A DNA stretch of 39,005 nt, from contig CAIYIS010000043.1 in the NCBI GenBank assembly GCA_903926385.1, positions 1-39,005 on the forward strand, given 5' to 3'. Source of the DNA: an uncultured Bacteroidota bacterium. GTDB lineage: Bacteria; Bacteroidota; Bacteroidia; 2-12-FULL-35-15. The notes beneath the pieces are model-generated. The model made no database searches. It saw only the letters and a program-made list of their open reading frames with translations, and was not told the DNA's origin. Position 1 is the stretch's first letter. Every line of letters starts with the position of its first letter. The translations under genes and the position numbers were made by a program. Shown here piece after piece: positions 1 to 39,005 of the stretch.

Positions 1-33
1 CCCTCTCCAAAGGAGAGGGGCCAGGGGTGAGGC
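1..33. repeat. Dispersed palindromic repeat, copy A
   Basis: A perfect hairpin, CCCTCTCC-AAA-GGAGAGGG (1-19), is followed by the flank AGGGGTGAGG. The same hairpin-plus-flank pattern recurs at 14010-14040, and related hairpins lie at 35624-35636, 35688-35706 and 37335-37356. It is a dispersed intergenic element of a kind often seen in Bacteroidota. The left edge is cut by the window. Confidence 0.7.
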
Positions 34-185
34 GTTTTGCAATTAAATAAATAATCTTAGGGATTAGTGTCAAATACTAAGTTCTTTTTACTAAGATGTT
101 AAATTTTTAGATTAGAAAAGACAACTTTAAGCTATTTGCCAATCATAATAAAGCCTCAAAATATGCTTAACAGAAATTAACATCG

Positions 186-213
186 TTGCTCAGAGAAAAA
201 CTTTGTACTTTCG
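186..213 (+). promoter_or_regulatory. Putative promoter of gldF
   Basis: TTG (186-188), 17 bases, then TACTTTCG (206-213), close to the Bacteroidota -33/-7 pattern TTG-N19-TAnnTTTG. It lies 57 bases before the gldF start. The spacing is slightly short and the -7 box has one mismatch. Confidence 0.4.
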
Positions 214-270
214 CCTCATAAAAATAACATCCCCATTATACCTTTTAAATAGTATTTTTGACGCCAATTT

Positions 271-1020
271 ATGTTTACATTACTAAAAAAGGAAATTCGT
301 AGTTTTTTAAGTTCGCTGATTGGTTATATAGCCATTTGTGTGTTTTTGTTGCTCATCAGTTTATTTATGTGGGTAATTAATTCCAATTCAAACTCGAGTT
401 TCAATGCCAATGTGCTCGATAGCGGTTATGCCAATATCGACTCCTTGTTTATACTTGCGCCCTGGGTGTTTCTGTTTCTCATACCTGCCATTACCATGCG
501 TTCGTTTGCAGACGAGAAAAAAGCAGGTACTATTGAACTTCTGTTAACTCGTCCACTTACCGATTTGCAAATAATCCTTTCTAAATATTTTGCCGGATTT
601 CTTCTGGTATTGTTTTCCTTACTTCCTACTCTGATTTATTTTTACTCGGTTTACAAACTCGGAAACCCTGTTGGCAATATTGATACCGGAGGTATGTGGG
701 GCTCATATATTGGTCTGTTCTTTTTGGGGGCTGGTTTTGTTTCCATCGGCATATTTGCTTCGGCAATAACCGAAAATCAGGTGGTGTCGTTTATCATCGG
801 TTTGTTTCTTTGCTTCTTTATGTATATCGGGTTTGATTATTTAGGCTCGTTTGCTCTGTTTGGTAAAATAGATAATATCATCATAGCATTGGGAATAAAT
901 AATCATTATGGTTCGATGAGCAGGGGAGTGATAGATACCAGAGATGTATTGTATTTTGTAAGTATGATAGCCGTGTTTTTGCTCGCTACACGCACAGTGT
1001 TGGAGAGCAGAAAATGGTAA
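271..1020 (+). CDS. gldF: Gliding motility ABC transporter permease GldF
   Basis: 249 residues, the usual length of GldF. This is the membrane subunit of the ABC-2-type transporter that with GldG (and the ATPase GldA, not in this window) is needed for gliding and for T9SS-dependent surface behaviour in Bacteroidota. The protein starts in the cytoplasm with the family-typical FTLLKKEI, has a first membrane helix near residues 15-37, and five further hydrophobic stretches. The conserved loop SFADEKKAGTIELLLTRP (about 78-95) matches ABC-2 permeases. The gldG start follows 31 bases after the stop, so the two are very probably co-transcribed. Recognition is from sequence pattern and gene order. 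Confidence 0.9.
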   Translation: MFTLLKKEIRSFLSSLIGYIAICVFLLLISLFMWVINSNSNSSFNANVLDSGYANIDSLFILAPWVFLFLIPAITMRSFADEKKAGTIELLLTRPLTDLQIILSKYFAGFLLVLFSLLPTLIYFYSVYKLGNPVGNIDTGGMWGSYIGLFFLGAGFVSIGIFASAITENQVVSFIIGLFLCFFMYIGFDYLGSFALFGKIDNIIIALGINNHYGSMSRGVIDTRDVLYFVSMIAVFLLATRTVLESRKW

Positions 1021-1051
1021 ATTTTAGAATTAAGCTTTAGAATAAAAACAA

Positions 1052-2755
1052 TTGAAACGGAATAATAAAAGAAGAGATTTAACTGCGCTTGGTTTAAGTA
1101 TCGTTGTACTGGTATTATTAAACTATGTTGGTTCGTTTATGTTTCATCGTTTTGATTTAACTACTGAAAAACGATTTACACTTGCCCCCGAAACCAAAAC
1201 ACTTTTAAAGAAATTGAACGATGTGGTGTACGTAAAAGTATATCTCGAAGGCGATTTTCCGGCAGGATTCAAAATGCTGAGAACAGAAACCAAAGAAATG
1301 CTGGACGAATTCAGAACGTATTCGGGTGATAATATTGAATACGAATTTATCAATCCTTCGAGCAATCCAGATAAAAAACAACGAGAAGAAATTTACAAGC
1401 AGTTGTATAAAAAAGGCCTTCGTCCACGCCCAATACAAGATAGTCAAGAAGACAAAAAAACGGAGCAACTCATTTGGCCTGGTGCTCTGGTAACTTACAA
1501 AGGCCACGAAATAGCCTGGAATTTATTAAAAACTCAAATTGGAAAGTCCTCCGAAAGTCAACTCAATACTTCCATTCAAAGTTTGGAATACGAATTTGCC
1601 AGTTGTATTCATAATCTTGGATTAATAACTCGTCCCGAAGTAGCATTTATCCAAGGGCATGGTGAGTTAGATACCCTTCAGGTAAAAGATATAACCAAGG
1701 CACTCGAAGATTTTTATATTGTTAAAAGAATTACGCTCCGCGAACAAATAAATGCCTTGGATGGTATTTCGGCCATTATTATTGCCAAGCCTGATTCTGC
1801 TTACTCAGAAAAAGACAAACTCATCCTCGACCAGTTTATTATGCGGGGAGGAAAAGTGCTATGGGCAATAGACCCGCTTTTGACAAGTGTAGATAGCTTA
1901 AAGAAAAATGGAGAAACAATGAGCATTGCCCGCGACCTCAATATTGACAACATGTTGTTTAAATATGGAGTCAGAATAAACCAAAATATGGTGATAGATA
2001 TGAAATGTTCGTCATTGCCAATCAATCAGGCTATGCGGGGCGAACCACCTAATATTGTTTTAATGCCTTGGGTATTTAACCCATTGGCAACTCCTGTTAA
2101 CAACCATCCGCTAACAAAAAATCTGGATGTGATTAAACTTGAATTTACATCGGGTATTGATACTATATCTGCATCGGGAATTACTAAAACCATTTTAGCC
2201 AAATCTTCTCACGATTCTAAAACATTGGCTTCACCTGTTCGTATTTCGCTCGATTTTTTGCATCATGACCTCAATCCGAAAGCATTTATAAATCCTGATC
2301 AAACGGTAGCTGTTTTGTTGGAAGGAAAGTTTAAATCGGTATTTGCCAATCGTGTATTTCTATCCAATCCTCAGCAGGACGAAGAGTTTAAAAAGCAATT
2401 GAACTTTAAATCGGAAGGAGTGGCCAATAAAATGATTGTAATTTCGGATGGTGATGTTTTGAAAAACGATATTCAGCCTAGTTCCGGAAAAACCTACCCG
2501 TTAGGTTTTGATAAATACAGTAATCAGATGTTTGGCAACCGTAATTTTATTTTGAATTGTATGAATTATTTATGCGATGATTCCGGATTAATTAGTGTTA
2601 GAAACAGAGAGCTTACTTTACGATTGCTGGATAAAAAGAAAGTAGAAAGCGAAAAGATGAAATGGCAACTCATCAATACCTTTGTACCACTTTTATTAAT
2701 AATTGCTTTTGGAGTAATTCAAAATTTCAAAAGAAAAAGGAAATACGCGAAATAA
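1052..2755 (+). CDS. gldG: Gliding motility-associated ABC transporter protein GldG
   Basis: 567 residues, of normal family length. GldG is the periplasm-facing partner of GldF. The N-terminal helix (about 13-31, LTALGLSIVVLVLLNYVGSF) anchors a large extracytoplasmic domain, and a second helix sits near the C terminus (about 543-559, FVPLLLIIAFGVI) before a basic tail. RFDLTTEKRFTLAPETK after the first helix is typical of this family. The start is TTG at 1052, giving the expected short basic N terminus (MKRNNKRRD); no ATG fits better. It follows gldF closely and precedes a DUF4340 gene on the same strand. Confidence 0.9.
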   Translation: MKRNNKRRDLTALGLSIVVLVLLNYVGSFMFHRFDLTTEKRFTLAPETKTLLKKLNDVVYVKVYLEGDFPAGFKMLRTETKEMLDEFRTYSGDNIEYEFINPSSNPDKKQREEIYKQLYKKGLRPRPIQDSQEDKKTEQLIWPGALVTYKGHEIAWNLLKTQIGKSSESQLNTSIQSLEYEFASCIHNLGLITRPEVAFIQGHGELDTLQVKDITKALEDFYIVKRITLREQINALDGISAIIIAKPDSAYSEKDKLILDQFIMRGGKVLWAIDPLLTSVDSLKKNGETMSIARDLNIDNMLFKYGVRINQNMVIDMKCSSLPINQAMRGEPPNIVLMPWVFNPLATPVNNHPLTKNLDVIKLEFTSGIDTISASGITKTILAKSSHDSKTLASPVRISLDFLHHDLNPKAFINPDQTVAVLLEGKFKSVFANRVFLSNPQQDEEFKKQLNFKSEGVANKMIVISDGDVLKNDIQPSSGKTYPLGFDKYSNQMFGNRNFILNCMNYLCDDSGLISVRNRELTLRLLDKKKVESEKMKWQLINTFVPLLLIIAFGVIQNFKRKRKYAK

Positions 2756-2806
2756 TTCAGATTGTAAAAACAATGTTTTTAACCAATCAACTAAACACAA
2801 AGAAAA

Positions 2807-3877
2807 ATGAAGAGAAATAGAATAGCAGCTGTATTGGTTATTGTTTTGGGTTCATTATCGTTTTGGTATATTTCGCATAACCAGAATGGAACCATAAAGC
2901 AAACCTTGCGTGACTTTGCAGTTCAAGACACAGCATCTATAACAAAAATATTTTTAGCAGATAAAAAAGGCAGAACCGTTACATTAGAAAGAAAAACAAA
3001 CGGAGGTTGGACAGTAAATGGAAAATATAGTGTTAGGCCGGATGCAATTCAGGTTTTGCTTACCACAATAAATAGGGTAGATGTTAAAGAGCCGGTGGGA
3101 AAAAATGCAGTAGATAATATTATTAAACGAATTGCAGGCGGTGCTATAAAATGTGAGATATATCAAAAAGATAAGTTGATGAAAGCTTATTATGTTGGTA
3201 GCGAAACTCAGGATCAATTGGGGACTTACATGATATTGATAGATACAAAAACAATGGAAACTTCGGCAAAACCTTTTGTAACTTATATACCCGGTTTTGA
3301 CGGATACCTAACAACTCGATATTTTACTGAAGAAATGGGATGGAGAGACCGTACCGTTTTACATTATTTCCCAAACGATATTGCGTCAGTCAAAATGGAG
3401 GTTCCTGATAAGCCAGAAATGGGTTATGAACTTAAAATTAAAGGAAACAACGATTATGAGGTAACCATGTTAAACAGTCATTCTATGCTGAATAATATAG
3501 ACGAAATGGCAGTAAAACAATATTTGTCATATTTCCAGCATCAGAATTTCGAAAGTTTTGAGGTTTCCATCACACAGCAGCAAATAGACTCTGTTATGAA
3601 ATCTCAGCCATTGAACATTCTCACCATAAAAGATACAAAAGGGAAAGCTAAAACGATTAAGTTTTTTGCCCGTAAACCTAAAAGGGGAGAAGAGGTAGAT
3701 GCTGATGGGAAAGAAATAAAATATGATTTGAACAGAATGGACGCCCGGATTGACAATGAAAAGGAACTTTTAATGGTACAATATCTGATTTTTGGAAAAA
3801 TTCTACCTCCCGCCAACTATTTTCAGAAAAAGGAAAAAGTTTCTCCTTCGCCTATCATGAAGAAAACTTGGAAATAA
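2807..3877 (+). CDS. DUF4340 domain-containing membrane-anchored protein
   Basis: 356 residues with one N-terminal membrane helix (about 5-23, RIAAVLVIVLGSLSFWYIS) and a large extracytoplasmic part. The segment around 40-110 (lysine-rich beta strands, a tryptophan in GGWTVNG, then a short tract ending VDVKEPVGKNA) is the pattern of DUF4340, a domain found next to GldF/GldG-type transporters in many bacteria. It starts 51 bases after gldG and probably belongs to the same operon. Its role is unknown; position suggests an accessory envelope subunit of the GldFG transporter. Confidence 0.75.
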   Translation: MKRNRIAAVLVIVLGSLSFWYISHNQNGTIKQTLRDFAVQDTASITKIFLADKKGRTVTLERKTNGGWTVNGKYSVRPDAIQVLLTTINRVDVKEPVGKNAVDNIIKRIAGGAIKCEIYQKDKLMKAYYVGSETQDQLGTYMILIDTKTMETSAKPFVTYIPGFDGYLTTRYFTEEMGWRDRTVLHYFPNDIASVKMEVPDKPEMGYELKIKGNNDYEVTMLNSHSMLNNIDEMAVKQYLSYFQHQNFESFEVSITQQQIDSVMKSQPLNILTIKDTKGKAKTIKFFARKPKRGEEVDADGKEIKYDLNRMDARIDNEKELLMVQYLIFGKILPPANYFQKKEKVSPSPIMKKTWK

Positions 3878-3994
3878 TTTCAGATAAAGTTATTAACCGA
3901 ATTCGTTTGAAGATGCCTAAAAAAGGGAGTTTTTTCTGTTAAGAAGTTGTTGTAAACTTAAAGAGTTGGAAGTTTTCATTTTGTATAAATGCTG

Positions 3995-4002
3995 TACATT
4001 TG
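3995..4002 (+). promoter_or_regulatory. -7 promoter box upstream of dnaN
   Basis: TACATTTG matches TAnnTTTG exactly and ends 44 bases before the dnaN start, inside a 169-base gap. No TTG lies at the standard 19-21 base spacing, so the -33 element is not evident. Confidence 0.45.
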
Positions 4003-4046
4003 TTCAAAATTTTTTAATAAAACCAAATAAAAAACACAAATAAGAT

Positions 4047-5168
4047 ATGAAATTTATTGTTTCGAGTACATCTTTGTTAAGACAATTGCAGGCGGTTAGC
4101 GGAGTATTAAACTCCAATAATGCATTACCTATTTTGGATAATTTTTTATTCGAAATAGATACAAATCAACTGAAAATTTCTGCATCGGATTTAGAAACTA
4201 CTATGGTAACTATGTTAACTATTGAATCGAAAGATAGTGGTAGTATAGCTGTTCCTGCACGATTATTATTGGAAACTCTTAAAACATTTGCCGACCAGCC
4301 CTTAACTTTCAGTATAGACACAAAAAAATTCGGAATCGAGATTATTTCTGATTATGGTAAATACAAACTAACCGGTCACGATGGTGAAGAATTTCCAAAA
4401 CTACCAAATATAGAATCGGCATCGACTTTAGAAATGGATGCAAGTGCTTTGGGAGCTGCAATTAATAAAACCATTTTTGCAACAGGAAATGATGAATTGA
4501 GACCTGTAATGTCAGGTGTATTTTGTCAGTTATCTACCGAAAATATTATTTTTGTAGCAACAGATGCTCATAAATTAGTTCGTTATCGCAGAAACGATGC
4601 GCACGCTGAATCTACAGCATCTTTCATTATCCCGAAAAAACCTTTAAATTTATTAAAAAGCACCTTGCCTGGAGTTACTGGAAATGTAAAAATAGAATAT
4701 AACAGCACTAATGCATTTTTTAGTTTCGAAAACACCAAATTAGTTTGTCGCTTGATTGATGGAAAATATCCTAATTACGAGGCTGTAATTCCCAAACAAA
4801 ATCCTAATAAGCTAACAATTGACAGGGTTTCATTTTTGAATTCAATCAAAAGAGTTTCTATATTCTCAAACAAAACCACTCATCAGGTTCGATTGAAAAT
4901 TACCGGAAGCGAATTAAGTATTTCGGCTGAAGATTTAGATTTTGCTAACGAAGCAAGTGAAAGACTAACATGTCAGTACATTGGTGAAGATATGGAAATT
5001 GGCTTTAATTCTAAATTTCTAGCTGAAATGTTAAGTAATTTGGGTTGCGAAAACATAAATTTGGAGATGAGTGCCCCAAATAGAGCTGGTATTTTGTTAC
5101 CTACCGACAACGATAACACATCAGAGGATATATTGATGTTGGTAATGCCTGTAATGTTAAATAGCTAA
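4047..5168 (+). CDS. dnaN: DNA polymerase III sliding clamp, beta subunit
   Basis: 373 residues, the length typical of Bacteroidota DnaN. The protein forms the ring-shaped dimer that tethers DNA polymerase III to the template. Family landmarks are visible: MKFIVSSTSLLRQLQ at the start, ISASDLETTM near residue 50, LPILDNF near 27, the TGHDGEEFPKLP segment near 110, FVATDAHKLVRYR near 170 and a C terminus ending in VMPVML, the usual clamp ending. The next feature downstream is a strong terminator, so dnaN ends its transcription unit. It is not next to dnaA here. Confidence 0.97.
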   Translation: MKFIVSSTSLLRQLQAVSGVLNSNNALPILDNFLFEIDTNQLKISASDLETTMVTMLTIESKDSGSIAVPARLLLETLKTFADQPLTFSIDTKKFGIEIISDYGKYKLTGHDGEEFPKLPNIESASTLEMDASALGAAINKTIFATGNDELRPVMSGVFCQLSTENIIFVATDAHKLVRYRRNDAHAESTASFIIPKKPLNLLKSTLPGVTGNVKIEYNSTNAFFSFENTKLVCRLIDGKYPNYEAVIPKQNPNKLTIDRVSFLNSIKRVSIFSNKTTHQVRLKITGSELSISAEDLDFANEASERLTCQYIGEDMEIGFNSKFLAEMLSNLGCENINLEMSAPNRAGILLPTDNDNTSEDILMLVMPVMLNS

Positions 5169-5190
5169 ATAACATAAAAAAACATTCGTA

Positions 5191-5231
5191 AAGATGTTCT
5201 TCCGTTTTTTAACGGAAGAACATCTTTTTTT
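5191..5231 (+). terminator. Strong intrinsic terminator after dnaN
   Basis: A perfect 16-bp stem (AAGATGTTCTTCCGTT at 5191-5206 with its complement at 5211-5226) with a TTTT loop, followed by a run of T. It begins 23 bases after the dnaN stop and separates dnaN from the glycan locus. Confidence 0.9.
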
Positions 5232-5290
5232 CTATACAAGAATTGATTTCAAAAACAAATAGAAAAATAAGGAAATGCTCGATATTTTGT

Positions 5291-5298
5291 TATATTTG
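5291..5298 (+). promoter_or_regulatory. -7 promoter box of the glycan operon
   Basis: TATATTTG, an exact TAnnTTTG match, 18 bases before the start of the tyrosine-kinase gene and just after the dnaN terminator. A -33 TTG at proper spacing is not apparent. It is the likely promoter of the operon 5317-12720. Confidence 0.5.
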
Positions 5299-5316
5299 CG
5301 CAATTATTAAAAAAAT

Positions 5317-7752
5317 ATGGCGGAAAAGAAAAAAGCGAATATAATGGACCTTGATGATTTCAGGGTATTCATGAAAATTTTCTCAAAAAATTGGTATATA
5401 ATTGTATTTTTCGCTGTCGTTTCGATGGTTGTGGCATATTTCTACACCTATAAGCTACCAGAAATCTATGCATCTAAATCTCAAATTCTATTGAAATCAG
5501 ATGAAACATATGATTACCAGAATAAGTTATATAAAGGGCTGGGATATACACAAGATTATCAGGATACATATAATCAAATTAGGGTAATTACTTCTAACGA
5601 TTTGATTGAAAAAGCTGTTTCAAAACTGAAGTTGGATGTAGCCTATTTTATAGTCGGCAGATTAAAAACAACTGAAGCATATCAATCTACTCCTTTCGAG
5701 GTTTTTATTACCTTAACCAATAATAATCTTTATGAGCAAGATATGAAATTCAAAATGCTCGATAAGAATCATTATCAGTTAAGTTATAAGAAAGATGAAA
5801 AGGACGTAACTAAAAATTTTCCATTTGATACTGAAGTAATCGAAGATGATTTTATTCTTAATGTGAAAAAGAATAAAAGTGTCAATGATAAAACAATTTT
5901 GAAATTAAAGGAGAACAACTATTTGCTAAAGGTACATAGTAAAAATTGGCTGATAGCAACTTTGAAGTCAGCGCTCAGTGTTGAGACCATTGAAAATACA
6001 ACTATTTTGGAATTAACAGTGGAGGATGCAATAGAACCAAGAGCCACAACATTTTTAGACACCTTATCAAAGGTTTATTTAGATTATACAGCTGAAGCGC
6101 AGTATGTTATTAATCAGAATACTTTAATAAATATTGATAAACAATTAAAAGTAGTCGTTGAGAAGCTAGATTCGATTGAGACTGATATGGAACTATTTAA
6201 GTCGAATCGTGAAGTTTTTAACCTTGATAAACAATCAGGTTCTTATTTTGATCAATTAATTGATTACGATTCTCAAAAACGCAAATTACAATTATGGATT
6301 GAATCTTTGGAAGCCTTAGAAAAATATATTGTTGCGATTGGCGATTCTAGATATGAAAAATTGTTACCACCTTCATTTTATATTGACCCCACTGATGATT
6401 ATTTAAAATCTGCTTTGAATGAATTATACACTGATCAGATGGAAAGAAATACAAAACTATTCAATTCTACAGAAGGGAATTCAAACATTTCAGAACTAGA
6501 CCAAAGAGTGGGATTGTTGAAGAAGAATATCTTAACTTATATTAAAAATTCGAAGACTGGTTTATCATTGAAAATTGACGATTTGGACAAGCAAATAGGT
6601 GATTATACCAAAATAATAAAGGGTATTCCCAAAACAGAAATCGAAATGTTGAACATTCAACGGAAGGTGGATGTTAACGAGAAAATGTATGAGTACTTAC
6701 TGGAACAAAGAGCAAATACTATAATTGCCAGAGCAGGTATATTACCTCAAACTGAAATTATAGAATCAGCTCATCCTGTTGGGATGGTTCGGCCTAACAA
6801 GAAGAAAATATTTTATTTCTTCTTGCTTATAGGGTTAGCATTAAGTTTTGTTTATGTATTTATACGTTCGGTGCTTTTTGCTAGCATTGAAAACATAATG
6901 GAACTTAAACGTTTGACGAATCTTACTGTTTTAGGTGAAATTATGCTTGCTCCGGAAGCGAGTGATAATTATATTATTGTAAATAAAGATCCGAAGGCAG
7001 CTATTACAGAAAGTTTTAGAGCGATCAGGACCAACTTGGAGTATATGGCGAGTGAAGCTAAATCAAAAATTGTTTTGGTAACTTCTTATAATCCTGGCGA
7101 AGGGAAGACGTTTTGTTCGGTTAATCTTAGTACGATTTTGGCCAAAGCCGGAAAAAGGGTTTTATTGATTGAGTTGGATTTGCATAAACCAAAAATTCAG
7201 AAAGCTTTTAAAATGTCCTCAGATGTAGGTGTAAGTACAATTTTAATTGGAAAAAGCGATGTTGCTTCATGCGTTTTCCCAACTGAAATTGAGAATCTTT
7301 CTGTTATTCTTGCTGGACCAACACCTCCTAATGCATCTGAAATCATTTTAAGCCCTCATTTGAATGAAATGTTTGATTATGTTCGGCAGCATCATGATTA
7401 TATTATAATTGACTCTGCTCCAGTCGGATTAATAACTGATGCATTGGTAATTATGAAAGATGTCGATATTTCACTTTTCGTAATTAATGCGAAATTTGCT
7501 AAAAAGCATGTGGTTTCAGTTGCTCAGGACATAGTTGATACTAATAAACTTAAAAACTTTGGATTAATACTGAATGGGGTAAAAAGAAGTCGTTCTCGAT
7601 ATTACTATAATTACGGCTATGGTTATGGTTATGGTTATGGTTATGGTTATGGTTATGGTTATGGTTATGGTAGTTCATACGGCTATGGCAAATCTTATGG
7701 CTATGGTCAAGGAGCTAATGGTTACGGTTCAAACAAGAAAGATAATAAATAG
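5317..7752 (+). CDS. Polysaccharide co-polymerase / bacterial tyrosine autokinase (Wzc-like)
   Basis: 811 residues. Order: cytoplasmic start, membrane helix about 25-44, Wzz-type domain with long helices (about 265-465), proline-rich junction and second helix about 497-518, then a cytoplasmic kinase domain. Kinase motifs: Walker A PGEGKTF (593-599), Walker A' VLLIELDLHKPK (615-626) and Walker B DYIIIDSAP (694-702). The C-terminal tail (about 762-803) is extraordinarily rich in Tyr-Gly, the place where BY-kinases carry their autophosphorylated tyrosine cluster; about 18 tyrosines are present. It controls chain length and export of surface polysaccharide. The permease gene starts 23 bases downstream. 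No outer-membrane Wza partner is in the window. Confidence 0.9.
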   Translation: MAEKKKANIMDLDDFRVFMKIFSKNWYIIVFFAVVSMVVAYFYTYKLPEIYASKSQILLKSDETYDYQNKLYKGLGYTQDYQDTYNQIRVITSNDLIEKAVSKLKLDVAYFIVGRLKTTEAYQSTPFEVFITLTNNNLYEQDMKFKMLDKNHYQLSYKKDEKDVTKNFPFDTEVIEDDFILNVKKNKSVNDKTILKLKENNYLLKVHSKNWLIATLKSALSVETIENTTILELTVEDAIEPRATTFLDTLSKVYLDYTAEAQYVINQNTLINIDKQLKVVVEKLDSIETDMELFKSNREVFNLDKQSGSYFDQLIDYDSQKRKLQLWIESLEALEKYIVAIGDSRYEKLLPPSFYIDPTDDYLKSALNELYTDQMERNTKLFNSTEGNSNISELDQRVGLLKKNILTYIKNSKTGLSLKIDDLDKQIGDYTKIIKGIPKTEIEMLNIQRKVDVNEKMYEYLLEQRANTIIARAGILPQTEIIESAHPVGMVRPNKKKIFYFFLLIGLALSFVYVFIRSVLFASIENIMELKRLTNLTVLGEIMLAPEASDNYIIVNKDPKAAITESFRAIRTNLEYMASEAKSKIVLVTSYNPGEGKTFCSVNLSTILAKAGKRVLLIELDLHKPKIQKAFKMSSDVGVSTILIGKSDVASCVFPTEIENLSVILAGPTPPNASEIILSPHLNEMFDYVRQHHDYIIIDSAPVGLITDALVIMKDVDISLFVINAKFAKKHVVSVAQDIVDTNKLKNFGLILNGVKRSRSRYYYNYGYGYGYGYGYGYGYGYGYGSSYGYGKSYGYGQGANGYGSNKKDNK
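7615..7668 (+). repeat. Hexanucleotide tandem repeat GG(C/T)TAT x9
   Basis: Eight perfect GGTTAT units (7621-7668) preceded by one GGCTAT. It encodes the Gly-Tyr repeat in the tail of the tyrosine kinase. The unit is a multiple of three, so slippage would change tail length without breaking the frame. Confidence 0.95.
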
Positions 7753-7775
7753 GTACTTTATTGTTTTTATTTAGC

Positions 7776-8633
7776 ATGGAGAATAATTATGAAGAGTGGA
7801 CTTTAGTTGTTAAACCAAATACAAAATGGTTTGAGCTTCACTTGTCAGATTTATGGAGGTATCGTGACTTAATTATGCTTTTTGTAAAACGTGATTTTGT
7901 TTCTGTTTATAAGCAAACAATTTTAGGCCCTTTGTGGTATATCATCCAACCTATTCTAACGGCAATAACATATTCTATTATCTTCGGAAGTATGGCTCAG
8001 CTTTCTACAGCAGGCTTGCCAAAACTTTTGTTCTATCTGTCCGGAATAACCATGTGGAATTATTTTTCTGAGTGTCTGAATAAAACTTCCAATACTTTTA
8101 TTCAAAATGCACACATTTTCGGAAAAGTATATTTCCCAAGATTAACAGTACCGGTAGCCATAATTATTAGTAATCTTTTTACTTTTCTATTTCAATTTTC
8201 ATTATTTCTTACTATTCTACTTTTTTATTACTTTACTCGAACCGATATCCATCCGAATAAGTTCATGTTTTTATTACCTGTTTTGCTGCTCATTATGGCA
8301 GGTATTGGACTTGGTTTAGGAATTATTATTTCCTCTTTAACCACAAAATATCGCGATTTAAGATTTCTAATTGCTTTTGGAGTACAACTATTAATGTTCG
8401 CTACACCTGTAATTTATCCATTGTCTTCAATGTTAGGTAAAAAGAAACTACTCTTACTTGCAAATCCTATCACATCGCTAGTCGAAACATTCAGAATGGG
8501 CTTCACTGGGGTTGGGGGCGATGACTTTAAATGGGGTTATTTAGGTTATAGTTTCTCTTTCATGGTTATAGTTCTTATCCTTGGCGTTATTCTATTCAAT
8601 AAAGTAGAAAAATCATTCATGGATACTGTTTAA
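7776..8633 (+). CDS. ABC-2 type polysaccharide export permease (Wzm/TagG-like)
   Basis: 285 residues from ATG 7776. A TTG at 7761 in the same frame would add five residues, but the ATG gives the family-like start MENNYEEW. The sequence shows the amphipathic entry LSDLWRYRDLIMLFVKRDFVSVYKQTILGPLWYI in pieces typical of this family (about 28-60), then six hydrophobic segments. Together with the ATPase gene 18 bases downstream it forms the inner-membrane exporter for an undecaprenyl-linked glycan. It lies between a Wzc-like kinase and Wzt. Confidence 0.88.
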   Translation: MENNYEEWTLVVKPNTKWFELHLSDLWRYRDLIMLFVKRDFVSVYKQTILGPLWYIIQPILTAITYSIIFGSMAQLSTAGLPKLLFYLSGITMWNYFSECLNKTSNTFIQNAHIFGKVYFPRLTVPVAIIISNLFTFLFQFSLFLTILLFYYFTRTDIHPNKFMFLLPVLLLIMAGIGLGLGIIISSLTTKYRDLRFLIAFGVQLLMFATPVIYPLSSMLGKKKLLLLANPITSLVETFRMGFTGVGGDDFKWGYLGYSFSFMVIVLILGVILFNKVEKSFMDTV

Positions 8634-8651
8634 TATAGATACACTGTAAAA

Positions 8652-9911
8652 TTGAAAACAGTAATAAGAATAGAGAATATAAGTAAGGATTATCGTTTGG
8701 GTGAGGTGGGCACTGGCACTATTTCGAGAGATATTAACGCTTGGTTAGCCAAAATCAGGGGAAAAGAAAATCCTAATCTGAAGATAAATGAAAAAACTAA
8801 ATTTTTTTTGTCAGGCGAAATACATAAAGCGCTGGATAATGTTTCGTTTGATGTTCAGGAAGGAGATGTCTTGGGGATCATCGGAAAAAACGGTGCAGGA
8901 AAATCTACGATGCTCAAAATTCTTTCTCGTGTTACCACCCCAACAGAAGGCACATTCAAAGTTAAAGGCAGAATTGCAAGTCTTCTTGAAGTTGGTACAG
9001 GATTTCATCCCGAACTTACTGGTCGTGATAATATCTTTCTGAATGGTGCAATTCTCGGTATGCGTAAACAGGAAATTAAAAGTAAATTTGATGAGATATT
9101 AGAGTTTAGTGGAGTAGAAAAGTTTATAGATACTCCTGTGAAAAGATATTCATCAGGAATGTATGTAAGACTTGCATTTGCTGTGGCGGCTCATTTGGAG
9201 CCTGAAATTTTGATTATAGATGAAGTTTTAGCAGTTGGAGATATCGCATTTCAGAACAAATGTATGGGTAAGATGAGCGAAGTAAGTAAGCAAGGAAGAA
9301 CTGTCTTGTTTGTGAGTCACAATATGGCTGCTGTGCAAAGACTATGTAAAACCGGTATTTTGCTTGAGGATGGGAAGATTAAATATTCTGGAGAAACAAC
9401 TAAAGTAATTGAGGAATACTTTAAATCGAGTTTTGCTTCACGTGCCGTATTTGATATATCTCTTCCTGAAAACACGCAAGATATGGAAGGTTTTGCGTAT
9501 CGTTTGCAAATTGAAGATTTGGATGGAAATCCTATTTCGACTATTCCTGTTGGTAAAAAATGGCAGGTTAGAATTTATTTTAGAATGAATAAACGCACCT
9601 CCCATTTTATTATCGGAATTGGTATAAGCAACACTATGGATGTAAATTTCAGAACCACATGGAGTTCTCCAATGGAAATTGAAAAAGGGGAATATGAAGT
9701 TGTTTTTAGAGATACGAATATTCTAATGAGTGCCGGTGAATATAAAATACTAATCGGTCTCACATCGTTTCAACGTTCCATTCAATATGCTGAAAATATT
9801 GCTGTATTGCGTATTTCAGAAATTGACGAAATTAATGATGAACGTATTTTACGTATTTCCGGAAACGGACTTGTTCTGAATCCAATGGAAATGGAATTAA
9901 TTAAAAAATAA
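8652..9911 (+). CDS. ABC transporter ATPase of polysaccharide export with C-terminal substrate domain (Wzt-like)
   Basis: 419 residues from a TTG start. Walker A GKNGAGKST (78-86), signature YSSGMYVR (166-173), Walker B LIIDE (187-191) and switch His223 are intact. The distance before Walker A is long, as in polysaccharide ATPases. Residues about 255-419 form an extra beta-rich domain like the Wzt C-terminal domain, which in O8/O9a-type systems binds the modified end of the glycan before export. It pairs with the preceding permease; the next gene, 12 bases on, is a methyltransferase, which fits recognition of a methyl-capped chain, though that link is inference. Confidence 0.88.
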   Translation: MKTVIRIENISKDYRLGEVGTGTISRDINAWLAKIRGKENPNLKINEKTKFFLSGEIHKALDNVSFDVQEGDVLGIIGKNGAGKSTMLKILSRVTTPTEGTFKVKGRIASLLEVGTGFHPELTGRDNIFLNGAILGMRKQEIKSKFDEILEFSGVEKFIDTPVKRYSSGMYVRLAFAVAAHLEPEILIIDEVLAVGDIAFQNKCMGKMSEVSKQGRTVLFVSHNMAAVQRLCKTGILLEDGKIKYSGETTKVIEEYFKSSFASRAVFDISLPENTQDMEGFAYRLQIEDLDGNPISTIPVGKKWQVRIYFRMNKRTSHFIIGIGISNTMDVNFRTTWSSPMEIEKGEYEVVFRDTNILMSAGEYKILIGLTSFQRSIQYAENIAVLRISEIDEINDERILRISGNGLVLNPMEMELIKK

Positions 9912-9923
9912 ATATTTCTGCAC

Positions 9924-10679
9924 ATGGGCCTAAAATCTTTTTTTCGAAACATTGTTAAGAAAAGTGTTTCAGAAAAACAATATGAAAAACTGAAGTCTTT
10001 CTTTTCTTATGACAACAAGTTCTTCAGAAATTTGGCTTCAGCCATACATTTTGACGATTTGAACAAACTGGCAACAATACATAAAACTGATAAATGGAAT
10101 TTGCATTGGTACACTCAACACTACCAAAAACATTTCGAACATCTAAAAAATAAAAAAATTAATTTGCTAGAAATTGGAGTAGGCGGGGACGAAGACACTC
10201 AGAAAGGCGGAAATTCAGTTCGTATGTGGAAAGCTTTTTTTCCATATGCTAACATTTTTGCATTAGACTTACATGACAAAAGCAAACACAACGAGAAAAG
10301 AATAAAAATATTTCAAGGCGATCAATCTGACGTAACTTTTTTGCAAAATGTGGTTAAACAAATTGGCGAAGTGGATATTATTATTGACGATGGTAGTCAC
10401 ATCAACGAACATGTTTTGGTTACTTTCAAAACTCTTTTCCCCCTATTAAAAAAAGGAGGAATTTATGTAATCGAAGATACTCAAACCTCATATTGGCCTA
10501 ACTATGGCGGCCACCTAAGTGATTTTAATCATCCGGATACAATGCTTACTTTCTTTAAGTCTTTAACCGATTCTCTCAACCATAAAGATTTTAGAATACC
10601 TAACTACCAACCGAGTTATCATGATTTGAACATTACTTCCATGCATTTTTACCGCAATCTGGTTGTGATATACAAATAA
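9924..10679 (+). CDS. Class I SAM-dependent methyltransferase (macrocin O-methyltransferase-like)
   Basis: 251 residues. SAM-binding motif LLEIGVGGD lies near 85-93; the acidic post-II motif is FALDLHDK (about 112-119), then GDQSD, the motif IIIDDGSH (about 152-159) and LKKGGIYVIEDTQTSYW. The pair IDDGSH/IEDTQTSYW is typical of sugar O-methyltransferases such as those acting on macrolide deoxysugars and on glycan residues. The gene sits 12 bases after the Wzt-like ATPase, so it probably methylates a glycan residue, possibly a terminal one. Acceptor sugar unknown. Confidence 0.8.
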   Translation: MGLKSFFRNIVKKSVSEKQYEKLKSFFSYDNKFFRNLASAIHFDDLNKLATIHKTDKWNLHWYTQHYQKHFEHLKNKKINLLEIGVGGDEDTQKGGNSVRMWKAFFPYANIFALDLHDKSKHNEKRIKIFQGDQSDVTFLQNVVKQIGEVDIIIDDGSHINEHVLVTFKTLFPLLKKGGIYVIEDTQTSYWPNYGGHLSDFNHPDTMLTFFKSLTDSLNHKDFRIPNYQPSYHDLNITSMHFYRNLVVIYK

Positions 10680-10725
10680 CTACAAATCTGTTTTGATTTT
10701 TGAAATCACCAAAAGTTATAGTTAG

Positions 10726-11607
10726 ATGATAATAGTAAAACTATATGGAGGAATAGGAAATCAAATGTTTCAGTACGCCACAGCAAAATCTTTGGCCATA
10801 AGAAACAATTCGGAATTAAAATTAGACCTTACTCATTATCAAATTAAAGTACTTCCTCATGGCCTTCCATATCGAACCTATGATTTAGAAATTTTAAATA
10901 TAACCTCCAACATCGCGTCCGCGGAGGAAATGTCCTTATTTAAAGTCATCAATCCAAATATTGTTACCAAAACTATAAATAAAATCAAAAATATAATTAA
11001 ACCAGTTTATGTTATTCATGAACCTTATTTTCATTTTTATCCTAAATTATTAAATCTGAAAGGAAATATATATTTGGATGGTTATTGGCAAACAGAAAAA
11101 TATTTTAGTGAAATTAAAACTGTTATTAAAAACGAATTTCAGATTAAACATACATTAAATGCCGGAGGCTTTGAAATGCTTGATAAAATACATAATTCCG
11201 AATCGGTGTGCTTAAACATCCGCAGAAAAGAGTTCGCTACCAATCCTCACTTAAATTTATTTACCGGAATTGAGTACATCCTTAAGTCCATTGAATACAT
11301 GAATAACAAACTGAACAATCCACATTACTTTATTTTCTCTGATGAACTCGATTGGGTAAAAGCAAATTTACCTGTCAACAGTAATTTCACTTTCGTAGGA
11401 AATCATTTATATGGCGAAAAGTTTAAAGATTGCCTATATTTGATGACAAATTGTAAACATTTTATAATTCCTAATAGTAGTTTTGGTTGGTGGGCTGCAT
11501 GGTTGGCAAACAATAATAATAAAATTGTTGTAGCACCAAAAAAATGGTTTAATGATAAAAGCATTAATACAAACGATATTTTACCTGATAACTGGATAAA
11601 AATTTGA
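10726..11607 (+). CDS. Family GT11 glycosyltransferase (alpha-1,2-fucosyltransferase-like)
   Basis: 293 residues. The N-terminal motif MIIVKLYGGIGNQMFQYA and the C-terminal NSSFGWWAAWL are hallmarks of the GT11 family (FutC/WbsJ type), which transfers L-fucose from GDP-fucose. The central GDP-fucose-binding motif, usually H-x-R-R-G-D, reads LNIRRKEF here (about 164-171), so the histidine and aspartate are replaced. Activity or donor may differ. It starts 46 bases after the methyltransferase and is followed 45 bases on by a GT2 gene. No GDP-fucose synthesis genes are in the window. Confidence 0.85.
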   Translation: MIIVKLYGGIGNQMFQYATAKSLAIRNNSELKLDLTHYQIKVLPHGLPYRTYDLEILNITSNIASAEEMSLFKVINPNIVTKTINKIKNIIKPVYVIHEPYFHFYPKLLNLKGNIYLDGYWQTEKYFSEIKTVIKNEFQIKHTLNAGGFEMLDKIHNSESVCLNIRRKEFATNPHLNLFTGIEYILKSIEYMNNKLNNPHYFIFSDELDWVKANLPVNSNFTFVGNHLYGEKFKDCLYLMTNCKHFIIPNSSFGWWAAWLANNNNKIVVAPKKWFNDKSINTNDILPDNWIKI

Positions 11608-11652
11608 ACTTATTTCAAAATATAGTCGCATGAAATTTACAATCACTATACA

Positions 11653-12720
11653 ATGAGAAAAGAAATGGGGGATATGAAATTGCCTTTAATCACAGTCGTT
11701 ATGCCCGTTTATAACGCTGCCGTTTATTTAAATGAATCAATCGACAGTATCCTAAATCAATCATATTCTGATTTCATTTTTTTGATTATTAACGATTGCT
11801 CCACCGATAACACCGAACAAATAATTTTAGATTATAATGATAGTCGCATTAAATATATAAAGAACGAAAAAAACATCGGTGTTCGTTATACCCTCAATCG
11901 AGCCATCGACCTCACCGAAACCAAGTATTTAGTCAGAATGGATGCTGACGACATCTCACTACCCAACCGTTTACAATGGCAAATCGACTTCATGGAAAAA
12001 CACCTATCCATAGGTGTTTGTGGAGGGCTTTACGAAATTTTCGGAAATAAAAATCATGTCCCGAAAATTCCAATGAAAGACGAAGAAATTAAAGCCAAAT
12101 TGATTTTCATTAATCAAATTTGTCATCCAAGCATCATGATTCGAATGGAGGTGTTGCGGAAAAATATTGTTAATTATGGCGTTTCTTTTGAGTTCAACGA
12201 CACGTTTGGCCCCAAAATTTCCGAATTGGAAGACTTTGCTTTGTGGCATCGTCTCAAGACATTAACCAAATTCGAAAATATCGATAAACTAATTCTGCGT
12301 TATCGAATGGAAGGGCAAAACATTTCATACAATAAAGAGACTTTAGTGCTCGAACGTAAAAAAAGTTTCTTCAGATTTGTATTAAACGAACTCGACATAA
12401 ATCCATCTGATGACAATTTACTTTATCATATTAGTTTTAAATATTTCGAAAATTCCGTTAACAAGTCTCAGATAGCAGAATACCGAAACCATCTTAATCT
12501 AATACTTCATCAAAATTCAAAAAAGCTAATCTATTCTCAACACGAATTAATCAAGGTAGTTGACGAAAAATGGGAGCAATTCTTTTATCATTTACCACCT
12601 AAAGGCTGGAATTACGTAATGACTTATTTCAAAACTTCAAAAAAAATTAGATTAAAACACCTTATTTATTTTCTCAAATTTTCAATAAATAATCTTACGG
12701 GGGCAAAAAATCGGTCTTAA
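11653..12720 (+). CDS. Family 2 glycosyltransferase
   Basis: 355 residues. GT-A fold landmarks: ITVVMPVYNAAVYLNESIDS (about 13-32), IINDCSTDNT, then the metal-binding DXD region in RMDADDISLPNRL near 98-110. It adds a sugar from a nucleotide donor to the glycan made by this locus; donor and linkage cannot be read. The start is uncertain: ATG 11653 is used, but ATG codons at 11665 and 11674 are in frame. It is the last plus-strand gene of the operon, and its stop codon overlaps the stop of the convergent acyltransferase gene. Confidence 0.85.
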   Translation: MRKEMGDMKLPLITVVMPVYNAAVYLNESIDSILNQSYSDFIFLIINDCSTDNTEQIILDYNDSRIKYIKNEKNIGVRYTLNRAIDLTETKYLVRMDADDISLPNRLQWQIDFMEKHLSIGVCGGLYEIFGNKNHVPKIPMKDEEIKAKLIFINQICHPSIMIRMEVLRKNIVNYGVSFEFNDTFGPKISELEDFALWHRLKTLTKFENIDKLILRYRMEGQNISYNKETLVLERKKSFFRFVLNELDINPSDDNLLYHISFKYFENSVNKSQIAEYRNHLNLILHQNSKKLIYSQHELIKVVDEKWEQFFYHLPPKGWNYVMTYFKTSKKIRLKHLIYFLKFSINNLTGAKNRS

Positions 12721-13859
12721 AATTTCCCTTTTTTTCTTCGTATTTGACCTATCTCTATTGACCGCTTCTCTACAAAAACATACAAACTGTATGATATCAT
12801 AAAGATTATGATAAATACTACTATCGGTCTCAAAAACAAATTCACATTAATGAGGAAAAAATTCCTTACCGTATACGGTATAATATCTACACTCTTAAGC
12901 AACCCTCCTAAAAACGATTCGTGAATTAAATATATACTGAAACTACACGTTCCTATCAAGGTAAATACTTTCGTAATTATCCCCTTCTCAAAAATCCATT
13001 TCGTATTTATAATCCATTCAAAAAATGCAAACCACCCAAACGTTACAAATAGTACCTGATAAGATGAAGTTACCTCAAAATACTTCGAACCCATTGCCAA
13101 TCCGAAAAACAATATCGAATAAAACCCCCGGCCTTTAAAAAATACTTGTTCCCCTTTAAAATGACATTCAGCCAAATAAGCTCCTCCGGCCCATATAAAC
13201 CAAAACTGCATAATAGACCACGAATAAGCAAACGAATAACCTATATGCAACACCTGACCAATAACATTACACAGTATCGAAAACACCACCAAACCCCAAA
13301 ATGCCTTTCTTACACCCATTCGTTTTCGAAAAAACAAAAATGCAGGATACAATAAATACAATTGTGCCTCCAATGCCAAACTCCAGAAACTCCCGTTCAA
13401 TGTAAAAAACATCGAATCCGTAAAATTATGCACCAAAAAAACATGTGTCAAAAATTGTTTCAATCCCGTCATCGAATACAAAAATTTGGCCTTTCTATTA
13501 AAGCAGATAAAAACCAATATCAGCATATAAGGTGGGTATATTCGCCAAAACCGTTTACTAAAAAAATTCTTCCACGTAAAACTTTCCTCATGCGACAAAT
13601 AACCATAATGAATCAAAAATCCACTTATTATTAAAAACAACTCCACACCAGACCAACCAAATGCAATAGGCGAAAAATTCAATACATAATCTCTAAATGT
13701 TGTCGCTTCTATTATACCATTAGCGTCATACGATGTTATTCCGTAATTCGGAAACAGCCGGCTTTGCGCGTGAAAAATAAACACAAGCAATATCGCAATC
13801 GCTCTTACAGCGTCTATTTTCTTCAAATGTGTTCGAGGTTGTTCCAAACTATCCTTCAT
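12717..13859 (-). CDS. Acyltransferase family 3 (OafA/YrhL-like) membrane protein
   Basis: 380 residues. The first helix carries KIDAVRAIAILLVFIFHAQ with the conserved Arg-Ala-Ile-Ala and catalytic-type His of acyltransferase 3; many further hydrophobic segments follow, and SGFLIHYGY (about 80) and GSFWSLALEAQLYLLYP (about 155-171, with the family's W-S-L-x-x-E motif) are typical. Such proteins O-acetylate or otherwise acylate surface sugars. Unusually for this window, a strong Shine-Dalgarno AAAGGAG stands about 12 bases before the ATG. It converges on the glycan operon and probably decorates the same polymer. Confidence 0.85.
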   Translation of the reverse strand: MKDSLEQPRTHLKKIDAVRAIAILLVFIFHAQSRLFPNYGITSYDANGIIEATTFRDYVLNFSPIAFGWSGVELFLIISGFLIHYGYLSHEESFTWKNFFSKRFWRIYPPYMLILVFICFNRKAKFLYSMTGLKQFLTHVFLVHNFTDSMFFTLNGSFWSLALEAQLYLLYPAFLFFRKRMGVRKAFWGLVVFSILCNVIGQVLHIGYSFAYSWSIMQFWFIWAGGAYLAECHFKGEQVFFKGRGFYSILFFGLAMGSKYFEVTSSYQVLFVTFGWFAFFEWIINTKWIFEKGIITKVFTLIGTCSFSIYLIHESFLGGLLKSVDIIPYTVRNFFLINVNLFLRPIVVFIIIFMISYSLYVFVEKRSIEIGQIRRKKGKF

Positions 13860-14009
13860 AAAATCTGTATCTCCTTTTTATTACTTATTTTCTGCAATTA
13901 TACTATTTTGTTTTTAATCCCTTTTCATATTCGCCAAAATCACCCCTGCATATGTCACAAATCTGAAGTCCATTATCGCCCTTTCCCATCCCAACCGTCA
14001 CACTTTGGC

Positions 14010-14040
14010 CCCCTCTCTTTTGGAGAGGGGATTAAGGGGT
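14010..14040. repeat. Dispersed palindromic repeat, copy B
   Basis: Hairpin CCCCTCTC (14010-14017) and GAGAGGGG (14023-14030) with loop TTTTG, then the flank ATTAAGGGGT. Same family and orientation as the copy at 1-33. It directly adjoins the 21-bp tandem repeat. Confidence 0.7.
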
Positions 14041-14056
14041 GAAACCTCCTAATTTA

Positions 14057-14245
14057 CTATTTCCTTTTCAATATTACCTATTTCCTTTTCAATATTACCT
14101 ATTCCCTTTTCAATATTACCTATTTCCTTTTCAATATTACCTATTCCCTTTTCAATATTACCTATTTCCTTTCCAATATTACCTATTTCCTTTTCAACAT
14201 TTCCTATTTCCTTTCCATCATTTCCTATTTCCTTTTCAATTTTTG
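14057..14245. repeat. 21-bp tandem repeat, 9 copies
   Basis: Nine contiguous units based on CTATTTCCTTTTCAATATTAC. Units 3 and 5 share the variant CTATTCCC and units 2 and 4 are identical, so a 42-bp pair was itself duplicated; units 7-9 are diverged and a tenth is barely recognisable. The region is intergenic. One plus-strand frame and one minus-strand frame are free of stops (heptads LFPFQYY and EKEIGNI), but neither has a convincing start. Confidence 0.95.
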
Positions 14246-14324
14246 CTATTTTATTTCACTAATGCCAATTGCCAGTTTAGAAATTTCTCACTGCATTCTG
14301 AATTACAATTTATGGTTTTTATGT

Positions 14325-14365
14325 AAAAAGAGGAGACGACTGTTTCATAGCCGTCTCCTCTTTTT
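14325..14365 (-). terminator. Bidirectional intrinsic terminator
   Basis: AAAAAGAGGAGACG (14325-14338) pairs with CGTCTCCTCTTTTT (14352-14365). A and T runs flank both sides, so it can work on either strand. It lies 111 bases past the stop of the 14476-16284 gene and probably ends that minus-strand operon. Confidence 0.85.
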
Positions 14366-14475
14366 CTTCCTCCTCACCAAAAAATGCTTTTAATTCCGAA
14401 CGAAGGGAATAATCTCTTGTGAATAATTATTAACCAATGAACCTTTGCCTACTGGCTAATTCTAAATCTGAAACT

Positions 14476-16284
14476 CTAGCGCCCCAATTTTAATTCCTTT
14501 TCTATCGAATCAATACGTTTTTCAAGCTTACCTTTTTCCTTAGTCAATTGCGAAACCTGTTTTCTCAATTGTTCCACTTCCTCAGCCTTCTCTTTCAGTT
14601 CAGCAGTTCTCTTTGCCAAAGCCTGAACAGCTATCATATTAATACCATCTATATCCAAACTGGTAATGGTAGTATCACTCTCTCCAAAATGTAACGCCTC
14701 ATATAAATCCTGAGCCATTGGGCCAATATGGCGTATGTTTGATGATTGAGTTTTATAATTCCAGCTTGTAATTTCCAAACTCGATATTTTATTTAAAATC
14801 ATTTCTCCATCCACATTCCTGAAATGCTCCTTTTTATTTCTATCCGATGTTCCCACCCACGAACCTGCACCTGGAGGAAGAGAAACACTGTTCAGTGCAC
14901 TTGCACTAGCAGTTGAATAAAATATCGTCCCTCCCGAAGCCTTTACCCAAAACTGATTATTTGCCGTATTTCTCGAAATAGGATAATTTATTGTATCCGT
15001 TGCATGCCCATAGTCAGTATTATCAGCCCATATAAAACTACCTGTCTTTCCTCCTGATGTGGTTTGTGTTCCTAGTGCTGTAGAAAATGCTCCATCAGCA
15101 ATAGTATAATAGCCCAAACCAGTCGAATAGTCCCCCAAAGCATCTACGTGATAGCCTATTGCAGACGATGCAATACCACTCGACAAGTTTCCTCTGCCAA
15201 TAGATATTGAATAAGCACCTGTTGATGTTGATTGGTTTCCCAAAGCCACTGAAAATTTACCACCTGCATTACAAACTCTTCCCATTGAAACTCCACAAGT
15301 ATCTCCTGCCTGGCATTGCTGCCCCATCGACACACTGCCATACCCAATAGCACTGCAACTGTATCCTGTAGCGAAAGAATAATTACCAACATTAGCATCG
15401 TTCCAAGAAGGATTTACACAAAAGCCGGCTCGAAAAGCAGCTTTCTTTGGATACCATTCCATAAGGCTTCCTAAAGCCGGATTAATAACTGTTCCACTAC
15501 CAAAAGTTCCCTGTGAAATAAAACCATCATTACCTACAATGTGTACCGAGGCTAAAGGAGTGGTTATTCCCATTCCTATTTTGCCTGCACTAGTAATCCG
15601 CATTCTTTCCGCATTATTTGTTTTTAAAACTAAATCCATCGCATTATTAGAACCTATATAGTCTGATGATGATGATGTATTTCCTGTAATATGCCAATCG
15701 TTTGTAGCTTGGTTGGTAGCAAATACTGCGGTATCAGAATTATTGTCGTTAGCCGGAACCCAATTAACACCATTCCATTTTAATGTCTTTCCTGTCAAAG
15801 TTCCGGTTGTATCTGCATCTGTCAAATCATTCAATGAAACCGGATTATTTGTACTTCCCGATTTTTGCGCATACAAAGCATACGGCACTGAAAGCAATTG
15901 CGAATTATCCATCAATGTGTAAGAACTACCACCGGTGGCATCCATTTCTACTTTTAAATACTTTACCGTTGCTCCCCAGTTAATCAAATTAAATGCTGCC
16001 ACAGAACCAGCTCCTGTTGAAGTTCCTTGTCCTATGGTCAGATGAAATAGTCCAAATTGATTGGTAGTATCCAAATGCGTTTCCTGCCATTCTAGGGTTC
16101 CTGTAGAAGAACCCGAAAGTATCCCTATACGAATACTAATAGCAGTATTATTTATCGTATTACCCAATGCGTCTAATGCTATAGCCTGATAATTTATTCC
16201 CTGAGGAACATTTTGCGAATACCCTCCTGTAACAGTGAGAAAGAGTATTGCAATAATTAATATTCTTAAGTTTTTTAAATACAT
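14476..16284 (-). CDS. Secreted tail-fibre-like protein with S74 intramolecular chaperone domain
   Basis: 602 residues. Signal peptide about 1-23; N-terminal beta domain about 24-140 (NYQAIALDALG ... [11 protein letters not shown]); linker with LNDLTDADTTG; YadA-like head repeats about 300-410 (SFATGYS, SAIGYGS, SVALGNQ); then a peptidase S74 domain from about 478 (GTSDRNKKEHF, RHIGPMAQDLYEAL) and a C-terminal coiled coil 560-602. In phage endosialidases this domain drives trimerisation and cleaves itself before the Ser of the S-D-R motif, here Ser480. No T9SS sorting domain. It starts 3 bases after its paralogue's stop in one operon. Confidence 0.85.
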   Translation of the reverse strand: MYLKNLRILIIAILFLTVTGGYSQNVPQGINYQAIALDALGNTINNTAISIRIGILSGSSTGTLEWQETHLDTTNQFGLFHLTIGQGTSTGAGSVAAFNLINWGATVKYLKVEMDATGGSSYTLMDNSQLLSVPYALYAQKSGSTNNPVSLNDLTDADTTGTLTGKTLKWNGVNWVPANDNNSDTAVFATNQATNDWHITGNTSSSSDYIGSNNAMDLVLKTNNAERMRITSAGKIGMGITTPLASVHIVGNDGFISQGTFGSGTVINPALGSLMEWYPKKAAFRAGFCVNPSWNDANVGNYSFATGYSCSAIGYGSVSMGQQCQAGDTCGVSMGRVCNAGGKFSVALGNQSTSTGAYSISIGRGNLSSGIASSAIGYHVDALGDYSTGLGYYTIADGAFSTALGTQTTSGGKTGSFIWADNTDYGHATDTINYPISRNTANNQFWVKASGGTIFYSTASASALNSVSLPPGAGSWVGTSDRNKKEHFRNVDGEMILNKISSLEITSWNYKTQSSNIRHIGPMAQDLYEALHFGESDTTITSLDIDGINMIAVQALAKRTAELKEKAEEVEQLRKQVSQLTKEKGKLEKRIDSIEKELKLGR

Positions 16285-16287
16285 GTT

Positions 16288-18063
16288 TTATCTGTTATTT
16301 AAAGTTTTTTCTATTCTGTCAAGTCTGCTTTCGAGGGCATCAAAATTTGCGTCTGTTTTTAATTCCTCTTTTATAGTTTCAATTTGGTTTATTTTTTCTG
16401 CCAATGCTCTTGTGGTTTGTTCAAGTGCTTTTATTCCTGCCATACACACACCGTCCATATCCACTGTTCCGATGGTGTAATTATTTTCACCGAAATTAAA
16501 TGCAGTATAAAAATCTTGAGCCATAGGGCCAATATGATGTATTCTTCTGCTTTGAGCTAAATAGTTCCATTTTGTAATTTTTAACTCACAAATTTTATCA
16601 AGTATTTCCTGAGTATTGACTACTGTAAAATTAGCTTTCTTTCTCCTGTCTGAAACGCTCGACCAGCTACCTGCTCCCGGAAATAATTGCACCCCTGTCT
16701 GAAGTGCTGTATCAGAATAAAACACAACACCACCAGATGCTCTTACCATAAATTGATTAATAGCAGTATTATAAAGCACGCCACCCGCAGCATCAGCAAA
16801 AATAAAACAGCCCTTTAGTGTTGCACTTGATGCTTTTGTTCCAAAAGCGATAGATACAAAACCATCAGCGGTGTTGTCCTTTCCGAATGCAGCAGACGAA
16901 CTGCCTGTCCGGGTTCTATTTTGATAACCTATAGAAATTCCATCTTCTGACCTGTTATGATAACCAATTGCTACACCTCGCGTAATATTTACATAATTAC
17001 TGTCACCTATCGCTACTAGGCCTCCATAAGCAATAGCTCCGGAATCGATAGAAGTATAATTATTTCTACCAATGCTAATACAGTTCAATCCTTTTGCCTT
17101 ATTGTTTATACCCATCGACACACTGCATCTGCCCGATGCCTCGCAGTTTAACCCTTCGGCAAACGAATGTTTCCCAATTTTCGAATTTCCCCAAACACTT
17201 GTGTTTGTTACTTGTCCTAACCTAAGTGCAGCATTGTGTGGATACCACATCATTCTTGTACCTGCACTCGAATCGCAAAGAGCTCCCGACAAGGTATCTC
17301 CCCTCACTTGAAATCCATCATTACCCACAAATTGTACCTGCGCTATAGGCGATGAAGTACCCACTGCCCATTGCCCATTTGCCGTAATGCGCATGCGTTC
17401 CGTATTATTTGATTTAAAGGTTAGGTCCTCCGCATTGTTTGTTCCCAAATAATTTGAACCGGTTACGGTATCTCCAGCAGGCGACCATCCTGGTGAAAGT
17501 AAATTTAATGCATACAATACAGTATCATGATGCTTGTCTGTTGCCGGCATCCAGTTGGTGCCGTTCCATTTTAATATTTTCCCTATGGCTATTCCTGCTG
17601 TGTCGGCATCTATAAGGTCATTAATACTTAACCCGGTTATTTGATTGGATTGATTTGCATAAAACGCATAAGGTACTGACATTAGTTGAGCATTGCCCAT
17701 TACCACATATCCTGAACCATAATCAATGGCTATGGCCAGAAAGTAATTATTGTTTTGCCATGAAATAAGATTAAATGCCGACAGTGAACCCACCCCTGTA
17801 GAAACACCTATACCTATTTTACAAACATATAATCCGTTTGCATCTGTGGTAACGGCAAAGGTTTCTTCCCAAACCAATGTACCGGAGCCACTGCCGGAAT
17901 AAATGCCGGCTTTTACAGTAATGTTCTGATTAATGATAGCTGCCCCGAGTGAATTTCGAGCAATACCCTGATAATTGAAAATATCGGGTACTCCCTGAGC
18001 AAACATAGTGTTGCCGACTATCAAAAAGAGAAAAAAGTAAAGGGTGTATACAAGTTTTTTCAT
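16288..18063 (-). CDS. Secreted tail-fibre-like protein with S74 intramolecular chaperone domain, paralogue
   Basis: 591 residues, the same architecture as the gene 3 bases downstream: signal peptide (about 1-22), N-terminal domain (FNYQGIARNSLG ... LMSVPYAFYA, about 28-136), linker SINDLIDADTAG, head repeats with a spacing near 14 residues (about 295-410), S74 domain with Ser471 in VSDRRKKANF and HHIGPMAQDFYTAF, then a short coiled coil. The shared linker phrase LKWNG-NW-PA-D shows a recent tandem duplication. It starts 7 bases after the stop of a short T9SS-sorted protein gene. Probably a trimeric surface fibre; its secretion route is not evident because it lacks a sorting domain. Confidence 0.85.
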   Translation of the reverse strand: MKKLVYTLYFFLFLIVGNTMFAQGVPDIFNYQGIARNSLGAAIINQNITVKAGIYSGSGSGTLVWEETFAVTTDANGLYVCKIGIGVSTGVGSLSAFNLISWQNNNYFLAIAIDYGSGYVVMGNAQLMSVPYAFYANQSNQITGLSINDLIDADTAGIAIGKILKWNGTNWMPATDKHHDTVLYALNLLSPGWSPAGDTVTGSNYLGTNNAEDLTFKSNNTERMRITANGQWAVGTSSPIAQVQFVGNDGFQVRGDTLSGALCDSSAGTRMMWYPHNAALRLGQVTNTSVWGNSKIGKHSFAEGLNCEASGRCSVSMGINNKAKGLNCISIGRNNYTSIDSGAIAYGGLVAIGDSNYVNITRGVAIGYHNRSEDGISIGYQNRTRTGSSSAAFGKDNTADGFVSIAFGTKASSATLKGCFIFADAAGGVLYNTAINQFMVRASGGVVFYSDTALQTGVQLFPGAGSWSSVSDRRKKANFTVVNTQEILDKICELKITKWNYLAQSRRIHHIGPMAQDFYTAFNFGENNYTIGTVDMDGVCMAGIKALEQTTRALAEKINQIETIKEELKTDANFDALESRLDRIEKTLNNR

Positions 18064-18070
18064 TCAATAA

Positions 18071-18577
18071 TCAAATCTTAACAAATCTAAATAAATGATT
18101 GTTTCCTTTCTCGTCTGTAATATTAATAAAGTATATACCATCCATAAACGAAGCTACAGGTAAAGTATATTGTGTGCTCTTTATTAGTTTCACATTTTCA
18201 TTCTTTACTAATAAACGACCTTGTGTATCATAAATCGAAACAGTAGCTGTCATGTTTTGCGAAGCACTCAAATAAACAAGGTTGCTCGATGGATTAGGAA
18301 ACATAGATATTTCCTGTGAAGGTTCATTTTGAGAAGGAACAATAACCGGAAAAGGAATAAATGGCTGAACGAAGCCTTGGGTAATTATATTATTGGGGGC
18401 GGTGTAAGTGTTTACCTGCAATTCTCCTATATTGGCATACAATCCACCGTTACTATTAAATACATACTTCCCTCCACTCGAAACCACACTGCGTATGATT
18501 GACTGAGCGTTTCCTTTAGCAGAATGCAAAGCAGACAAAGTTAGTACAATATAAAGAAGGCGTAACGGTTTAATCAT
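18071..18577 (-). CDS. Short secreted protein with T9SS type A sorting domain
   Basis: 168 residues from ATG 18577; an in-frame ATG at 18598 lies inside the promoter box and is rejected. Signal peptide about 1-24 (LLYIVLTLSALHSAKGNAQS). The middle carries YANIGELQ ... ITQGFVQPF. The end, from ISMFPNPSSNLVYL to FRFVKI, is a T9SS type A C-terminal domain that directs export across the outer membrane and surface attachment. It leads an operon with two S74-type fibre proteins. A protein of the same plan is encoded at 37425-37898 ahead of a collagen-like stalk gene. Confidence 0.88.
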   Translation of the reverse strand: MIKPLRLLYIVLTLSALHSAKGNAQSIIRSVVSSGGKYVFNSNGGLYANIGELQVNTYTAPNNIITQGFVQPFIPFPVIVPSQNEPSQEISMFPNPSSNLVYLSASQNMTATVSIYDTQGRLLVKNENVKLIKSTQYTLPVASFMDGIYFINITDEKGNNHLFRFVKI

Positions 18578-18595
18578 TATTAATAGTTGATGAGG

Positions 18596-18603
18596 CAAAA
18601 GTA
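18596..18603 (-). promoter_or_regulatory. -7 promoter box of the T9SS/fibre operon
   Basis: Read on the minus strand, TACTTTTG matches TAnnTTTG exactly, 19 bases before ATG 18577. It overlaps the alternative ATG at 18598, which supports the downstream start. No clear -33 TTG. Confidence 0.5.
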
Positions 18604-18666
18604 ATTGTTTTTTTTATAAAAAATGTTTTACGCGCATCTTATTAACTAAAATGAGACGAGCGAATA

Positions 18667-19242
18667 TTATTTTACCTCTGTTAAATGTTTGACATGTTGT
18701 TCAAACAACTCGCAAAACAGTTTAAATGCATCTTCTTCATTTTTTGGATTTATTTTTTTGTAAATCGGATGATGAGAATTAACCAAACATAACATGGTAG
18801 CTTTTTTAGATATCTTGTTAGCTACATAATAATGCACGTCTATCTCATGAGGTGTCTCCAGAAATTCTACCAACATACCATACTTTCCTTCTTTTAAATC
18901 GGTAGCAATAAAATCGGAAAATGCATTATAACTTTTCCGGAACATCTTAGCTTCATTTATTCCCCATTCTGCATTTGTTTTTGGTGTTCGGTTTACGAAT
19001 ACAGCTTTACATCCAGGCTGAGTATTGATAAAAGCAACCATCTTTTTTGCCAATAACGTGTCGTAAACTTCAGCTTTGTTTATAGGATTAATATGGACAG
19101 GATAAACATAAATGGTTTCTGATGTTACAGTTTTCTTTTGTTCCGATAACTTAGTCATTTGCACTCCGCAGCAGCTTGCAAAAAGTATCATCATAATTAA
19201 GCTAACCAACCAGGTTCTTTTAATTTGTAATTGTTTTTTCAT
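18667..19242 (-). CDS. Putative lipoprotein of unknown function
   Basis: 191 residues from ATG 19242, chosen because it opens a typical lipoprotein signal (basic MKKQLQIKR, hydrophobic WLVSLIMMILFASC with a Cys at the lipobox) and lies behind both AGAG and a promoter box at 19290-19297. An extended frame to 19413 would bury the signal. The mature part has mixed alpha/beta content, with AKMFRKSYNAFSDFIATDLKEG and EIDVHYYVANKISKKATM. I do not recognise the family. Likely anchored in the envelope. Confidence 0.7.
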   Translation of the reverse strand: MKKQLQIKRTWLVSLIMMILFASCCGVQMTKLSEQKKTVTSETIYVYPVHINPINKAEVYDTLLAKKMVAFINTQPGCKAVFVNRTPKTNAEWGINEAKMFRKSYNAFSDFIATDLKEGKYGMLVEFLETPHEIDVHYYVANKISKKATMLCLVNSHHPIYKKINPKNEEDAFKLFCELFEQHVKHLTEVK

Positions 19243-19289
19243 TTTCTCTTGTATTTTAAGTTTGTATTTAATATGAATTAATTTCGATA

Positions 19290-19297
19290 CAAAATTA
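19290..19297 (-). promoter_or_regulatory. -7 promoter box of the lipoprotein gene
   Basis: TAATTTTG on the minus strand, an exact TAnnTTTG match, 48 bases before ATG 19242. Confidence 0.45.
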
Positions 19298-19550
19298 GGT
19301 GATAAGCAATAGTACGAAAACGGAATTAGACTACTTGTTTTTATCCTTTTTGCAAATTTTACAATTATGGTTTTTAAGTAGTAAGGATATTCGCTTTTTT
19401 GTGTTTTTTGCAAATTACATGTGCTGCCTTGGCAACTTTTGCAATTAAATTTAATTCGAATTTGTACTTTTCAATTAAAAATACTGTCCTCCGATTTCAA
19501 TTTTAATAGGGTTGTTTTTTAGGTTTAGATTGTATGCTCCTCTATTAGAT

Positions 19551-19585
19551 AAAAAAAGTCACGGACATTATCATCCGTGACTTTT
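19551..19585 (-). terminator. Intrinsic terminator of the M3 peptidase gene
   Basis: AAAAGTCACGGA (19554-19565) pairs with TCCGTGACTTTT (19574-19585). On the minus strand the hairpin is followed by a run of T, 32 bases after the peptidase stop. The remaining intergenic sequence 19414-19550 shows no gene. Confidence 0.85.
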
Positions 19586-19617
19586 AGTTTTTACTCTTAG
19601 AGAGAGAGTTGTTTTGT

Positions 19618-21789
19618 TTATTTTTTAGGAGTTACTTTAAATCCTGACAATATCATTAAAGCATCCGAAGTAGCATCGTGACCTCTGAAATTACGATAAG
19701 CTGTAGCTTCATCCACTGTACCTCCAACACTAAATACATTGTCGTATAATTTTTTTGCAACTGTTTTGTCGTATGGCCCTCCTGCTTCTGTAAATGCAGC
19801 ATAAGCATCAGCACTTAGCACCTCTGACCATAGGTAACTGTAGTAACCTGCCGAATATCCATCGCTAGAAAAGATATGACCGAAGGCAGGTAAACGATGA
19901 CGCATCACCATTTCCGAAGGTATGTGAAGTTCTTCTAATGTCTTTTTTTCGAATGCTTTTGGGTCGATAAGTTCTGAACCTGCTAAGTGGATTTTCATAT
20001 CTACCAATGCACTCGATAACGTTTCAACAGTTTTGAAACCTGTATTGAATTTAGAAGCATTATTTATTTTATCTACCAATGCTTTTGGAATAGGAGCACC
20101 TGTTTTGCAATTCAGTGCAAACTTATTAAGCACTTCAGGTGTAGACAACCATCTTTCTAATAATTGCGAAGGGAATTCAACATAATCTGTTACCACATTG
20201 GTTCCGGACAACATCGGATAAGTAACCTTAGAATTTAACCCATGTAGCGCATGCCCGAATTCATGAAACAAAGTACTTGCGTCTTCCCAAGAAATTAACA
20301 CAGGCTCACCTTCTTTTCCTTTAATAAAATTACAGTTGTTCGAAACGATGGTAGTAATATCTCCGTTCAATGTTTCCTGGTCGCGATAAGCTGTCATCCA
20401 AGCTCCGGAACGTTTACCTTTACGAGCATAAGGGTCGAAATACCACATGCCGATTTGTTTGCCTGATGTTTTGTCCGACACTTTATACACTCTCACATCC
20501 GGATGGAAAACGGGTACATCGGTAACTTGAGTAAATTGCAGATTAAATAATTCACCGGCTACATAAAATAAACCTTCGCGCAGATTCTCCAATTGAAGAT
20601 ATTGTTTCACTTCTTCCTGATCTAAGTCGTATTTTGCTTTACGTACTTTTTCTGCATAAAAGCGATAATCCCAAGCTTCAATTTTAATTTTGGCTCCTTC
20701 TTTATCGGCTAGTTGTTGCATGTCTTTCACTTCTTCATGCACACGCTCCACAGCAGGAGTCCATACCGATTCAAGCAAAGCCATTGCTTTTTCAGGAGTT
20801 TTAGCCATTTTGTCGGCAAGGCGCCAGTGAGCGTGTGTGGCATATCCTAACAATTTGGCACGTTCTGCTCTCAGTTGTAATATTTCCGGAATAATAGCAT
20901 TGTTATCATTAGCATCTCCGTTATCTCCACGACTGATAAACATACGCCAAGCCTTTTCGCGAAGAGTTCTGTTTTTAGCACTTGCCAAAAATGGTTCGAT
21001 AGACGAACGGGTATTAGCAATAATCCAGCTGCCTTTTTTACCTTTCTTTTCGGCTGCCGAGGCTGCTGCTGCTTTCAGTTCTTCCGACATTCCATCCAAG
21101 TCTTTGGCATCGGTTATCTCCATATATTTATCACCTTCGTCAGCCAACTGATGCTGATTAAACTTGGTGAATAAAGCAGCCAGTTTCTGATTTATTTCAG
21201 CTACTCTTGCTTTGCTTTTCTCATCAAGTTTGGCTCCTGCCAGCAAAAAGTTGTTGTAATATTTAAAGCACAAACGTTGTTGCTCTGCCGTAAGTTTGCT
21301 TTTTTCGGGTGAGTTGTAAACTGCTTCTATTCGTTTGAAAAGAGTTGTGTTTTGAGTAATAGAATCGCTGAACGCAGCCACACGAGGTTCTATTACCTCT
21401 TGCACAGAATCCAGTTCGGGAGAACCCATATTAGCGGTCCATACGTTATAAATAGCTTCCACTTGTTTACGCACTATACCTGTTTTTTCGAGCGCTTCGA
21501 CGGTATTCGCAAACGAAGGAGCTTCGGTGTTTGTGGCAATTGCATTAATTTCGCTGCGTTGCATTCCTATTGCAATTTCTTCGGCAGGAACAAAATCGGA
21601 CACTTTTACTTTATCAAACGGTGGTATTCCGTTGTATCTTGCATCCCATTTTTGTACCAATGGATTTGTACTGTTCATAGCTGATGTTTTTGAATCATCC
21701 GATTTTTTGGGACTGCAACCACCAATCACTACTAGCGATGCAAGCAAAAAAGGATAATACGGTTTGATTTTAGATATTCTTTTTTTCAT
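19618..21789 (-). CDS. dcp: M3 family zinc metallopeptidase, peptidyl-dipeptidase Dcp-like lipoprotein
   Basis: 723 residues from ATG 21789, where a lipoprotein signal begins (MKKRISKIK, then YYPFLLASLVVIGGC with the lipobox Cys). An upstream in-frame ATG at 21831 would add 14 residues and spoil the signal. The zinc motif HEFGHALH (about 509-516) is intact, preceded by SWEDASTLF, and SSDGYSAGYYSYLWSEVLSADAY near the end is the substrate-binding region of the Dcp/oligopeptidase A group. It removes dipeptides from peptide C termini, probably in the periplasm or at the outer membrane. Single-gene unit with its own terminator; it diverges from the gene at 22028. Confidence 0.92.
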   Translation of the reverse strand: MKKRISKIKPYYPFLLASLVVIGGCSPKKSDDSKTSAMNSTNPLVQKWDARYNGIPPFDKVKVSDFVPAEEIAIGMQRSEINAIATNTEAPSFANTVEALEKTGIVRKQVEAIYNVWTANMGSPELDSVQEVIEPRVAAFSDSITQNTTLFKRIEAVYNSPEKSKLTAEQQRLCFKYYNNFLLAGAKLDEKSKARVAEINQKLAALFTKFNQHQLADEGDKYMEITDAKDLDGMSEELKAAAASAAEKKGKKGSWIIANTRSSIEPFLASAKNRTLREKAWRMFISRGDNGDANDNNAIIPEILQLRAERAKLLGYATHAHWRLADKMAKTPEKAMALLESVWTPAVERVHEEVKDMQQLADKEGAKIKIEAWDYRFYAEKVRKAKYDLDQEEVKQYLQLENLREGLFYVAGELFNLQFTQVTDVPVFHPDVRVYKVSDKTSGKQIGMWYFDPYARKGKRSGAWMTAYRDQETLNGDITTIVSNNCNFIKGKEGEPVLISWEDASTLFHEFGHALHGLNSKVTYPMLSGTNVVTDYVEFPSQLLERWLSTPEVLNKFALNCKTGAPIPKALVDKINNASKFNTGFKTVETLSSALVDMKIHLAGSELIDPKAFEKKTLEELHIPSEMVMRHRLPAFGHIFSSDGYSAGYYSYLWSEVLSADAYAAFTEAGGPYDKTVAKKLYDNVFSVGGTVDEATAYRNFRGHDATSDALMILSGFKVTPKK

Positions 21790-21942
21790 ATTAATATAAT
21801 TTTGAGCGGCTAAAGTAAGTAAAAAGTTCATAGTTGTGGGTGGTTAGTTTCCGTGTAGGGTATGATTGAAATCAGCTACATAAAGTTAACCACACAAACA
21901 CGTTGTTCGACTCTTTCCTTAATTATAACTGTTTCTTTGTTG

Positions 21943-21950
21943 TACTTTTG
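21943..21950 (+). promoter_or_regulatory. -7 promoter box upstream of the His-rich lipoprotein gene
   Basis: TACTTTTG, an exact TAnnTTTG match, 77 bases before ATG 22028, in the divergent gap between two genes. Confidence 0.4.
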
Positions 21951-22027
21951 AACCATTATTTATTTGCCGTTAAACCTTTTCGAAAAGAAAGCGTCCAATG
22001 CGTAGTTAAACCAAATTTATTTAAAAT

Positions 22028-22510
22028 ATGAAAAAACCAATCTTACTTTTAGTAACAGCATTTACTATTATTTCTACCATTCAATCATGTAAAAAAAAGG
22101 AGTCTCCTTTACCTCCAGTTATTACAAATTTGAATATCGACTTAAACAAAAATCAGGCTTATACTTTTGTTTTGCCCGAAAACACATCAGATACACCTTA
22201 CAAAATAACTTTACAGGCGGTTCATTATAATTTAAGTACCGTTGGTAAAGATGCTTCCGGAAATGAAATTTACCAATACACTCCCGAAACTGATTTTATA
22301 GGTAATGATGTGATGAGTGTCGCCAATACTGAAGAACATAGATGCAACGGTCATCACCCTCATCACGGGTTCGGGAAAATACATATCGGGCACCATGGTA
22401 ACGATCACGATGCTGATGATGTAGCTCCGAATATTGTAAACATTCATTTTTCTGTTGGAACTTCCGGTACCATAACCAAAACTTCCCAAGTTAGTTCAGA
22501 AAGTAAGTAG
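22028..22510 (+). CDS. Small histidine-rich lipoprotein
   Basis: 160 residues. Lipoprotein signal MKKPILLLVTAFTIISTIQSC, with Cys21 followed by a lysine run. Residues about 40-100 look like an Ig-like or cadherin-like beta domain (the phrase YQYTPETDFIGNDVMSV resembles the 'YTPxxDFxGxD' strands of surface repeats). About 103-127 is an insert with nine histidines and several Asp in roughly 25 residues, followed by a last strand VNIHFSVGTSG. The insert could bind a metal ion such as zinc or nickel. The gene stands alone between a divergent peptidase gene and a terminator. I do not know a named family. Confidence 0.7.
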   Translation: MKKPILLLVTAFTIISTIQSCKKKESPLPPVITNLNIDLNKNQAYTFVLPENTSDTPYKITLQAVHYNLSTVGKDASGNEIYQYTPETDFIGNDVMSVANTEEHRCNGHHPHHGFGKIHIGHHGNDHDADDVAPNIVNIHFSVGTSGTITKTSQVSSESK

Positions 22511-22528
22511 CATTGGATTAGATTAAAT

Positions 22529-22563
22529 AAAAAAGCTACTGATTTTATGTCAGTAGCTTTTTT
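22529..22563. terminator. Bidirectional intrinsic terminator
   Basis: AAAAAAGCTACTGA (22529-22542) pairs with TCAGTAGCTTTTTT (22550-22563); loop TTTTATG. It lies between two convergent genes (22028-22510 and 22615-23085) and can serve both. Confidence 0.9.
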
Positions 22564-22614
22564 GTTAATTGGTAGAAAACACTCTCTTCTCCGAAGAAAT
22601 GAATAACTCTTGAT

Positions 22615-23085
22615 TTATTTTCCTCTGAATTTTTTCTGCTTTCCGGTAAAAGTAAATTCTGCTTTGCTTTTTCCTTTTTTGTCTGTAATAACCGCTGTAC
22701 CTTCCATTGTTTCACCGGTAACTGTTCCGTTCCATTTCAATTTATCTCCGTCAGCATTTTTGGAGTCGGAAACAAATGTAATGATTGCTGTTCCTGATGT
22801 TGAATCGACAGAGGCGGTGAAGGGACTGGCAGTAAACACATATTCCTTTAACATAAATGTAGAACTTAGTTTATCTGCCCTAAACAAAATCTGGTCTTTT
22901 TTAACTTCGTCATTCTTTTTCTTGCCTTGCAGAGTTAATTCTACATCATAGTTTTTTTCGCCAAGCAGTTTATCTTTTTTCTGAGCAAGTGCTTTATTCG
23001 GAATACCTGCCATACAAGCAAACATTATTATCGCAAAAGATATATTGGTTATAAAATGTTTTTTTATTGTTAAACTGTTTTTCAT
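22615..23085 (-). CDS. Small secreted protein of unknown function
   Basis: 156 residues. An N-terminal signal with a basic start (MKNSLTIKK) and hydrophobic core ends near ALAQ (about 32-35), so the mature protein begins at about 36 with KKDKLLGEKNYDVEL. The mature part is strongly lysine-rich and beta-like, with paired strands (LKWNGTVTGETMEGTAVITDK) ending in GKQKKFRGK. No motif that I recognise. A TACCTTTG promoter box lies 46 bases upstream on the minus strand (23131-23138). Single-gene unit closed by the terminator at 22529-22563. Confidence 0.65.
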   Translation of the reverse strand: MKNSLTIKKHFITNISFAIIMFACMAGIPNKALAQKKDKLLGEKNYDVELTLQGKKKNDEVKKDQILFRADKLSSTFMLKEYVFTASPFTASVDSTSGTAIITFVSDSKNADGDKLKWNGTVTGETMEGTAVITDKKGKSKAEFTFTGKQKKFRGK

Positions 23086-23130
23086 TTTTAGATTGTTTTA
23101 AGCATTAATAAAAGTTAATGATTGAGATGC

Positions 23131-23138
23131 CAAAGGTA
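23131..23138 (-). promoter_or_regulatory. -7 promoter box of the small secreted protein gene
   Basis: On the minus strand TACCTTTG, an exact TAnnTTTG match, 46 bases before the start at 23085. Confidence 0.45.
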
Positions 23139-23234
23139 GTAAAAAGAAAAGTTTTTTATACAATCGATCCTTATTTAAATCGCTAAAAGCCCTATAGCAT
23201 TTCTTAGCAACTTATGCTTTATTTATAATATTAC

Positions 23235-23242
23235 TATATTTG
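23235..23242 (+). promoter_or_regulatory. -7 promoter box of the broken leucine-rich repeat gene
   Basis: TATATTTG, an exact TAnnTTTG match, 28 bases before the position where the start codon should be. The gene itself is damaged, the promoter box is not. Confidence 0.4.
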
Positions 23243-23269
23243 TAATCACAAACTCTAATACTTTAACAC

Positions 23270-24198
23270 ATAAAAAAATACTTACTACTTTTTTTAGCTT
23301 GTTTATCCTGCTACATTCCATAGCTCAGGTGGTTTATATACCTGATGCCAATTTCAAAACATTATCGCTTAATAATACTGTAATTAATACCAATTCAGAT
23401 ACTTAAATTCAAGTGAGTGAGGCTATTGCTTACACCGGTGCCATTAATGTAGTCAGTCATTCAATTGGTGATTTAACAGGCATTTCAGCATTTGTAAATA
23501 TCACTTCACTTAATTGTTATAACAATCATATTACCTCGTTGAACTTAAGTGCTAATGCAGCCATTACCAGTTTAGGTTGTTCTGTCAATCAGCTTACCAG
23601 TTTAGATTTGAGTGCCAATATTGCATTAACTAATGTTACCTGTGTAAATGATCAATTGACAAGCTTGAATTTGGGCACTAATACCGTTTTGAGTGAATTA
23701 TACTGCAACGGCAATCAGCTTACTTCTCTGGATGTAAGTGCCGAAACCGCTCTTACTGTATTGTATTGTTTTACCAATCAGTTAACCAGCCTGAATTTAA
23801 GTTCAAACACCTTGCTTACCGATATGTATTGCATGGGTAATCCTTATTTATACTGTATTCGGGTGCCTGATGTGGCTGCTGCCACAGCTAATCAAAATTG
23901 GCTGAAAGATGCCGGTGCTATTTATTCGCTCAATTGCAATGCCGCGGGTATTGCCGATGTGTCGGCTGTTTCTTCGGTTTTGTTTCCAAATCCGGCAAGC
24001 GATGAACTTACTTTTACCGGTTTGCAAATAAATGCTGAATGGAGAATTTACAATACGCTTGGACAATTACTACTTTCCGGAAAAGTCAACAGTTCGGATG
24101 CTAAAACTGTGAATATTCAAGCACTGTCAAGTGGAGTTTATTCTGTTAAAATTACTCATAATAGCCAATTTCATACTTTTAAACTTGTGAAAAATTGA
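23270..24198 (+). pseudogene. Broken leucine-rich repeat surface protein with T9SS sorting domain
   Basis: One frame holds a signal peptide (LTTFFSLFILLHSIAQ, about 23281-23328), the family N terminus YIPDANFKTL, then TAA at 23404-23406, then IQVSEAIAY, repeats of about 21 residues of the form LTSLDLSxNxxLxxLxCxxNQ, and a type A sorting domain (LFPNPASDELTF ... FKLVKN). Relatives have Glu where the TAA stands, so GAA to TAA is the likely change. At the expected start the sequence reads ACAT-AAAAAAATACTT; one G after ACAT would restore ATG AAA AAA ATA CTT. Two lesions make it a pseudogene; an internal GTG at 23413 would yield an unsecreted 261-residue product. Confidence 0.8.
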
Positions 24199-24717
24199 TA
24201 AGTTGGCTATTTATCATAATTTGTTAATTACTGTAAAATTCCTGAAAAACGAAGGAGTGCTGAATTTTTAATGAAGAAATCAGTTTAGTGTTTATGAATA
24301 TTGCCAACAGCAAATGAATGTGCAAGGTACACCCTAAATTCTCATAAGAAGTTTATAGCATTCCTTTGGATTCTATAAGGTTAAGTCGTTTTATTTTTCC
24401 GTTTCCATAAAATCAGTCAAAGGATAACCGCTTTATTCAAATTGTTCTGCTTGTATAAATACTTGATATAGCAATTGTTTTATCAAAGTTTAAGGTAATT
24501 GGCACAACAACTCAAATTGTTTGAACAATCACTTATATTGTTATTAGATATCTCGAAAACCAAGAGAGATGTCTTCCCTCAATTGCTTATGGGTTTATAA
24601 TGAGTAAGGAAAGGGGAGGGAGCTAAATGGTGATTTGGCAAAAGATGTTTGAAAACGAATACCCTAGAAAGAATAAAAGTCAAATAGTCTGAAATGGCAA
24701 AATCGGGGTAATGAGTT
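24199..24717. other. Intergenic region without a recognisable gene
   Basis: About 520 bases between the broken repeat gene and the minus-strand beta-barrel gene. I see no convincing reading frame, RNA gene or strong terminator. It may hold gene debris. Confidence 0.5.
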
Positions 24718-25317
24718 TTATTTTTTCTTCAGAACAAAAATATTGAAACCAAACCCAAAAGCAATATGGAATTCGCTAAGCGAAACAGCGGGGATATCTG
24801 ACAAATGCATACCATTGATATAAGATACTTCCATAAAAAGATGAGTAAACCGGGCGGCATAATAATTAATGCCCAGAGTGGCAGATGCCACAGGGCTAAT
24901 GGTGGCTTTATAGTCCGAAATATTATAAGGATAGGTTTGTAAGGCTTGGTTTTCGGGAGCTTTAAGCTGAGTCCAGCTAACACCAGGCTCAAAACCTATG
25001 TAAGGGTCGAGGTGATTATGAGTAGTTAAGTGATAATTATAACCAAAAAAGCAAGTGCTGTTTTGAGATAAAACGATAAGCGATTTAGGACGCGAAGCCC
25101 CCAGAAACACATAGAGTCCGCCTCTGAACGATATATTGTCTTCGGTATAGTATTCAATATTTCCGCTTACATACATATTGGTGGCATCATAAGCAGTAGG
25201 TATACCGGCAGCCAGTGTGCCTTTTCCGCTTAATAATCCTTTTGCAATAAACCGTTCGGAGGTTTGAGCAAACGCCATGATGGGCAATAAAAGTAAGATT
25301 GCACTAATTCTTTTCAT
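24718..25317 (-). CDS. Outer-membrane beta-barrel-like protein
   Basis: 199 residues. Signal peptide MKRISAILLLLPIMAFAQ, cleaved after AFA-Q. The mature part alternates short amphipathic strands with aromatic ends (VSGNIEYYT, ISFRGGLYVFLG, TCFFGYNYHL, DPYIGFEPGVSW, FTHLFMEVSYI) and ends in a strand FHIAFGFGFNIFVL, as in small 8-strand barrels. Function unknown. It begins 39 bases after the stop of a damaged barrel gene and may share its transcript. Confidence 0.65.
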   Translation of the reverse strand: MKRISAILLLLPIMAFAQTSERFIAKGLLSGKGTLAAGIPTAYDATNMYVSGNIEYYTEDNISFRGGLYVFLGASRPKSLIVLSQNSTCFFGYNYHLTTHNHLDPYIGFEPGVSWTQLKAPENQALQTYPYNISDYKATISPVASATLGINYYAARFTHLFMEVSYINGMHLSDIPAVSLSEFHIAFGFGFNIFVLKKK

Positions 25318-25356
25318 GATTGTTTACATTAATAAGGTTATAAATACTAAAATGGG

Positions 25357-26063
25357 CTATTTGTGTTTTCTGAAATCGGCAATAACGTAATTGGCGCTTA
25401 AGGTAAATAGCAAATGGCCTTCGAGGACATTGTCTTTGCCTTCGTTTATCTGTAAATATTTTTCTCCAAGTCGGTTTGTTTGAATAACGGCATCAATATC
25501 GCTTCCAAAATGAATCATATATTGGCCTGTGAATGAAAAATCAAAACGTTCTGTAAGATTAAAATGAGTTCCCAACCCCAGTTGAGTAGCAAAACTCCAT
25601 CTGTCCTTTTTCTCTGTTCGGTATTCACCAAGGACATCATCGTAAAATAAATTAGTTTGTGTTTTGGTATAATCTCCGCAAAACCCACCTAAAATATAAG
25701 GTGTGAAACTCATTTTGTTGTTGACTAGTTTAACAGGATAAATCATCATCGATTCGCCAATGTGGGCATCGTATCGCTGACCGTAGCCACCAATGTCGGT
25801 ATTCATCCAGTCGCCATACCATTCTGAATTTAATTTTCATCTATTCGGTAACGCCATTGTCCACCAGCACCTACACCAAAATAATTACCGCTCGAACTGA
25901 ACAAACTTCCCGTTGTTCTTGCTCCAAACGAAAACTCACCTCTGTGTGTATTGGTTCCGGCCTCCTGACTGTAACCCGCAATGCTTATGGTAAACAAGAG
26001 CAATAACAGGATGGTGGTAGATTTTGCTTTTTGAAAAATGCTTGAATAAATGGTTTGTTTCAT
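25357..26063 (-). pseudogene. Outer-membrane beta-barrel gene split by a one-base frameshift
   Basis: The first part (26063 to 25830, 77 residues) has a signal peptide (hydrophobic ILLLLLFTISIAGYSQ) and ends QWRYRIDEN-stop. The second part (frame through 25806-25357) continues without a gap as KLNSEWYGDWMNTDIGG after a shift at the run TTTT 25834-25837 (AAAA on the coding strand). One more A would join them into one protein of about 235 residues with strands such as FTPYILGGF and FDFSFTGQYMIHFG. Either a true frameshift or a miscalled homopolymer. A TATCTTTG promoter box lies at 26104-26111. Confidence 0.8.
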
Positions 26064-26103
26064 TCCTGAATGAATTAAGGTGTGTTGTCAATCAATTTTT
26101 GTT

Positions 26104-26111
26104 CAAAGATA
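26104..26111 (-). promoter_or_regulatory. -7 promoter box of the frameshifted barrel gene
   Basis: On the minus strand TATCTTTG, an exact TAnnTTTG match, 41 bases before ATG 26063. Confidence 0.45.
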
Positions 26112-26199
26112 ATTTTTATTTTATTTCAGTTTTTTATTTAACTGGAAAAAAATAAAGATGTTTATGATATTAACAGAATTTTAAGTTGATGCTAATTGC

Positions 26200-26207
26200 T
26201 ATATTTG
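26200..26207 (+). promoter_or_regulatory. -7 promoter box of the GT4 gene
   Basis: TATATTTG, an exact TAnnTTTG match, 20 bases before ATG 26228. No TTG at the usual spacing. Confidence 0.5.
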
Positions 26208-26227
26208 CCCACTTTAAAATTTAAAAA

Positions 26228-27370
26228 ATGGCAAAGAAAAAGGTACTTATATTTATCGACTGGTACCTGCCGGGTTACAAAGCTGGCGGGCCAATACAAT
26301 CAGTAGCTAATCTGGTAGAGCATCTCAAAGATGAGTTTGAGTTTTCTATCATTACCCGTAATACCGATTATTGCGAAACTACACCTTACCCTCATATTAA
26401 TAGTGATGCATGGAATACACTCCCAAATGGAGTTAAGGTTTACTATTTTTCGGAGAATGAACTTACACATAAAAATATTCGCAATCTGATTCGCAAAACC
26501 GATTACGACTGCACCTATCTCAATGGTATATATTCGTTGTATTTTACACTTATCCCATTATTTTATTTGCGAAAAAAACATCATAAAACAATTGTTATAG
26601 CAGCAAGAGGAATGTTTTCGGAAGGTTCGTTGAGTGTAAAAGCTACCAAGAAAAAGTTTTTTATAAGAGCAGTAAAAGTGTTGCAGTTTTTTGATAAAGT
26701 TATTTTTCATACTGCATCAGAAATCGAAAAACATGAAATCAGAAAAGTACTTGGTAATATGGTAATGATTAAAACAGCTGGTGTACTTCCACAGAAGTCA
26801 GCCATTCCAGTTTTGGTAAATCGAAAAAAGAAATCTGGTTATGCACGAATAGTGAATATCGCTCGTATTTCACCTGAAAAAAACACATTGTATGCATTAC
26901 AAATATTAAAACATTGCAAGCAAAATATTCAGTTCGATTTTTACGGGCCCGTATATGATAAGGAGTATTTTTTATTATGTCAGCAGGCCATGGCCGAATT
27001 GCCCGCAAATGTGGTTGCCAATTACAAAGGAAGTGTGGAGAGCAACCATGTTATAAATGTACTTTCTGATTATGAATTTATGTTTATGCCAACCACAGGC
27101 GAAAACTTTGGACATATCATTCTGCAGTCTTTTTCGGTTGGTTGCCCTGTAGTAATTAGTGATAAGACTCATTGGAAACATTTGCAGGAAAAGAAAATTG
27201 GATGGGAAATTCCATTAAATGAAATAACTGAATTTTCTAAAACAATTGATACTGCGGCTGTCATGAAACAGGACGAATACAATCTGATGTCGCGACATGC
27301 CTACGATTATGCTCAACATTACATCAATAATCCGGATTTGATTGAGCAGAACAGGCATCTGTTCGTCTAA
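26228..27370 (+). CDS. Family 4 glycosyltransferase (GT-B)
   Basis: 380 residues. The N-terminal domain opens with KVLIFIDWYLPGYKAGGPIQSVANL, the glycine-rich acceptor-side loop of GT4 enzymes. The C-terminal domain shows RIVNIARISPEKN (about 210-222), FDFYGPVYD and the donor-binding stretch PTTGENFGHIILQSFSVGCPVVISD (given here in part), equivalent to the E-x7-E motif. It transfers a sugar to a lipid-linked or surface glycan. It precedes a carbamoyltransferase and a GT2 gene on the same strand, so this is a second small glycan locus. Confidence 0.85.
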   Translation: MAKKKVLIFIDWYLPGYKAGGPIQSVANLVEHLKDEFEFSIITRNTDYCETTPYPHINSDAWNTLPNGVKVYYFSENELTHKNIRNLIRKTDYDCTYLNGIYSLYFTLIPLFYLRKKHHKTIVIAARGMFSEGSLSVKATKKKFFIRAVKVLQFFDKVIFHTASEIEKHEIRKVLGNMVMIKTAGVLPQKSAIPVLVNRKKKSGYARIVNIARISPEKNTLYALQILKHCKQNIQFDFYGPVYDKEYFLLCQQAMAELPANVVANYKGSVESNHVINVLSDYEFMFMPTTGENFGHIILQSFSVGCPVVISDKTHWKHLQEKKIGWEIPLNEITEFSKTIDTAAVMKQDEYNLMSRHAYDYAQHYINNPDLIEQNRHLFV

Positions 27371-27379
27371 TCTTTTTTC

Positions 27380-27409
27380 TTGCTACTTTCCTAATCTTAA
27401 TTACTTTTG
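27380..27409 (+). promoter_or_regulatory. Consensus promoter before the carbamoyltransferase gene
   Basis: TTG (27380-27382), exactly 19 bases, then TACTTTTG (27402-27409), a full match to the Bacteroidota pattern, 39 bases before ATG 27449. It lies between two glycan genes, so the last two can be expressed apart from the GT4 gene. Confidence 0.65.
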
Positions 27410-27448
27410 CGTACTTTAATTTTTATTCATTACAATTTATAATTCCTT

Positions 27449-29173
27449 ATGTATATTTTAGGATTAAATGCTTTTCATGGTGATTCTTCGGCTTGTATTT
27501 TAAAAGACGGAGAAGTAATAGTAGCGTTGGAAGAAGAGCGCATCAGGAGAATAAAACACTGGGCAGGTTTCCCTATCGAAGCAATAAAATATTGTTTGCA
27601 AGATGCAGGCATTACCATCAAAGATATTGATTACATTACCATTTCAAGAGACCCTTCGGCTAATGTTATTAAGAAAATAAAACATACACTCAAGAATAAA
27701 GTTTCGGTATCGGTCATCCTAGACCGATATAGCAATTCTAAAAAAGTAAAGTCGGTTAAGGCTGTATTGGCAGAAGAATTAAATGTTTCGGAGAATGAAA
27801 TAAAAGCTGAAATTCATAATATAGAGCATCACCGCTCTCATTTGGGTAGTTCATTTTTTGCATCTCCTTTCGAAAAATCAGCGCTATTGTCCATTGATGG
27901 TTTTGGAGATTTTACTTCCACCATGACCGCTGTTGGTGCTGGAAATCAGATTGAAGTGCTCGATGCGGTTCACTTTCCTCATTCGGCTGGTATATTTTAC
28001 ACTTCCTTCACGCAGTATCTCGGTTTTCCTAAATATGGTGACGAATACAAAGTAATGGGTCTTGCTCCTTATGGCAATCCCATTTATGTGGATAAATTGA
28101 AGGATGTGTTAGAACTAACCGATGACGGGCTTTTCAAACTTAATCTCAAGTATTTTAAACATCACAAAGATGGTGTAAAGATGAGTTGGGAAGGAGGAGA
28201 ACCCGATATTGAAAGTATTTACAGCGATTACATGGTTGAGAAATTCGGCCCAGCACGCAAACGTGAAGATGAATTAACCCAATACCACAAAGACCTTGCA
28301 GCATCTGTACAGCGGTTTTGCGAGGAATTGATATTTCATATTCTAAATCATTTACATAAAAAAACAGGTTTAGATAATCTTTGTATTGCTGGCGGTGTGG
28401 CTCAAAACTCTGTTGCAAACGGGAAGGTTTTGCAAAATACTCCTTTTAAAAATGTTTACATCCCGCCAGCGGGTCACGATGCAGGTACTTCTATGGGCTC
28501 TGCTTTATTCTTATATAATCAAATTTTAAAGCAGAAGAGGGCCTTACCAACTTATTCGGGTTCTTTAGGAAGTCATTATACCGAATCTGAAATTGAAAGT
28601 TATTTAAAATCGCAGAACATGAAGTTCGAAAAATATTCGGATGAAGTGCTTTATGATATGGTCACTGATTGTATTATTAACGGTGGAGTAGTGGGATGGT
28701 TTCAAGGACGAGCTGAGTTTGGACCTCGAGCTTTGGGGCATCGTTCTATCATTGCCGACCCTAGACGAGCGGATGCAAAAGAAATATTGAACTTAAAGAT
28801 TAAACGAAGAGAGTCTTTTCGTCCATTTGCTCCATCCATTCTTATGGAGTTTGTTCCCGATTATTTTGCACATGCCGATAACGTCCCGTTTATGGAGAAA
28901 GTGTATTTGATAAAAGAAAATATGCGGAGTAAAATACCTGCTGTAACCCATGTAGATGGCACAGGAAGGTTGCAAACCGTAGATAAAAATTTCGAACCAA
29001 AATATCATGCATTGATATCGACATTTAATAAAAAGACAGGAGTGCCTATTTTGCTCAATACTTCATTCAATGAAAATGAACCAATCGTAAATTCGCCCGG
29101 AAATGCTTTGGATTGTTTTTTAAGAACCAAAATGGATATGCTCGTTCTCGAAAACTTTATCGTTTCACGTTAA
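27449..29173 (+). CDS. Carbamoyltransferase of the NodU/CmcH family
   Basis: 574 residues. Starts with the ASKHA-type MYILGLNAFHGDSSACILKDG in parts typical of the family, with EEERIRRIKHW next, then HHRSHLGSSFFASPF (about 127-141) with metal-site histidines, DGFGDFTS, and KVMGLAPYG (about 200-208). The C-terminal half has GGVAQNSVANG, PPAGHDAGTSMG, GWFQGRAEFGPRALGHRSI and LNTSFNENEPIV, all NodU/TobZ landmarks. It transfers the carbamoyl group of carbamoyl phosphate, via a carbamoyl-adenylate, to a hydroxyl group, here probably on a sugar, between two glycosyltransferases. The GT2 gene starts 3 bases after its stop. Confidence 0.92.
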   Translation: MYILGLNAFHGDSSACILKDGEVIVALEEERIRRIKHWAGFPIEAIKYCLQDAGITIKDIDYITISRDPSANVIKKIKHTLKNKVSVSVILDRYSNSKKVKSVKAVLAEELNVSENEIKAEIHNIEHHRSHLGSSFFASPFEKSALLSIDGFGDFTSTMTAVGAGNQIEVLDAVHFPHSAGIFYTSFTQYLGFPKYGDEYKVMGLAPYGNPIYVDKLKDVLELTDDGLFKLNLKYFKHHKDGVKMSWEGGEPDIESIYSDYMVEKFGPARKREDELTQYHKDLAASVQRFCEELIFHILNHLHKKTGLDNLCIAGGVAQNSVANGKVLQNTPFKNVYIPPAGHDAGTSMGSALFLYNQILKQKRALPTYSGSLGSHYTESEIESYLKSQNMKFEKYSDEVLYDMVTDCIINGGVVGWFQGRAEFGPRALGHRSIIADPRRADAKEILNLKIKRRESFRPFAPSILMEFVPDYFAHADNVPFMEKVYLIKENMRSKIPAVTHVDGTGRLQTVDKNFEPKYHALISTFNKKTGVPILLNTSFNENEPIVNSPGNALDCFLRTKMDMLVLENFIVSR

Positions 29174-29176
29174 TTC

Positions 29177-29929
29177 ATGCTTAAAGTTTCCGTTATAACT
29201 GTTTGTTTCAATAGTGCTGAAACCATTGAAAATACAATACAATCGGTTATCGAACAAGATTACGGCAATATTGAGTACATAGTCGTAGATGGTAAATCTA
29301 CAGATGATACGCTTAAAATTCTGGAACGATACAAAGCAAATATCTCAACCTTGCTATCTGAAAAAGATGATGGAATCTACTATGCCATCAATAAAGGTAT
29401 AGTGCTTGCAACAGGCGATATAATTGCCATACTGCATGCTGATGATTTTTATTGTAGCAATCAGGTGATTTCTTCTGTTGTAAAAACGTTTCAAGAAAAA
29501 CAAACAAATACCGTATACGGAGATTTGCAATATGTACAAAGGAATGATACGAATAAGGTAACTCGAAATTGGATTGCGGGAGCATTTAATTCTGAATTGT
29601 TCCGCAAAGGTTGGATGCCTCCGCATCCTGCATTTTTTGTTCAGAGACTTTGTTACAGCAAATTCGGAGTGTTTAATACCGATTTGAAATCTTCTGCAGA
29701 TTACGAAATGATGTTGCGTTTATTGAAGAAACACAAGTGTTCTACTCAATACATTCCTCAAGTGCTTGTAAAAATGAGAGTAGGAGGTAAGAGCAATATT
29801 ACATTAATGAATCGAATAAGAGCCAACAGAGAAGATAAAAAGGCTTGGTTTATAAATGGACTCAAACCAGGGATGTTTACCCTAATATTAAAACCACTTT
29901 CAAAACTTGGACAGTTTCTGAGAAAGTAA
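29177..29929 (+). CDS. Family 2 glycosyltransferase
   Basis: 250 residues. GT-A pattern: LKVSVITVCFNSAETIENTI (2-21, partial), YIVVDGKSTDDTL, EKDDGIYYAINKGI, then the metal-binding LHADDFY (about 87-93) and PHPAFFVQ. These small enzymes of the WcaA/colanic-acid type add one sugar to a growing glycan. It follows the carbamoyltransferase by 3 bases and is surely co-translated with it. The region after it (29930-30001) shows only a weak potential hairpin. Confidence 0.88.
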   Translation: MLKVSVITVCFNSAETIENTIQSVIEQDYGNIEYIVVDGKSTDDTLKILERYKANISTLLSEKDDGIYYAINKGIVLATGDIIAILHADDFYCSNQVISSVVKTFQEKQTNTVYGDLQYVQRNDTNKVTRNWIAGAFNSELFRKGWMPPHPAFFVQRLCYSKFGVFNTDLKSSADYEMMLRLLKKHKCSTQYIPQVLVKMRVGGKSNITLMNRIRANREDKKAWFINGLKPGMFTLILKPLSKLGQFLRK

Positions 29930-30001
29930 CTTCAAAACAAAAAAGAAAAGAATCTTCTTTGATTAGGTTTCATCAAAAATATTCCACCCATACAAAATAG
30001 G

Positions 30002-31243
30002 TTAGTTGTTTTTACACTTATAATATAGTGTAGAACAATTTTCTTTTCTAAAAATCAGATTAGCCTGTTGTTTTATTTCCTCTGTTGTCACAGCCAGGTA
30101 TTTTTCTGTTTCATGATTTATTAAATCTGCATCGCCAAGTAATTCGCAAATGGCAAGGTTAGTGGCTTTGTTCAGCACTTCCACTTCACCAAATAGATGT
30201 GTAGCTTCACTTTTATTTTTCACTTTTTTCAACTCGTTATCACTTACATTCTCATTTTTGAATTTTTCGAGTACTTCTATAATTGAGGCATCAGCTGTTT
30301 CCATGGTTACTCCTTTGGTTAATTTACCAGAAACAACAAATAAGCCCTTGTCGAAGTCGCCCATTACAAAAGCATGAATTTCGCTGAATAATTTTTTCTC
30401 TTTAATAAGTTCGTTGTGCAGACGAGAAGAATTGCCTTGAGATAAAATGTCTGAAAGCAAATCAGTAGCATAATATTCTTTATCATACCTCGAACACATG
30501 TGATATACCTTATAAATAGCATCAAGCGGAACGTCACGTTCTACTGTCATGGTTCGTTCTTCGGTTTGTTTGGGTTCTGCAGGAAGATTTCGCTTGCGAT
30601 TTTCTCCCATCGGAATTTTACCAAACCATTTCTCAGTAAGTTGCTTTACATTTTCAACTTCTACATTTCCGGCCACCACCATTATGGCATTTTCGGGAGT
30701 ATAAAAACGTTTGAAAAAACTTTTAACGTCTTCCATTTTCGCATTCTCAATGTGCGATATTTCTTTACCAATAGTATCCCACTTATATGGATGTACTTTG
30801 TATGCTAACGGACGAATCAAAAGCCAAACATCGCCATAAGGCTGATTGAGGTAGCGCTGCTTAAACTCTTCTATTACCACATTTCGCTGAACTTCCAAAC
30901 TTTTTTCTGAGAATGCAAGGCTAAGCATTCGATCGCTTTCAATCCAGAAACCTGTTTCCAGATTATCCGAAGGAAGAGTGAGATAATAATTAGTAATATC
31001 GTTTGTTGTAAAAGCATTATTCTCTCCACCCACCCGTTGTAATGGTTCATCATAATTTGGAATATTTACACTCCCACCAAACATTAGGTGTTCGAATAAA
31101 TGGGCAAAACCAGTTTGTTCCGGATTTTCGTCTCTTGAACCCACGTCATATAATATATTAATACATGCCAATGGAGTCGACTTGTCCTGATGTATGATTA
31201 CACGCAAATCATTCTCTAATTTGTACTTTTCAAATTTTATCAT
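30002..31243 (-). CDS. M16 family zinc peptidase
   Basis: 413 residues. The inverted zinc motif HLFEH (48-52) and the third ligand region VVIEEF (124-129) are intact, as are GSRDENPEQTGFAH and NAFTTNDITNYY. This is the usual length of a single catalytic half-repeat pair in the pitrilysin/processing-peptidase family. There is no signal peptide, so it is probably cytoplasmic unless exported another way. It starts 27 bases after the stop of a FabK-like gene and is likely in its operon. No separate inactive M16 partner is seen. Confidence 0.88.
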   Translation of the reverse strand: MIKFEKYKLENDLRVIIHQDKSTPLACINILYDVGSRDENPEQTGFAHLFEHLMFGGSVNIPNYDEPLQRVGGENNAFTTNDITNYYLTLPSDNLETGFWIESDRMLSLAFSEKSLEVQRNVVIEEFKQRYLNQPYGDVWLLIRPLAYKVHPYKWDTIGKEISHIENAKMEDVKSFFKRFYTPENAIMVVAGNVEVENVKQLTEKWFGKIPMGENRKRNLPAEPKQTEERTMTVERDVPLDAIYKVYHMCSRYDKEYYATDLLSDILSQGNSSRLHNELIKEKKLFSEIHAFVMGDFDKGLFVVSGKLTKGVTMETADASIIEVLEKFKNENVSDNELKKVKNKSEATHLFGEVEVLNKATNLAICELLGDADLINHETEKYLAVTTEEIKQQANLIFRKENCSTLYYKCKNN

Positions 31244-31270
31244 ATCTCTTTAATTATTTCTGAATTGAAA

Positions 31271-32218
31271 TTAAAATTCAGACTTTAAAAGTTCATTTTT
31301 TGCTGAATAATATTCTGTAAGAATTTCATCCACTATGTCTTTTGCCGGTTTTATTTCTCGAATAAGAGAAGCAATTTGCCCGATTTCCAACTCTCCGTCT
31401 GTTAAATCGCCCTCAAACATACCTTTTTTTGCTCTACCACGACCAAGTAATTTTGCTAATTCTTCAACCGAAGCACCACTTAGTTCCACCTGTTCTACTT
31501 TATCATAGAATTCATTTCGAAGTAAACGTACCGGAGTAAGTTGCTTTAACATCAATTTGGTGTCACCTTCGTTAGCTGAAATTACCCGATTTTTAAAATT
31601 AATATTTGCTGAAGATTCTACAGAAGCCACAAATCGACTGCCGATTTGAACCGCATCTGCTCCCAAAGCCATAGCCGCTAACATTCCTCTTCCAGTGGCT
31701 ATTCCGCCTGCAGCAATTACTGGAATTTTAACTGCCTGTTTGATTGAAGGAATTAAACACATTGTAGTGGTTTCTTCTCGGCCATTATGACCTCCAGCTT
31801 CAAATCCTTCGGCTACTATCGCATCCACACCAGCTTCTTCTGCTTTTTTAGCAAATTTAGCATTTGCGATTACATGTACTACAGTTACACCATTGTCTTT
31901 TAACTTCTGTGTCCAGGTTTTAGGATTTCCAGCTGATACAAAAACAATTTTAACTCCCAGTTCAAGTATGGTTTCTATATGTTTGTCAATGTCAGGGTAA
32001 ATCATTGGAAGATTTACAGCGAATGGTTTAACGGTAGCTTTTTGGCATTTCAAGATGTGCTCTCTCAGAATATCTGGGTACATACTTCCGCTACCGATAA
32101 TCCCCAAACCACCTGCATTACTAACTGCAGAAGCAAGCTCCCAACCACTACACCAAATCATTCCTGCCTGTACAAGTGGATAACTTATATTAAAAAGTTT
32201 CGTTATTTTGTTATTCAT
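31271..32218 (-). CDS. FMN-dependent nitronate monooxygenase / FabK-type enoyl-ACP reductase family
   Basis: 315 residues with a TIM-barrel plan. Landmarks: PLVQAGMIWCSGWELASAVSNAGGLG (start, in part), GVKIVFVSAGNPK, AIVAEGFEAGGHNG (about 135-148), VIAAGGIATGRGM and ADAVQIGSRFVAS for phosphate binding of FMN. The family includes nitronate monooxygenases (2-nitropropane dioxygenase) and the enoyl-ACP reductase FabK; from sequence alone I cannot tell which. It leads a two-gene operon with an M16 peptidase. A TACCTTCG box, near-consensus, lies at 32251-32258 on the minus strand. Confidence 0.85.
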   Translation of the reverse strand: MNNKITKLFNISYPLVQAGMIWCSGWELASAVSNAGGLGIIGSGSMYPDILREHILKCQKATVKPFAVNLPMIYPDIDKHIETILELGVKIVFVSAGNPKTWTQKLKDNGVTVVHVIANAKFAKKAEEAGVDAIVAEGFEAGGHNGREETTTMCLIPSIKQAVKIPVIAAGGIATGRGMLAAMALGADAVQIGSRFVASVESSANINFKNRVISANEGDTKLMLKQLTPVRLLRNEFYDKVEQVELSGASVEELAKLLGRGRAKKGMFEGDLTDGELEIGQIASLIREIKPAKDIVDEILTEYYSAKNELLKSEF

Positions 32219-32250
32219 ATAAATATTTTAATTATTTTTGCCAAACGATG

Positions 32251-32258
32251 CGAAGGTA
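32251..32258 (-). promoter_or_regulatory. -7-like box of the FabK-like/M16 operon
   Basis: On the minus strand TACCTTCG, one mismatch from TAnnTTTG, 33 bases before ATG 32218. Confidence 0.35.
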
Positions 32259-32317
32259 AAAGAATTTTCTTTTTCATAGATTTTTTAATTTTAATATACT
32301 TGTAATTATAATTTATA

Positions 32318-32325
32318 TACATTTG
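32318..32325 (+). promoter_or_regulatory. -7 promoter box very close to the DUF6089 gene start
   Basis: TACATTTG, an exact TAnnTTTG match, ends only 4 bases before ATG 32330. If used, the transcript would have almost no leader. Confidence 0.4.
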
Positions 32326-32329
32326 TACC

Positions 32330-33250
32330 ATGCGTAAACTAATACTAGCAATAGCAATTTTAACCTCCCCACTTGTTGGTCTTGCCCAATACAATTGGGA
32401 TATTGGCGTTCAAGCCGGAGCTGCCAATTATTTAGGTGAAATGGGAGGAAAGCAAGGGACCCGAAAGGACTTTGTAAATGATATTAAATTGGATAAAACC
32501 CAATTTACTGTGGGTGGATTTGCACGTTATAAATTCACCTCTTTACTATCTGCTCAATTAGGTTTGAACTGGGTCCGAATTACCGGAGCTGATAATGCCT
32601 CAACTAATCCTGCTCGTGTAGGACGTAATTTGTCTTTCAGAGATGATATGGTTGAATTAGCCTTAACTGCTCAGGTATTTTTTTACGAAATGCCCGATTT
32701 AGGTCATACTTATCGTTATAAAAATGACTTTAAAATGTATGCTTTTGGTGGTATTGCTGGAGTATATTACAATCCAAAAACGTCTTATAATGGTTCTATG
32801 GTTGCTTTACGTCCTTTACAAACTGAAGGTAAAAGTTACAGCCCGGTTACGGCAGCTGTGCCTTTAGGTTTAGGGTTCCTTTTTACATTGAACAAACATC
32901 ACCGAATAGGCTGGGAATTTAATTGGCGAACTACTTTTACTGATTATCTAGATGATGTAAGTGGAAATTATGTTGACCGAGCAACATTGTCTAGCGATGA
33001 AGCGCGAGCACTAGCTGACAGAAGACATGAGTTAGGTGATAATGTTCCTACATCAATAGCAGCAGGTGAAAATCAATATGGTAAGCCGGGAGAAAAAAGA
33101 GGAGATCCTTCACACAAAGATTCGTATTTGAGTACTTCTTTATATTACAGTTATGTTATTAGAGGAAGAAGTAGTTTATATAAATCTAAATATGGTAGCA
33201 TATTTAGAAAATCAAAATCGAAGAAACGTAAGATACGTGCTAAATTCTAG
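32330..33250 (+). CDS. Outer-membrane beta-barrel protein, DUF6089 family
   Basis: 306 residues. Signal peptide MRKLILAIAILTSPLVGLAQ, followed at once by the family phrase YNWDIGVQAGAANYLGEMGG. Beta strands with aromatic ends follow (FARYKFTSLLSAQLGLNW, MYAFGGIAGVYYNP, LGLGFLFTLNKHHRIGWEFNWRTTFTDYLDDVSG given in pieces), and the end is strongly basic (KSKSKKRKIRAKF). DUF6089 proteins are common in Bacteroidota next to isoprenoid and outer-membrane biogenesis genes; function is not established. A strong terminator follows, so it is a single-gene unit. Confidence 0.8.
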   Translation: MRKLILAIAILTSPLVGLAQYNWDIGVQAGAANYLGEMGGKQGTRKDFVNDIKLDKTQFTVGGFARYKFTSLLSAQLGLNWVRITGADNASTNPARVGRNLSFRDDMVELALTAQVFFYEMPDLGHTYRYKNDFKMYAFGGIAGVYYNPKTSYNGSMVALRPLQTEGKSYSPVTAAVPLGLGFLFTLNKHHRIGWEFNWRTTFTDYLDDVSGNYVDRATLSSDEARALADRRHELGDNVPTSIAAGENQYGKPGEKRGDPSHKDSYLSTSLYYSYVIRGRSSLYKSKYGSIFRKSKSKKRKIRAKF

Positions 33251-33267
33251 GATGTATTAATAATAAG

Positions 33268-33308
33268 AAAAGGAAAAGCGAGAAAGTAATTTTCTCGCTT
33301 TTCCTTTT
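33268..33308 (+). terminator. Strong intrinsic terminator
   Basis: A perfect 18-bp stem, AAAAGGAAAAGCGAGAAA (33268-33285) with its complement at 33291-33308, loop GTAAT, followed by T residues. It begins 17 bases past the DUF6089 gene. Confidence 0.9.
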
Positions 33309-33394
33309 TCGTATACTATTATAAATTTCTGCAGAATACTACAACTACATATAAAAAGTAGAACTCATATTATTTTTTTCCCTTTTTCTGCATG

Positions 33395-33402
33395 TAATTT
33401 TG
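33395..33402 (+). promoter_or_regulatory. -7 promoter box of the paa operon
   Basis: TAATTTTG, an exact TAnnTTTG match, 27 bases before ATG 33430. No TTG at the normal spacing. Confidence 0.45.
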
Positions 33403-33429
33403 TAATATTGTGTCCTCAAAAATCAGAAA

Positions 33430-34371
33430 ATGGAAGACGCTAAAAAATTAGAAGCTTTTGAAGCTAAAATAAATTCGGGAGTTAAGATAGAACCTAAGGA
33501 TTGGATGCCCGAAGCATACCGCAAGCAACTGGTACGAATGATGAGTCAGCATGCTCACTCTGAAATAGTAGGTATGTTACCCGAAGGAAACTGGATTACT
33601 CGCGCTCCAAACCTCCGAAGAAAAGCCATTTTACTTGCAAAAGTTCAGGACGAAGGTGGACATGGATTGTATTTATACAGTGCTGCCGAAACTTTAGGCG
33701 TTGACCGTACAGAATTGTTGGAACAACTCCATACCGGCAAAGCAAAATATTCAAGCATCTTTAATTACCCAACACTTACCTGGGCCGACATCGGAGCCAT
33801 CGGTTGGTTGGTTGATGGTGCTGCCATTATGAATCAAACAGCCTTGGCACGTGGGTCCTATGGTCCTTATTCTCGTGCTATGGTGCGTATCTGCAAAGAA
33901 GAAAGTTTTCACAATCGTCAGGGGTACGAAATAATGATGCAACTTGCACAAGGAACACCTGAGCAGAAAGCAATGGCACAAGATGCATTGAACCGCTGGT
34001 GGTGGCCTGCAGTGATGATGCTTGGCCCAAGCGATGATAACTCACCAAACAGCGAACAGTTGATGCGTTGGAAAGTAAAGATGGAAAGCAATGATGCAAT
34101 CCGCGAGCGATTTATTGACAGAACAGTTCCTCAGGCTGAATTCATTGGTTTAACGGTACCTGATAAAGACTTGAAATTTGATGAAGAAACAGGTCATTAT
34201 ACACATGGTAAAATAAACTGGGATGAGTTTTTTGATGTAATAAAAGGCAATGGCCCGTGCAATGCAAAACGTTTGAAAGATCGCATTGATGCAGATAAGA
34301 ATGGTAAATGGGTGAGAGAAGCTGCTGTGGCTTACGCAGCAAAACGAGTTAAAGAAAAAGAAATCGCATAA
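33430..34371 (+). CDS. paaA: Phenylacetyl-CoA 1,2-epoxidase catalytic subunit PaaA
   Basis: 313 residues. PaaA is the di-iron subunit of the multicomponent oxygenase that converts phenylacetyl-CoA to its ring 1,2-epoxide, the first ring attack in aerobic phenylacetate breakdown. The carboxylate/histidine iron ligands are visible: Glu45 in [12 protein letters not shown]75-x-x-H78 in VQDEGGHG and E158-x-x-H161 in EESFHNRQG. The sequence [20 protein letters not shown] is diagnostic. First gene of paaABCD; paaB follows after 64 bases that contain a 10-bp stem-loop (34377-34404). Confidence 0.96.
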
Positions 34372-34435
34372 ATTGTTTTTGGTTGTTACTTCACACAACC
34401 AAAACTGACAACTAATAACTAACAACAATAAAAAT

Positions 34436-34723
34436 ATGACAGACACACAATGGCCGGTATGGGAAGTATTTGTTCAGGCTAATCCTGGAATTCCCCACAA
34501 ACATGCAGGTAGCGTTCATGCGCCTGATGCTGAAATGGCGTTACAAAATGCAAGAGATGTATACTCGCGTAGAAGCGAAGGGATGAATATTTGGGTGGTT
34601 CCTGCTAATGCAATTACCGCTTCAAGTCCCGAAGATCAAGGATCTTTCTTCGAACCTTCGAATGATAAGCCTTATCGTCATCCAACGTTTTACAAAATTC
34701 CGGAAGGTGTAAAGTATTTATAA
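34436..34723 (+). CDS. paaB: Phenylacetyl-CoA 1,2-epoxidase subunit PaaB
   Basis: 95 residues, the normal PaaB length. Family phrases are WEVFVQANPGIPHKHAGSVHAPDAE (in part), ALQNARDVYSRRSEGMNIWVVP and the end RHPTFYKIPEGVKYL. PaaB bridges PaaAC heterodimers in the epoxidase complex and has no catalytic residue of its own. Second gene of the paa operon. Confidence 0.95.
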   Translation: MTDTQWPVWEVFVQANPGIPHKHAGSVHAPDAEMALQNARDVYSRRSEGMNIWVVPANAITASSPEDQGSFFEPSNDKPYRHPTFYKIPEGVKYL

Positions 34724-34724
34724 G

Positions 34725-34828
34725 GAGTATTGAGATATTAGAATTGAGATGTGAGACATGAGATGTGAGAAAGGCTTCTCAACTCTTATTTCAAAATCTC
34801 GAAACTTAAATCTAATATCTCAATACTC
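34725..34828. repeat. Large imperfect inverted repeat between paaB and paaC
   Basis: GAGTATTGAGATATTAGA (34725-34742) is the exact complement of 34811-34828. The 68 bases between them contain more complementary or repeated GAGA/TCTC motifs (TGAGATGTGAGA, GACATGAGATGTGAGA). Transcribed, it would fold as a long hairpin inside the paa message. It resembles intergenic GAGAT-rich repeats that I associate with Bacteroidota genomes. Confidence 0.85.
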
Positions 34829-34847
34829 AAATCTCATATCTAAAGAA

Positions 34848-35606
34848 ATGAACTTACAACAAGCAAAATTCGAATACCTGCTTCGTCTGGGCGATAGCAG
34901 TTTAATTATAGGGCACCGTTTGTCGGAATGGTGTGGGCACGGGCCGATATTGGAAGAAGATTTAGCAATGATTAATATTGCTCTTGATTTTGTGGGCAAT
35001 ACTTCCGAATTGTTGAAATATGCCGGACAGGTTGAAGGTAAAGGAAGAGACGAAGACGAGTTGGCGTACATGCGCGATGAACGCGAGTTTCGTAATTTGT
35101 TAATTACCGAACAACCGAATGGTGATTTTGCATTTACCATTGCTCGTCAGTTTTTATTCGATACTTACATGTTCTTTTTATACGAAGGATTAAAGGCGAG
35201 TAAAGATGAAACCATTGCTGCAATAGCTGCAAAATCGCATAAAGAGATAACTTATCACTTGCGTCATACCAGCGAATGGATGTATCGTTTGGGCGATGGT
35301 ACTGCCGAGAGTCACGACAGATTGCAGAGTGCAGTAAACGATTTGTGGATGTTCACTGCTGAGCTTTTCGATATGGACGAAGTGGATGCATTGCTCATAA
35401 AAGAAGGAGTTGCTCCTGATTTGAACAATATAAAAACCGAATGGGAAACAAGAGTGAACGAAGTGTTTGCAAAAGCTACCCTTCAATTGCCAACTACTAC
35501 TTTTAAACAAAAAGGAAGCAGAGAGGGAAAACATACCGAACACTTAGGTTTTCTGCTTGCCGAAATGCAATATCTTCATAGAGCATATCCCGGAGCTAAG
35601 TGGTAA
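34848..35606 (+). CDS. paaC: Phenylacetyl-CoA 1,2-epoxidase structural subunit PaaC
   Basis: 252 residues from ATG 34848, which gives the family start MNLQQAKFEYLLRLGDSSLIIGHRLSEWCGHGP (in part). A longer frame from 34758 runs through the inverted repeat and is rejected. PaaC is a ferritin-like paralogue of PaaA without a working iron site; ISKEMNL aside, LRHTSEWMYRLGDGTAESHDRL (about 140-161) and EHLGFLLAEMQYLHRAYPGAKW at the end are diagnostic. It pairs with PaaA in the epoxidase core. Confidence 0.95.
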   Translation: MNLQQAKFEYLLRLGDSSLIIGHRLSEWCGHGPILEEDLAMINIALDFVGNTSELLKYAGQVEGKGRDEDELAYMRDEREFRNLLITEQPNGDFAFTIARQFLFDTYMFFLYEGLKASKDETIAAIAAKSHKEITYHLRHTSEWMYRLGDGTAESHDRLQSAVNDLWMFTAELFDMDEVDALLIKEGVAPDLNNIKTEWETRVNEVFAKATLQLPTTTFKQKGSREGKHTEHLGFLLAEMQYLHRAYPGAKW

Positions 35607-35610
35607 AGAA

Positions 35611-35640
35611 GCCACTCCCAACCTCCCCGAAGGGGAAGAG
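35611..35640. repeat. Dispersed palindromic repeat, copy C
   Basis: Hairpin TCCCC-GAA-GGGGA (35624-35636) preceded by CCACTCCCAACC. It lies between paaC and paaD and is in opposite orientation to the copy at 35685-35720, 50 bases away, so the two form an inverted pair. Confidence 0.65.
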
Positions 35641-35651
35641 ATAAAAAGAAA

Positions 35652-36188
35652 TTGAAATCAAAAGCTGAAATAATCAATAAGGATTCTCTCTCCCCGAAGG
35701 GTAGAGTAGGAGTGGAGGTTATTTTCAAACTCCTTTCCGAAATTCCCGACCCCGAAATTCCAGTAATTAATATTATTGAATTGGGTATACTTCGCGATGT
35801 TATTCTTACTGACGATTTATGTACTATCGTCATCACACCTACTTATTCGGGATGCCCGGCCATGCGGGTGATTGAGGATGATATACGAACCAAGTTAAAA
35901 GAAATTGGAATAGTAAATGTAAAAGTAGATTTGGTGTACACACCCGCCTGGACTACTGATTGGATAAGCGATGAAGCAAAAGAAAAATTGCGCGCTTATG
36001 GTATTGCTCCACCCGACCATTCGTCAATCGACAAACAAGTATTACTTGGTAAATCGCGTGATTTGAAATGCCCGCTATGTGGTTCGAAAGATACCGAAAT
36101 GATTTCTCAGTTTGGCTCCACAGCCTGCAAAGCGCTTTTTCGTTGCAAAGAATGCAAAGAGCCGTTCGATTATTTTAAGTGTCTGTAA
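35652..36188 (+). CDS. paaD: PaaD, DUF59/iron-sulfur assembly-like protein of the phenylacetyl-CoA epoxidase
   Basis: 178 residues. The conserved core begins at LLSEIPDPEIPVINIIELGILRD (about 27-49, in part), then PTYSGCPAMRVIEDDI, PAWTTDWISDEAKEKLRAYGIAPP, and a zinc-type end CPLCGSKDT ... CKALFRCKECKEPFDYFKCL (two C-x2-C pairs). PaaD is needed for epoxidase maturation. The start is unclear: TTG 35652 adds about 20 residues encoded by a palindromic repeat, while GTG 35712 would give a start close to the core. It is the last paa gene here; paaE is not next. Confidence 0.92.
   Translation: MKSKAEIINKDSLSPKGRVGVEVIFKLLSEIPDPEIPVINIIELGILRDVILTDDLCTIVITPTYSGCPAMRVIEDDIRTKLKEIGIVNVKVDLVYTPAWTTDWISDEAKEKLRAYGIAPPDHSSIDKQVLLGKSRDLKCPLCGSKDTEMISQFGSTACKALFRCKECKEPFDYFKCL
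35685..35720. repeat. Dispersed palindromic repeat, copy D, inside the paaD frame
   Basis: CTCTCCCC-GAA-GGGTAGAG (35688-35706, one mismatch) followed by TAGGAGTGGAGGTT. Read from the TTG start it encodes DSLSPKGRVGVEV near residues 11-23 of PaaD. Opposite orientation to the copy at 35611-35640. Confidence 0.65.
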
Positions 36189-36297
36189 CTAATTTTCTTT
36201 CCTAAATTACTTCTACACGGGGCAATGTTGAAATAATATTCAACAACTAACAAGGCAGAATCAACTCATCATCGTAAAAAAATGCCTATTTAAATAT

Positions 36298-36327
36298 TTG
36301 TCCACGTTATTTATTTTTATAACTTTG
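36298..36327 (+). promoter_or_regulatory. Consensus promoter of the CA-repeat unit
   Basis: TTG (36298-36300, preceded by T), exactly 19 bases, then TAACTTTG (36320-36327): a full match to the Bacteroidota promoter pattern, about 10 bases before ATG 36337. The space from 36189 to here shows nothing else. Confidence 0.6.
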
Positions 36328-36336
36328 TTGTCTCAA

Positions 36337-36480
<144 letters not shown>

Positions 36481-36508
36481 GCAATACTTCTTTCATCAAC
36501 ATATTTTT

Positions 36509-36541
36509 AAGTCCTGCGTTTTTCATCAGCAGGACTTTTTT
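36509..36541 (+). terminator. Intrinsic terminator after the CA-repeat frame
   Basis: AAGTCCTGC (36509-36517) pairs with GCAGGACTT (36529-36537), followed by a run of six T ending at 36541. It begins 28 bases after the stop of the short frame at 36480. Confidence 0.8.
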
Positions 36542-36592
36542 GTTTCTGCCTATTTTCTTGTTAAAATTATGGACTAAAACAATACATGGAGT

Positions 36593-36617
36593 ATGTAAAA
36601 CTGCCAGAGTTTTACAT
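36593..36617. repeat. Inverted repeat at the edge of the 21-bp array
   Basis: ATGTAAAACT (36593-36602) and AGTTTTACAT (36608-36617) form a 10-bp stem with loop GCCAG. The right arm overlaps the first unit of the tandem repeat. Confidence 0.7.
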
Positions 36618-36819
36618 CAAAGTATGGCACTTAGATATCAAAGCATGACACTTAGACATCAAAGTACGGCACTTAGTTATCAAAGTACGACACTTAGATA
36701 TGAAACTATGAAACTAAGACATCAAAGTTTTACACTTAGTTATCAAAGTACGGCACTTAGACATCAAAGTATGTCACTTAGATATAAAAGTGAGCTACTA
36801 AGACATGAAAATATGATTG
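36614..36819. repeat. 21-bp tandem repeat, nearly 10 copies
   Basis: Units based on ACATCAAAGTATGGCACTTAG, with first bases alternating among ACATC, ATATC and TTATC and more change in units 5 and 9. The reading frame LRYQSMA is open throughout; another plus frame has TAG in almost every unit. Different in sequence from the array at 14057-14245, but with the same 21-bp period. Confidence 0.93.
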
Positions 36820-36906
36820 TTTTTCATGAACATTCCCCGCCCAAATCTCTTTATTTATAAGTTTTTTAACAAAAAAATTAAAATTAACAAAAAAAATAAA
36901 AAGACA

Positions 36907-37320
36907 ATGGCACGTAAAACAATAAGAGTGGACATACCTGTTGGTTCACCAGACAAGTTAAGCAAACTTGCGAATAATGTAAAAGGTAAAGATGATGAAA
37001 TGGCTGATGCAAGCCCGTTGAAAGACGAGCCTTCGTTCGACCGAACGGACTATGCCGCCAAACTTTCGGCAGGCGATACCAAACGAAAGGAAAGCGAAAA
37101 GCTGCGCGAACAAGCAGAAACTAAAATGGAGCAAGCTCGCACCGCTTATGGCACAGGCAAAGGACAAACAGCCGAAACACCCGGCACAGTGTATAACTAC
37201 TTAGTGGCAGCTAAAGACCGCCTGCTAAGCTATTACAAAACCAATCCCGAAGCACTTTCGGAATGGGGTTTTGATGTAGTAGTAGGCGAGGCAAAGAGTC
37301 CAAAGAAAAAAACAACGTAA
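36907..37320 (+). CDS. Small hydrophilic protein of unknown function
   Basis: 137 residues from ATG 36907; the frame extends upstream to 36817 but only through AT-rich repeat-edge sequence, so the internal ATG is preferred. The start MARKTIRVDIPVGSPDKLSK is a pattern I have met in Bacteroidota hypothetical proteins. A charged helical part follows (DTKRKESEKLREQAETKMEQ, about 67-86), then YNYLVAAKDRLLSYYKTNPE and a lysine tail SPKKKTT. No signal peptide, so cytoplasmic. No function can be assigned. Copy E of the palindromic repeat lies just downstream and may act as its terminator. Confidence 0.7.
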   Translation: MARKTIRVDIPVGSPDKLSKLANNVKGKDDEMADASPLKDEPSFDRTDYAAKLSAGDTKRKESEKLREQAETKMEQARTAYGTGKGQTAETPGTVYNYLVAAKDRLLSYYKTNPEALSEWGFDVVVGEAKSPKKKTT

Positions 37321-37334
37321 TGGTTCCTCCCGCT

Positions 37335-37356
37335 CCCCTCTCCTTCGGGAGAGGGG
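37335..37356. repeat. Dispersed palindromic repeat, copy E
   Basis: A perfect 9-bp stem CCCCTCTCC / GGAGAGGGG with a TTCG tetraloop, 14 bases past the stop of the preceding gene. The TTCG loop makes it very stable, but no T run follows. Confidence 0.75.
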
Positions 37357-37424
37357 CAGATGGGGAAGATAATAAAGGCGAAACCCGAAAAGCCTTATGA
37401 GTAGGGGAAATAAAATATTTATAA

Positions 37425-37898
37425 ATGAAAAAATTAATAACACTTTTAATAATTTCAATTGTTACCATAAAAGCAACTGCACAGCAAACCACAGCCACTG
37501 CAGGTGGCGAAGCCACAGGCACAGGAGGCACACAAAGCTATACCATAGGTCAGGTGGTATATACTACCAACACCGGCTCCAACGGAAGCGCAAGGCAGGG
37601 TGTGCAACAAACGTATGATATTACTATAGGTATTACCGATAACAAAGAGGTGCAGCTTACCTGTGCGGTTTATCCAAACCCGACAGCAGAAGTGCTAAAC
37701 CTAAATGTAGGCAATACAAAATTAGACAACCTTGAATTTGAATTGTACGATATACAAGGCAAGTTATTACAAAAACAAAAAGTACAATCCATCACTACCA
37801 TTATTAATATGGAGCAATACGAGGATGCTAATTATCTATTAACCGTTACCGATAGTAACCGACTTATACAAAGCTTTAAAATAATTAAAAATAATTAA
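37425..37898 (+). CDS. Short secreted protein with T9SS type A sorting domain
   Basis: 157 residues. Signal peptide MKKLITLLIISIVTIKATAQ. The mature part starts TTATAGGEATGTGGTQSYTIG, then GQVVYTTNTGSNGSARQGVQQTYDI (in part), and ends in a type A sorting domain (AVYPNPTAEVLNLNV ... SFKIIKNN). The middle matches the plan of the protein at 18071-18577 (x-Y-x-I-G-[EQ] ... QG[FV]xQ). It is exported by the T9SS. The stalk gene follows after 18 bases, as in the other module. Confidence 0.88.
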   Translation: MKKLITLLIISIVTIKATAQQTTATAGGEATGTGGTQSYTIGQVVYTTNTGSNGSARQGVQQTYDITIGITDNKEVQLTCAVYPNPTAEVLNLNVGNTKLDNLEFELYDIQGKLLQKQKVQSITTIINMEQYEDANYLLTVTDSNRLIQSFKIIKNN

Positions 37899-37916
37899 TA
37901 ACTAACCCCAAACAAA

Positions 37917-39005
37917 ATGAAAAAACTAATTACCATTTTATCAGCAGTAATATTAACTGCAAGCGCATGGGCGCAAGTACCCAATTTGATGAGTTACCAA
38001 GCCGTAATACGCAATGGCGGAGGCGCATTGGTGGCAAACACAGCTATTGGTATGCGAGTAAGCATTTCCTCCGACTCTTCGTTTTCTGTTGGCAATATAG
38101 CTTTCCGCGAAATATATAACCCCAACCCGGTGAGCAATACCAATGGTTTGGTAACGGTTGCTATTGGTAGTGGTTTGCCTGCCATCGGTACATTTGCAGG
38201 TATCAATTGGGCAAACGTACCTTATTATATAAGAACAGAAACCGACCCTACAGGAGGCACCAACTATACTATTATTGGAACCAACCAATTATTGAGTGTG
38301 CCTTATGCTTTATATGCTGCTAATGGAACTCCGGGACCACAAGGACCACAAGGGTTGCAAGGACCGGCAGGTAACGATGGTGCTGTTGGAGCAACAGGAG
38401 CACAAGGGATTGCAGGAAATGATGGTGCTGTAGGAGCAACAGGAGCACAAGGACCACAAGGAATACCAGGAAACGATGGAGCAATAGGAGCTACAGGAGC
38501 ACAAGGACCACAAGGAATACCAGGAAATGATGGTGCTGTAGGAGCAACAGGAGCACAAGGGATTGCAGGAAATGATGGTGCCATAGGTGCAACAGGAGCG
38601 CAAGGGCCACAAGGAATACAAGGAAATGATGGTGTTACAGGTGCAACCGGAGCCCAAGGAATACAAGGAAATGATGGTGTTACAGGTGCAACCGGAGCCC
38701 AAGGAATACAAGGAAATGATGGTGTTACAGGCGCAACCGGACCACAAGGCCCAATTGGTTTAACGGGTAATACGGGTGCAACCGGACCACAAGGACCAAT
38801 AGGTTTAACGGGTAATACAGGCGCAATTGGACCGCAAGGCCCAATTGGATTAACGGGTAATACGGGTGCAACTGGACCACAAGGTGCTGTAGGCGCAACC
38901 GGACCACAAGGACCAATAGGTTTAACGGGTAATACAGGCGCAACTGGACCGCAAGGAACAATTGGATTAACAGGTAATACGGGTGCAACTGGACCACAAG
39001 GCCCA
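37917..39005 (+). CDS. Collagen-like secreted stalk protein, cut by the window end
   Basis: At least 363 residues; the frame is open to the last base, so the C terminus is missing. Signal peptide [21 protein letters not shown]-terminal domain about 21-135 ([13 protein letters not shown] ... [14 protein letters not shown]), shared with the two S74 fibre proteins at 14476-18063. From about 137 it is pure Gly-x-y, roughly 75 triplets, in units such as [18 protein letters not shown] (18 residues) and [15 protein letters not shown] (15 residues). Such stalks form triple helices in bacteria. It follows a short T9SS-sorted protein gene by 18 bases. Confidence 0.9.
38334..39005 (+). repeat. Collagen-type coding repeats
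   Basis: Near-identical 54-base units (about 38370-38730, GNDG-led) followed by 45-base units (about 38740-39005, GLTGNTG-led). Adjacent copies are almost identical at base level, so recent expansion or contraction is likely. The array continues beyond the window. Confidence 0.9.

Follow-up and report, generated by a model that had tools for sequence, protein, structure and literature searches.

In many Bacteroidota, large secreted fibre proteins that carry no T9SS sorting tail of their own are encoded next to a small adaptor protein that does; this pairing is genuine, and adaptor and fibre form a functional unit of wide distribution. Our main reading, to which we give a probability of roughly 70%, is a two-partner fibre system: a short domain of the adaptor, which we call D, would dock on the base of the fibre, a domain resembling the N-terminal domain of the Bdellovibrio MAT fibres (MAT-N), and the sorting tail of the adaptor would export the fibre, anchor it, or both. 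The pairing itself is observed directly in the genomes; the physical binding, the trimeric state of the fibre and the part played by export drive as against anchoring are what we infer from sequence.

The window analysed here is an entire contig, ending at position 39005, and belongs to a genome assembly of 4.27 Mb. It holds two cassettes. On the plus strand, the first adaptor gene (37425..37898) is an open reading frame of 157 residues with a putative signal peptide, D and a T9SS type A tail. The stretch aligned as D, the candidate for fibre docking, spans 37446..37640 with the end of the signal peptide included (alignment A4); the D profile matches at 37449-37634 (E = 4.2e-15), and this member falls in no family of Pfam or NCBIfam. 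The sorting tail (37668..37892) is recognised by TIGR04183 above its cut-off (E = 1.4-1.5e-11). A gap of 18 bases separates this gene from a collagen-like stalk gene (37917..39005, 363 residues, Collagen E = 7.1e-37) that is open at the contig end; its MAT-N-like N-domain lies at 37971..38324 (NF053851, E = 2.7e-7, 30.5 bits against a cut-off of 60), and its C-terminus is unreadable because the contig stops at 39005.

The same order recurs on the minus strand. The second adaptor (18071..18577), of 168 residues from its ATG or 175 from a TTG start, again consists of a putative signal peptide, D (profile match 18341-18526, E = 5.5e-21) and a type A tail (18077..18304, TIGR04183 E = 7.1-7.3e-12). 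Seven bases further lies a 591-residue stalk (16288..18063), and after another three bases a 602-residue stalk of the same cassette and plan (14476..16284). The first stalk has a signal peptide, a MAT-N-like domain (17650..18000), a YadA-head match and a C-terminal Peptidase_S74 domain, the chaperone of endosialidase (16498..16653, residues 471-522, PF13884 E = 2.5e-10); in the second, the MAT-N-like domain lies at 15862..16221 and Peptidase_S74 at 14692..14847 (residues 480-531, PF13884 E = 2.2e-11). The YadA-head match is weak in the 591-residue stalk (20.7 bits against a Pfam cut-off of 25) and over the cut-off in the 602-residue one (28.8 bits). Pfam's Por_Secre_tail exceeds its curated cut-offs in both adaptors (5.1e-11 in the first, 3.9e-13 in the second), and both adaptor N-termini are hydrophobic and end in AQ, from which the signal peptide was read. 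On the three stalks of the window, one of them cut by the contig end, neither Pfam nor NCBIfam matched a sorting domain. The first-pass annotation had described the plus-strand pair with its 18-base gap and the type A tail on the short protein, as well as the same order on the minus strand, with 7 bases and then two large secreted proteins; the reading frames bear out both descriptions, and the profiles place a type A tail on both short proteins.

Elsewhere in the window, positions 23413-24198 encode another T9SS-tailed protein, of 261 residues, without a D profile match, and tandem arrays lie at 14057-14251 and 36616-36816. Similar arrays occur at loci L025, L030, L031 and L367; their period is 21 or 42 bases, their units differ, and some stand upstream of cassettes and some elsewhere.

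D occupies about 45 residues between the signal peptide and the tail of the short protein, with the consensus P.V....G.........L.WT.GE....T.......LTQGF.QP (alignment A4). It matched no NCBIfam family, and Pfam gave a single marginal match (E = 0.0099) in 1 of 42 members. PDB sequence profiles returned no relative of either D or the fibre N-domain; matches to antibody structures (best E = 0.0073) were taken as chance. The profile built from alignment A4 errs in two directions: it derives from genes beside fibres, partly those of this genome, and therefore inflates the fraction of D genes assigned to fibres, and it misses divergent D domains, including those of the Chryseobacterium type.

Beyond the window, a stalk search of the genome, read in context, gave 12 fibre genes, and a search with NF053851 at E 0.001 returned the same 12 and nothing else. 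Nine of them, many more than chance would give, sit in cassettes with a D gene, which is upstream for seven (two of these share one D gene in the window) and downstream for two, where D forms part of a larger protein. The three that are unpaired within their contigs are a stalk with an S74 domain (contig C14), a stalk cut by a contig end (C5) and a remnant of 162 residues (C76). Against at least 150 sorting tails, this genome gave nine matches to the D profile, and eight of these lie inside fibre cassettes (genes from which the profile was partly built). The SprA translocon is encoded as well (TIGR04189, E = 0, over the cut-off). The ninth D, on contig C10, carries a type B tail. Behind it come a PorP/SprF gene and a gene for an OmpA-type, PorE-like protein scoring below the PorE cut-off; in front of it lies a collagen-like fibre that the contig start truncates. 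Both the end of the C5 stalk and the start of the C10 fibre are arrays of a near-identical 51-base unit, which suggests that assembly probably broke a single gene into these pieces (loci L024 and L367), whose contigs are not joined.

We then looked for the fibre N-domain on named contigs from elsewhere. The best 80 of 572 confirmed stretches, with titles that name Flavobacteriales, Chitinophagales, Cytophagales, Saprospiraceae, Bacteroidales, Sphingobacteriales and other groups, together with the loci of this genome and the window, gave 117 fibre reading frames by local profiles, those close to contig ends included. A same-strand neighbour with D, a tail or both stood beside 60 of the 117 (both, 44; tail only, 14; D only, 2). 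Eleven of the 14 tail-only neighbours are short proteins that by eye follow the same plan, and the other three are large and may be there by chance. No fibre frame among the 117 bears D or a sorting tail itself.

A survey by coordinates, limited to 44 genomes (one for each family having the fibre domain), returned 142 fibre and 92 D matches. Genes on one strand were counted as neighbours up to a limit set by frame length: for D starting upstream, 400 bases plus 3 for every residue of the D frame; for D starting downstream, 600 bases plus 3 for every residue of the fibre frame. On that count D adjoins 76 of the 142 fibre genes, where 0.18 would be expected by chance, and lies upstream of 56 and downstream of 20; conversely, 74 of the 92 D genes have a fibre neighbour. 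At least one pair is present in 34 of the 41 genomes holding both families, and there were no D-fibre neighbours on opposite strands within 2.5 kb. In a phylum-wide set, less the genomes of the first set, at least 48 of 58 D genes adjoin a listed fibre gene, again with no opposite-strand neighbours within 2.5 kb. The enrichment of adjacency that a survey of the two families was proposed to look for is thus present in both sets. The order varies: among 134 pairs (from loci partly chosen as pairs; median gap 14 bases, partner tail matched in 130) the adaptor precedes the fibre in 115 and follows it in 19. In addition, 66 of the 142 fibre genes in the survey have no adjacent D match. The fibre-first pairs rule out a fixed adaptor-first operon.

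Co-occurrence leads to the same association by another path. Among 149 genomes of the class, 84 hold both D and the fibre domain, five the fibre domain only, none D only and 60 neither. T9SS tails occur in 145 of the 149, yet D was found in none of the 56 class genomes that have such tails and lack the fibre domain: D follows the fibre and not the T9SS, and can be ruled out as a general T9SS feature. Fisher's test among the 145 genomes gives p = 9e-35, a figure overstated because it treats genomes as independent; the one-per-family set of 44 genomes is less open to that objection.

The 296 genomes of the phylum set include 76 with the fibre domain (some by weak matches), 46 with D and 227 with SprA. 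All 76 fibre-domain genomes have SprA and none of the 69 SprA-less genomes has the fibre domain, although 16 of the 20 SprA-less genomes listed belong to one family, so the link to SprA is weaker than its count suggests. The 227 SprA genomes divide into 45 with both fibre domain and D, 31 with the fibre domain only, one with D only and 150 with neither. In the genome with D alone, D lies right before a gene whose C-terminus by eye resembles that of an S74 fibre.

Across both sets, 35 genomes have a fibre domain without a D match. We read 18 upstream regions from 17 of these, among them every one of the 14 genomes of the phylum set whose fibre match is strong. In 14 of the 18, a short protein stands directly upstream (gaps 1-59) with a weak D match (E = 6e-7 to 0.004) and a tail match; the regions scored as negative therefore mostly hold divergent adaptors, and the D profile undercounts. 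Of the other four, two are from G059, one is from G147 and one is cut by a contig end (G096). An additional region, from a genome with D elsewhere (G337), had no upstream adaptor.

All 66 sampled fibre N-domains, our own included, matched Bdello_MAT_N (NF053851) at E <= 1e-3 (best 3.7e-14), and no other NCBIfam model matched them; Pfam's Ig-like family Big_1 matched 12 of the 66. The curated cut-off of NF053851, 60 bits, was not reached by the domains of this genome (at most 37.7) or by the full window stalk (41.1); on these scores we regard the domain as distantly related to the MAT N-domain and as no member by the curated rule. The layout is that of MAT: the N-domain comes right after the signal peptide, then the fibre, then a variable tip, S74 or other. 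The first-pass annotation had noted that the stalk lacked a visible sorting domain. That holds well beyond the window, where the plus-strand stalk is cut: NCBIfam at E 0.01 found a sorting tail in 0 of 91 complete stalks, scanned over the last 200 residues of each (fewer in short stalks). The single tail match among 212 fibre frames at E <= 0.05, on the stalk of L292, was set aside as chance, since that frame is cut and has no tail by eye.

Several tip families are trimeric domains, and Peptidase_S74 is the self-cleaving chaperone domain of phage tail spikes. Among the 91 tips, with 25 of 28 Pfam families listed, we counted Peptidase_S74 in 19, Collagen in 8, Lcl_C in 6, C1q and BclA_C in 4 each, Fib_succ_major and H-type lectin in 2 each, Collar in 1, and scattered others. 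Trimeric tip domains fit a trimeric fibre with exchangeable tips. They also lend something to the notion that the adaptor is a passing assembly factor, a trimerisation chaperone or cap that stays outside the mature fibre, in that the fibres often end in self-chaperoning or trimeric domains; a tail that fixes its bearer at the surface would be odd on a periplasmic chaperone, and we consider such a role highly improbable. Signatures of other export routes did not appear: the YadA anchor barrel of type Vc was absent from the window stalks in Pfam and from the 25 of 28 listed tip families of the 91 C-termini, and the three window stalks gave no Pfam match to the haemagglutinin-type TPS domain of type Vb and no listed NCBIfam or Pfam match to the TANFOR domain.

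Fibre N-domains are also encoded on three IMG/VR viral contigs (L364, L365 and L366), whose neighbouring genes look phage-like by eye. A gene with D and tail lies just upstream of the fibre in L365 and L366, and a tail-only gene just downstream in L364, so the adaptor/fibre cassette may travel on prophages too. A phage origin of the N-domain was rejected: relatives turned up in 3 of 19 IMG/VR candidate stretches, and at the sensitivity of that scan the domain appears to be mainly a bacterial module.

Joint movement and duplication, rather than joint function, could in principle keep the two genes together. Two things count for this: pairs diverge as units, and of the three viral loci two have a D-and-tail gene and one a tail-only gene beside the fibre. 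Order and linkage vary, however, with the adaptor downstream in 19 of 134 pairs and some adaptors standing alone, and co-occurrence in the class set still reaches 84 of 89 genomes, more than linkage alone would enforce. We therefore think mobility very unlikely as the explanation of the pairing.

The unpaired D genes add a further line of evidence. We read in context all eight unpaired D genes of the 44-genome set whose frames measure 240-265 residues. In seven of them, a PorP/SprF-like gene and then a PorE-like gene come after D (once with an intervening gene; partly by eye); four are preceded by a gene that by eye is fibre-like, and two of these cassettes hold a MAT-N-like gene. Profiles identified a type B tail and SprF at three loci and OmpA/PorE-like partners at the two scanned for them. 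The three type B adaptors score 54-62 bits with the type B model and weakly, 22-25 bits against a cut-off of 23, with the type A model. D thus stays the same where tail and anchor differ, and nothing else argues as well for D as the part that meets the fibre. A corresponding gene grouping is described in F. johnsoniae, where five operons are reported, each encoding a type B substrate together with its SprF-like shuttle protein and a homologue of PorE (PMC12618676). The cargo in those operons, as that report presents it, is itself the anchored protein (PMC12618676); in our cassettes a small adaptor takes the place of the cargo, next to a fibre that lacks a tail.

At L369 and L371, the MAT-N fibre and the type B adaptor have another gene between them, which is fibre-like too but of a second kind, its N-terminus being different. 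Three loci, L024, L373 and L374, have much the same three genes upstream of the fibre or of the type B adaptor. By eye one is YfiR-like, one TPR-like and one a sensor whose end resembles a phosphatase, and the trio may regulate the fibre or the type B adaptor.

We also read 13 other regions that hold unpaired D genes. In three genomes a D-tail gene stands alone, each time beside a gene that by eye resembles an iron-containing alcohol dehydrogenase. One of these genomes (G044) has 10 fibre genes and one D match, which suggests that an adaptor may also act for fibres encoded at a distance from it; stalks outnumber adaptors in some genomes. The other unpaired D genes stand by themselves, have further genes between them and a fibre, or are truncated.

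We wondered whether contact between D and the N-domain could be seen in structure models, as the first-pass annotation had proposed to check. Two AlphaFold runs were made, each on a read-through chain of adaptor and N-domain: one for the window pair, with 18 in-frame paired rows among 70, and one for the pair at L095, with 42 of the 46 available in-frame paired rows among 139. Neither docked D on the N-domain. The pTM values were 0.50 and 0.48; in blocks of ten residues, the N-domain (about 82-98) and the tail (about 77-98) were mostly confident, and D was modelled at low confidence in both runs (about 42-74), so we make no claim about contact from these models. Foldseek matched the first model mostly to Ig/FnIII-like chains, at a query TM of about 0.2. 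Divergence among paralogues was correlated between N-domain and D (r = 0.79 over 70 comparisons in 10 genomes, reached in 0 of 2000 shuffles). The correlation of the N-domain with the tail (r = 0.82) is no weaker, so co-divergence speaks for co-inheritance as a unit and is ruled out as evidence of contact.

These two results count for a reading in which adaptor and fibre are co-expressed without touching, the adaptor being an independent surface protein that shares a surface layer or one regulator with the fibre. Such a reading accounts poorly for three observations: D, rather than tails in general, tracks the fibre domain (in our genome, 9 D matches against 150 or more tails); D is missing from the 56 tail-bearing class genomes without the fibre; and it is retained across a change of tail type. 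We consider it unlikely.

The two-partner reading, which the first-pass annotation had put forward, gains support from the enriched adjacency and the tail-less stalks, so that neither of the two outcomes named there as refuting it has appeared, with binding of the stalk and its escort or holding by the short protein as the steps it would entail. We propose the following sequence. The fibre protein would enter the periplasm by its own signal peptide and probably form a trimer with a variable tip; we found no outer-membrane export signal on it. The small partner would be T9SS cargo, and its D would dock on the fibre at the base, where the conserved MAT-N lies. The sorting tail would carry the adaptor through the T9SS translocon and fix it outside. 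Type A tails are anchored by the PorV route; for type B tails this task would fall to the PorP/SprF and PorE-like proteins encoded next to them. In this way the adaptor would carry the fibre out, hold it at the surface, or do both.

A more specific version, which we hold tentatively and at somewhat less than even odds, is that D-tail proteins act as carriers: while still in the periplasm they would take hold of tail-less fibres by a docking domain dedicated to that purpose, pull them through SprA and pin them outside by the anchor that the tail specifies; to judge by homology, the MAT-N base would then be an old fibre plug, fitted to different sockets in Bacteroidota and in Bdellovibrio. The adaptor might instead serve as an anchor alone, a T9SS-exported base plate that captures outside a fibre which has crossed the outer membrane by other means. 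In favour of that possibility, Bdellovibrio MAT fibres reach the surface, and their N-domain is expected to bind a surface element (PMC10769870). Bdellovibrio is not known to have a T9SS. The position of type B adaptors next to SprF and PorE-like anchors also counts for it. The presence of SprA in 76 of 76 fibre-domain genomes of the phylum set weighs on the other side, and we regard anchoring without export as a possibility to be taken seriously, if a minority one.

T9SS cargo is recognised by its own C-terminal tail, so secreted proteins without a tail are not counted as T9SS exports. Several known systems share parts of the arrangement. AtaA-TpgA combines a trimeric autotransporter with a peptidoglycan-bound partner, and so resembles our pair, as we read it, in having a trimeric fibre and a dedicated anchoring partner; AtaA differs in being a type Vc autotransporter with its own barrel and unrelated machinery. 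In type Vb two-partner secretion the genes for the secreted protein and its export partner adjoin, as here, but that partner is an outer-membrane transporter, whereas ours is T9SS cargo. The TANFOR polymorphic toxins of Bacteroidetes have a signal peptide, neighbourhoods rich in tailed T9SS substrates and a proposed T9SS export; they are toxins, not fibres, and their description as far as consulted defines no adaptor domain (PMC7073777). MAT of Bdellovibrio bacteriovorus (NF053851) has in common with our fibres a signal peptide, a related N-domain, a long fibre and exchangeable tips including S74 (PMC10769870). The differences are that the scores obtained here lie below the curated cut-off and that the parts of the MAT study consulted contain no T9SS adaptor; that study leaves the partner of the N-domain open (PMC10769870). 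We accordingly class the adaptor as T9SS cargo of type A or B, and the fibre as a relative of MAT and no curated member. The first-pass annotation knew of no description of the pairing, and we likewise found none among the titles and abstract openings that searches of open-access PubMed Central listed, nor did we find an experiment on it.

A dedicated adaptor, if the main reading is true, would add a further class to the exported proteins of Bacteroidota, and their genomes would encode more surface fibres, with tips as varied as S74, collagen, C1q-like and lectin domains. The pairing may explain how fibres without an export tag arrive at the surface. D is a testable candidate for the binder of MAT-type N-domains, and a docking domain of such small size might be put to use in the display of proteins on cells of Bacteroidota.
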